From Owenia fusiformis (lineage: Eukaryota > Annelida > Polychaeta > Sabellida > Oweniidae): a DNA stretch of 64,000 nt. Of this stretch, positions 1 to 64,000 are shown piece by piece. Where the stretch lies: NCBI GenBank assembly GCA_903813345.2, contig CAIIXF020000006.1, positions 9,350,989 to 9,414,988 on the forward strand. The letters run 5' to 3'. The position numbers and the translations under genes are program-made. The notes under the pieces are model-generated. The model was given only the letters and a program-made list of their open reading frames with translations. It made no database searches and was not told the origin of the DNA. The stretch's first letter is position 1. Each line of letters opens with the position of its first letter.

Positions 1-197
1 CAATCAGATTGGAAAGGTTTAACTGTATTTATTTTTATTAATGAGCAAATGTGTTTGACCAATGTTAGAATGAGTATCATTGCATGCAAATAATAATGCT
101 ATTAGACTTAAGTGACAAGTCTTACTTTTGGGTCAAGTTTTACTGTGTCATTACTATTATTTTACAGCACTGTTACATATTTTGTTCTATTTTACAG

Positions 198-1924
198 ATT
201 GAGTGTATACATCAGACGGCAGGTGGACCAGCGACTCTGGGGATTGCTGTATGGTTTCAAGTTACACTTCAACAAAAAAGGTATTTACGCACAAGTCATA
301 TTCTGAGCATATAAGTTTTGAATAAAGGTCTCAGTTGAAAAATTTTTGAATATTTTTCTGTAAAATCATACCTGGCTACATCCGTGATATTGGCAATTTC
401 TTCTGGAACAAAAGTTCTCTTCCAATAAGCCATCAGTCTTTTGAATTTGAACCAAAGCTGATAATCAATATTTGTGCAACTACAAAATGGATGAAAGTAT
501 GGCTTTTCGTTACTCCTTACTAAGCTTCTTTTGGTGGTATGCATAACTCAGAGTCTGGAAATATTTCCACTCAACAAGCAAAGAGCTTAGGAAATACATT
601 TATTTCAAATGTTCATCATTGTTGGTTCCCAATTATTGTCTAATTTTGTACTGTTTGATGAAAGCATGACAATTTTATATGTGATATACTTACCTAACAA
701 ACATGTTTAGGACTATTTGTAACATGTCCTTTCAGGCACAGATATTGAGGCAGGTGGTTTCCCCAACATCCAGTTCAACCCCGCCTCCTCTGTAGAGGGA
801 TGTCTTTACCTCATCACTAAAGAGGAACTTAGCAAATTGGACCAAAGTGTGGGATACCCAGAGGTAGTTTATGTTTTCAAATACATTTTTTCCAAATATT
901 TATAATTATGAGTTTTGAGTGTATCATTGACTTCATAATATCTGAGCTCCATTTACTAAAATAAGGAATTGATGTGGTGTGATTTCATGCATCAGATCTA
1001 TGAGCATGTGATGATAAAATGTCATCAATATGAGCATGTGATATCATATTTCAGCACTAAAAACATGTGATGTCTTATTTGAGCACTATAAACATGTGAT
1101 GTCTTATTTCAGTAATATGAACCTGAGATGTCTTATTTCAGTACTTTGAACATGTGATGTCATATTTCAACACTATGAACATGTAATATCTTCTTTCAGC
1201 ACTATGAACATGTGATGTCTTATTTCAGCACTTTATACATGTGATGTCTTATTTCAGCACTATGAACATGTGATGTCTTATTTCAGTACTTTGAACATGT
1301 GATGTCATGTTTCAACACTATGAACATGTAATATCTTCTTTCAGCACTATGAACATGTGATGTCTTATTTCAGCACTTTATACATGTGATGTCTTATTTC
1401 AGCACTATGAACATGTGATGTCTTATTTCAGGACTTTATACATGTGATGTCTTATTTCAGCACTATGAACATGTGATGTTGCCAGTGTGGATGAGTAACT
1501 CCAGGGAGCCAGACAGTTACAGTGTGGCCCAGTATTGTGTTCCTGCCTTGATGTTTGTAGCTCAAGATAAATGGACTGCAAAAGGTACATATACATTGAT
1601 ATATAAGCAAGGTTTTACGCTACCGTATGAATTTCAATTAAAAAAGGAAAACATAGTGCTTCTGATCTGCTGCATATGTCAGCAGTTAGGAGATTTCTTT
1701 GTTTTGGAACATTACATAATATACAAGTTTACTTCTAGTGCTAAAACTGTTAACGCAGATGTTGCAGATATTAATGCTCCATTGTTGTTTCAGATCACCT
1801 ACTACCCTGTAGTTATGCCGTGGATCAGTGTTTGAAATCTTCCGACCTCCTGACACCTGCCTACAAGCAGCAACTACAGCGCCACCTGGACAATAACTAC
1901 GCACTTGTGCCTGTCAATGGTTAA
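198..1924 (+). CDS. gamma-glutamylcyclotransferase-like (AIG2/GGCT fold) protein, C-terminal four exons
   Basis: Four exons join in frame: 198-280, 736-863, 1461-1584 and 1794-1924 (stop TAA 1922-1924). All four acceptors end in AG and the three internal donors are GT. The joined protein reads through FKLHFNKKG, then GGFPNIQFNPAS, VEGCLYLITKEEL, LDQSVGYPEHYEHVMLPVW, VAQYCVPALMF, and ends LDNNYALVPVNG. The order R-L-x-GF-K-L-x-F, then V-x-G-x-L-Y-x-I, then L-D-x-x-x-G-Y-P-x-x-Y is that of the gamma-glutamylcyclotransferase / AIG2 superfamily, small cytosolic enzymes that release 5-oxoproline from gamma-glutamyl compounds. The N-terminal YGSNL substrate loop must lie in exons upstream of the window. 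Oddity: where the family usually has Glu before G-x-P (the catalytic acid), this protein has Val. Family call is good; enzyme activity is doubtful. Confidence 0.82.
989..1481 (+). repeat. 29-bp minisatellite derived from the downstream splice acceptor
   Basis: Fifteen 29-bp units start at 1047 and repeat without any indel every 29 bp up to and including the real intron/exon junction (unit starting 1453). Two more degraded units occupy 989-1046. The unit is TATTTCAG followed by CACTATGAACATGTGATG and TCT, so each copy carries a polypyrimidine-AG acceptor plus the first codons (HYEHVM) of the following exon. Units starting at 1134-1250 are repeated almost identically at 1279-1395, giving a 145-bp higher-order period. 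Two units (1163 and 1308) have CAA instead of CAG at the splice position. Confidence 0.95.
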
Positions 1925-2769
1925 GTCCGATCTTCTCAGGAAAATTTGAAACATTTTTCAGTGTTCCTTTTATGGTGGTGGTTTACGATGCTTACTATTG
2001 TGAAAACAAGAATTGTAAAAATAATCCCAATATTCTAGAAAGATAATTGAAATGGAGGAATTGTAATTTTTAATATTATAGACAAGGATACAGCAATTAG
2101 ACTTTCACATTCTGATTGTCTGATAAGAATCACATCATTTATTGCTGATATAATATATAGACAAAATGTGAATCAGGGCTCTTGTGCCTTCGAGTTATGG
2201 ACTTAATTCAGGATATGCCTGAGACCTGTACTGGACTGTACAGTATGAATTGACCAATATGAACTGTGATTTGACTGTGATAATACAAATATATATTTTT
2301 AGAACAACTTTAATAGGGCCTGCGGTTTTATATGACAACTTGGTAAAAGATAATGAATGTTTTCAAATGTAAATTTTTATTTGAAAACAAATAATGTAAT
2401 AAGAGGCCATTTTAATATGTCTTTCAACTTTGTACTTAAATCAATTCCATGTTTACTTTGGTTTTGGGGGACAAAGGGGTGGTCAAGGTTAATTATTTAT
2501 TCAGGCCTCGAATAGATATTGAATTTTTGAAGCCCTTAGTATTGATATATATGTATTGATAATTTCAATACATTTCAGTATATACCATTTAAACATGGAG
2601 ATTTTTGTAGCCTGTGATATACTCATATAAACTTAGCTTTTTGCCATGTACATATTCCTTTATTTATAATATTGTTTTTGTATAAATTGTTATTTATAAG
2701 CATTTTGAACTTGTATTTAGTATACACTGATTTCATAATAAAGACACACACACATGTAGTAAAATATAT
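1925..2769 (+). other. 3' untranslated region of the cyclotransferase-like gene
   Basis: AT-rich sequence after the stop with no further open frame of note. It ends at a canonical AATAAA at 2737-2742, so cleavage is expected at roughly 2755-2770. No other element was recognised here. Confidence 0.6.
2737..2742 (+). terminator. polyadenylation signal of the cyclotransferase-like gene
   Basis: AATAAA followed by a CA-rich run, about 810 bp after the stop codon and the only good signal before the convergent XAB2 gene. Confidence 0.65.
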
Positions 2770-2779
2770 TTTATTTATT
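2770..2779 (-). terminator. polyadenylation signals of XAB2
   Basis: Two overlapping TTTATT words (AATAAA on the minus strand) lie about 260 bp beyond the XAB2 stop codon. They lie about 28 bp from the opposing signal, so the two mature 3' ends probably overlap or abut. Confidence 0.55.
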
Positions 2780-3035
2780 TTTCATTTCATTTAAGAGATT
2801 GTAAACTTTAATGAAATATTTTGGTACAAAAAATTGAAAATCCGTTAGAAAATCATAATTCAGGTTCTGGTGAGTCTTATGGCGGGTCAACTCATTCAAA
2901 CTTTTATATCAAATACAAGATTAATCCATATAGTCTAATATTTTTAGTCCAATCAAAAGTGTCCATAGTAAGTTGCTTGTTGCAGTTTTGAGAATTCAAT
3001 TCAATATTGCAGTAGTACAGAGCCCTCTTGTGGTA

Positions 3036-6000
3036 TTAGTCTGAATCATCCTTGTCAAGCTCACCAAATACAGCAGATGGGATAGCTTGCTTTTCCACAT
3101 TCACCTCTGAAAAACAACAGAAAATGAACTTTACAAACAACACGGATGATGCGGAATGAATAATTCTTATAAAGGGCAGACAAATCAAATAAAGTGTTTC
3201 AAGTTCATTATTAGCTAATTCAAGGAAAGTGCAGTAATTTCACTTGAACTTTTTTGTTGTTGAATATTTACCACAGCTTTTTGCAATAAGAGTAGAATCT
3301 TGACCAATGAAGCACAATGTTACCAATATTCCTAAGTTGTAGGATTGTAGAAGTGTAATGTTAATATTCTATTTTCCCCATCCCCTTACTTAGCCAAGAA
3401 CATACCTTGTACAGTTGCCTCATCATCACTAGAGAAGTCATCATCAATATCAATCTCTTCAGGGTTGTTAGTCTTAGTGAGTTCTCCCAACTCCTGGTCT
3501 GTGGTATCACTCCTGGAAAACATAAGATTTATGTCAATGCAATAAGGTTTTAGACAAGAAACAAATAGGGTGGAAATTGGGAACTGAATTCACCAATTTG
3601 GAAATTTTGTAAAATCAATCACTAAATCATTTGGAGGAAGATTGGACAAATATAAAGCAATGACGGTTGAATCTCCAAAATGTTTGGAAAATAAACCACA
3701 CAAATGACATACCTGACGAATAATATTCCCTTGTCTGGTTGTGGAGGTTGATCTTTCATAGACTCCTCTGCCAAAAGTCTGGCCTTTTCTTCTAGTTTCT
3801 TCATCTCATCGCCAGGACCAGCATCTATGAAGGCAATAAGAGAAACATATGATAAGAAGAAATATTCCATTTTGCAGTGCAACTGTTGCAGAAACAATTA
3901 AATAATTGTGTGAATATCTTGGTACCCCTACTGAGTTGTTTTTTGATATTAGTAATGAAAAGAAATTGCGATATTGAAAATTCAATATTTGTCGTGAAAC
4001 TTAACTCTAGGCTAAAAATATAAGTACGGAAAATGATAAAAGTTCTCTCAGATTTCGACTCACTGAATGACATGATGCAGAGTATGCTTATACTACATTC
4101 ATACATACACTGTATAAGTTTAATTATATGTATAGTAGCTTCATATACAAGTTATAGCTTTCTCTTACCTTCATCTACTGCCCCTGACTGAGCTGCAAGC
4201 ATCTGAGCAGACATAAAGTTCACCTGGAAATGAACGCATTATGCATATAATAACATGTACATGTTAAATAATATGATAGACTTATATGTGACCTTCCATG
4301 TGGGCCATGTCCCCACTTGAAATTTGGAAAATAAGAAATACACCTATAAAATCATGAAAATTGGTATATCTGGTTAACTTTGACTGAATATTGTGAAAAT
4401 TGTGCATTTTACCTGTGTATTGAATACTGCTTGTACGCTGCGTTTTACACGCAACATTTCCCTCACTGTGTCTTCATTGCCATGTTTAACTTCAAAGTCT
4501 TTCCAAGTCTGCCAGAATTCTTGAGTAGACTAAAAAATGGAAAAGTATTATATTAATCATAATGTCGCTTAGATCTTTAAGAGCAGAGATGGAGGAATAT
4601 GAATCAAGATGGTATTTTCACAATTATGGTATCTGATCTACTTACTTGTAAATGTATTTCTAAAGACTTATGACTGGGAAGATGAATTCGATCAAAACAG
4701 TATTAATATGGATAAATCAGAAGATTATCTCTTTTATATCAGATCTTTTATTTCAAAACAGTTTCTATTGATGAAACATTGACTTACTCTAGGATCACAC
4801 ATCTGGGAACAATGAGCATATAAGGCTCTTGCACGATCAATTTCTCCCAACTTTCTCTCCAAGTCTGCAAATCTTAGACACATGTCTCTAAAATAAATCA
4901 CACGGAAGAGGTAAAGTTTTATTTCTTCTGGTCTTTCTGGTTTTGAAATGGTGGGGGTACACTTTAACATATGCTAACAATGAAGTTCGCATTGTATGTT
5001 AATATGTATTAATAATAATATGTATGTTACATGCATGTACTTGTTGCTTTATTTCACTTAGATTCCTTATTGTAATTTTCAAACTTTCCAGCACTTGATT
5101 TTGATATACACAAAACAGTTTAATACTCAACATATAATTTTCAAGATTCTATCTTACCTAGATTTGTCTTCTGTTAATACTTCTATGGCTTTCTCATAGA
5201 TGGCTCTAGTGTGAGTGACACCATAAATCTCTGCAGCTTTTTTAATATAAATGTTGAACATCTGAAAAAATCAGCAAAATACAAATTATTTATGTACCTT
5301 ATCCATATAAGCACTATACTACATAGTATATACAGGGTGTTCTAGAAATATAAATAAGCATACTTGATCTTCTTCAAACACAAATTCAGAAGCTAATCGA
5401 AAAATATATGAAGGTCAGATTTTTGGTCTACAAAAATGGATAACTACCTGTAATCTTATTGGCTAAACATGATAAGAAGTCATTCTTGAACCAATCAAAA
5501 TACAGATATCTATATGTTATGAATAGATGTATACTTTAACTCAATTAAAATATGTCTTCAATGTATGAAACTATGGTTACCTCAAATTGTTCCTCAGGCA
5601 ACACAGCTTTGGTTGACCTGTCATATACTGCCATAGCATGCCTTGCTAGACCATGGTCCTCTTCTAATTTGGCATATAATAAATATATTGCTGAAAATAG
5701 AAGATTTCAAATAGAATGAAAATTTCAAGTAAAAATAGCACTGCATTATTGCAATATGTTTAGGTTACTTGAATGGTAATATAATCTGAACTCTTTGTAA
5801 TATGTAACAATGTTACAAACCCTGGTTTGTTATTTGTAAGCCTAGGTGGTGACATAAGAAGGGTGCAGGGCCTATAGTCTGTGAAATTGGTCTGACTAGA
5901 AACGACATATCTGATTCATTCAAACTTCACCTAATTCTACCACTATTCTATTACTCATACTACCATCGACTTATCGAAATCTAAAACTTTTATTGTATTT

Positions 6001-9000
6001 TGAAATCCTATATGACATATCAAAAGTCCTTCAGTAAAGCCAAGCGACATATGCCGTTTCTAAGTGGATGACGCCCATAATTTATATCACTTGTTCAACC
6101 TTGACAATATGTTTATAAAGCTGAGAACAATGTGTAGTTAGTATTAAGATGAATTTTTAGGCTTGGTCATTTAAAGTATGAAACAGTGAAGTGCTATAAA
6201 ATGTGTTTGTTCATTATGTCCTGAATGTTTAAATAGGTACATTGGTTATTTTTTCATGTACAACTGAGAACTCAGGTTGAATAAATTAGACATAGGAATT
6301 ATACAAATAAGAACATCTAGCAAAAATAATCAGATTTAAATCACAGCTACAAGGAAGTAAAGCTGTTCACAATGAAGGTAATATTAAAATATTTTCAAAT
6401 AATAATATTTAAGGAATAAAGACCAAGATTTCATGATTTACGGCGTGATAAATGACCGAAATTTTTATTCTGTTCATTGTTAAAAGACCGAAATTGCGTA
6501 GCAATGGCCAGAATAAAATTTGAGGTCATATATTTGACATAAATCATAAAACCGAGGTCTTTGTTACGATTCTAATATGATAAACAGACAAGAAAAACAA
6601 ATATTTGCATTTTTGAATTTTAGTGGTCATACATACTCCAATATAGACCAGTAAATCAATTGTTCTAGCTATTGTGACGTCACGAATCATATTAGAATAA
6701 GTAATTAATGAAACAAAAAAAATTAGGAATGGTTTTGAACTAATATCTCATCATATATTTTTCATGACTACTGACGGGAAGTGATGCCATCTATACTCTA
6801 AAACTAATATAACAACAAGGGATTTAAGAGAATTCTATCCTCCCTTTTTAATCAATGCGCACATGAGGCATGTCAAGGTATACAAATTCAAGATAATAAT
6901 AATTATTTTATGTTTAATTCAAATGCATACATGAATAAAAATGAAGCAAAACTGACATCACTTCCTGTTAAACTAGACATATATTAATCGGAAAAGATCA
7001 AAACTCAATATAGTCATAGAGTGTAACATTTTTACCTGGCAAAACCAGCCAAGACCAAACTTTTCAGAGACTTTTTCATCCTACTGGGCAAGGTCTGGGC
7101 AGGGCATCATCATTTGCCTTTTGCTCAGTCAGGTCCAAAGAACTTCATGCCCTTATATGGGTATTCCTTTTCAGTGATGTAATACTCTTGAGCTGGCAAT
7201 ATTTTTCTTTTATTTATCAGGTCACATGTAGGACACAGACCAATATCAGAGAGTGGAGAATATAGCAATGATACATTTGTGTTTCCAGATAATAATACTT
7301 TGGGTTATGATTGGTATGATTCCAATATCAATCAGTTATCAAAAGAATAAAGCTGATCTTAGATCTAAGAAGACTATGATCATACCATCATTGGATCCTG
7401 GTACAGCTAAGGGATCAAGGGATCAACCAACAGGTACATATGAAATGTCAGAAACAACAATGAACTCTCTACAAAACCTACACAAAGAAACAAAGAATGA
7501 TGACAACGGCATTATTCCTCCAATAAATATGGAATATGATTCAAACTTCAACAATCAAATTGGAGATTTTTGTGACTGTACCTCTTTATCCTGCAAGTGT
7601 AAAGCAACATCTAAAAAGGAACACTGGCCTTTAGAAACCATTCTGGAATTATTACCACAAAACATTACAAGCCTTCAACTAGACAACTTTGATTTTGGAA
7701 TCCTGAAAAACAATATGTTTAAAAAGTTCAAACTTCATGTTATTTCCATTCGGAACAGTAATTTAACTGGGATAGAAGTCGATGCTTTTCAAAATTTGAA
7801 TAAAATGGTGAAGACAAGTATCGATTTGTCTTCCAATGACATCCAGTTTATAGGGCCTGGAGCATTTAAACATGGAAATGGAACATCAAGGCTGAACATA
7901 AACTATAACTATAATTTGGGACTTCAAAATGTTGAGAACATACTTAAAGATTTTGAGAACAGGGAACTACACGATCTTAGTATGAAGGAATGTGGTATTG
8001 TCATTGACACACTCGATGAAACTTTTTTCAAACCATTACAAACATCAAAGCTTAAATCATTAGATTTATCTGGAAATACAATAAGGTCAATAGCCTATAA
8101 TGCCTTCAAACCAATTAAAGCACTCACAAAATTATGGATTTCAAATTTCATGTACATCAGCCCACCCACCATGAATATTTTAGAGAATCTACAAGACTTT
8201 AGATTATTTGGAGGAATTCAGAAATCAACAGCATCAATACCTACACTGGATGTAAGTGGCCTTCAACATTTGAAACACCTTAGACTTTACCTGTCTGATA
8301 GCACAACAATGAATATAAAAATGAGAGAGTTACCGCATCTGCGTTCTCTTAGGTTAATTGATGCTAAAGATTTTGAAGGATATCGTCATCAAGTGATTCA
8401 ATTACTCAAAAGTTCAAAGTCAATTGGCAGCATTGGCCTTGATGGGAACAATTTGTTCCAATATACAGATCATGAGCTTTGCCACTTGTTTGAAAACAAA
8501 AGTTACGTTGAAGGTTTGAGTCTCACAAGAAACTATTTGACTCATTTACCAGACTGTTTCTTTAAGGGAATGTTCAAATTGCTAGCACTCATCTTAGCAA
8601 AAAATAGGATAATGAACATTCAAAAAGACCTCTTCAAAGACTTATATATCCTGAGCTGGTTGGACCTGTCAGACAATGCATTAATGGTTATTGATTCTGG
8701 GAACTTTGCCTACATGCCTAAATTGAAAAGACTTTTTATACAAAACAATAGCTTTAACTGCAATTGTGAGCTTAATGGATTACGGGACGTTTTGAACGGG
8801 TCAGTCGGAAGATTCAAACAGTATAATTTTGAAAAGTGTAGTATGCCTAAATCCCTGAAACATGAGTTCATACATAACTACACCATACCTTGGATTGAAT
8901 GTAATTCTGGACTGGTCATTACAGTATGTTCTGCAACTGGGGGTTCCCTCATATTTTTAACAATCCTCACACTTGTGTTACTGCATCATTATCGGAAGGA

Positions 9001-12000
9001 CATAAAATATATCAAAATGGTGCGCCAAGCAAGGAGACAGAAGGAAAATGCTCCTATACAGGAACCTCAATATGAGGATGATGCTTTTGTTAGTTACCAT
9101 AGTGATAAACAGTTGTGCAGGGAGTTAGAAAATGGAGATGATATTAAGTTCACACTTATGTACGATGACAGGATCATGCCTGGTGGCTCATTCTTCACAT
9201 CGCTAGGCAACGCTATGTATAGCTGTAGGAAGATCATACTTGTGGTGAGTCGTGGATGGGTAGATGCTGCTCTCAACCAGTTTGAGGTGAGTACAAGAAA
9301 TAATAAAAACAGCAAGTGGTGAGATTTAAAATAGAAAATAACTTCAATTCAATTTCAATTCAGTTCAAATTGATAACATGTTTCCTATAATATTATGAGG
9401 CACTAACAACTGCACATCAAACCGTTCAAGTCAAATCAACACCTCTTCTTCCTTTGGATTGATTTCATAGAATTATATTATCTATCATTTTAAAATTATG
9501 TAATTGGATATGTTTGGAATTTCAAGGCTTAAGATCTGTCCTCCGTATGAGATATCAATTATGGTAGTTGGATCCATAACATTAATATTACATTTGCTTT
9601 AATTCATATTCGAACATGACTGTATTCACGCCTTCTATAAACTGTAAACAAAGTCAACATTTCACCTGGGGTATATTCGCTAACAATACCCCTGGTAATA
9701 TGTATAATGTGTGACGTCATAACGGGGGGAAGTAGTAATGGCGGAATATAATGAATATTCAAAACATTTTGGTGAGTTTTCATGTTCCAATCGTAATATA
9801 GACCTCAGAGCAGGTGTAACATTGTCAAATACACCCCTTAGGGCTAGGCACAAAAGCTTACGAACCCCTCACTCCTTTCAGTCGTTCAGGGTACAGAACA
9901 TGTTTGTGCCTAGCCCTGCAGGGTGTATTTGACAATATTACCCCTGCTCTTCGGTCTATATTTCTTAAATATACATGAGGTAAGAACACTTTGGCGTTTC
10001 AAGTAAAGTTGAAGGGAATTACATTCTTAAAAAGGAGTTTTTCAATTGAGACAATATTTTTCTGATCTTCATCAGATGGATATGGCGCTGGTGACATTGC
10101 TTGATGACCACAAGGACATGATCATTGTGCTCCTCATGGAACACATCCCTAAAGCTGAGATGTCTGACACACTGAGAATGATGGTGAAACACAACACCTG
10201 CCTCAAGTGGAGTGACAATGAGAGAAAACAGGCAAAGTTCTGGAGGGACCTGAAACTGGAACTAGGGAAACATCACTTGGAAGAACCATAAAGCCTGACC
10301 ACAAATCATAGAAGTCGCAAACAACAGGTTTGAACTTTTAGATTCACAGTGAGAATCTAAGATGATATATTGGACCAAATTATATGTATTAATGCCAAGA
10401 TGGACTAATTAGCAAATGGATGGATGAACTTCTGTATTTTCTTATATTGTTATAAATTAAGTAATTTTATTCTGATGTATCAATCAATAACTAGGTAAAA
10501 AGCAATATACCTTTGGCCTCCAAAAGTAACATACCCTTGGTGCACTTGAGCCATTTCTAAAATCACAACTCCTATATGAAACTATATAGATACATGTACA
10601 TACCTTTGGCATATTTTGGAGGGCACCCATCTAAGCATTGTTCAAACAGATCTCTTGCTCTTTCAAGTTTTTTACCACCCTGTAAATATTCACATAATGC
10701 TAATAAAAATATCACATTTTGTTCTAAATAAGTCAAAGATGTCATAAAATACAGAATATATCATGCATGTCAATGTTATATTGCCTAGAATAATGTTTTG
10801 ACATGATTACCACTCAATTATAGAGATCTTAATTGAATGTCTAAATAAACTGTCCGCATAAGCTTCAAGAAATATTTATCCTGATAATACAATATAAAAC
10901 ACTTTACATAGTGTACTTAGTGCACTATTATATATAAATATATTATCCATTCTATTTAAGCATAGCATCTGACAATAATCTTAAAATCTTTCACATTCAT
11001 TTTTTTCAATTTTATTGAATCTGGACATTTGTTCATCTCAATTCTTTAATATTTGATCAAATATCTTAATATAATACTTACATATCTCTCGATGAACTTG
11101 CTGAGGTACTGGTTCCATATATCATATACATTGGGCCACTTGAACAATGCTATTCCCTTCTCATAGGCCTACAACGCAAAATATAAACTGTACTATCTGG
11201 TATATATGCTATGTATATATTTCCTGCATAAAGGTTTTACTGATCAGTTTTAACAGGTATTGAAATTGAAAAGATTAGTGTATATTTACATTACATTATA
11301 TTAGTGTATATTTTTTAGTTTGTGTATGTAAAGTCTTGCTTAATAGTTGGAGAGTAAGAATGATATCAATAGGTTTGAAATTCACTCTGAAAACAACAAA
11401 ATATGTAATAGACTAGATGCGAGTAGAAATGATCTTGATTTACGTCATTAAATATTCAAAATTCAGTCAAAGTGATGTCATATTTGAAATCTACATGTAA
11501 AAATACATCTAAAAATATGGTTTCGAAAATTGTTTATCAACTTTGAAAATTTAATCCTTTTTGAAAATGTGACTTCTAGCTCGGGTTGATTCCCCATAGA
11601 CCCCATATTACAAAATCACAAAAATTGAAATATCTTTTCTTGTATTGGACATATACCATTTTCTTTTACTGGACATACTTTAACTTGCATAACTATTCAA
11701 TACATAAGGGCTATATGAAAATTGAACGACTAAAACAGATGTAATTTAAGTTAAAGGGAAGTTTCTGCTATACCCGCCATGCTATCTGACCCGAGCGAGC
11801 CACCTGGTGGTGAAACTGGTAACTACCTACTCGCATTTGCGTTATTGTGCATGTTGCTTTGTAAAATTGAAATACGCTTCAAGTCAATTTTTAATAGTAC
11901 AACAACTGAGACCAATTGTACACCTTTTTTTAATTGGGATAATCACCTATCAGAATTGTTAATTTAATAAGGATATTACCAATGTTGCAACCAGAACAAT

Positions 12001-15000
12001 AGCACAGAAATACAGTGATCTCCTCAGCATTATAGCAAGTAGACACTGCACCTACTTGAGAATTGAAACAGAAAAGCAACTATTCAACTTACTTGAAAAT
12101 CTATTTATAGCCATTGACATTATAAAAATCATGGCAATGTTGGCATGTGTACTCACTCAAGTTTTTTGACCAATCTTGGTCATAATTGTGAAAATGAGAA
12201 CTTTGCACCTGCTTGAGAAAAAAAAAACTGGGGAGAACACTGAAATAGATTTATTGTTAACCACTTACTCTGAATGCCTCTTCAAAGTAGTTGTTTTCCT
12301 CTAAGAACATTCCATAGTTGATTATGATCTGAGGCGTAGCTATCCGTAGATCTAAGATTCTGTCATATACTGCTTTACAGGACTTGAAAATACAATAATT
12401 ATCCAAGATTAGATTCGTTTTTTGTTTGTTTAATATAGTATGTCAAATAAATAATTATTCAAATTTGGAAAAGATGGGAAATATACATGTAGTGTTGTCA
12501 AGTATTTTTCCCCATACTCACCACAGCTCTGACTCTCCCAGTGCTTATAAATGCTTGTGGCAATTAGCATATGAATATGCTTCTTTGACAAGTACTTGCA
12601 TTATGTAATTGTATAATTGGGACAATTAACAGCAACTAATCCTCTCAACAGAGCAAAGAGCAAATTGTAGTCACTCATAGTTATACTTTAAAAACCATTA
12701 AAATATTGAATTTTAATCCAGTTATTCAGCACTTGGTGGGTCACACATTTTTTTATTATCCAATGGCATTAGAGGATTTCATTCATACCTTATAAGAACC
12801 AAAACTTTCTTCAAGGTCAGCATACATGGACCACAGTTTAAGTGACTTGTATACTCGACTCTGGACTGTTTCTGCCTAAAAATACAATAAATAGTGTTCA
12901 ATTCTCTTCATTTATTGAAACAATGTTCAATGAATGTATCTGTTACTATTTAAACTATATTAAACAAGGCATTTACAATTTACATGACAAAATGTCACCA
13001 CCTGGTTGTAAATATTATTAGAGATTGCAAACTTAACGTCTTCCAATTTGTAATTTGTTTGCAAAGTAACAGATACACTATAACTCAAAATATGATGAAT
13101 CTAATATGTTATATGTGTTCACAGTCAAAATTCCATGTGAATCTGAAAATATATCTGAAAATTATTGCTAATCATTATATATGCCCAACAATGATGCTGA
13201 ATGCTTATATCATATGATGGAAGTCAAAGCGATATAAAACCACTTCTTGGTTGTGACATAAAATAAAATAAAAATTGTTTTACTTCATCGTGGTATGCCA
13301 CTTTTCTGGGAGGAGGTGCTGTTGCTTTCTGCATCAATTTCAATGCATCTTCGTAATTTCTAAAATGAAAGAAGCAAATGCAACACTGGAGATCATTTAA
13401 TTAACTTATACATAAAAATGCAAGATGTTTCGGACTCAAATTATACCATAATATATATATTTGTGATTGATGACTTTATTTAGGCCAAATTGTAAAGGAA
13501 AACAAGAATCACGGTGGCAAATATTTTATACATGTCATGATATAGGGAGAAAATCAATAAACTCAAGGCCTGTGTTACAATTGCTAACTGTATATTGAAT
13601 GCTCTTACTATGCTAGAATATTTTCTCTCCCTATATCTTGACACTGTTGAAATATTTACATGAAATTCAAAACAGTTGCCTCTAAAATTGCCAAACATGC
13701 CCAACAACAATATAGCACTTTTCGATTTGATAAAAAAAGAAAATTGATAAATCCAATCTTTCAAATCCAATCTATATATTCCTCCTTTAGTGCAATCAAA
13801 ATGTGATACAGTACTTCTGATTCTTTTTTACATTCCTGCCTTTATTTATTCATCCTCCAAACACAGGCCTCTAGAACTCGTACCTCATTAGAAGGAAGGA
13901 ACTTAGTGGATGATGTCTGGAACCCTACGTTCGGAAGATGTTATTCATTGTATTATGGAGTTCGATATAACTTTCATAACTTACTCATGTCTAATTTCCA
14001 TCTCTGACCATTCACACCACACAGATGCTAAATCATCAACTTTTTTATATGGTACATTGGTGGCCTTGTCAAATATAATCCTTGCCTAAAGGAAAATAAA
14101 ACAATATATATATTCATAGAATAACAAAGTTACCTGTAATAATTATCCAAAACATATAAATGACAGTTAAAAATACAATGTATCTATGAAAACCTATTCC
14201 AAGCAGCGGTGTAAAAGGGTAGGGAGTGCTATCAAATTTTGGTCCTGCTCTCTATTGATTTATATGGTAACCTTATTATTTATACACAGTCAGGGCCAGT
14301 AAGGTCCGTAAGGAAAAGGGACCATAATCCCCAGGGGACCCTAATTTCTTTTACAGCGGAATAAATTACAAAATTGGTAGATTGCTATTTTCCTCAGTTT
14401 TTTTGCAGTTTTAACAAAAGTATCTATTTATGTAAAAATTGAAAATTCTTTTAAAATAAATACATTATAAGAAAAACTCATTTCTTAATGTTAAATTGTA
14501 AATTTTTAATCCCACCTCCCCCCCCCCCCACACAACAGATTTGTTAATCTTAGAGGTTAGGTTAAAAGATACGATGGGTGGGAGCATGCAAATCATTTTA
14601 GCTCAATCTCTGAATAAAATATGAAAAAATCTTCAAGAATATTCCTAAAGTATTTGTATCACTCACATCATCAAGCTGACCTGCCTCCTCATAGAATTTA
14701 GCAAATGCAACCCAAATGGTATGTAGTTTTCCTGATGCTAACTTTGGGTCTACTGTTTGGACTGCCTCTGTGTAGGTGTTGATAATCTAAAAGAATAATT
14801 GTTAAGACAGTAAGGAATTGCTTGTTTTGTTGGTGACACCCAATCTAGGCCAGGTGCAGATACAGTCATTTAAAGAAATATAATAAATCCTCAACTTGGT
14901 GCGAATGAATTCTTCAACTGGGGCAAATGAATAAAAAAACAACTGAGTGTAAGTAATTACACAATTGGGTGCAAATGAATCTATGACTGGGTGGAAATGA

Positions 15001-18000
15001 ATTTACAATTGGGTGAAAATAAATACATAATTGGGTGCAAATGAATCTATAACTGGGTGCAAATGAATTTACAATTGGGTGCAAATAAATACATAATTGG
15101 GTGCAAATGAATTTACAACTGGGTGCAAATGAATTAACAACTGGGTGCAAATTAATAACATCTGGGTGTAGGTTTATTCTCAATTGGGTGAAGCAATGCT
15201 GAAAGGCTCATTGCATCATTCTCCATGACAACAAAAACTGCACTCACCTCTCTGGGATTTCCCTCATATAGAGTGACGCGTTTATGCCACTCACTGACAT
15301 TGTGCGGGTTCTGTCTCAAGAGCACACTGTTCAATAATAATGGCCGTCTGTCTAGCGTATCCTCCAGTCTCGCCATACGTAGCTCAAGTTCAAGGTCATC
15401 TGAAGATCACAGAACATCAGTGATTAATAGATGAAGATCATTCATGAATGAGTAAATAAATAACAGAAAGTGTTACACTGTGTTACAAGTGTTACACTAA
15501 GAGAGGCCACCCATGAGAGGCACACCCCAGCAACTACAAGATGCTTGGACTGCAACAAGGTCCGGTTATGTGTCACATGTCATAAGAATCATGACTCATT
15601 TCTTCAGGGTCATAAGATACTTGACCTTACATAGAAAAAAAATTTGTAAAAAAGCTTTCCATCAAAACTGAGAAAGTTGTTTCAAAATTAGTTTCATATT
15701 TTTGTGTGAACATTTTTTGTCTCCTTGTACCATAAACAAACATAATATTTCATTTCATTTATTTATTTAACATGATATAAACAGTGTATGTGGAATAGAT
15801 ATGTACAACTGATCTTGCATGGAACCATAACCATGTATTTAAATTGCTTTGAAATATTTTGATCCCAAAAATTGAGTGATAAATTGACTTATCGAAAGAT
15901 GACACTTGATGATTGTGTTTTCCAGTGCCTAAAATAAAATATGTATATGAAGTAAGAAATGAATATACTTTAGAATGAAATAAATATCAAAACAAAGTGT
16001 ATATTATAAATCAATACCTTCTTCAGTAGGTCCTAATTCAGCTGAGGTTTCCATCTTTGCACTGAACATACTCTCTTCAAACTGCGCGTAGGCATCAAAT
16101 ACTTGGGAGAAGTCACGCACAGTGATCACTGATTGTATAGCTTCCTCATAGACATCTCTGGCCTGAAATATAATAAAGGGGCTATTCGTTTAATATTTCT
16201 CTTGTACTTTTGAGAGTATGCATATATCCATGTACATGTTACATGAGATTTTTCCAATTAATTTCAAAATACTGAAAAACATGTAGTTTTTTTAACTGAT
16301 CAGATACATAATTGATTTTTTACCATCCAGCTAAATATTCATTTTGTCATAACTTCTAGAAATCAAAGTTAAGATTCTGCTGAATATACATGTGCTGTAC
16401 ATATGATCCAAAACTGTCACCAATAAAATATTTTGCGCAAAATTGTTTTGCAACACAACATTAAAATAACAATAAAAAAATTGAATGGTATGTCATTTCA
16501 GAGGATAATGATACATGAAAATGATATAAATCCTAACAAACCTTTTCAAAGTGTCCGCCCCTGATGTAGTAGTCAGCTAGTGAGTTCCACAGTAACCCCA
16601 CCTGGTCTGTGTATTTCTTGATTCCCTGTCTGATGATTGGTTCAACCTTCAATGACTTCACTTTATCTGGGTTCTTTGATATCAAATCACATAGTTCATT
16701 CCAGAGCTGCAACATTTAGTATTGATAGATCAGGATAATTTTGGTATATTTCTTAAAAGGGTTAATTTTTTTTAACAACAGACTTTACACTCAGTCTTTC
16801 TTTGCATTGATTTGGTTCCTCTTGTAAAAAAAAATTCAGAAAGACAGAAACCTTAGCTTGGCCAATTTGGGAAAACTAATGCCTAGGTCATACTTGCTCC
16901 AATTCATCGGCCGGCGTCTGCCCGATTGCAGTATTTTGTTCAAAACTTGCTTCAAATTGATCCAAACCCTTTTTTAAACCATGTACAAGTTCTCAGGAAT
17001 TCACATCTGAAATTTGAGATTTGACCTTCAATTTTGAACAAAATGCCTCAATCAGTCACGACAGGCAGCGATGAATCAGAGTAAATGTGACTTAGGCATT
17101 AAATTAGTGTTTGTAATCACATTTTGATCTAATCACATTGACATTTATATGTCTGCTAATGAGCAATCAAAAGTTAGTAAAAATGCTACCTGGTGTTTAG
17201 ATTTTCCAGCTTTTGATACAAAATCTTCTTGGTTGATTATCCTAGCCAATCTCACTGCAGCTTCATCTAGGCGTCCAATAGACTTGAGGTAATCTATGAA
17301 TGACTCTGCATCATCATGGTTCAACTGCAAAAAAATCAGTTAATCAGTAATACCATATTTTTTCTTGAACCTTTTACATAACTGTTACATACGCTAAACA
17401 CTAACCGCCATCTACAAAAAGTTTGAGACTAACAATTTGTCACCTCTTCTGGTGGTGACAGAATAAAACAAGGCATTAACATGACAAAATGTCACCACCT
17501 AGTTGCTCACAATATTATGAGTTCAAACTTAAGTCAGATTTGAATTTCTGAGAACTTGTAAAGTCAAATTTGAACTTCTGAAAAGATGTAGATGATTTTG
17601 AAAAAAAAATTTGGTCAATTTGAAGCAAGTTGAAAACAGACCTTTTTGACCTTTTTTGACCTTGAGAAGGCCATTAAAGGTCAAATGTCAAATCTGAAGT
17701 CAGATTTGAATTTCTGAGAACATGTAGATGATTTTGAAAAAAAAAATTAGTCAATTTGAAGCAAGTTGAAAAAAGACCTTTTTGACCTTTTTTGACCTTG
17801 AAAAGGTCATTGAAGGTCAAATGTCAAATCTAAAGTCAAATCTAAAGTCATATTTGAATTTCTGAGAACATGTAGATGATTTTGAAAAAAAATTTAGTCA
17901 ATTTGAAGCAAGATGAAAAAATACCTTTTTGACCTTTTTTGACATTGAGAAGGTCATTGAAGGTCAAATGTCAAATCTAAAGTCAGATTTGAATTTCTGA

Positions 18001-21000
18001 GAACATGTAGATGATTTTGAAAAAAAATTTAGTCAATTTGAAGCAAATTGAAAAGAGACCTTTTTGACCTTTTTTGACTTTGAGAAGGTCATTGAAGGTC
18101 AAATGTCAAATCTTAAGTCAAATCTAAAGTCAGATTTGAATTTCTGAGAACACGTAGATGATTTTGAACTTTTTTTTAGTCAATTTGAAGCAAGTTGAAA
18201 ACAGACCTTTTTGACCTTTTTTGACCTTGAGAAGGTCATTAAAGGTCAAATGTCAAATCTAAAGTCAGATTTGAATTACTGAGAACATGTAGATGATTTT
18301 GAAAAAAAAAATTAGTCAATTTGAAGCAAGTTGAAAAAAGACCTTTTTGACCTTTTTTGACTTTGAGAAGGTCATTGAAGGTCAAATGTCAAATCTAAAG
18401 TCAGATTTGAATTTCTGAGAACATGTAGATGATTTTGAAAAAAAAATTTAGTCAATTTGAATCAAGTTGAAAAAAGACCTTTTTGACCTTTTTTGACTTT
18501 GAGAAGGTCATTGAAGGTCAAATGTCAAATCTTAAGTCAAATCTAAAGTCAGATTTGAATTTCTGAGAACACGTAGATGATTTTGAAAATTTTTTTTAGT
18601 CAATTTGAAGCAAGTTGAAAACAGACCTTTTTGACCTTTTTTGACCTTGAGAAGGTCATTGAAGGTCAAATGTCAAATCTTAAGTTAAATCTTAAGTCAG
18701 ATTTGAATTTCTGAGAACACGTAGATGATTTTGAAAAAAAAATTTAGTCAATTTGAAGCAAGTTGAAAACAGACCTTTTTGACCTTTTTTGACCTTGAGA
18801 AGGTCATTGAAGGTCAAATGTCAAATCTAAAGTCAGATTTGAAGGTCAAATGTCAAATCTAAAGTCAGATTTGAATTTCTGAGAACATGTAGATGATTTT
18901 GAAAAAAAATTTAGTCAATGTGAAGCAAGTTGAAAAAAGACCTTTTTGACCTTGAGAAGGTCATTGAAGGTCAAATGTCAAATCTAAAGTCAGATTTGAA
19001 CTTCTGAGAACATGTAGATGATTTAGAAAAAAATTGAAGTCAGTCTAAACAGTATTTGTTAAGTTATAGGAAGTTGTAAGAAATTGTTACAGACGCCAAC
19101 CGCCAGACGCCGGACGCCAACCACCAACCGCCGGACGCCGTCGCAAAAAAACGGAGACCATAACAATATGTCACCACTTTTGGTGGTGACATAAAAACAC
19201 CGATAAAAAGATTCCAACTAAAATGCAAGCATAATTTGCTTATTATTTTCAGTGTGTCCTCTCCAGGATAATTTTCTCTGTTGGGTGCAAAATTCTATTT
19301 TTAACGATTTTGACCATATAAAGTCAAAATATGTCTATTGTTAGCGATTCACTTTCTCATTTTCTAAGGTATGAATGAGTTTCCAGGTCAATGCAAGTAT
19401 ATTTTCAAAATATTAATTGTGGGCAATGCTCAGTTTTTTACATCAATTCTGGGATGATTACTGACCTTCATGTATCTCCTGAAGACTCGAACTGCAGTTT
19501 CATGTAGTGGATACAGCTTGATAAACTTCAGGTATAAAGGCCATATTCTGTAATGTTGCGAGATGGGCAAACCACGTAATGCCCGGTCAAATGTCCGACG
19601 AGTACGGACTATTTTTCCTTGGTCCATCAGAAAGTGGCAGTAATCTAACCAGATTCTAGGCATCTAAAAATTTTTTTACAATTCATCTAATTTACAAGAG
19701 CAAAAATTAATTTGTATACAGAACAAACTTTGGCATTGTAATTAAATGACTATAGGTTCAGGTTTATATAATACCTATTATCAAATACAAATGTTCAATT
19801 TCATGATTGCGTGTTATCACTTTTATTTTTCTGCATGTTGAGACAGGGATGAAGGAACAAGGAACTATTATCAATCATTCTTAGAGCTGGTCTCCTGCTC
19901 AATAGCCATTTACATGCCCACAATTTTACCACAATTAATGATCCCAATTGTCCATGTGGTGCAGCTCAACAAACTACTTCTCATTTTCTAATCAAATGTC
20001 CACTGCTCATAAATGAAAGGGAATTGCTTCTTGCAGGACTCAACGAACTGGAATGTTTGCCCGATTTCAGAAATTTAACAATCTCTAAGAAATCAGATAC
20101 ACTTTTGTATGGGGATTCCAACCTTAGTGATGTGATGAATGGCAAAATTATTGAAATCGTGGCTCACTATATCTCAGCAGCAATCTCAGTATTAAATAGC
20201 CAGTGAAACATTCTAAAATCCTTTGGGAACCTTATGGGCGGGATGGGGAGCAAGCATACATACAGACTGAACTTGTATTGTATTTGTATTGTGTAAATTC
20301 CTGTGTTATATTTTAATATTTACTATGCCGCTAATGTTATTAAGTTAACAAAGGCATACTTTTGTAATTATATCAATACCTAGGAATTATAAATAAATTG
20401 AAATTGAAAAAAAAAAAAAAATCATTCTTGTCTATTCAAATCATTATATTATTGTATTAGTAAAAAATATACTGACTTCATAACACATAAAATAAGTCTT
20501 GCATACCTTATGCATAAAGACAAGAGAGCGTTCAAATGCGTTGTTGACATCTTCAAATCCAGGATCTGTAATACAACGGCCCTTCACTTGTTTACGTCTC
20601 AATTTCAGATAATTATACCATAACTTGTAGCTAAAATAAATAAAATAAATACATGTACGGTGAAACTTGTTTCTAGTGAACACCACAGGGCAATGACTCA
20701 GATTGAGTGCAAGTTATTTTTATGTTGCAAGGTCAAGGTTTTAGAAAGGTGCTCATACGTTCCATGTCTTGTGAAAGTATCGTATTTGTATATTACTTGT
20801 CAAAAATGCTCATGTCACTGGTGCAAATCAGGGAAAGAATGTGCGTTCAAAATGTTCCATTCTTAAGAAAGGAGTTGAAATGGAAAAGGATAGAAGAAAC
20901 AGTATTTTATTTAGTAACATCATATCTTACCTTCCAGGTAGTTCTTTCAGGGCTCGTTCATATACCAAATTGACCGCATGTCTTGGTGAGTCTTTTTTGT

Positions 21001-22711
21001 GATCAACATAACGCAGCCAGCACTTCACAGAGAATGGGTTCCGCAAAATCTCCTCTTCATATGCAAGATCATCCTCTTCCTGAAATCAAAAAAAGACAAA
21101 AATGTTGTTTTAGACATAACTCCTCAACAATGAGACATTGTGCAAAAAATAATCTTGCACCAATTTCTATTACGTCAATTATCAATCAATATTGGAAAGC
21201 AATAATAACTGGTGTATGTATTGATACAATGGACTAGATCTTAACTACAGTGTGGGCCATATATAATTTGTCATGGATTTGCTGAAGTGAGGATTTCCCA
21301 TGTTAAAAAAATTGAGTTTTTAAGAGACCAGCCAATTATCAGTGAATGAGATTATACAAAATTTAAAATATACAAATTTTAGGGGATATGTATCGAAACA
21401 TTATTGGAGACAATGGGTTTTCAAAATACCATGGTTTGGAAATGGGGATAGAAAATTGATTACTTCTTAATTTATACCCCATACTGTAGACTATTTATGT
21501 CAACAATAGACAAACCCTTCTATTGAAAGCCCATGACAAAACAAGCAATTATTTGCTGGGACAACAGATCTTTGCGAAAAAGATGGTCAATAATAGGTAC
21601 GCTGACAGAATTTCAAATTAGCATTGTTCAACTTATTAATACACTGGTGACAGAAAAGAAGTTAACTTTTTGTCAATACTCCTAGACATCAGTGACTTGA
21701 TATTCCATAATCGTTTAACATGGGTTGTCATTGAAAAATTTGTCCAGCTTGATGGAGCTTATTTTTCATAAAAACACTAAGAAAACTTCACAAATTATTT
21801 TTAACTATGAAAGTATTAATGAGATCTAGATATATTGGGTCTTTTTAATTTTTTTATAAAAATAATATTAAATTTTTTTTGATGGAGCAGTTTCAAATGT
21901 GAAATACAAAACTGCTCCATCAAGCTGGACAAAAAAATTAAACATTTTTTCTTTTAAAAAATTATAAAGACCCAATACATCTAGATCTCATACCTTCAGG
22001 GTTATGCTGAACACATATATAAATATTATCATGTCACTATATCGTACCATTTAAAAGTTAAAAAAGAAATTGTACATTTTAGATTATGATATTCTGGTGC
22101 CATTCTCAATAACTTTTACCCCTAGCATTATTGGACTTCAAACAGAAGTGAAGGTTATCCACAAATGTGAAAACAAAACTGCTCCAAAACATCCATGGAA
22201 TGAAAGAAGTCTTGAAAGCCCATGGAAAAGCAGATGGCGGAAGCATGAAGATTTAACAGGCAAAATTATCGATATCTTAGCGATTATTTTGCCTATAACA
22301 GCAAAACTTTTGCTACATTTGTGCATTCTGTCCTTGAGATAAGAGTCTTCGGCGTGTATAGACGAATGTGTTTCAGAAGGAACAATTCTGAATACCTTGA
22401 TTCAAATGTTATTGCATATAATTATCCAAATTTTGGACACCTCAAATTTTTCGTGCTAAATTCACTTGCGTTCACGAACTCTGGGGGAACAATCCCGGGT
22501 ACAATGAAGTTTTCACCATTCTGAGCACTAATCTGAGAAGTCAATTTAGAAAGTTTTCAAGTGATTTTATCATTTTTCCACAAGTAAAAAAAATCCGAAA
22601 ATAAGAATAAACAATTTCGACGAGAGAATAAGTCGAAAATTAAATAAGTAGAATGTCTTAGGTGCGTATACTCACAAATATGATCTGGGTGGTATTCTGT
22701 GACACTGGCAT
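3036..22711 (-). CDS. XAB2: XAB2 / SYF1 pre-mRNA-splicing factor, complete, 23 coding exons
   Basis: Coding exons, 5' to 3' on the minus strand: 22711-22676, 21079-20931, 20630-20507, 19663-19466, 17324-17190, 16706-16542, 16162-16018, 15399-15248, 14786-14667, 14085-13985, 13359-13284, 12875-12789, 12382-12269, 11168-11082, 10679-10604, 5690-5581, 5261-5158, 4887-4788, 4529-4413, 4223-4169, 3824-3713, 3512-3406, 3106-3036. The total is 2541 nt, 846 residues plus stop, close to the ~855 of human XAB2. The protein is a string of HAT/TPR-like helical repeats with family signatures [65 protein letters not shown] and a C-terminus ending [19 protein letters not shown]2 is a nuclear scaffold of the Prp19-associated spliceosomal complex, also bound to XPA and stalled Pol II in transcription-coupled repair. 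Start: [12 protein letters not shown] leads into [14 protein letters not shown], with an in-frame stop upstream and no earlier in-frame ATG between. Donor after exon 4 is GTCAGT, otherwise ordinary. Confidence 0.97.
5691..6410. other. XAB2 intron 15, exon-16 side; no gene
   Basis: AT-rich intron sequence. A fragment with GGTGGTGACATA (about 5847-5858) resembles the ends of the GTCACCAC repeat family seen at 12.97 and 17.44 kb. Nothing coding was recognised. Confidence 0.5.
6411..6567. mobile_element. small imperfect foldback element
   Basis: Left arm with AATAAAGACC then GATTTCATGATTTA, and right arm with AAATCATAAAACC then GGTCTTTGTTA, are imperfect inverted copies. A second inner pair (ATGACCGAAATTTTTATTCTG, abridged to its ends ATGACC and ATTCTG, against CAGAATAAAATTTGAGGTCA) lies inside. 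About 157 bp, non-coding, MITE-like; no clear target duplication was found. Confidence 0.5.
7020..7267 (+). promoter_or_regulatory. probable promoter and 5' leader of the nested TLR gene
   Basis: About 250 bp upstream of the TLR start. A good 3' splice acceptor (TTTATTTATCAG) ends at 7220, so the leader may be spliced from an upstream non-coding exon, or 7221-7267 may simply follow an intron-like tract. No TATA box stands out. An in-frame GTG at 7253 is not a plausible animal start; ATG at 7268 is used. Confidence 0.3.
7268..10291 (+). CDS. Toll-like receptor, two exons, nested in XAB2 intron 15
   Basis: Exon 1 is 7268-9286 (673 codons) and exon 2 is 10076-10291 (71 codons plus stop). The GAG|GTGAGT donor and TCATCAG|ATG acceptor join in phase 0, giving 744 residues. 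In order: signal peptide [20 protein letters not shown]; a Cys-rich N-cap [13 protein letters not shown] (~100-113); leucine-rich repeats such as LDLSSNDI-type [28 protein letters not shown] and [11 protein letters not shown]; a single membrane-proximal Cys cap [12 protein letters not shown] (~495-545); one transmembrane helix (~547-572); and a cytoplasmic TIR domain (~602-740) with box 1 DDAFVSYHS, box 2 DDRIMPGG and box 3 FW. One Cys cluster next to the membrane marks the single-cysteine-cluster (vertebrate-like) type. TLRs are surface or endosomal innate-immune sensors. Oddities: an intron splits the TIR domain, and the box 1-box 2 stretch is ~9-10 residues shorter than usual. Confidence 0.93.
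9797..9960. mobile_element. foldback (MITE-like) element in the TLR intron
   Basis: Arms 9797-9854 and 9902-9960 are inverted copies with few mismatches. The left arm runs TATAGACCTC ... TGTCAAATACACCCC ... CTAGGCACAAA and the right arm is its complement, ending GGTCTATA. The loop is about 47 bp. A further short hairpin with ATACCCC/GGGGTAT stems lies at 9664-9694. Together they fill the middle of the 789-bp TLR intron. Confidence 0.8.
11407..11846 (+). mobile_element. 440-bp non-autonomous transposon, copy 1
   Basis: The sequence is repeated at 39002-39433 in the same orientation with ~85-90% identity by eye. The ends are inverted: ATGCGAGTAG near the left and CTACTCGCAT near the right, with weaker matching out to AATA/TATT. 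It has no coding capacity. It lies in XAB2 intron 13. Confidence 0.75.
12013..12242 (-). mobile_element. CAGTG-ended MITE (hAT-like), copy in XAB2 intron 13
   Basis: Starts CAGTGATCTCC and ends GGGGAGAACACTG, with 5-bp AAATA directly repeated on both sides (12008-12012 and 12243-12247). Relative to the copies at 49539 and 61792 it is inverted: CAGCATTA near its left end matches their TAATGCTG, and AATTGTGAAAATGAGAA near its right end matches their TTCTCATTNTCACAATT. Confidence 0.75.
12964..13265. repeat. GTCACCAC-family repeat in XAB2 intron 11/12 region
   Basis: Begins ACAAGGCATT and ATGACAAAATGTCACCACC, the same words as at 17470-17503, and ends near GGTTGTGACATAAAA. It is a related element lacking the satellite found in the 17.4-kb copy. 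Confidence 0.5.
14894..15190. repeat. 22-bp minisatellite in XAB2 intron 8
   Basis: About 13-14 tandem units of the type ACTGGGTGCAAATGAATTT plus ACA. Part of the array has a three-unit (66-bp) higher-order pattern. It ends 57 bp from exon 8. The core words GGGTGCAAATG also occur inside the CAGTG-ended MITEs at 49.5 and 61.8 kb, suggesting the array expanded from such an element. Confidence 0.85.
17438..19193. repeat. satellite-bearing element bounded by GTCACCAC/GTGGTGAC hairpins
   Basis: Left boundary hairpin TGTCACC...GGTGGTGACA (17438-17460); right boundary hairpin TATGTCACCAC...GTGGTGACATA (19167-19193). Between them lie about eleven tandem units, marked by TTCTGAGAAC (TACTGAGAAC in one unit) at 17546, 17712, 17860, 17995, 18142, 18277, 18413, 18561, 18709, 18877 and 19002. 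Most intervals are 135 or 148 bp, differing by a 13-bp duplication of AAATCTAAAGTC-like sequence. The right end before the hairpin has a GC-rich CGCCGGACGCC repeat. Located in XAB2 intron 4. Confidence 0.92.
19883..20420 (+). mobile_element. 5'-truncated LINE, 3' end of the reverse-transcriptase ORF
   Basis: An open frame from 19883 to the stop near 20205 reads [15 protein letters not shown], then a CPCGAA...HFLIKCP zinc-knuckle-like Cys/His pattern, then [16 protein letters not shown], then a short C-terminus. This is the typical carboxyl end of ORF2 in CR1/jockey/RTE-like LINEs after the RT domain. A short 3' UTR and an AAATTGAAATTGAA(n) tail follow. A perfect 9-bp ATCATTCTT lies directly before (19874-19882) and after (20421-20429) the insert. 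It lies antisense in XAB2 intron 3. Confidence 0.85.
20658..20690. repeat. end fragment of a TA-inserting mariner-like MITE
   Basis: TA followed by CGGTGAAACTTGTTTC and AGTGAACACC, matching the left terminus of the complete element at 59287-59455. Only the terminal ~35 bp is recognisable. Confidence 0.4.
21080..21739. other. XAB2 intron 1, exon-2 side; no gene
   Basis: AT-rich intron sequence; short open frames have no recognisable protein character. Confidence 0.5.
21740..21991. repeat. nested inverted repeats in XAB2 intron 1
   Basis: Outer arms begin ATGAGATCTAGATATATTGG at 21819 and end CCAATACATCTAGATCTCAT at 21991. An inner hairpin GATGGAGCAGTTT...AAACTGCTCCATC lies at 21881-21921. 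A third copy, TTGTCCAGCTTGATGGAGC, at 21740 pairs with GCTCCATCAAGCTGGACAA at 21914-21932. Confidence 0.8.
21992..22675. other. XAB2 intron 1, exon-1 side; no gene
   Basis: Two moderately long open frames overlap here on opposite strands (22070-22342 plus, 22138-22326 minus) but neither shows conserved-domain character; treated as chance. Confidence 0.4.
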
Positions 22712-22800
22712 AGTTGTAGGTTGAGTAATTTCAAATATTATCAAATTTTGAAAAAATATTCATTCACACGTTTCCGCCATTTTTGTTTTTACGATCAGTC
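22712..22800 (-). promoter_or_regulatory. XAB2 5' leader / core promoter with short uORF
   Basis: On the minus strand the region upstream of the XAB2 start contains AAAAATGGCGGAAACG, a YY1-type ATGGCGG word often found at housekeeping transcription starts. The same ATG (22780-22778) opens a six-codon upstream ORF ending with TGA at 22762-22760, about 50 bp before the main start. Whether the uORF lies within the mRNA depends on the unmapped transcription start. Confidence 0.4.
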
Positions 22801-24240
22801 TACGTTCCTAAAACTAGGTCAAGGGGCGACTTTAAATTGTATTGTAAAAATATAGTCAAACAATGCAATATTGGTATCTATGTATTACAGAAATTGATTA
22901 TTTTGTCAAATAACAATAAATAATCTTACTTTTGATATAACCGCTTTGGAGCATGAATGTAATAAAATATTTAGAAGAACCTGTCATCCATTTGAAAATT
23001 ATAGGCTCGTCCAAAGAAAAATCTCCTTATTTCTCGTGCACCTGTCGAGACGTTACGAGAAGTCAACAAGATAACCGTTTTTTGAGGAAAGCTCCAACTT
23101 TTCCATCAATTTTACGAACAAACCGCATTGCTATTCGTGTAAATATGATGGCAGATTGTTGAGATAAACACATTCTTATCGGAGCATTTAGGTATGTATT
23201 CTTAAGATGACCCTTTTGCGTCGATTTCACCTTCAATTGTAAAAAGGAAAATTTTCATTCATTTTTTTATGAATTTTTATGATTTTTATTTATTTTACCA
23301 CAACTAACATTGCAGTGTTTTATATTAATGTTACGTTTGATTTACATTTATGAGCCTACTTGCTAAAACTCCGTTACTGTACTTACTACATATTTATCCC
23401 CAGTTGGAGTCTGTCAAAGTGTGTAGAGCGCTGCCAAAGCCGGGTTAAAAAATTGGATCCAAAACTGATTTGCATTTTTGATCTCTAATCTGAAAATTTA
23501 ATGAGTAGGATTTGTTAGGAATATTTCAATTGCTAAACATTCTGCCAGATTACGCATGTCCGATCAAACCCCTCTAGCAAAGTCTTATTGGGTCTTCAAA
23601 TTCCAGCCAGCATATTGTTATTAACACTCCATCACCTGAGAAATGCTCCTTTTCTTGTGTTTTAATGCTACAATCATATGTAAAAGCAATTCGAAAATAT
23701 GTTCCTAAATAATTATGGCATTCATATTAGGAACAGACAGAATAATTTTGGAACTGTTTATAAATCTTCCGTCCAAAACATTTTTAAATCAGGACAGAGT
23801 TAACTCAGATTGTGGAACAGTTATTGTAACATTAGCAACCCTATATATTTTATTTTACAATTTCAAGCACACATGAACTTAATGTCCTGTGTCATGAGAT
23901 CACTTAGAGAGTGACACATCTAACATATACCAAATTCAAATAAACTGGAGAGTTCTGGCAATTTACACACTAGTAAAGGATTCCTTATGGGACTAGGTTC
24001 TAAAACCACATACTTTTGATTTGCTGGAACATCTAAGAAAGGCTCTTCAAAAAGATGTTAATATCCATGGAAACTAAAATATTCAAAAACATTTGCCATT
24101 CTGAAAGATAAGATATAATCTGTCGGTACTGTAACCACATAACAGTAAAGGGAGGAATGCAACTATATGCATCTACTCCTTCCATTTGCAAGTTATAATG
24201 ATGAAATCTGAAATCTGCAAGTTAATCTAGCGGTCTGCAA
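22801..24240. other. intergenic region upstream of XAB2; nothing recognised
   Basis: AT-rich, without convincing exons, repeats or RNA genes. It could contain distal promoter elements of XAB2 but none is visible. Confidence 0.4.
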
Positions 24241-24637
24241 TTAGAGTCCATTTCACTGCTTCATTTCGTCAGTAGAACGGCAAAAATAAGAAATTGGGAG
24301 ACCATTGTGCAATAATATATGGTAAAGTATATTTATAATGTACATGAATGACATTTGTATATCTTGGATTGCTTCTAGTTTGGCTTATAAAGTGTGTGGC
24401 CTCTTATATTTGGATGTTTCTCTGCCATGTTATTTTCAATAAGATTAACATGGCTGAAATTCTTCAAATTACAAGACGGCACAGGCTTATTGCACAAAAA
24501 ACTAAAAAATCTGAAATATACAAATGTCATTCATGTACATTATGAATATACTTTTCCATATATTATTGCACAATGGTCTCCCAATTTCTTATTTTTGCCG
24601 TTCTACTGACGAAATGAAGCAGTGAAATGGACTCTAA
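24241..24637. mobile_element. 397-bp foldback element with ~120-bp near-perfect inverted arms
   Basis: The left arm (24241-24361) begins TTAGAGTCCATTTCACTG. The right arm (24517-24637) is its reverse complement with only about two or three mismatches through GACATTTGTATA. The centre is ~155 bp and non-coding. The arm identity suggests a young element. No convincing target duplication (GCAA left, GTAA right). Confidence 0.88.
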
Positions 24638-25320
24638 GTAAAAAGGCTCATTTTATTGGATATCTTAATAGTTTTAGATGAAAGCGAAACATTTTGAGTC
24701 GTTGGTTCAGTTATAGGAGTATTGCCATCTAGCTAAGTACATGTATAACAGAAAAGCAAATCTTTTTTGGGGTGAGTTACAGAGGTAAGCCACCTCCCCC
24801 ACACACTCCAAATAAAATGCAGAATGTTGACTGCGTCTTTTTTACATCTTTTAATATATATAATGATTTAACCATGGTAATAAATTGGAAATACTACACT
24901 GAGTGACACCTATAATGCCACTGAAGTGTCCTCATGTATGATCTGTAATTGACCAATTAATGGCATTAAAATATATTGATAGAAAAGAGATAAAGCTGAC
25001 TATTTAGCATGATTTCTAAAAATTTGTAATTTCTGCTTCCACTCTGCAGAAATTGAACACTGGAAGGAGTCTCTATCATTACCAAGAGCCTATTCTGATT
25101 TTTGGTTTATGTTCTCTCAATATTTCAATTCCAATCAGCACATAAATATATTTATCCTATACTTAGTTGTGTTATAGGTGAATAACATGCAGGAGTATAA
25201 TTGAAAATTGTTGAAATTCAATGATTTAGCAATGAAAATGTTGATGAATTTTTGAATCAAGGTGTAAAACCTAATTTGACGAAAAAATTGAAATAAAATA
25301 TTCATGTTTTGATTGTAATT

Positions 25321-26053
25321 ATCCCAACGAACAAGTTCGGTAGGGATATAGTGAAGCCCTCCGTCCGTCAGTCAGTCCGTCCGTCCGTCCGTCCGTCCGG
25401 AAGATAACTCAAATATTAGTTGACGGATTTTCTTCATATTTGGTCGAAAGATGTTGTTGATGAATAGTTTTACGCAAAAAAAAATTTTTTCAAGATGGCC
25501 GCCGCTTTAAAAATGACGGGACTTTTTTGCAAAAATCATAAATTTTTCATTCTGAACCAAAGTAATTATTATTATTGTTTGAAATTTTGGTAGTATATTC
25601 GCAACATCTATCTATTTCACATATATTCCGTGTTTTTCATTCTGACCCCCAGGGGCCGTGTATGGGGGGTCAGGAAAACAGAAATTTTCGCTAATTTTTA
25701 GATCTTTCTGAAGTATAGCTTTATTATACTCAAATGAAAGGCAATTAAGAGTAGATTACAAATATTGTATCTTTTTTCTGATTCAAGCCCCGTAAAATTC
25801 AAAATGGCCGTCTAGTGTACGATTTCGCAATAATTTTTCGATCCCTTCAAAGTATGGCTATATTATCCTCAAATTGAAGGAATTTTCGAGTAGATCACAA
25901 TTATGGTATTATTTTTCAGATTTGTACCTCAGAAAATTCAAAATGGCTGCTTTGCAGGAATTCGCAATTCTAAAATCTAAATTTTTCAATTTTAACCAAA
26001 GTAATGAGTATAATTGATTGGAATTCGGTAATTGATATGTTGTTCGTTGGGAT
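25321..26053. mobile_element. repeat element with ATCCCAACGAAC inverted ends and a CCGT microsatellite
   Basis: Starts ATCCCAACGAAC and ends GTTCGTTGGGAT, a 12-bp perfect inverted pair. Inside are a (CCGT)n tract at about 25363-25400 and 'AAGATGGCCGCC' type words repeated as degenerate modules. A diverged relative lies at about 35840-36400. No transposase reading frame is visible. Confidence 0.65.
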
Positions 26054-26250
26054 TTGCTACTCCGCGGAGTTGCCTTTATCTAGTTATTACATTAGAGTTC
26101 CAAAGCATTCAAAGCATAATTAATCCTCATAATATACTTTAGTATAGGACAAATCAGTTATTTAATGGGAGGTTTTGGATACAGGTACAACCCTCAAGAA
26201 ATATAATATATCTACCCTCGAGTATAATGAATGTCAATGTTAAGACACCA

Positions 26251-26276
26251 ACTCACATGTTTATACATGTGAGTTG
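26251..26276. repeat. short perfect hairpin
   Basis: AACTCACATGT followed after a short loop by ACATGTGAGTT. Just 26 bp; no known role. Confidence 0.6.
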
Positions 26277-26509
26277 TTTACCTTCTAAAATTCAGTTTCT
26301 TAAACTGTTAAATATGAAGAATATTTCAACGTTAGTTTTTATATTAGCCTTTAGAATCACCACTACTCATCCATCCATCTGTTGATCCGTCAAGAATTTT
26401 TAGACAAATGAAACTGCTATTCTTCTGAACTCAAAATCTGCTCTCTTCACAATTACCCTGCGTGCAGAGTCTAGTTAAACTACACTCTGCCTAGTAGAGA
26501 CCATATTAC

Positions 26510-26845
26510 AGTTTAGTAGCCCCGCCCCTACGACGGGTACCGGTGACAGTTTGGGTAATAAATCACTTCTGACCTATGCGCTGACCTTTCTTCCACCATT
26601 CAGCGAGCCTGAACAAACATACGCCAAATGCGTTCTAATTAAATATGCGCATGTCATTGGTCAATTCCGGGCTCAACGATGACGTCAGAAGGAATGACCA
26701 TATATAGAACCTCGGTCAAATTTGGCCGACGAACACTGATTGGCGCGGTGAGTTCACAGGTTTATTTTAGTTTGAAAGAGTGAAGACGAAGCTCTCTTTT
26801 AAGAAGTGAAGTCAAACGAATGCAAAGGGTACTTCACAATGTGAG
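26510..26845 (+). promoter_or_regulatory. orphan RNA-polymerase-II-type promoter block and candidate first exon
   Basis: Ordered motifs: CCCCGCCCCTA GC box (~26521), ATTGG inverted CCAAT (26656), a full palindromic CRE TGACGTCA (26680-26687) and a TATA-like ATATATAGAA starting near 26700. Expected initiation is near 26730. Two consensus donors follow: GTGAGT at 26749 and GTGAGT at 26841 (CACAAT|GTGAGTC). The block is richer in GC and CpG than its surroundings. No protein is encoded nearby. It may start a long non-coding RNA or be an alternative distal first exon of GPSM2, ~10 kb downstream. Confidence 0.5.
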
Positions 26846-29244
26846 TCTATCGAATTGTATAATTTCTATTGCACATTAAAAAGTGCTATAGTGCAATTGC
26901 CTTGTTCAAAATTTTCAGTCATTTAGAAGGTTTTGGTAGATGAACTTATCAATAATGAAGTAAATGTAGATAACGTGTAAAATTTAAATGATTTTGAGAT
27001 TACCCCTAACATGTACCATAAAATACCTTCTTGTCATTTGTTGTAAAGCCTTAATACTTATAAATGAATTTATGTTTGGCAAACTGTTTCCTGTGACGTC
27101 TTTGAATAGAATGCTGCCTCATGAATCTTCTTAATTTATCTCTATAAATATTGTACCTTGTAATTTTATCATGTGACTTTGAAAGAATTTCTCTTGTATA
27201 AATATTCTTTACAATATTTCATGGTCAACTGTCTGTAATTCCATTATTGTTCAAACTAAGTCTGTTCTGATTGTTCATTTGTGTGTTTAATTACATGCTT
27301 GTATTTTATGTTTTATGCTCTAGTATTTTAGGTTTTTCTGGATTTTCTTTGTTCATTTTTAATGTGATAATTGAGAGTGGTTGTACAGATGCTCTTTGCA
27401 TGAAAAAACAAGTTAGAGCGACATGCAATTCAATTAACTCATTGCTACTGCTTCTAGATCTATATAGGATAAGTGAGTTATAGTCTTACATGAAGTCTCT
27501 CACCCCTTCTCCTTCTTATGCTGTATCAACACTACATAAACAGCAGATATGCTTGAAGATGCTGGTATGTTTATTAATGGGGATATTGCCACATCTTTAT
27601 CACTAAAAATAGATTTAATCGATACATTGAATCGATCAATAGAAGTATGAGAGATACTTTAAGCTTGGCAGTATCTTTACTGAGTCTGTTTGAGTAGAAG
27701 GTGACTCTACAAATCGTTGTGATTTACTTCTGTACTAAAGAGCTCCTCCATCAGGAGAATAAGAAGACACACAATGTGTTTAATAGAAAGAATTCAGTAT
27801 TTAATTGATAGTTCTCCTTTAGGCGGATGGCGCCTGTGAATAGTTTTTTGACTAACATGATGAGCCTATAGAATGACACACTGTATTCGCCGTAAAAAGC
27901 GCCCAGGGTGCTTTTAAATTGAAATTCCCATTACAAAGAGCGCCCATATATGAGAGAAGTCAAAAATCCCTGGGAATTTCATGTATGGGAATCTTTCTTG
28001 CCAAGAATGCCTTATTTGCAACGAAAGTGACAGCATATTTTTATAATAATGATATGTATCGTTATTGGAGAGAATACGGTAATGATCGCTTAAATAAAGC
28101 AAGAATTTAACTATATTGACAGTGATTGAAGAACTAGAGCCCCTCGAGGTGAAGGAATTGTTTTCTGCGATTATCTTCACTATTTCCGCTATAGACTGTT
28201 AGATATCGATCTAAAGTTATAACTTATTTTTTAATTTGATAACAGATCACCATTTTTCATGTAAAAGTCGAGAAATCTTAAAAAGAAACAAGAAAGTTCA
28301 CGACCTTGACATGACCTTGACAATTGCTAGTTAGTAAAATGTTGAAACAAAACTCTGAAACGTGATCATTTCCTTCATTCATGAATTGAGATAATATTCG
28401 CTTAATAAGATGTGGTAGGCACCCACTGATATATATTTATCGGGAGGATGCATTGCATTTTAGTGTAAGTACTCTATTATCGCCCTCTATATTTCTTTGG
28501 GAATTTTATTTTTTTCTGATATATTCGTTATTACTTGGTCATTCCTTGATATTTATTGATCTCTGTGAAGCAGGGTGGTCACTTATTAGGGGTGGGCCCT
28601 TATTACGGCGATTACGATATCTGTCCTTCCACCTGTCCCTCAACAGTTTCTGGAGAAATAAAAACTACCAAATATGTTCATCTGAACCCAGCTTTTGCCT
28701 TGTTTTGGAAAAATCTCTAATATTTGTATGTGAATCTAGCCAAAGGTGCCATTTTTTTATGTTAGCAATTGGTAACTATTTATATCATTTTATAGATTTG
28801 AACAAACATCACTCCAGTAACATCAGGTACTTTATTGCCACACCCTTTCTATTTTACCTACTACCTGATACTATTCATAAACAACAATTACTCAGTCTCA
28901 GAGGACAGCTGCTGTTGTTTCTGTGTTTTTGTGCCACATGAGCATGTTTATCTGTTATTAATATCTAGTAATGTCACTGATGTAATATCCCTGTCTGAAT
29001 CTTCTCTCTCGTTCTATATATTCCAAATATTTTATCTTTAAAAATTTGAATGAACATAGACCTATTGTGGCCCTAAGAATCAATCTATTTTTGTTTTAAC
29101 ATTCTATTTATCATATTTCAACATACATCCATTCAGAACATACCTACTGATATTTTTATTGAACACCAGGATTTTATCTCACTTCCAAGAATATTGTTGT
29201 TATTTTGATCAGTGTATGGCATTTGTAACATTTGTTATTACAAG
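26846..29244. other. region after the orphan promoter; no gene recognised
   Basis: AT-rich. The longest frame (28453-28941) is a hydrophobic, Ser/Leu/Phe-rich translation typical of AT-rich non-coding DNA. No splice-flanked homologous exon was recognised. Confidence 0.4.
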
Positions 29245-29456
29245 CAGGCCCGTAGCCAGGATCTGCCAAGGGGGGGTTCAGTTTTCAAAAATTTCCAGGG
29301 GGGGGTTCACATCTGACAATTTTGGCCCAAATATGGCTAAAATCACTTGAGAAGTGCTCAAAATGATGGAAAATTGCATGATTTTGAAAGAATTTTTGGC
29401 CAGGGGGGGGTTCGTCCGAACCCTGCGAACCCCCCCCCCCCCTGGCTACGGGCCTG
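29245..29456. mobile_element. 212-bp MITE with CAGGCCCGTAGCCAGG inverted ends
   Basis: Ends CAGGCCCGTAGCCAGG and CCTGGCTACGGGCCTG are perfect inverted copies. The interior contains G-runs (GGGGGGTTC) facing C-runs, giving a strongly self-complementary element. No target duplication visible. Confidence 0.8.
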
Positions 29457-29691
29457 ACCAGTGATGACATGTTTACATAATTTAAAATGTTGCGTATTGT
29501 TTTACTTTATTCCTTGTTGTTTTCACCTTTTTCTCCAGGCCAAATCAAGATCACCCAGATATATCATAATTCATTCCACTATGTGATAACTTTGAATTAG
29601 ATCCCCTTTCTGGTAATCTAGCCACTCAACAGATAAAACAGATTCCAGCTCTTTGATAATGTCTCATAATAACAAAAACAAGAACTAAGTT

Positions 29692-29845
29692 CAGGGCACG
29701 CCTTAAGCGTCGGACAGCTGGTCATTATCTGGTTACTTTTGATACTGACCAGTTGATTTTTTCACTAGGTATAGGAAAATAACATTGCAACTGGTCAGTA
29801 ATGCCTTTTTGACCAGCAGCTCTGGAATCCTTAGGGCATACACTG
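29692..29845. mobile_element. 154-bp hAT-type MITE with 8-bp target duplication
   Basis: Begins CAGGGCACGCCTTAAG and ends CTTAGGGCATACACTG, imperfect inverted termini, with internal GCTGGTCA...TGACCAG stems. ACTAAGTT flanks it on both sides (29684-29691 and 29846-29853), an exact 8-bp duplication as made by hAT transposases. Confidence 0.82.
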
Positions 29846-30261
29846 ACTAAGTTGCATTTAAGATCTAGATTTACTAGTAATAATGCCCAGTAAGGTAAAC
29901 AATAACTAACAAGCTATTCTTTGATAAAATATCATCATGCTTTAAACCCCAAAATCAAAGTCTGACAGAGGAGAGTTAAAACATGACACTGACACTTCAA
30001 AAAAACATTATCTTTTACATAGAATCAGAAAATCAGTTAATTGATCATATATTCAGAGAAAAATCACTGCAGAATAATCAAAAATAGATATTCACCCTAA
30101 GCACAGGTGATGGAGTTGGGCAGTTATATAACATCAGTTATCGATGGTCTATTGCAGCCCCCAGCAGAGGTATACCTGTCATTGATTTCAATTTGATTGA
30201 TTTCATGCTGCATATTTCTCCTGGTTTTGGTAGATCAAGTATGACTGAGGCATTAATTAGA

Positions 30262-30371
30262 GGTTATGTCCGTTGCATATATGCCCGAGGGTTTCAGTGA
30301 TATATGCCCCGACCTTGGGAGGGACATTGATCACTGAGAACCGAGGGCATATGTGCAACTATAGTGACATA
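30262..30371. repeat. foldback repeat
   Basis: GGTTATGTCCGTTGCATATA at the left pairs with the complement TGTGCAACTATAGTGACATAA at the right (one to three mismatches), continuing through CCGAGGG/CCCTCGG-like and CACTGA/TCAGTG-like pairs. Confidence 0.6.
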
Positions 30372-31115
30372 AACGATTTATAACATACCTTTGATGATCT
30401 AATCTGGTCAGAGAGTACCGTCTTCTTATCTAATTGACTAGCAATGGTTCAGAAATGATGATTTATTCCCATGTTTGTATCTTACGAATGTACGAGTCAA
30501 TTTGACCTATAGGCCTAATGTATGACGTAGTCCCAGCGCTTGACCAGTCAGAAAGTTAGCGGGCGCGGGCTTTTCAAAAGTTATATTGGCCCGCTGTCTT
30601 GTGAACAGGTTACAGTAAACATCATCATAGGTATGTTATAATAAGATATATTTTTTCTGGACTTCCTCTACATTGAGATTAATTAAGCACCAACGTGACA
30701 TCAATGTCAAGTTAGCCCTGTCACATTATTTGAATGTTTTATAAGGGCATTAGTCTAATAGCTACTTTCATCTTGCGTATCCTTATGTTCTGTTATAACG
30801 CTATGCAGAGAATTTTTATTTTTTTTATTAAAGAGTCTTATCAGTATTCTTTGTGAGTATGGAGATTTTCTTGATCTTGCTTTACTAGATCAGAATATGG
30901 TAGATGAGAATTTAGCTACCTAATAATCAAAATAGCATTCTCTGAATTTTATGCTTACTTTAGTACCTGACATTTATTCCATGTTGAAAGTCACAAAACT
31001 CACAAATTACAAGACATTGTTGGGATTATTGAGCTCTTATCAGCATCGGATCTGTATCTATTTTTCATTCTTAGACCCTTATATACTGGGCTCTGAAACC
31101 CAGAGTTAGAGAAAG

Positions 31116-31213
31116 TCATCCTCTGAAAACAGGGCTCCAGGCATCATCCACCGTGTTCCTTCCTTTTTGTAAGAACGGGGTACGAGGTCTGAAGCCCTGC
31201 GTTCAGAGGATGA
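31116..31213. repeat. hairpin within the repeat-module region
   Basis: TCATCCTCTGAAAACAGGGCT pairs with AGCCCTGCGTTCAGAGGATGA apart from two or three mismatches; loop ~56 bp. Confidence 0.6.
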
Positions 31214-32756
31214 GAAAAGTATGCCTGGTATCCCTGCATTCTCTGGAGTAAATGTAGATGCAAAATTTTCTTATTTTACAAACTTGATCAAAATATGCTC
31301 ATTCTTCAAATTGATATCTCTCACTTCCAAGTTGATCTAAATCTTTACAATGTCATCGATTAATTTATTGATTTTAAAGACCAGTTCAGATAATTAATCA
31401 GTGTTAAAAGATAACAGTAAATCAGGGCATACCAGGCACACCAGAAAAATGCTAACAATCATTAAAAATGTATGAGGAGGATGTAGGATTCTAGATAAAT
31501 TGCTTGGATTGGACACGCAATGGGTCAATGATTGAAAAAACCAACTGATTAAGAGTAATACGCCATCAAGAAGTGAAAAATACCATCATTACAAACCAAG
31601 TCAAGAGTGCCATTATTATGCCTTTAAGATGTGTTTCATCTTAAACAAAACCCCTTAGAGAATTTGCTTTCACGCTTTCTTATTGTAATACAAATTGATT
31701 GCAACTGACGATTGTCATCGTTTATTTATCGCCTAAATCTTACGTCATACATAAAGTACACTTATAGATTCTGATTATGCTTCTATTTACATGCTACCTT
31801 TTAAAAGAGAGCTTCATGTACACTTTCTGAATTACAAATAAACATTTGATCTTGCCGTACCTAATCAGAATTATAGTCACAGAATATTATGTTTCATAAG
31901 TACTTGGCATTTATTCTATATTTAAACGCTCATCAACGCTCATGGTTGCTACTATTAGAGTAATTCACATCTTATCAATATTGCAACTATGCACTTATTT
32001 GTCTTATTGAGAGCATCGTGATTCCTAGACTCTGAACCTCAGGGTTAAACAAATATATCAATCAATACAGTTATTGTTCAATATTTTTATCTTGTTTCCA
32101 ATTGTTAAAGCTGTTATTTTTGTGACTGGCATCTGTAACAGTTGTTTTACTTATATAATCATTTGCAGGTAATGGCATATTGTCATGTCGATACATTTAT
32201 GTTGTATAAGCCTCTGGAAGATCATAACAGTTTTGTATTTGTTACCTTCTATGTTGAAGAAATAATTCAATCAGAGGTGAAAAATTGCTTTATTGTTTGT
32301 GAAAGTCTTAATGAGTCAACATTTTATTTGAGTATTGTCTCTATCAAGAAATTATTTGCGCCAAATACCCTGGTATTTTCTTTGCTGAATAAGGATTACC
32401 TTTATTGTTCACACTAATATTATGTATTTTTAATTCTGATTGATTTTTGAAAATGTTTAGAAATAGGTAACTGCTCTTCCACTTGATTATGTATTGTACA
32501 CACTGTAATATTATGTACATGTATATATTGAGCTTCCACTCATTTAACAAAACTGGTCACTTCTTTTTTGGAGCTGGTACCGACTCGAGAGTCATTAGAC
32601 TTATCACTTGAACTCCTGTGAACATATTTGCATAAAAATCCAGTGGAATTGAGAACTTACTTATCTTTAATATGTGGAAGTAAAAAATTAGATATCAAGA
32701 ATTATCGTATGATCTGTAAAATGAAGCCCTCTGACTGGTCAGTCCTTGTTCTGTAT

Positions 32757-32850
32757 CAATCTGTATTGCCACTGAGATTGTCCCCGTTGATCATCTCCGT
32801 CGCAATACAGAACATATTGGTATGGAGGGGACAATATCAGTAGCAGTACA
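32757..32850. repeat. inverted repeat with ATTGTCCCC stems
   Basis: CTGTATTGCCACTGAGATTG with CCCC pairs with GGGGACAATATCAGTAGCAG at the right end; immediately precedes the 32874 hairpin and shares its CAATACAG word. Confidence 0.55.
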
Positions 32851-32873
32851 AAGGATCACGGGATAAAAACGTT

Positions 32874-33005
32874 ATTGAATGATTTGAAGTGCAATACAGG
32901 ATATAGTCTGTCTCGATATTTTGTATTGGCACTCAACTTCGTCTCGTTCCAATACAGAATTTCTCGAGCAGAATATATCCTGTATTGCACTTCAAATCAT
33001 TCAAT
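32874..33005. repeat. 132-nt long hairpin
   Basis: A perfect ~30-bp outer stem (ATTGAATGATTTGAAGTGCA ... complement ending CATTCAAT) continues into an inner stem in which TTTTGTATTGG faces CCAATACAGAA. This leaves a terminal loop of about 20 nt. It could fold as one long hairpin RNA if transcribed; otherwise it is a small palindromic repeat. Confidence 0.75.
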
Positions 33006-33760
33006 ATATTATAGAATTGAGATTGATTCAAAAGGACCACTAGTTTTCACATGTTAGTCTCAACTCCTGAAATCTGTGCGTATTTATGTACATTTCGAGT
33101 GCTTTCCAGAAACTCTGGTTAGCAATGATGCCATTATCCTCTGATTTTTCCAATAATCATCTCTATTTCTATTTAATCAACCTTTTTCTGGAATTAGTCT
33201 TTTTGTCCTTAAAAAGAGCTTCATCTCTGCTTTCAGTAAGAAATATTCCTTTGATATAATCAGATTAGGTTGATCAAAATGTAGCTCTCTAATCAGAATT
33301 GCAATCATCCTATTTTCTGTCTTCGTAAGTAGCTGGTATTTATTCTATAATCAAACTCCCATAAAGGCCATAACATCGTCTTTTTAGGCCATTTAGATAC
33401 CATTTCCATCTTTGTTGGACTTTGCTTCTTAAAAGAGAGCTTCATCTTTAGTAGTTTTTTAAAATTAGACTTCACTCAGGGTATGCCAGCTATTTTGGGG
33501 TCATTTGAGCTTTATTTTCAGTAGTTACTGGACTCTGCTCTCGGTATGACTGCTATTTTTGGGTGTTTTAGGTATCATTTCCATTCATTCAACTTCATTT
33601 CTTAAAAGAGAGCTACATCTTCAGAAGTATGTAACTTGACTCTGCACTAGTAAATGACGACTACTTTTATCTTCGCATGCTCGGTATTCACTGCAACCGA
33701 CGGAAGCCAAGTGAACGAAGATGACTACTTTGGGGTAATTGAGATATGAAAAGCATCGAA

Positions 33761-35620
33761 ACAGTAAAACCTCCTATACTTTTTGGATAGATAATCAGGT
33801 TGCATGATGTTAATATTATAACAGTGCGTTGGTCATCTCATTTCTTTTCAGTCACTTATCTAGTGAAAAACCTGAAAGATATGATGCATATCAGATGTCT
33901 CTAACTCGATAGTTTGAGTTAAGAAGATGTTTTAAAGATCGCCAGCAGGTTGATGTTGTTCGTTAGTCTAGCATAACACATACTCAAACTACTTGCAAAT
34001 CAATATTTGCTGGAGTGTTGCTGACACTTCCAACTATAGAATCGAATATTCCCGGATAAATCCTCACTTAAATCACCTCAGACCTTCCTATATGTTCAGA
34101 GATATCCTTTACAATTGGAACTACAGTAGAAAAGAGTGGAATTAGCATGAATTAAAGTAAACAACCATATAGAATTGAATAATACGCTTCTCTTAAAAGT
34201 ACTGAAAGCCTAGAAGATTGTAGTCTACACATAAATTCAGAAGAAATTACATATAAAATGCATGCAGGGAGATATATTTCAAATGCTGTTATGAGACATG
34301 TTCAATAAATCACCCCTATTTTAGCGGTTAATTCGAACATGTTAGGTTAGGATCCCTGGCTTGTTGAACCCTGTGGTATTAAGAGATGTTTGACATCATT
34401 TTCGAAAGAATATGTAGGGGATAGAATCTTTCTGAAGATTAGACTTTTGATGACTGGTATCTAAATGTTTAGTTAAAACATAAGTTTGACAAGAATTGAA
34501 AGCATTTGACACTAGTATTCCTTTAACATTTTTACGTCACCACCAGAAGTTTTTTGTCTACTTTTTATGGATGGTATTCTGCGTTTGGTGTCCATGGGTC
34601 TTCATCTGTAACAAATGGCAGGTGGTGATATTTTGCATGTAAATACCTTGTCAGTGTATTAATATCATCAATATTCTGCTCCCTGATATTAAGGTGATCA
34701 TCTGTTGGCTTTTGGCCAGCATCATCTCAAGCAATGTAAGTTCAAATCCATGATCTCTGATTTCATAGGCAAAGATAGAGTTGGAATGGCTTAATCGTGT
34801 ACGCAATCTTTTTGCAGCCTTTAAAATCAAAACACAGAAGGCAGTGATCTTCAAGGCAATATTTAGCGAGTGCTTAACCCACTTCTGAATTACATTTGCC
34901 TGAAACCGCCATTTGCACCTACTAAATCAAGAAAAATGATACTTCAGTCAAAATTGTGAATGTGAAAATTTTGAGGAAATTATGACAATTTTACCAGGGT
35001 ACAGAAATTTTCCATAAATTGTTGTAAATAATTGAAGGAATCGATAGTCTGTAATGTCACCAATTGGTAATTTTCTACTCTAGATGTAATGAAATGAAAT
35101 GAACAAACAGAACATTCTCTATATAAATGTGTCTAATACTATATTGGCACAGGGCTTCTCATCCTTGATCTAGAAAAATTACGTAAATTAGCATATTACT
35201 AGGTGTTAATAAAATAGAACTACCTTGGTCATGGTTACAATAATTAGACATGCGAAGTATCGTTGAAGCTTCACATCAGTGTAAATAGAATCCTGGTTAG
35301 CATTTAAGGTACTAAAATTGAGTTAGAACTTCATCTTTTAGCCAAAACATACTTCATATTGCATAATATAGAATAACATGCTATCATGTGAAAAACATGC
35401 TAAAATGAAGTTTTTAGGATAGCGTTAAGTTTTCTGGTTCAAGAATATTGTCATGACAACTCTAGGCTTGTTTATCTAATTGTAATATTGTTGTTGCTTA
35501 AAGTGATCTAAGATTTTCTACAGTTACAAAGTTCTGTTTTTCATACAATTCACCAAAATATGCAGATTTTTATTGATTTTTTCCTTTTCAAAAAATAATA
35601 GCTTTAGTGGAATACAAGTC
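33761..35620. other. no gene recognised
   Basis: AT-rich. A fragment resembling the GTCACCAC family (GTCACCACCAGAAG ... GGTGGTGATATTTTG) is at about 34536-34635. No convincing exons. Confidence 0.4.
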
Positions 35621-35839
35621 AGATTCAGACTAAAACTGACTGACAGTGCACACATGCTTCTATGTTGAAGAAATCACTATATAAACACATAACAACATCA
35701 AAATAGCACATACAAATGCTAACTCCATACAAGGTGAACCAATACTTAATGAAGCAGAAGGAATCAGTCAGGCCCATCATATCATATAAGTAATATAATG
35801 GGGATGCAGAAATTCCAGCTAAATATAGATGGTGTATTG

Positions 35840-36400
35840 CCGAGTTTTCCCATCGAACATAGTTTGTAAGGGATATAGAAAATATAGAAAATGTCTGTCT
35901 GGAAGACAACTCGAATATCAGTAAATGGATTTGATTTAGATTTTATAAGCTGATACCTTATGGGCATGGGCATAATCTTTGATAATCCAAATACAAGTTA
36001 TGGGATTAAGTTCAAATTATATAGGCTAATGTCTGAGGAAGAAAATTTTTCAAGATGGCTGCCACTTTTCAAAATGGCCACCATTTATTGGTAAATTTTA
36101 TAGTTATTATTATTGTACCTAACAAAAGGTACGATATTGTAGTCAGCTTGACTTGATTTTCAGGGATGTTTCTATATATCAACGTCAAGAACTGATTAGT
36201 TTTTGGGCATTCTGGGTAAATCTTAAGGTGGCCATTTTGGATTTTCTGTCCTAAAATCTTCACTTTCAAGACTTGTATACTTAAATGAATGTTATCAGAT
36301 TTGGTCCAAATTATAAGTTGATTGGGTGTTAGGGTTTCCAATATGGCCACCTATTTTCAAAATTGCAAACATTTATCGTAAAAAACATAATCTTTGAATT
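35840..36400. repeat. diverged relative of the 25.3-kb element
   Basis: Shares CCCATCGAAC-like start, GGGATATAG, GGAAGACAACTCGAATATCAGT and TTTTTCAAGATGGCTGCC with the element at 25321, but lacks the CCGT tract and a clear right terminus. Confidence 0.5.
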
Positions 36401-36599
36401 TTCAAATACCAGTAGATGGATTTGGTTGTTGTAGTTTCTATATTCCTGATGTCTGGGTATTATATGAAAGATGCAGGCAAAGGGTATGCTATTCAGTACA
36501 CCTGAGTATTTTCGAAGAGTCTAGCAGTTATTTACCTTAAAAACAATATTGCTTCAAATGTTTTTGTTGCATCAAAATGTTAATTAAATTTTATGGCTG

Positions 36600-36787
36600 G
36601 TCTATATAATGCAAGGGAAAGATCAATACCCGGTGATTTCAGCGGGAAGTGGCGTTTCGTTCATTGGATGAGCTGCGCGCGCACGCATAAATGTGATTAT
36701 CCAATATAATTAGGGGAGGGCTATTTGAAGTAGTTTTTGGTCTCAGGCGCGACCCAGGGCTGTTGTCTTAAGGACATTTCGTTGAAA
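36600..36787 (+). promoter_or_regulatory. probable GPSM2 promoter
   Basis: A local CpG/GC-rich patch (GCTGCGCGCGCACGC at 36670-36684) contains an inverted CCAAT (36663-36667) and a direct CCAAT (36701-36705). It is followed by ~85 bp of leader to the putative ATG at 36788. No TATA box at the expected distance. Confidence 0.45.
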
Positions 36788-36810
36788 ATGAGCCATTCAG
36801 CTGATAATTG
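36788..36810 (+). CDS. GPSM2: GPSM2 putative first coding exon
   Basis: ATGAGCCATTCAGCTGATAA plus TTG, followed by GTAAGAG donor. It encodes MSHSADN plus two bases that combine with T of exon 2 to give Cys, leading in frame into LVVMEGTCMELALEGE. The N-terminal residues before MELALEGE are not conserved in this family, so support comes from the in-frame splice and the upstream promoter-like patch. Alternative: translation from the ATG at 40944 in exon 2 with a different non-coding leader. Confidence 0.55.
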
Positions 36811-39800
36811 GTAAGAGTTTGCGATCTTATAATGTATAACTGTTACTCAGACACATATTTTGACACGATTCTGTTGGAAATAAGCTTTGAACCGAGAGAT
36901 ATTCACGATTGATATGCACATTTTTGATTGTGCCATTGCTTTTCTATTGCACAACCCATGTATTGATAGAAGAAACATTAATAATACAGATTGGTTTACC
37001 TTCAATACATGGCAGACACTACATATCGGTCTATTAATACCAGTTTGTGCCTTAAATAGTTTTATATTTCCATCCACGGCCTGGAGCCTGGGTGTGTTTG
37101 TCTCTTATGTGTATGCTTGTGCATGGACTTCTAATCACTAGCAGAATTTAACATGATGCAAACTCGACATTATAACTCATGCTGTAACATTTTGACTTCG
37201 CTGGAAAACAATAGGAATTATTTTTTTTGCCAATCAATCATGAATCACAATCAAAATTTCAGAATGATCAATCAGGCAATGATCCAAATCAAGTTATAAC
37301 ATTATATGATATTCAGCAAGAAGTCCGGTAGAAATACAGAATATTTAAACATCAAAGCTGAAAGTTAAAAGCTAATCTGTCAATTTTCTGTCTGCAAAAG
37401 AGCGTCCCAAGAGCGTTTACATTTGACACAATAACAGACTGAGGCCTTGAAATCTAGGATTCCCCAGGAAAATATGACGTCATACTAATTAGCATAAGGA
37501 TTTCCCTATTGGGGTGGGTCGAGCCTTGTTCGAAAACACAATCCATAAATACATGCTAATTTCTAAGGAGATAGGAAGTGTATAACGTGTTTATCGATTT
37601 TGTTTAAAGATTTAATCAATTATCAAATTGTTTAAGTGGATAAAGTGGTCACACTTGCTTCAATTCATAGCGAAATCGACGGATAGAAACTGACCGAATT
37701 CCCGATATCCTACCCCGTATTACTGTAGGCTATAAGCACAGTGACCTACAGAGGGCGCTATCACAAACAAGTACTGGACGAACCGATAAATTCCCGGGTA
37801 TTGTAACGCCCTTGTATAATGTAGAATTAATTTTGGTTTATACTTGATAACTTGGTTTATATTCATTCGTATTCTTCTTAATTTAAAAACATGCCTATGT
37901 TGAACTTTTTAGCTGGGTTGTATTTTGCTATGTTCTGGCACTGACCCATTTTTATTGTTTGTTTAGTTGATCCTGGCAGGCTCACCTGATAAAAGAGATC
38001 ATTCAGATTATGGTTAGAATTGAAACTGGAAAGGAAACTGAAGGAAGGTTGTAATCTCTCAAGTCCATATAAAAAGTAAAGGCTTTCCAAGTATAATGCC
38101 TTTGGTACCTCTAAAATAAAAAGTGTTCAACTTAAGCGGTGTTCTACTTATAGAGGTTGATTTAACAACAAGACAGTTGATCTTGGGACTCTAAAGGTTT
38201 TTCACTTAAGAGGTGTTCCACTTATAGAGGTTGATTTAGCAATAAGACAGTTGGTCTCGGACTCTGAAAAGTGTTCCAATAACAGTGGTGTTCTACTTTT
38301 CAAGTTTCACTGTACATGTACTTGTAGTTAATTACAATTGCAAAACAGATTAATGTAAATAGTTACAGAAAAAAACCATAAAGGAAAAGACATGGTTGGG
38401 TAGGTTAGGATTTAGCTCACAATTCAATTATTGTAACCTTGTCCTGCAAAAAGTCAAACTTCCCCCTCCCTGTAGATTTGAGTTGTATGTCTGTTTATGA
38501 TGCAATGGTTGATGTACTCTGGTGGAATCTAGAAATATGAAATATGAAAACCTTTTCATTGAAAGTTGTTATATCTGGAGATTCAGTGAAAGCTTGTCTG
38601 ATGTGAACTTTCTTTTAAGGGACAGGAGTTACTCAGACTTTTTTACCCTTCATCAGATTCAACAATCATACTCTTTAAATGAGTGATCTCTGAATTTGCT
38701 GAGCCAATCAGATTCTCCTGTTCCTCCCCATAGCATTATCAGCATATGCTTGAATAAGAAAACAATTATGAAGGTGGTTCTGTCATGAAGTAGATTAAAA
38801 TCTAAATTATAAGACAATCAACCCAATGATCGTAGGCAGAAGGTGCTGTATTAGCCAATGAACTTTCACCAGGTTGTTGACCCTTTCACCATTCAAAGAG
38901 TTTTTTATGTGGAAGTATGTGGCAGATTTATTGGAAAGATGTTTACTTACAATGCGTGGCTTGGAATCTTTGTACAAGGTGACATGAAAATACAAACCTC
39001 TAATAAACTTGATGTGAGTAGAAATAATCTTGATTTACATCAATAAATATTTGAAATTCAGTCAAAGTGATGTCATATTTGAAATCTACATGTAAAAGTA
39101 CATCTAGATATATGGTTTCGAAAATTGTTGATCACCTTTGAAAATTTAATTTTTTTGAAAATGTGACTTCTAGTTCAGGTTGATTCCCCGTAGACCCCAT
39201 GTTACAAAATTACAAAAAGTGAGATATTTTTTCTTGTATTGAACATTTTCTTTTACTGGACATATTTTAATTTGCAAAACTATTAAATACATAAGGGTTA
39301 TATGAAAATTGGACTACTAAAACAGATGTACTTTAAGTCAAAGGGAACTTTCTGCTATACCCGCAATGCTATCTGACCCGAACAAGCCACCTGGTGGTGA
39401 AACTGGTAACAACCTACTCGCATTTGCATTATTAATGATACTGATAGATTGTTCACATGTCTGTCTTCGTCAACATTAATAAATACAATATATCAAATAA
39501 GCAAGTCAATTCATCATTATTAATAAAGTTATTTCAAAATGTGGGTAGGTAGAATGCTTTATTGATTCTACATATCTGGAATGGTGATAGACAACTAGTC
39601 GATCTCGACAGCAACTTGTATTTCACTGAAAGTCAACTTCAAAATTGAAAGTTGAAAGTCGAATCCCCAGAAAAATGAATGATGAAAAAGAAAAAAAAAA
39701 TTCAAACTTACATTTCAAACTGGACAATGTTTTATTTTTGAAATTTTATTTTCGTGAAAAGTCGGAGAAGTCAACTTCAACTCAACTTGTCAACTTTGAT

Positions 39801-42800
39801 TTCCAGAGTTGGTTCTACCACTAATATGGAAGCAAATCAAGGAGTGAATCAAAAAATGGTATTGACAAATTCAGAAAATTATGTTATTTCTCTCAGTCAT
39901 AAAGTTGGTGATGCCATAACTACCCAAAAGTTTCAAGCAGATTCCTCAATCATAATTGAGAATGTTGTTTCAAAACTAAACGCATATATTTTTGTCACCC
40001 TGTAATAGAATTATCTGTCTTCAAGACAAGTCCAATATGTTCATTGTCCTTTCCAGTGCATTGCCTCGGAATTTTTGAACAAAACGATTGAGAATTTTCA
40101 CACCTGTTACTCTGAGTAAGATTTCAATGCAGATTATTAACAAAGAAATACTGCATCAATAAATTTCTTGAGCTAATCTAATATGGATGGTAACTAGTAT
40201 TATCTCTCCTGTATAGAAACTTTAAGACTCGGATAATATCAGGTGTTGTCATATAATATCTTTCTGGAGAAGAGAGTGTCGACTTATAAAAGTGAAGGTT
40301 AATAATTTACGACTTAATAGCTAGAGATCACTATTGTTAATGTTTGTTGTGTTTAATGCACTGCTTGATCAATAAGGAATTGCCCGGTGACGTCATTCAA
40401 AGACAAATGTGTTGAATATTTTATATAAAATGCATTATATGATGTGTACTTTCTAAAATGTTAATATAGTTGTGTAAGCTAAGTACATCTTATATAAATA
40501 TATAGTAACAACTTTTTTGTATCATACTACCGTCCTTTCTAAATCAGATTAGCATTAGTTTTTAGAAACGCAAGTCGTGGATTTATTACAGCAGATAACG
40601 GCTTATTCTTTCTAATCTGATGACGCACGGAAGCAATTGTAACAATACGATGAGAGATATTTCTATATCACTCAGTGACTTGCATTTCACAAATGATGAA
40701 TTGTAATTCAGAAGCTACATTTATAAGTTAAAAATTCTGTAATGCTGAAAGCTTGTTTGATATTTATACAATATGGCTTGTAATGATTCAAGAAAATGTC
40801 TTGTTATATCAAATTATTCATATTAAAATTATATCATATTCTATGAATTTTAATTATTATGCTATTTACAAATAGCTTGTTTCTTTGATATTCTCTATTG
40901 CTATCACTTACCATTTTATATTTAACATTTCAGTTTGGTTGTCATGGAGGGTACTTGTATGGAGCTGGCCCTTGAGGGGGAACGCCTCTGTAAAGCAGGT
41001 GACTGCCGCACAGGGGTCGAGTTCTTCGAAGCCGCTGTACGTGTGGGCACAGATGACATACAGACCCTGAGTGCCATCTATAGTCAACTTGGGAATGCAT
41101 ATTTCTGTTTACAAGAGTATGGCAAAGCATTGGAATATCATAGACATGATCTCAATCTCACCAGGTTAGTACTACATATGTATGCCACTCTGGGGCCATA
41201 ATTTCGGTGTCCTTTCTTTGCTGTATTAGTAGCATTCATGATTTTTTCACAAAGTAATGGTTTCAAATCAGACCTAAATTCCAGTGCTGAAACTGCACAT
41301 CAAAATTATTTAAAGTTTTAAGTCGGTCTATTTTGATGTTGTCATATTGTATATTGTGAAAGCCACCATCTGTAAATGTCCTATAAATTGCTTTCAGTGT
41401 CAGCACTTCTAAAAAATTGTAATACTTTTGTAGTACGAGGGGGTATCATTAATTAGGGAGACAATGTTTCCTGTTACCATGGCAATAATTTATTTGTGAC
41501 ATGTAACATTTTTGGAACAATGATTCAAGGAATTATAAGCTATAACTGTTCGAAGAAATATTAAGGTTATCTTGACTTGAAATCCATAGGGGTGTGTACA
41601 GATAGAGATGTCACAAGTGTTCACATTTTGGGTGATATCTGTTACCAAGACAACAGATTATGGGATATAAGCACTTTTAACATTTATTAAATAAGTGATA
41701 ACTTGAGAACAATGTTTTGAAATATGTATGATCTCCTATAAGAATATTCTGGGTATATATTTATTTCAACGGCATATTATACTCCACATCATCAGTTTAG
41801 GCAGTTTGAGTTACCATGCTAATGTGCAACTGGGTAGTTAGTTGAGTTGAGTTAGTGCCTTGTCCTCATTTTTGAGTGGGTACAACCCTATTTTCGAAAT
41901 AAGTGTGTATAGCACCTTCTTGTTTCATATCAGAGAGCATCTCAAGGATACAGATTTATTAATATTGTATGCAGTTTAAATATTATGTATCAAATATTTG
42001 CAGTTACTCAGAAGGGGAAAATTGACATTTGCTCACATATGTTAAGCTGTAACAATAAGTGCTCAATTGATTGTAAATCCTATATTAAGTATATGTATAT
42101 ATGGAAGTAACTCACGTATGAATAATCTGTTCACGTGTATTTTCACTTACTGTGAAGTCTTTACCTAATGTTTCAATAATAAGGTAATGTTTTGCCAAAA
42201 AATTACTAGTTCTACACTGTTAATACAGTCTAATAACTGCTATTTGTTCATTTTTGGTCCCAATTTTTTCAATAATCGTAACTCAGTATGGATATTATAA
42301 TGTGGGAATAATGCCTGGAAACTGCACAAATGATTGGTGTAAATAGAAAATTGTGCAGTTTCAAGTATGTGAACAAATTGGCGATATATGTTTTGTCAGT
42401 AATGATAATATTTTGACTGGTCTGAAAAGCATTTGACAAGAATATTTCAAAGTAAAGTGTGTGGACTTTTCCGACATTCTATTATTGTTATATATAAATA
42501 CTGTATGATATTATTGCTATTTATTATTGCAATTGTAAAGTGTGAGTCTGTGATCGATTCTTGTGATATAAATAGATTTGTCATGCAACATACTTCATCT
42601 GAAAACTAAGAAAGCAAATCGCCACGCTCCATCAAAATAAACATCTATCAGCCATAGTAGCCCATTTATATATTTGAAGTTTTATAGATGAAACTTATAA
42701 CTTTCACAGATAACTTATTACCGGTTTGATTTTTCTGTCTTTGACAAAAATCTTGTACATACACCAATTGTAACAGGAAAGTGATGAAAAGTAGCATATT

Positions 42801-45800
42801 GAAAAGGATACCCTTATAAAATTCCTTATGCCAGATAAATTTGTTACACCGCACTAAATGATTTCAGTCAGCATGGTCACAAAGTATCTGTATGATCGAT
42901 GGCAAATGCATCCAATGAAGTAAGGAATTGATTCAAGTGTGACAAAATGAGCAATAATGGCTCAATAGAGGCACTGATTTTCATAGCACATTTTACCGCT
43001 AAAAGAGAGCTCCTTATAGAAAGTCAACTGCTCAATTGTTCAATACTTTTAAGGTCGTTCATATTCTGATCATGGGAATACACAGGACAGTATACCCTTC
43101 TTGTGGAAAGCAAACTGCTCAATTGTTTAATGTTTTCACTTTCTGTCTGTGTTATGTTGAATTTTATTGACAGCGTTGATGGAAAATGAATGGTAACTTG
43201 ACATGCGGCTCTGTCTTTCAGGTTGGTTCTGATGCCCTTGGGGTATATTGATTGAGACATATTCAGATTAAAGAATGACATGTACTGATTTGATTAATTG
43301 GAAATGACAACTAGTTAGGATCAATTTAGAAGAGATATGAAACCATTTTACTTTGTGAATGGTGAGTCAGACTATATTATTGAATCTCAGTAGGGTCAGG
43401 ATGTTTTCTATAACATTCAAGTAGATCTTATTTTTATTTTTACTCAAGTTTATCATCCAAGATGATAGACAAAATTTGTTAGATATAGATAAACCTTCGA
43501 ATTGAGTTCAAATTGAGTAAGTAAAGCTATTTTCTTAAAATATCACAAATTCTGAAATATTTGAGCATTTCTTTGTAGGTGTTTTCAATCAAAACTATTA
43601 GTTCATGTGACAAATCCAAATTTCAATCAATTGAGTTGAAATTAAAGGTTTATCAATACGGAATGGATTTTTTTCTACCATCTTAGATGATATTAACCAT
43701 GGGCAGTATCATCTTGCTCTAGAACAGTGATTTAAGCTTCTACAGTATCAGTGAACTCAAATTTGGTCAGAACATCTCATTATTTCAAACTTTTGGTAGA
43801 ATATCATATTTTCATATTTTCAAATTTTCAACAGTGTAGTACCCAGTTGTCCTAATGCTTGAGGTGATCAATTTCAGTATAAAGCCTTATTTCAATTTTC
43901 AACTCGATTTATGAACCTTTGCCTAACTAATCAGATATCAGACATATAAACCGAGTTTGGAGCTTCCCAGGCCGCTCCTAAAGAAGACATAATTGTATTA
44001 AGCATCATCTTTTGATTGTTAATTTGTGACAGTTTTCTTTATTGGAGAAGACATTTATATGGAGTCATTAGAGAGTAAGATGATAATATTGTCTCCCTAA
44101 CGTTAGTGCCAGTATGAATTATTCCATGTAAAGACTCATATACAGGGTGTCAAATATTAGTCCCCACTCTACAGCCAAAATAGGAAAAGATGGTACATAG
44201 GGTGATATACCATTGGAAAGATCATCCAAAGTTACATTAACTCACCATCTCTCAAGTAGTTTAGATGACATCTACCTTTATTTTGATGATTTCTTTAATA
44301 GTTGTATTTTAATATCATAAGAAATTAATACCCTTTTCAATTGTTTGATTTTGCATGTTTAAAAGAGAGCTTCATCTACACTCTTAGGATAATCCTTTCA
44401 TCTAGTCTTAACCAATCAGAATCCAGCTACATAATCAAAATAGCATTCAATGAATTCATGCTTTTTTAAGTACTTGGGATTTAATACAGATTGAAACTTA
44501 CATTGAAGGCTTCCTTGAGAGCAGAGCAGGTACATGTACGTTGAAAACAAAATGAAGATGAAACTCTCTTTTAAGAAGCAAAGTCAAATTAATGGAAATG
44601 GTACTTTTGGGGTTATTTTGATCTCATTAACATCCAAACTTCATATTTATTTCTATCCAGAGCCTTGTTACTAAGGGGAGGCATCAAAAGTTCGATGTCG
44701 GATAGAAAACTAAATAAATCTAGTTAGGGGGGGGAGGGGGTTCAAACCCATTTCAGTTTGCTATCCGACAAATTTCAACATTTCAAATTTTTGGCAATTT
44801 CAACTCAGAATGCCTTGGAATGGTTTAAAAATAAAGATTTTACCTGATGCTTTCTTCGTCAAGATCATTCCAATGGATTCTATTCTATCAATAGTTGTTA
44901 AAAGCCGCAAATTACGATAGGAATTAACAAAAACTAGATCGTGTTTAGCAATAATTTTTCAAATTCTCAAACCGGAAGTAAGCGATCAACTTTCACGGTA
45001 TTTAGTTTTGTGGGGGAGGGGGGGGGGTCTGAGTCAAAACTAGATTTATTTAGTTTCTGATCCGACATCGAACTTTTGATGCCTCCCCTAATGTTCTGAA
45101 CCTCAGACTTGGAGAATATAGTTACGATTGGAAGACATGAGATCATGTTTGATGAATGGTTTAATTAAGAAACATCCCGTCATTAGCCCTTGGTTTATTT
45201 TCCTCATCTCCAGAGTTTCATTTGATGTATTTGATGATTTCCTTTTTAGCATAATGTTAATTTGCACTCAATTCTGTGATAAAATATCACTGCCTTGGTG
45301 TCATATTTTAGGTTTTCGACATTTAGACCTATTTTGTACTCTCCAGGGATTAAAAATCAACTGGGAGCAAAATATTTTCTGAGTAAGAAATTTGCAAAAT
45401 TAGAAACTTTTTTCCTGATTTTTCCAAATCCTCAACTTGGTGCAAGTAGATTTTCAACTGGGTGCAATGTTATCTTTAGCTTCTCATTTGAGTGTAGCAC
45501 CCACTTACTTTATTCTTGAAAGATCATGCTTGAAAAAATACAGATGCCTGGCTAAAATTGTTTTTTAGTATCCCCAAATTAAGACTTGACTATTAACAGG
45601 AAATGGTTTGATTCTCATTTGTGACAGGCAGTAAATCAACTCTTGGGCATAACCCCCCTCTCCCCATAGTTTTAATCAAAATCGATGCTAACTCATTTTG
45701 TGTATTGATGTGTCTGACCTCAGAAGTTCCGGGAACCATTCCCAAGAGTCTCCTTGTCTAGACTCGAGTCACCATGTTTGACATAATTAGAATTAGTCGA

Positions 45801-48800
45801 GGCATCATAACATGATAACATCACCATTTTTTAGCAAAATTATCAGTTGGGGAATTTTGCAAGGGCACCCAAAAATAAAACAAGATGAAATATATGTCTA
45901 TCTTGATTCATAAGTGATAGTTTGATTACAAGAGAGAGATCTTTACATTGAGGATGGTTAAAGCATGACAATAATATAATAAAACAAATATTTCATTCTA
46001 TAGTCACACTCTTACTCACTATAGCAGCAGGAGATCCAAAGGGCAAATTGTGCTTCGGTTAGCGACATTTCTATCTCCGCCGTGGCGTGATATAGTCCCG
46101 ATTTCTCGGTACACGAGTTCGTAGAAAAATACGACACCTCAAATCAAGAGGCCATAACTCAACCCATGAATCATCAATTTCGATTCTGTTTGGATTTTTA
46201 TGATGCCCAACACGAGAGTTGCGTTATATAAAGCCATTGATATGTTTCGTATGTGATAAAATCGTGTATTTGGTGTATACCCGACTTGAATATTTTTTGA
46301 TGATTTTTCAAAAAAAAAAAAATTCCCGCTTCAAAGTTGGCAGAAATTTGTCTTTGAGGTTTTCAGCAATAACCTTCGGGTGTTCGTGATTATTTTGGAT
46401 ACTTCTGATCTTTTTGTCAGCTTATCTTTTTCGCCCCGGTCGTAGTTCATGGAGAAAACGAAGTAGAAAGTACACTCTCATTTTTAACCCTATATCGTAT
46501 TTTTGGCGAGTCATGGCCTCGTGACGTAAATTCCGGTTTTTAAGTTTTCGGTGGAAGTTTTCAAATTGCTGTCGAATATGCCCGAATAGGACGACAGTAA
46601 ACAATAAATCGGACCCTAAGGTATCGCTGTCTGGTGTATAAAGTATAAGGGAACAAACAGATAACATTGAAGTAAGTATACAACAAATGGTATCGATAAA
46701 AGTGAAGGAACAAGTCGTAACAGTTTACTAAAATTATTTGAAGATCGAAGATGGCTTCCAATTTTCTTAGTTTAATTTTGAGTGACCAGTTTTGCCATTC
46801 CAATCTGAAGTATTGTGCTTTTAGGCTATACATAGATGCTCGATATTACCCCGGGGATATTAAGGTGACTGTTAACTTAATCGATTTTCAGAAAAAATAG
46901 AAAATTTCACAATCTTGAAATTTTCAAACTCTTCCTGAGAAGTCGTTTTTATTATTTCACAATATGCTTGTGCACTGTAATCAATACAAAGACATCAAAG
47001 AACAACCAAAAACGTTAGTTTGAGAAAAAAAGTGCCGTTTAAAGAATTTGAGAAGATTTTTTTCTAGGAGTAGCCGGTGAAAAACCGCTGATTCAAAATA
47101 TCTGAACATTTCAGAAAATATACTTCAAACATATATCAAAAGTGAAGGAGCAACGGAAATTTGAAAAATTACCCGATAAAAAAATTGGGATCAAAATAAG
47201 GAAAAAAGTACACTTCTCAAATTGTTTTTTTCTATTTTTTTAATTTGTATGAGAGATTTCAAAATTCTAAAGCTCCTTCCATTTTGGGCTATATTAAAGG
47301 GATGTTTCAGAGAAATTAGAAAAAAAATGTTCAGGGACCTTTGCCGTGCTACTCTTTTTGTCAATTTTTCTGTCACATTTTCAGAGGACTCAAATTCCCA
47401 TTCCAAAATTTTTACTGTTTCTATTTGCATTACCACAGTGAGCCTGGTTATATAAATGATAAGTGGAACTAAAAAATTGAGAGAAAATCCAACCAAAAGA
47501 CAGTTAATTTTGATGGTCAGATTATACTCAAATGCCATGTGCTTCCTGGTTTCGGCCATCTTGGATTTTTTGATTTAGTTATAAGTTACCTTAAAGTGCA
47601 ATAATTAGTCTAAAAACTGCAGAGTCACAATTTAAACTTCCTTCAAGTGTAGGGTGACAAGACATTTCTTTCTCTGTATTCTCTTCATTATTTTGATCAA
47701 CTGAAATTGTTATTGTTTATTGTGTATATTTTTCTCATTTTGATGCAAGAAAAGCTCCTGCTAATACTGCTAATACTTAGGTTTAGAGAGGGCCAGTTTA
47801 ATTTAGCTACACTTATCCTTCAAGTGAAAGCATCAGAATATGCTTTCTCATAATTTCAACGGTTGGTGTGAAACTTTTTCATGTACTGAACTCTTGCAAA
47901 AAAGCAATTGCTTTGGTTTATCTGTGGAATTCATTTTCAAATTTTCATATTTTGATCTAGCATCATAGAAATATCTCCAGGTCTTCTTAAGCCTTTACTA
48001 GCAGCTTTCTCATAATTTTAACAGTTGGTATGAAACTTTTTTCATGTAATGAGCTGAGTTGAACTCTGGCCAAAAAGCCTTGCTTTTGATGATCTGTGGA
48101 ATTCATTTTCAAATTTTCATATAATGATCAAGCATCATAAAAAAATCTCCAGATGTTCTTTAGACTTTAACATCGAAAGGTCCAAAATTAAATTAAGCAA
48201 AAATATTAGAAATCTTTTTCAAATATTCAAATATCCCACCAATTTACAAATAAAAGGTGAAATTTTTAATAATCAAATAGTCCACTTCACAGTTTACCGT
48301 GCAAAACACATTATCTTTGCACCATTGCATTTGATGCATTTATTGCATTGTCTTATCAATGTTAGGTATAGGCAATATTTATAGACTTTTCAGTCGATTT
48401 CACTTTTGAGAAGGGTATTTTTTATATTGTATGTGGAAAATGAACTGAAAATGTCATTAGCCAGAGAGCACAACTGCATTGGCCAAATAGGATGGTAAGT
48501 TAGCATTTGAATGAATCTAAATTTCAATATTAGATGCTTTTTTACAGAGGCAAATGTACTATTTCCACGCATAACACATCCAAGAACTGACTGTATACTA
48601 AATGCTCTTCACACAGGCAGGCAAAGAGTGGGTACTAATTTGGGTATTATATGAACACGGAGTGAAAGAACCCATGCAGATTGCTCTAGTAGAAATGATC
48701 TATAGTTACTCAGTTTCTCAAGAGACTCAAAGATGCAGGTTTGTTTCCTCGTTGATTTAAATATTAGTTGAAGTCATGATGATTTTAGCTCACATGGGTT

Positions 48801-51800
48801 TATTTTGTCACTTTAATGCCTTGTTAGAGATTGCTTCAAAAATATTTATTGTTGCCTTGATGATACTGGAGTAATAGGTATTGAAACAACCATAAACCTG
48901 CCTGTCATCTATGTACTAATTCTCTCTAACAACTTGTTTATGTTCCTTTAGATGCCATAAAGTACAGCATCATTGTTGTATCTGGTACCGCTTTCTGATG
49001 CTGCTCCTCTCTAATACCTGACTCCTTACTCTGGCTGTGACATCATGTGAGAATACTTCAGAGAGAAGCCAAACAGGTGAGAAAGTCCTATTACTTGGGT
49101 ACTGTAGATATACTTAAAGGGGTATAAAATAACAAGGACTGTAGAGAGAAAATTTTTATTTTTTCTGAGCTATCAGGCCAATATTTGGCTTAACATCTTC
49201 TTTGACATACCTTTTTTCTTGAAATGTATGGATAAACTATCAATTTCAGCATTAAGCAGAATAAATTCAGTTCAAAGCTTCTATAAAGGGAGTCCCACTT
49301 ATAGATTTTTAAGATTCACAACTTTTCAAGAGGAATATCAGCTGAACTAATGTACATCCAGGGGGTTTCTTTGGAGATAATAAAAAATAATTTTAGTCTT
49401 GATAAAAAAATACGTAAATATATTTTGACACTGGTCAATGATCATTGAATTGCCCCTCTGCACTAATTGTTGCACCTTTAATTTGACAGATTGAAAAGGT
49501 CTGCCAAATAAAAATCCACCAATTTTCAGGTGTATATTCAGTGATCTCCACAGGATATTTCCTCAAGTGGGTGCAAAATTCTCATTGTCACAATTCAGAC
49601 CTAAATAAGTCAAAATATGCCAATTTTTCATAATTTTTCTCATTTCAAGAGGGTGCAAATGGATTTTCAGGTGGGTGCAAGCCTGTTTTTCAAATCTCAG
49701 GTGGGTGCTGCACCCACTTGCTTTAATGCTGGGGAGATCACTGATATTGGAAAATCTCCAAATCTCTGAAAGATTTCATTTGTGTAAGTCTTTCTATTTG
49801 GAGTTCATTGCTATACTAAGACTTACTGTATGCTGTACACCTGAATTTGAAATGCTAATTTCCAGATCAATGATAAAACTTAAAACTCAGTTCTGAATCT
49901 GGAAAATTTAATCAGGGGCGGATCTGGGAACCAACAAGGGGGGCCCAACCGGTCAGAGAAAAAAATTTTTGGGCCCCTAAAACCAAAAAGTGGGCCCAAT
50001 TTTTGGAATTTTGAGGTCTATTTTCTTCAAAATGTGGCCTGAAATAAAAAAAATAAGGCCTTAGAAGGCCCAGTATTGACCAAAAAAGCCCACTTTTTGG
50101 GGCCTGAAGGCCTTTTTCGCCCGAAATCTTTTGGGTCCAATTTTATTCTTCTGGGCCAGGCCAGGCCAGGCCCCCCCCCAGATCTGCCAGTGTAAATAGC
50201 CATGAATATTTGAAATAGGGCAGTTCCGCTAAATTAAGAAGTGCGAAATTAACTGTATCTACAGCATGTTTCATGAATTAAGTTGAGTGTACATTTTCAA
50301 ATTATAAATATGCAGGTCAAGGTACATCCTGATATACATGATATACTGTACTCCCACTAATATTTGACACGATTATATTTTGTGTTTTTGGCATTTTGTT
50401 TCACGGCTATTATATTTCGCTAATTTTCAGTTTTTCGGCTTTTTTACCTATTATAGCCCAGCTCTGGATTAAAACATTGTCAACATTGAAACCCCCGGTA
50501 CCTTCCTTGGAATTTTGCGAATATTAAATTTTGCGAATTAGAACTGCTGGAATTTCACGGCTATTATATTTCGCGAATTTTCCAATTCTCGCGAAAAGCG
50601 CCAAATAAAGTTGCGCGCAAAAAATTACTGGGAGTACAATATTATTATAATTAGAAGGTGCAATATTGTGATCAATTTAATGGGCGGAAGTGCGGTTGAC
50701 TGCATGGTCCACAGCTGGTACAAAAAGCCATGACAACATGCATTATCACCATATACAGGTTATCCCGAATGTATGGGACCCCCCCTTGATAGACATATAC
50801 TGATGTCTCTCAATAGTATGTGTCATATATCATTAGCTTTCCAAAGATTTAAATGATATATGACACGTGCAATGGAACCATTGGTATATGTCTGCCTAGG
50901 GGGGGGGGCATACTTCTTAGTGGGGTGGGGGACACGCTGTATATACGGAACGGGTATTGCCAACCCTCATTACTGGTAAACAAAATACATTTTCCCCATA
51001 ACATGTGCTTTATTGCATCCTGATGCAAAGAATAGTTATAATCTACACTAATTTACACAATTTCTTTTTTTCCAGATCTCCATTCGCATATCCAGATTCC
51101 TAAGATCAATGAATTCTATAGTAGATCCCTCCGCCTCCATTAATGTGGGTCCCTGAAGTCTATATCACGTGTAGGATAAGATTTAAGCCATGAAATAGGT
51201 AGGTTCAAGAAGACAAAAATATGATTTCTGAGAATTTTGACATTTCACCTTGACATTAGGGTGGTTTAAAGGTCAACTTTGAGAGATGCTATTTTTGTCA
51301 AAGTTTTGCCGTTTTCTAATGCAAGAAATGAAAGCAGTTGGCTTAATTTTGATTGTGACTGATAATAAGACATGTGAATGGAAATAAAAAATATTTTAAA
51401 TAAATTCTCACGGGCAATTACATGAAAATCTTGAGAATAAATATATGGGCATTTTTAGGGGAACTAAATGTTCCTGTTTCAAAAATGAATGTTCTTGCTG
51501 CCTTTTGAAACTCCAACAGTATCCTAAGCATGTTTTAAGAGGTGGGATGTGATTACTATTTGAAATGCCCATGGGCAATTAGGATGAAATGACTGCAATT
51601 AAAGGCACACAAGGGTACTTCCATGAGAATGGATTTTCTTATTTCAATTGCTTCTCGCCAGTTTTCTAAACATGTTTGCCAAATTCTAAATAGCTAATAG
51701 GGTCACTTTTAATAAATGCCCATTGGCATTTGCTTTGGAATTTGAAATTAAATGTATGGACACTTAATTTTAAAGTTGTTTGCCAATTTGCAGTTCCCAT

Positions 51801-54800
51801 ATTTGAAACACAAATCATTCAGAGAAATCCTCTTTCAATATACATAATAAAATATGAGGCAGCATCATGTATAAGTGGCACGACAATCAAAGGATTGCCT
51901 AAAATAATTTCTACTTATTCCCTATTTAGAAAACACTTAGGCCATTCAAAGATTTTTATATTTAATGTCACTAAATTCCATGTTCTCAGAAAAAAATGTT
52001 CCCATGTACATTGTACTGACTACTCTTTATACTTGTAATGCATATAAATAAGGGAATTGTAATCTTGGATTATATTGTAGTGAAATGAGTTCCAAGATTG
52101 ATTAAAAACTACATGATAATAATTCAAGATCACAATTCCCTTTGTCATGTATATGCATTACAAGTACAGAGTACTATTAAATAAAATATAAAACCCTTTA
52201 AATAAGTTAAGGTTTTGTAGTTTTTAATATGAGGCCCTTCATCAGTTCAATGCCAACATATAATTAATTTTGAATGGCCTAATCTGTACATGCAATTATG
52301 TAGTGTACATGTATGCCCAGGTTAGCAGCCATATTGAAAACATAAACAAGTCAGCCTTATTTTTATCACAAAAGTTAAGTTTTGGTGGTGAGCCCACACT
52401 CCCACAAAAATGATATTTGCAGGGAAGCTACTTTACAGTCTCTGCATTATACAGTTTCAATATATTTTTTGTGGGAGTGTGGGCTGATGGTTAAATTTTC
52501 AATGAAAGGGAATGAGCACCATGCTAAAATTTGATAACAAAGTGAACAAAAAATGACAATGTTTTCCAGATTTGCATTGGTAAACTTCATACGTAGCTGG
52601 ATTTTGTTAATATTCTACTCCGAATGCTTGTATGCCATATGTTCCATATAGTAAATTCTATACAATGATAAGTTTTGATATTATTCTGGTGGTTAACATA
52701 GTGTGTACCCATATTCAGACAACCTTGTGATAGGGGTTCTTACCATCAATTTTTCAAAGAAACTGAAAACTAATGCCACTTTTTGAAATTGCACATCTCA
52801 AGAAAAAAGGTTTATCTACAACTTGCAATCAGGTTTAAAAGTAAATGGAAGAATGAGTTTTTTGGAAAAAGTGGACCAATAGGCTGTTAAATGGACCTGT
52901 TCTTTTATGTTTATGATATATCTTTGCAGTTCCCATGGCAGTAGAGGAGAAGCTAGCCATCATATTCTCTGGAGTTGAAGATATCCTGACGAAGTTGACC
53001 TCCAGCAAAATTGCAGATACAAAAGAAGGAAAACTACAGAATGTGTTCTAAAATTCCCTCCATGAATTCAAAACCTGAATATAGTTCATTCTATAATGAA
53101 CATAAACTAATAGAGAATTAGTTCCAAATGACACTGCCAGTCTTCCTGATTCGTTTCAATGAAATGTTTAAATAGACAGTGGATAATATGTGCAGTAGTA
53201 TGATCTTCTGGAGTAGCTCAACAAATTAAAATGATTTTTGTTATGTTGAAAAAATTAAAATGATTTGTGTTATATTGAAAAAATGTTTTGTGTTATGTTG
53301 AAAATTAAGATGTAGTAAATCTTGACCCATAAAGAATTGGGAGATTGAGGTATCTCTTGGAGCTGTCTGCTATACTACACTTCTGTGATTCTGCACTACA
53401 TACACAACACTGTCTAATAGCATAATTGTTAGTTTGAACCTTTGAGCCATGGAATAAGCTTCTGATAAGAATGTCTAGATCATTATTTGTCATTGAGAGA
53501 ATGTACATAGAACTGAATCTTTACATTTGAGAAATATTACCATACGCATGTTTACTGAGTATTCATGCATATATATTTCAGAACCGAGGGGTGGATTAGC
53601 CCCAGAGTTCAAAGATGACTACACTTATAATGTAAACATGTATTGAGATGACGTACAATTCGTACACCTCTGATTGGTCCAAATCGATAAACAAAAATTG
53701 CGGATTCAAATTTTCTAACAACGCTTCAAATAATACTGTTATTTCTGGGGTGTTAACCAATAATTTTCTAACAACGCTTCAAATAATACTGTTATTTCTG
53801 GGGTGTTAACCAATATCATAGCTTGGATTTTCACATCAAGATGAAGAAACATCACGCAACGTGTAATATTAGAAAACTAACTCGTGAGAATTTGCGCAAA
53901 CAAAGGTGGTAGCAAGAGGCTAATATATCAGTCATCGCTAAAGCTCTGGGTGTCCACCCCTCTTTTTATTCAGAATTGATCTCCACATAGACATATTACT
54001 GAGTACTTGTTCTATAACCTAGCATATTATGAATGAATATTATTTGGTTCTATATTACTGCACATATCTTAATTTTTAGAATTAAAACCAAGTCAGCATG
54101 CTCGCATGTTAGCGTCATGATGTTATGATTATTGATGAAATGAAATATATGAATAATTGCATTCAACGGTCAGTGTATATAGTTGAGGAATGATTTGCTG
54201 TGTAATTTTTCCACAATATTTCCTAGAATAAGTTCATCTTCCGCGTGAAACTCCTGTGCACAGATCTATGGGCAGTATACGGGTATAGCAATGGGGGGAA
54301 AGAGTCTTGTTAGGTGGAACAGGGAAGGTTCGTGAAAACGCCAGGAAAACAGAAGGGTATGGGAGTTTTGTAGGGTAAAGGACCTCGAATTGTTTGTAGA
54401 ATGATACACTTTAAAACATTTAATTGACTAAGTTTGCACCATATAATCCTAAAAAATATTTCTCATTTTCAAGGATTATATATGGATTAACACCCGAGTA
54501 TTGTTACATTGTGTTTTAAAGTGTATTGATATTTTTTAGATGAAAAACACAAGCGGAATGTACGAACAAGCTCCCCAGTTTCATTTTATAAACAACTCGC
54601 GGTCCCTTAATACCCACGAAATTAATGTGCTTTTTTGGCAGAAAGTATAATTGTATATATCGTTAACTTCACTTCCTTTCAATTCTTAAATAAATAAAGT
54701 CTATGCACTATTGATTTTCCCAAGGGCAAAGAGGATTGCCTCCCAGAGTGCAACACACATATTCTGTCTCATATATGGGGATGTCGTGCTTCAAGATTCG

Positions 54801-57250
54801 AATTCCAACAACCGCCATTTTGTTCACATCAACATTTGAATCGTGAATTTTGGTCTTATTTCCAAACGAAACATTCCAAAACTCACAAGAAATGAAATTC
54901 TGAGAGCCAGTCCTCCTTGCACTCAAGAGTAAGAAATCTCAAGTTGCACGTCGACGTTGTGCAAACTGCTACAAATTATAAAAGGTGCAATATGCGGTCA
55001 GCGTCACTGATCCATACGCTAAGCGGCTGACAGACTGAGGATGCCCAATTAACAAATTATAGCTATTTGGTGAGTGGCTCCTCGGAACATAATGCCGAAA
55101 TTACCAGTACAATGTCTTTTTTTAAACTGATCTGTCGAGATAAGTGTTTTTGAAAATCTATATTTGCATAGCCTGATAGCGGTTTTATTGGAGGATTTTT
55201 AATTGCGTGTTGATTTAGGGGCGCACCTTCATTGTTGAATTGAGGCCGGGCATAGATGGCATTCACAGCTCATCCGAGACTACTAACCACGGGTCATTAT
55301 GCTATGAATGAATATGTATACGTATGCTGATCATTTTCGAATAAAACATGCCTTAGAAATAATTCGCTTAATTCGGACATTTATTCATCGTCGTGATATC
55401 CGGTGTCTGGTCATGATATAAAATAGATTTAAATACAGAGCGAGCAATGATTGCAATTCCCTCATTGGACAAATCGAGAAATAGAGACGGCCGCCGACCT
55501 CACTACGTAAAAGTAAAAGCCGGGTATTTTGACTTTCATTGTTCAAAGTTGGAAATGAATTCTTACTGATGACCAACACATTCTTTCCTGGATATGTTTT
55601 ATGCCTCAATTAATGCGCTAAAACGAGTGATATTTACGCATTTGGCGTGAAGATCAACGGTAACAGAAAAACCTGGTTTAATTGGCTGTATTCCATCGGA
55701 TCATATGTAATAAGTCCAACAATGCGATGTGCTTGTAATACTCTTTTATGTAGTATTAGATTCATGAATCATTAATGCATATTGACCGAGATATGACCGT
55801 GAAGAAATATCATACGCGTATCAAATCTTGGTATAAAAATCGAGAAATACGACGTCGCCATTGGTTTGCAGTAAAAACCATGATTTTTCACTCGCCGTTA
55901 CAGAAAGTTGGCAGAAATTTGTCTTCAGAGGTTTCAGAAAAAAGCAATTATACCATTGGAAAGAGCTTATTGTGGGCTAAATGTAGAGTGAAAAACATTT
56001 TTTAATCTGACGAGATTTAATAGCCCAATTAACACGCGAATATGATACACATTTTTGCATTTTCAGTGAATTTCACTGAAAAAATGTCAACACATTTGTA
56101 TCCGTAGCTGGGTGGTATTTAATCGGGTCGAAATGATTAATCCACATGCGCAATACCCTTGTAATAAGCTTTCATTTACTATAAAAATTATCATCCAATG
56201 ACGAATATTGACCGAGATATGACCGTGAACAAATATCAAACGCGTATCAAATCTAATCTTGATATAAAAATCGAGAAGTACGACGTCATTGGTTTGCGGG
56301 AAAAACCATGAATTTTCACTCGTCGTTACGGAAAGTTGGCAGAAATTTGTCTTCAGGGGTTTCAGAAAAAATCAATTTTACCATTAGAAAGAGCTCAATG
56401 TGGGCTAAATGATGAGTGAAAAACATTTTTTGCCCCGACTTGCTTTAATAGCCTAATTAACGCGCGAAAATGATACACATTTCTGCATTTTTAATGAAAA
56501 ATATGTCAACAAGTTAGCACCCGTATCTTGGTGGTATTTTATCGGATCGAAATAATTAATTCACGTACATAATGCCCTTGTAATAAGCTTTCATTAATTA
56601 TCAAATTTATAATATAATGATAAATATTGACTGAGATATGATCGATTAGAAATGCATGTATACACCATGACGTTCAAAAGCGTGAAATTTAAATGGACTG
56701 ATCACCGTAGATTACTACGCGATTTTGCCGAAAGAACAATGGAAATGACGTCTTGGATCTCCTGCTGTATAGCTGTCACCATCATATTCTTGACCTGTTG
56801 ATGCATGTATCATTGAGTTTTTATGTCTGCCATCATGAAAAGAATTTACAACTTTGTATTATCTCTGTGAAATATCAATTTATCCCATTATATGCACTTC
56901 TTATTTGCACTTTTGAACAAAATTTCCTGTTGGGGTACAAGGTCAGAACATTTCTAATAACCTGTTACTGTCTCAGTTATGTGCCAATTGTCATGTAGCC
57001 CTGATAGTGGTGAAAGGGTTAATGATCTTATAGATAAGTTTATGTTTTTTTATTTATACAAATTTTGTATATATTTATTTGAATATATTTGAATATCTTT
57101 TTTCATATTTCCAGGTCTTCTGGGGACAAATTAGGCGAAGCAAAAGCAAGCGGTAACCTTGGTAACACATTAAAAGTTCTGGAAAAATTTGATGAAGCGA
57201 TAGTTTGCTGCCAACGTTATCTTGATATAGCGAAGGACTTAACCGACAGG
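36788..57250 (+). CDS. GPSM2: GPSM2 / LGN / Pins, 5' part (three coding exons; gene continues beyond the window)
   Basis: Exons 36788-36810, 40934-41164 and 57115-57250 join in frame: 23 + 231 nt leaves AG, and exon 3 supplies G to complete Arg. The 130-residue product contains the N-terminal TPR repeats of GPSM2/Pins: MELALEGERLCKAGDCRTGV, LSAIYSQLGNAYFCLQEYGK, GEAKASGNLGNTLKVLEKFD and AIVCCQRYLDIAKDLTDR. The family protein bridges NuMA/Mud (TPR half) and Galpha-GDP (C-terminal GoLoco motifs) at the cell cortex to orient mitotic spindles. The remaining TPRs, linker and GoLoco motifs are not in the window. Intron 1 is 4.1 kb; intron 2 is ~16 kb and holds a pseudogene and many MITEs. Invertebrates usually have one such gene, so GPSM1 versus GPSM2 is not separable from this part. 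Confidence 0.93.
36811..38999. other. GPSM2 intron 1, first half
   Basis: No coding exon recognised. At 38120-38314 is a degraded mariner-like MITE: CTTAAGCGGTGTTCTACTTA and CTTAAGAGGTGTTCCACTTA are tandem variants, and the right end TTTCACTG is followed by TA. Confidence 0.45.
39002..39433 (+). mobile_element. 440-bp non-autonomous transposon, copy 2
   Basis: Same element as 11407-11846, same orientation; shares GTGATGTCATATTTGAAATC, TGGTTTCGAAAATTGTT, CCACCTGGTGGTGAAACTGG and the CTACTCGCAT right end. Confidence 0.75.
39434..40933. other. GPSM2 intron 1, second half; no gene
   Basis: AT-rich intron. The open frame at 39754-40005 has no family character and no splice flanks. Confidence 0.4.
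40934..41164 (+). CDS. GPSM2: GPSM2 exon encoding TPR1
   Basis: Acceptor TTTAACATTTCAG ends at 40933; donor CACCAG|GTTAGT follows 41164. It encodes the near-invariant ELALEGERLCKAGDC start of TPR1 and LSAIYSQLGNAYF, ending EYHRHDLNLT. This is the clearest match in the second half of the window. Confidence 0.96.
41165..44337. other. GPSM2 intron 2, first part; no gene
   Basis: AT-rich. Minor direct repeat: CTGCTCAATTGTT at about 43028 and 43111. A core of the AAAAGAGAGCT module is at about 43002. No exon recognised. Confidence 0.4.
44338..44674. repeat. repeat modules flanking a MITE
   Basis: A minus-oriented AAAAGAGAGCTTCATCT core (44352) with ATCAGAAT and TTGGGATTTAATACAGATT following. A plus-oriented ATGAAACTCTCTTTTAAGAA core lies at 44559. 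The module is interrupted by the element at 44675 and resumes at 45092 with TGTTCTGAACCTCAG. Confidence 0.6.
44675..45088. mobile_element. 414-bp PIF/Harbinger-like MITE with TAA target duplication
   Basis: Terminal inverted repeats of ~50 bp begin GGGGAGGCATCAAAAGTTCG and end CGAACTTTTGATGCCTCCCC, with few mismatches through the adjacent ACTAAATAAATCTAG/CTAGATTTATTTAGT segment. TAA flanks both sides (44672-44674 and 45089-45091). A 3-bp TWA duplication is the habit of PIF/Harbinger transposases. Interior G-runs; no coding capacity. Confidence 0.82.
45289..45540. repeat. degraded CAGTG-MITE relative
   Basis: CAACTTGGTGCAAGTAGATTTTCAACTGGGTGCAA and GTAGCACCCACTTACTTTATT match the right half of the CAGTG-ended MITEs (quoted words abridged: TTTTCAACTGGGTGCAA; GCACCCACTT). 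Termini are lost. Confidence 0.45.
46060..46520. repeat. relative of the 415-bp tandem unit
   Basis: AAAGTTGGCAGAAATTTGTC followed by TT and GAGGTTTTCAG matches the same words in the 55.6-56.7 kb array. The surrounding sequence is more GC- and CpG-rich than the intron average. No reading frame. Confidence 0.5.
46521..47839. other. GPSM2 intron 2, no gene
   Basis: AT-rich. Two overlapping opposite-strand frames at 47191-47559 are low-complexity Phe/Ile/Lys-rich translations and are not considered genes. Confidence 0.4.
47840..48170. repeat. ~165-bp tandem duplication
   Basis: CTTTCTCATAATTTCAACGG ... TCTGTGGAATTCATTTTCAA is followed by CTTTCTCATAATTTTAACAG ... TCTGTGGAATTCATTTTCAA and AAATTTTCATATAATGATC. 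Two copies, ~85% alike by eye. Confidence 0.75.
49539..49743 (+). mobile_element. CAGTG-ended MITE (hAT-like) with 5-bp target duplication
   Basis: Starts CAGTGATCTCC and ends GGAGATCACTG. ATATT flanks it on both sides (49534-49538, 49744-49748). Internal words: AAGTGGGTGCAAAATTCTCA, GTGGGTGCAAGCCTG, GCACCCACTTGCTTTAATGC. It sits in an intron of the ATP synthase pseudogene. Confidence 0.85.
49913..50192. mobile_element. MITE with CAGGGGCGGATCTGG ends
   Basis: Left CAGGGGCGGATCTGG and right CCAGATCTGCCAGTG are imperfect inverted ends; the interior is built of GGGCCC/TTTTTGGGCC-type repeats. Target duplication unclear. Confidence 0.6.
50348..50638. mobile_element. MITE with GTACTCCCA ends and CGCGAA-rich interior
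   Basis: Left GTACTCCCACTAATATTT, right AAAAATTACTGGGAGTAC. The interior repeats CACGGCTATTATATTTCGC twice and contains TTCTCGCGAA. Non-coding. Confidence 0.65.
50753..50945. mobile_element. MITE with TATACAGG/CTGTATA ends
   Basis: Left ATATACAGGTTATCCCGAAT and right GGGGACACGCTGTATATAC are imperfect inverted ends, with an inner near-palindrome TGTGTCATATATCATTA...TAAATGATATATGACACG. Confidence 0.6.
52020..52173. repeat. foldback repeat
   Basis: TACTTGTAATGCATAT and GGGAATTGTAATCTTG in the left arm face AAGATCACAATTCCC and ATATGCATTACAAGTA in the right arm; arms ~47-50 bp. Confidence 0.75.
52391..52485. repeat. foldback repeat
   Basis: AGCCCACACTCCCACAAAAA at the left pairs with TTTTTGTGGGAGTGTGGGCT at the right, perfect over 20 bp; loop ~55 bp. 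Confidence 0.8.
53710..53815. repeat. perfect 53-bp tandem duplication
   Basis: Two identical 53-bp units, from ATTTTCTAACAACGC to GGGTGTTAACCAATA, the second starting at 53763. Perfect identity implies recent origin (or an assembly artefact). Confidence 0.9.
53816..55639. other. GPSM2 intron 2; possible degenerate HTH-like frame only
   Basis: At 53841-53990 a frame broken by one TAG reads MKKHHATCNIRKLTRENLRK then ISVIAKALGVHPS, loosely like a helix-turn-helix of a transposase. The match is too weak to assign. The remainder shows no gene. Confidence 0.25.
55640..56720. repeat. ~415-bp tandem repeat, 2.5 copies
   Basis: The marker ATTGACCGAGATATGACCGT starts at 55791 and 56206, and a diverged ATTGACTGAGATATGATCG at 56626 (periods 415 and 420). 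Units share AATCGAGAARTACGACGTC, AGTTGGCAGAAATTTGTCTT and AGTGAAAAACATTTTTT. CpG content is higher than the surrounding intron. Confidence 0.85.
57115..57250 (+). CDS. GPSM2: GPSM2 exon encoding TPR2 region
   Basis: Acceptor CATATTTCCAG ends at 57114. It encodes SSGDKLGEAKASGNLGNTLK and FDEAIVCCQRYLDIAKDL, ending TDR with donor GTCAGT (the same uncommon donor as XAB2 exon 4). The exon ends in phase 0. The next exon should begin with VGEARALYN-like sequence; none was found before 64000. Confidence 0.95.
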
Positions 57251-59286
57251 GTCAGTAAATGTTTCATTACATAGGGGGATCTGTAAAATATTGTTACAGT
57301 AATTTTTTTCATTAAACCAACATCATTTACTTGAAGTCTGCCATTACGTATATTTACAAAATTGGCCTTTCTCTGGTGTAAAACACATGTAAAGTACATG
57401 TTTTCATGTGTTTTGTGCAGTATATAAGGGATATTTCCTACCATTTTGTCACTAATTCAGACCTATATCATACAATGAGTTATTCATAAAAATTGAGAAA
57501 AGACTGGCTTACAGAATTTCAGTTTACTTTGGATCTCAATAAATGCTCTTTCAGGGGTTTCATACGCAGCGGACAACATGTGATTCTATCTTTTTGTTTT
57601 TATCAAAGTTATTTGATGGTTTGAGTAATGTCTTAACTACATATATTTCCATGTTAAAATAATTATAATTCCCAATTGATTCTGTCTGTTGATTTAATTT
57701 GTCTTGCCTCTTGCCAGAATTTTAATGAAGCCCATGCCTCGAGAATGTTGAAAGTTCGAAGCTGATTCAGTTATACTGTATATTGACATTCATATTTTTT
57801 GTAAATTTTTGAATTTTAGTGAGTAATTATTCCATATTTTGACTGAATGTTTGTCTATATTTGTATTAAGATGTTACCTGGAGAAACAATTTGGGTAATT
57901 TTCTTTTCTTTTAATGGAGGATAAATTGAAATTCCTCCCCTTCAACATTTACTAATTTGTATCATAGCAACAGGGAAGGAGCTACCCTAGCTGAATGCTC
58001 TATTTTCATAAGTGGCTGGAAACAATGAAAAATGACGTCCCCTTCTGCGGTGTATTTCTTAGTAAATCCCATTATTTGTAATAACACTCAGATTCCGTAT
58101 AGAAACCTTCTCATAATAGTCATATTATTTAGTGCTCTTTCTAAGATTTCATTTTGTGAATATCAAGAAAATGTTTTTATAGTGGAATGTGGAACTTATG
58201 AATTGCTTGAGAATTGGCTCATTAATGGAGCACTGGTTATAGTTACAAGATGCTCACAATGAATGAGGTTTATTATTTAAACTTGGTTACTCTTCCAGCT
58301 GAAATGGAAGATATCAAAATGACTTTCTTTATTCATTATTTGATATTGGATATTTTCAGACTTTATATTCTTACTATGATAGTATGTTAGTAGTGTTGTA
58401 TCTTTTTAAAGAATATAGATGATATTGAGCTTTGGAATTACAAACAAGTTAGTTATATGATTACATTTTAGATGCCACTATACACAATACTCTTCCTAAT
58501 AGCTTTATTTTACTTCTTGCAACAAAGCTTCATCTACCCCATAATGCACTAGACACTCAGGGTAAAAATTGAAATGGTATGTTTGTGAAAAGGAAACTTA
58601 GAAAACTAATATCTAAAGGCATTTTTATCTCATATTTTATACTCAAGTTAGTGTAGTTTGAGAGGCATAAAAGCAATATATATCATAGTTGATAGTTTCT
58701 ATCTTGATTACAATATCATGTTCCTTTCTTTCAAATCTTGCTAAGTTTCTATTTTGCTATTTGGCAGACCTGAAGATGTGATAGAACTTTCAAATTGCAT
58801 TATTTCTTGGTGTAAGGGTTGTGTCTAGCTAAAGAATTTTAGCCCGGGGCTCAATAATTTGTGAATATTATATTTCATGAGATGTAGCTCATGTTTTAGG
58901 GCTAACATGCAGAAAATCAAATGTAATTGATCACCAAAAATTCATTGTTTCAAGCGTAAAAATCTTTTCACACATAACTAAACATTTTTACAATATTGTT
59001 GAAAGGAAAAGAATCGGGCAATAACTTTTTTGCTGAGGTAACATCTAGGGGTCACACTTAAAAATGTATAAGAATCTGTTTGTCTCATTATAAATGATAA
59101 TATTTATAGTTGTTCATATAAGTTCATGTTTTTTCTTGATTGCATTTTTCCTTGATTGATTATGTTTTAATTATTTTGCTCAGTCGTAAAAAGCATAGTT
59201 ATCTATCTTTTAATTGGTCAAAAGTGATAATGCACCCCTATATAATGAACCAAATGTACAAAGTTGTAAAAATATAGTTATGTATA
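57251..59286. other. GPSM2 intron 3; no gene
   Basis: AT-rich intron downstream of the TPR2 exon. A weak copy of the GCTTCATCTAC module core is at about 58526. No further TPR exon recognised. Confidence 0.45.
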
Positions 59287-59455
59287 CAGTAAAACCTGTC
59301 TTAGTGAACACCTCTCTCTTTCTCTCTCTTGTGAACACCTGTTTCTAGTAGACACCCTTCCTCCGCATATTTTCTGTATAAATTACCCTCTAAGTAATGA
59401 TCACCAACCAACTTTTCTTGGCCAAAAAAATGTTTAATATATACAGGCTTTACTG
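59287..59455. mobile_element. 169-bp mariner-like MITE with TA duplication
   Basis: Starts CAGTAAAACCTGTCTTAGTG and ends ACAGGCTTTACTG, with TA immediately outside on both sides (59285-59286 and 59456-59457). This is the CAGT terminus and TA target of the Tc1/mariner superfamily. A (CT)n tract lies inside. Confidence 0.75.
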
Positions 59456-59457
59456 TA

Positions 59458-61791
59458 TGTATCATCATGGAGTTTTAAGAGTAGGCGACATGAGAAGTTC
59501 AGTCTATTATACAAGCCTAGATTGATCAATTATCTATTATTTCTGCAAGATAACAGATATGATAATAATTGTCTAGGCACCATAGCACTCTAGACAACTT
59601 ACTAGACTAAATCAGAACTAATATACGTGTTTCATTTTTAGCAGCACCCTTAGGCCCAGATTCTAGTAGTAATTACTACGCTTTTACATGTACATACTAG
59701 GATAGATATTTTTATAGTTTTTATGCTTATAAGACTTTAATAATCCTCAAAAAAGCTAGCGCAACCTTTGGTTGGAGTTGATAAAGTCCAGTGGCTGATC
59801 GATTAGGCAGCTCATTTAATCAACCTATTCGAACCTCTCTTTTGAAGAATCAAAATCTATTTGAAATCTATCCTAGACCTAGAAGATGAACTTTCTGTTA
59901 GAGATAATGGGGTTATATACTTTTTCAGCACAAAGGACTTAGGATACGTACGTCCGGTTAAAGGCTATCATGTTTCTGCAATGACGTGTTGTTCATTTAC
60001 GGCTATGATTATTATAGATACCTGGATATTAATGCATTGTACTTATACAAATCTGATAAATGAGCAGAAATGCTATGGAATCCAATTGATTAGTGTATTG
60101 CCATTTAGATTCCTACTCGTACCAACTCCTTGAAAAATTAATAATAACTGTATCAAGAGCTATGATCCTCTTGTGACAGATATCAACAATATAGTATCTG
60201 AAAATAGATATTCTGAGATATTTTTGTCATCATAAATCCTGATATATCACTTTTATGTTCTGGAGGCTATAGGTACAAAACATAGAACAACAAAAGCAAT
60301 GTTATAGTACTGTGGGCTTATGGTTTATTAGTTGTCATTGAAGTAGGCTGGAAAGATTTTCTCAATTTTTATCACCATTTTGAATTATTATTTGGAATAA
60401 TGTAATATAATTTCTGGCATATAACAATGGAGGATGATTGTTAGGTAGATGTGATCATATCCATAATCTGTTACCTTGAGCATAGTTTTGTTTTAAACCA
60501 ACCTCTGAATAGATTAGTCAGTTTTTATTTAGCAGCCCTATCCTTACTGCCTCATCATTTAAATCCCAAAGAGATGTGTTTCAGCTTAGTACCCCCCCCC
60601 CCCCTCATATAACTGATATTATTTCCTAAGTGGACTTAACCAACAATTTACTTCTAATGAATAAAACATTTCTATATTGACAACATGAAACAATCAATCA
60701 CCACTTTTAGGGAAGCTAGGGGTCAACTCAAAAGATATTCCCAATAAAGTATTTTGATATTTCTCATAGTATTAAAAAGATACTGCATCCATTCTACCTT
60801 GCTAATAGTGGATTGCACCTATTTAAGAATTTGAAAAAAACAGTAATTGACCCACTTTAGACAGATGCTATAGTCACGAAAGATCAAATATGGTAAATTA
60901 CGTAGATTCTAGAGAACTTGCATCAAGGCTATATGACATCCTTGCAGAGTAGAGGTTCATAAGAAGGTCACATGCTATTGTTGTGACAGAATTTCTATGG
61001 TGATGTTTATGTGACATATCAATTGCAATATTCCATGGAAATCCTGAAAATGTCTGCCATACAGCTAAAATAGAAAATATGGTACTAGAGTGAAAATAGA
61101 GAGTTATTATATTTACAAGGTAAATGGTTATTATGTCAATACTATGAATGCCTATAAATAAATTACTATACAGTTTGTACATGTATAACTAATTCTTTCA
61201 AAATTTATGAAGATAAAGTGCAGAAACAGAAAACCAGATTGAGATTTTGAAAAGTGGGATGATGTCTTCATAACTATGATGGATGAATCTTCCTTCAGGT
61301 GCATCTTGAAAGTATGCGAGCTCAATGTAATCATTTGTTTCATATCCCTTAGGTGATTTATGATCCCTATCTTCTAATCTAATCGCAATTTATAAAGGTA
61401 AAAGTATTAGAAGCCCTTGTATAAGGTTATGTAAAGTCCCAGGGTAATGTCACAATGATTAATGACCAATCATAGAGGATGTGACCTAAGAATTCATCGT
61501 AAACATTTCGTGGAAAATACGGGAATAGTTTATAGTCGACGACTTGGATCAATAAGGCCGTGAAAGGTATTGAACCTTAGTGTTGTTTCAACTATCGGGT
61601 GTAGTAATTATTATGTCTTAGCTATTATGGCCAGCTCTTAATTTTATAGATCATTAGCCAGGTTTCTCTCCTTTTAAGAGGATCGATATAAATAAATGTT
61701 TGTGTTTATTCCGTCTTTTGACAATATAATACCATAAGATGACAACATTATAGCATTTTTTGATAGAAACACTTAAAGACATGTGAAATAT
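59458..61791. other. GPSM2 intron 3; no gene
   Basis: AT-rich with a C(12) run near 60592. Short frames without family character. Confidence 0.4.
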
Positions 61792-62006
61792 CAGTGTTCT
61801 CCCTAGGATTTTTTGTCAAGTAGGTGCAAAATTCTCATTTTCACAATTCAGACCAAAATTGGTCAAATTATGCCAGTTTTCCATGATTCTTCTCATTTTC
61901 AAGTGGGTGCAAATGGATTTTCAGGTGGGTGCATCTGGTGCAAGCCTGTTTTTAAAATCTCAGGTGGGTGTTGTACCCACTTGCTTTAATGCTGGGGAGA
62001 CCACTG
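61792..62006 (+). mobile_element. CAGTG-ended MITE (hAT-like), third copy
   Basis: Starts CAGTGTTCTCCC and ends GGGGAGACCACTG. AATAT flanks both sides (61787-61791 and 62007-62011). Same interior as 49539-49743, with one extra GGTGCATCTGGTGCA variation. Confidence 0.85.
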
Positions 62007-62915
62007 AATATTCTAGCTATTTTGTGAATAAATTAAAACTGTTTTCAACAAATAACATCCTTCTACAAGTGGTCCTTTCTTGGATCATCTTCAAATTGCA
62101 ATTGGTACACAATAGATCAGAATCACTTCTGCACTCTGCAAACTAGTTACACAAATGGTCTGTTCCGGTAACAAAATGTTAGAACCTCAGGATCTCCATA
62201 ATATCAGAAATATCACTGGGTGTTATTGTACAGATAACACAATAATCGATGGATAAATTCCAATACTGGACAGATTACTTATATGTCCAATAAACATTGA
62301 ATTTACATGAGAGAATGTTGTCCATTTCCAAGAAAAGCTTTGAACAATTGATTATTCTAAGTAAAGGGTGAACCCCATTGTCAAGCTAGCACTATCAATT
62401 AACACAATTTATCCAACAGGCATGATACAATTTAGAACAGGTTCTAGTTAGCCGTATATTTATTATAATATTTTTGTAATCAATTTATTTATGTAATAGA
62501 AATATAAAATTAGGTACGGAATTCGACAAGGTTAAATAATATTCATATCAAACTAAATTTTAATAATTTCTGTTGAAACATTATCTCAATAATATATGAG
62601 ATATAATTGGATGGCTGTAATAAACAAGTGAAGTAGATAAGGGTCCATAGTATTGAAGCAAGGCTAATTATTCTACTTTTTCAAATACGAAAATTCCTAT
62701 TTTTGTTTACTTAATTTAGGTCTACTCTGACGAAAAAATGTGCAAATACCATATTTGCATGATTAATCTTGTCTAGAGCCAATATTGTCCAAAAATTCTT
62801 ACACCTGAATAATATCCTTATCCAGGCTTGTAGAATGATGCGTAAAACCTCATTCTTAATTTGCTCGAACCTATTTTGCTTTGGGAATTTTGTCTCACTG
62901 TATGTATACTGTAGA
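62007..62915. other. GPSM2 intron 3; no gene
   Basis: AT-rich sequence, nothing recognised. Confidence 0.4.
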
Positions 62916-63575
62916 TTGGGTTAATTTGGCGCTACTTAATTTGGCGATTTTGCCATTTTTGGCGGCTATTTAATTTGGCGGATATGCTGTTTGCGAATTA
63001 TCATCTAAATGGGCATCGGTTTTGGCTATGTTCATTTTTTCTTTTTGGAAAAACTAAACCAGAAGTGACCTAAATACACTGGACGAAATACCCTAGATAA
63101 TTCCCGGGGATTCATTCTAAAGGACGATTCTCGGTTTGGAGAACAGTCTCCTGGGCTAATAATTTTTTTCATGAAAAATATAGAAATATTACCCAAATTA
63201 AACTATGAATATTCAAAACAAGACATTTGAATCTACAAGATGTAAAAATAACAAATTGGTCTGAAGCAGGGAAAACGCTCAATTAGACCGATTCAATAAA
63301 ATACAAGTCTCGATTTGGGGAAAGAAGTTCATCAGTGTACTGCGCTAATATTTTTTTGAGAAAAATCTAGAAATATTACCCAAATTAAATTATGACTATT
63401 CAAAAGAAGACATTCAAATCTATATTATGTAAAAAAATCAAATTTGTCTGAAGCAGGGATAATGCTCATTTAGATTGATGAACTTCTCCAAACCGAGAAT
63501 CGTCCTTTTGGTGAAGATTTATATTGGCGAATTTTTCAAATTCGCCAAATTAAAGCGGGCGCCAAATTAACTCAT
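62916..63575. mobile_element. foldback element with TTAATTTGGCG ends and internal 187-bp duplication
   Basis: Left end GGGTTAATTTGGCGCTAC and TTAATTTGGCGATT. The right end is the complement, CGCCAAATTAAAGCGGGCGC and CAAATTAACTC. Inside, AAGGACGATTCTCGGTTTGG (63120) pairs with CCAAACCGAGAATCGTCCTT (~63506). TAGAAATATTACCCAAATTA recurs at 63181 and 63368, marking a direct duplication. Confidence 0.7.
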
Positions 63576-64000
63576 GTTATGTGTAATTTGGCCAAAAATA
63601 CATTTTCGTCAAAAGTCTGTGGAAAATCTTGGCGAGCACAGTGTCTCTTTTCTGATTATATTATTATTGTTTGATTGTTAGCTCACATGGTGTGCTTTTG
63701 CAATCACTCACTTGTTTTTTGTTAGTGATGACATATATATATAAGATCTGGCCTGCATTTTTATAATTAATTGTTGGCATTCGGCATCTCTACAGTTAAT
63801 TTTACATTTACAAAAACTTATCAGGTGGCTGCTATATCTCATGTTTATTTGCTATTATATTATATTATTTGTGTTTATTTGCTCCTCTATAATGCTGAAA
63901 GGCAATCGAGGAGTTCTTGTGTAAAATATTTTACTGATATAAATAAATAAAGTAATGAATAAAAAATAAAAAAAAACAATCTCATGTTAATGCCCATTTT
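63576..64000. other. window end; no gene
   Basis: AT-rich intron sequence with an AATAAATAAAG/AAAAATAAAAAAAA stretch near 63940-63975. No exon recognised. Confidence 0.4.

Follow-up and report, generated by a model that had tools for sequence, protein, structure and literature searches.

The third visible coding exon of a gene in the annelid Owenia fusiformis is preceded, within its own intron, by a row of close copies of its 3′ splice site, each followed by a copy of the first codons of the exon. Two questions arise from this arrangement: how such a row of look-alike acceptors came about, and what the spliceosome makes of it. We consider them here for the window, by which we mean a stretch of 64,000 nucleotides (9,350,989 to 9,414,988) of contig CAIIXF020000006.1 in a 498-Mb assembly, most of which is made up of 12 contigs of 32–62 Mb. 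In the text of the Owenia fusiformis genome paper available to us, the genome is given as 505.8 Mb in 12 chromosome-scale scaffolds (PMC9977687). The answer that we hold to be quite probable is that the row is a tolerated “mirage”, an array seeded from the splice junction and grown through slippage or unequal exchange, nearly neutral, and without a dedicated regulatory function.

The array and the gene that carries it

Four exons on the plus strand of the window, at 198–280, 736–863, 1461–1584 and 1794–1924, join in a single open frame with standard splice sites. The first of these was placed by frame continuity, splice sites and a genome protein search, and the others by reading frame and splice sites; the second ends in phase 0, the third has the donor gtacat, and the terminal one carries the stop TAA. 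The Pfam family GGACT, the GGACT/AIG2-like gamma-glutamylcyclotransferases, matches the product above cut-off over residues 18–96, and this match crosses the junction between the second and third exons at residues 71/72. Exon 3 thus very likely starts at 1461, where the preliminary description had placed it, and its first codons lie in a conserved domain. From the reading frame we infer that the acceptor before 1461, with its AG at 1459–1460, is the one in use, and the Pfam match across the junction agrees with it. No first coding exon was identified in the 10 kb upstream, while the four exons are intact. That exon would be expected to carry YGSN, which we take to be a motif of the cyclotransferase family, and a YGSN-bearing frame at about position 4374 of the fetched region L001 was judged unconvincing as a candidate. 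A PDB search with the 155-residue protein gave nothing at E ≤ 1. A paralogue on C1 has an exon without an intron at the place lined up by eye; it was dropped as proof of the ancestry of the exon since BLASTP gives no alignment of the two proteins.

The array itself was found by Tandem Repeats Finder at 998–1479 on the plus strand, with a period of 29, 16.6 copies and 84% matches, and again with a period of 145 and 3.3 copies at 1001–1474. Its unit, TCTTATTTCAG followed by CACTATGAACATGTGATG, consists of 11 nt of the 3′ end of the intron and 18 nt of the start of exon 3, and the units are in register with the exon junction at 1460/1461. The terminal unit, at 1450–1478, holds the real junction and the codons for HYEHVM, and 14 clean in-register units lie upstream of it at 1044–1449. 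Two of these, k=2 and k=7, show no difference from the real unit (29/29 bases), and the AG is kept in 12 of the 14, the units k=5 and k=10 reading AA. The junction 29-mer has a mean identity of 26.6/29 to the 14 upstream units, to be compared with 17.9/29 for the best of 2000 random 29-mers from the window, each taken in its best register. The likeness to the upstream units ends at about 1479, which is 18–19 nt into the exon. The preliminary description had spoken of a minisatellite of at least fourteen 29-bp copies in perfect register with the junction, about a dozen of them acceptor-like, and of a unit that is not a multiple of 3; all of this is borne out, and so is its proposal that the array derives from the real junction, to which the register of the units, the edge of similarity and the Pfam match across the junction all point.

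As the first codons of exon 3 fall in a conserved domain, the junction was likely the source of the repeat. The reverse order would have the repeat come first and the start of the exon be recruited from it, making the first six codons repeat-derived, and the identity of the terminal unit to two internal ones is what one would expect of it. It is nevertheless very unlikely, given that the GGACT match (18–96) runs straight through 71/72 and that, at arrays of the same kind described below, the Wnt, ligand-gated channel, exostosin-type transferase and symporter domains start no more than two residues past the last acceptor. In the sequence of events that we favour, a 29-bp segment across the acceptor of exon 3 would have been duplicated in tandem, which would be the birth of the minisatellite; slippage or unequal exchange would then have lengthened the row and homogenised its copies.

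The most recent of these steps may still be visible. The five-unit blocks at 1131–1275 and 1276–1420, two copies of a 145-bp higher-order repeat, are identical at 144/145 bases, which argues that the array is young and the five-unit duplication recent, and which suggests that the length of the array has changed lately; the recent expansion read earlier from the 145-bp repeat therefore holds. When the genome was searched with 1189–1479, the array itself was the sole match at E ≤ 0.01, in a search that passes over simple repeats and scores the best candidates only. Minisatellites are hard to assemble, and one may ask whether a short repeat has been falsely expanded or collapsed here. We regard such an artefact as extremely improbable, because the units vary among themselves and are organised into a structured higher-order repeat, and because such arrays occur across the assembly.

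Several other features of the neighbourhood may be recorded. The window holds further minisatellites at 17559–18875 and 14892–15157 (units of 136/148 bp and 22/66 bp, by Tandem Repeats Finder). A 689-residue open frame at 7253–9322 on the plus strand, which combines leucine-rich repeats with a membrane span and ends in a TIR-like part, looks by eye like a Toll-like receptor. Exons of an SYF1-family splicing factor lie beside the gene on the minus strand of the window at about 5261, 16162 and 21079 (Pfam 7e-11, 4e-16 and 6e-16). On the minus strand of L001, at about 7580–8120, a frame has a 2A-like GGVEANPGP after a hydrophobic stretch, by eye possibly the start of a mobile element.

What the decoy acceptors would do

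If a decoy were used, the message would meet an early stop. Followed in the phase in which exon 2 ends, all 12 of the AG-keeping in-register copies run into a stop codon: nine after 14 codons, k=12 immediately, k=14 one codon on and k=13 only after 21. The expectation had been a stop within about 15 codons, brought about by ATG-TGA or ATG-TAA in the next unit; the distance is right for 11 of the 12 and too short for k=13, and the cause is right for nine and wrong for k=12, k=13 and k=14. All 12 stops fall 108–524 nt before the last exon junction. Messages with such stops are, by the usual distance rule, targets of nonsense-mediated decay. Each of the 12 decoys thus has what poison splicing calls for, a premature stop well before the last junction, as a potential written in the sequence.

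It is tempting to see regulation in this. A share of the transcripts, fixed or regulated, would use the upstream acceptors and be lost to nonsense-mediated decay, and the number of copies would tune the output of the gene. The pyrimidine-AG in 12 of the 14 upstream units, the early stop for all 12 and the length variation that the recent block duplication implies are what such a device would need. Two observations weigh against it: the lancelet cases are reported, in the papers as far as they were available to us, to splice regularly, and such arrays also stand before exons of other, unrelated genes, which is more in keeping with a mutational origin than with control specific to one gene. We therefore hold a regulatory decoy array to be unlikely here, and the tuning of mRNA by copy number, for which the geometry of the units speaks, to be less likely in view of the lancelet RT-PCR reports. 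The production of protein variants through the decoys is the least probable of the readings that we weighed. Such variants would require decoys that are open and in frame. The kinesin locus discussed below has 6 of these among 30, the window locus 0 among 13, a count that includes one decoy outside the 14 in-register units.

Under the reading that we prefer, the tolerated mirage, the spliceosome would splice exon 2 onto the last copy, the one directly attached to the body of exon 3, presumably because exon definition or other signals on the exon side outweigh the equal sites upstream. Rare leakage to a decoy would meet an early stop and be cleared by nonsense-mediated decay, with little mRNA lost. 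Since splicing would take the exon-proximal acceptor, the array could be tolerated and be nearly neutral, as far as one assembly can speak to this.

A branch-point difference perhaps assists the choice. The motif TTTAT at 1435–1439 on the plus strand, with its A at 1438 (−23), is a weak, branch-point-like match to YTNAY, and is the sole such match between the preceding AG and the real acceptor at a distance of 15–45 nt from the latter; among the window decoys, 3 of 13 have a YTNAY match in range. Branch-point gating is kept as a local possibility at the window locus, and it could make the avoidance of decoys specific to the locus and not positional.

Arrays before other exons of the genome

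The array had been treated in the preliminary description as the case of a single gene; searches of the genome show further such arrays before exons of unrelated genes. Triples of TTTCAG spaced 21–51 bases apart number 3589 + 3724 (7313) in the genome, against 860 + 975 (1835) for the reversed control, counts that are inflated by dispersed families and by the hexamer itself, which is commoner than its control (117 to 72 in 81 kb). Arrays were read one by one in four samples. The mixed-period sample held 11 single-locus TTTCAG arrays from C1:1–3.45 Mb, among the matches listed, after two dispersed families (the palindromic TTTCAGTAC and TTTCAGCGGGGCCTCC) and six places without repeat units had been left out. 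By eye, the last unit is the acceptor of a coding exon in 5 of the 11; one array kept in this sample, L010, belongs to the CCGTAAAAACTCC family dropped from the later samples, and leaving it out gives 5 of 10. The exons encode a sushi domain (Pfam 4e-4), a ligand-gated channel domain (Pfam 1e-14), a family-64 glycosyltransferase of the exostosin type (Pfam 6e-8), a UBX domain (Pfam 0.0016, just under cut-off) and a relaxin-receptor-like seventh helix (none in Pfam, PDB 1.9e-7).

The samples of fixed period gave more of the same. At 29 bp there were 13 arrays besides that of the window, among the matches listed of 107, and three of them appear by eye to sit at junctions: those of a Wnt exon (L019, 1.5e-32), a kinesin exon (L024, 1.5e-11) and L018, for which the homology search was negative. 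At 31 bp, 22 arrays remained once the CCGTAAAAACTCC family, a palindromic array on C11, the second of two neighbouring arrays on C9 and the already counted L008 had been set aside. Five of the 22 were called by eye (L042, L045, L053, L056 and L057), and two of these have homology, to an IP3 receptor (none in Pfam, PDB 6e-4) and to a sodium symporter (4.5e-5). At 30 bp there were 21 arrays among the matches listed (to C8), after removal of the ATTTTCAACAGGGT family and of a single CCGTAAAACTCC array; two (L068 and L076) look junction-like by eye, and homology was found for neither. All samples together, 15 of 67 arrays end on the acceptor of a coding exon by eye, nine of them with homology support; the junctions were called by eye and homology was sought afterwards, with nine plausible arrays scanned in the 30- and 31-bp samples. 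The homology match starts at residue 1 or 2 past the last acceptor for the ligand-gated channel, the glycosyltransferase, UBX, Wnt, the symporter, the relaxin receptor and the IP3 receptor. The five arrays in 3.45 Mb scale to about 720 per genome (95% Poisson 234–1685), an estimate built on one hexamer, one spacing range, the start of one chromosome and junction calls made by eye.

A few arrays of other aspect turned up in the survey. Three 30-bp TTYCAG arrays (L060, L061 and L074) resemble, by eye, coding repeats and not splice-site arrays. At L022 (G000:C9:7239500-7241000) a cysteine-rich exon on the opposite strand seems by eye to end at a donor only a few bases from the start of a 29-bp array.

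The Wnt locus is the most telling of the set for the choice of acceptor. It has 32 upstream copies that keep the AG, of which 28 do not differ from the real site in the final 18 bases of the intron; a YTNAY match is in range for all 32, and in the phase of the exon each of the 31 scored copies would lead straight into a stop. Were these decoys used in proportion to their number, or on a first-come basis, the gene would be left barely working, which suggests that they are mostly ignored. With the intronic signals equal at some loci, as they are here, the choice of acceptor would have to draw on information from the exon side. Branch-point gating fares poorly as a general rule: not only at the Wnt locus, but also at L018 (12/12) and L005 (12/13), the decoys have YTNAY, and at L006, L011, L013 and L024 the real site is without a YTNAY in the scanned range.

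The early stops of the window locus, too, are only in part a common trait. At the nine loci there are 189 AG-keeping decoys, and 6 are in frame and open, all of them at the kinesin locus (6/30). An earlier count with another match rule, over eight of the nine loci, had 161 decoys, of which 152 stop before the exon and none is both open and in frame. Seven loci fetched in part have 3 open in-frame decoys among 30. In-frame open decoys thus exist at some loci, and the quick stops mark the window locus and some others but not the class. These same decoys (6/30 and 3/30) tell against selection against in-frame units, an idea that was also tried on the samples: junction arrays make up 13 of 46 in the mixed-period, 29-bp and 31-bp sets and 2 of 21 in the 30-bp set (Fisher p=0.12), or p=0.05 against 13/46 if one of the two is accepted. 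The idea was set aside as too weak.

Whether acceptors are hot spots for such arrays was approached by a comparison with single TTTCAG sites. By eye, 8 of 24 array ends open on a coding exon, and for single sites the number is 9 of 117 (p=0.002). With Pfam, taking the longest frame after the site and E ≤ 0.01, a known domain follows 6 of 24 array ends and 5 of 54 single sites drawn at random (Fisher p=0.08). The Pfam figures have to be read with the handling of both sides in mind. Among the arrays, 5 of 24 had no 20-codon frame, L015 was unscanned and L026 was entered in a hand-picked frame; array peptides were cut at 60 residues or trimmed by eye, and control peptides were cut at 80. The window, L001 and L002, all of them gene-bearing, supplied the control sites, and Pfam missed real exons there, namely 736–863 and 1794–1924 of the window gene. 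An excess of arrays at acceptors is thus suggested by the counts, modest in size and by Pfam not significant, and the many minisatellites of this genome together with a word as rich in acceptors as TTTCAG may explain part of it.

The donor side yielded less. GTAAGT triples number 7095, against 6536 for the reversed word, and the single hexamer stands at 29 to 96. Nine GTAAGT loci were sampled with the dispersed GTAAGTAGCTGAGTAAGTAG family left out; two (L029 and L032) had no array row, and of the seven assessed one, L035, is a candidate. At this locus (G000:C1:15532100-15533700) a GTAAGT array starts at a possible 3′ end of an exon, with a DCAF17 match of E=0.01 that is below cut-off, and it is a possible donor-side mirage.

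Some observations on the genome as a whole may be added here. The linker chains of annelid extracellular haemoglobin form the family PF16915, which is not known outside annelids. It has four matches at C6:27.03–27.05 Mb, three of them above cut-off alone, including one with an internal stop, and the fourth together with its neighbours; none of 14 control genomes has a match. Lancelets have more chromosomes than 12. A GFP exon was not found in the genome by a search run without a positive control. The linker matches, the 12 large contigs and this negative search would lead away from a cephalochordate host.

Comparison with known systems

Several known phenomena share one feature or another with the window array. 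In NAGNAG tandem acceptors the two sites are 3 nt apart; the spacing here is 29 nt. Intron gain by tandem duplication is alike in that a tandem duplication has consequences for the introns of a gene, and differs in that it places a new intron between the duplicated splice sites, whereas the window array multiplies 3′ splice sites within an existing intron. The ABCA7 intronic VNTR is likewise a repeat in an intron of a protein-coding gene and can influence its splicing, although its unit, unlike that of the window, is reportedly not a copy of the gene's own acceptor. Closer still are the internal tandem repeats at exon–intron boundaries in human segmental duplications, described in the text available to us as having an average unit of 30 bp and as giving alternative splicing through novel introns (PMC2812944). 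These, too, are minisatellites at the exon–intron boundaries of genes, but by that account half of them lie within coding exons, while the copies in the window sit in an existing intron and copy its acceptor.

Among annelids, our literature search on minisatellites with splice, boundary and annelid terms turned up no case that we recognised. In the portions of the sources that could be consulted, the word minisatellite is absent from the main text of the Owenia genome paper (PMC9977687), and a paper on earthworm metallothionein describes minisatellites in intron 1 that are not linked there to copies of a splice site. Arrays named mirages were reported for lancelets only, in the literature searched and to the extent that its texts were available.

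The lancelet mirages are the nearest relatives of the window array. They were described as tandemly duplicated intron–exon boundaries in globin and Adh3 genes (PMC3087553) and in TnC and PGBD5 (PMC3902484), and in the parts of these papers at hand the authors report or infer that the globin, Adh, TnC and PGBD5 mirages do not disturb regular splicing (PMC3087553, PMC3902484). As far as those accounts go, the two share a minisatellite-like duplication of the intron–exon boundary, the keeping of AG or GT by many units and the homogenisation of the units; BflGb6 of amphioxus resembles the window array further in repeating the 3′ end of the intron together with the 5′ part of the exon. The units of the window span a real intron–exon boundary (11 nt of intron and 18 nt of exon 3) and many, though not all, keep the splice signal (AG in 12/14), and the array is by its structure a mirage. 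Mirages are further marked by a length that varies between haplotypes or cells, and in the window array the block duplication (144/145) suggests a recent change. The differences, on the same accounts, lie in the length of the unit (29 bp here, 150–160 bp in BflGb6 and 10–72 bp in Adh3), in the host, a cephalochordate there and an annelid here, and in the kind of evidence, haplotype and splicing data there and genome sequence here.

What appears to be new, as far as we have searched, is the annelid setting and the apparent abundance of acceptor mirages. We put forward, as a tentative proposal that may well prove wrong, that acceptor mirages occur genome-wide in this annelid lineage, perhaps at several hundred loci, that they arose independently of those of lancelets, and that the spliceosome chooses among their acceptors by exon-side information and not by taking the first suitable or first-transcribed AG. 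If this is true, the arrays are a ready natural series for measuring the rule of acceptor choice: at loci where a large number of 3′ splice sites are equal and only the one nearest the exon leads into it in frame, first-AG scanning could be tested directly against transcription order and exon definition. The interest of the case rests on this series of loci more than on the GGACT-like gene. Set beside the mirages of lancelets, the annelid arrays before Wnt, kinesin, ion-channel and transporter exons suggest that the mutational copying of splice junctions is general and that splicing tolerates it.
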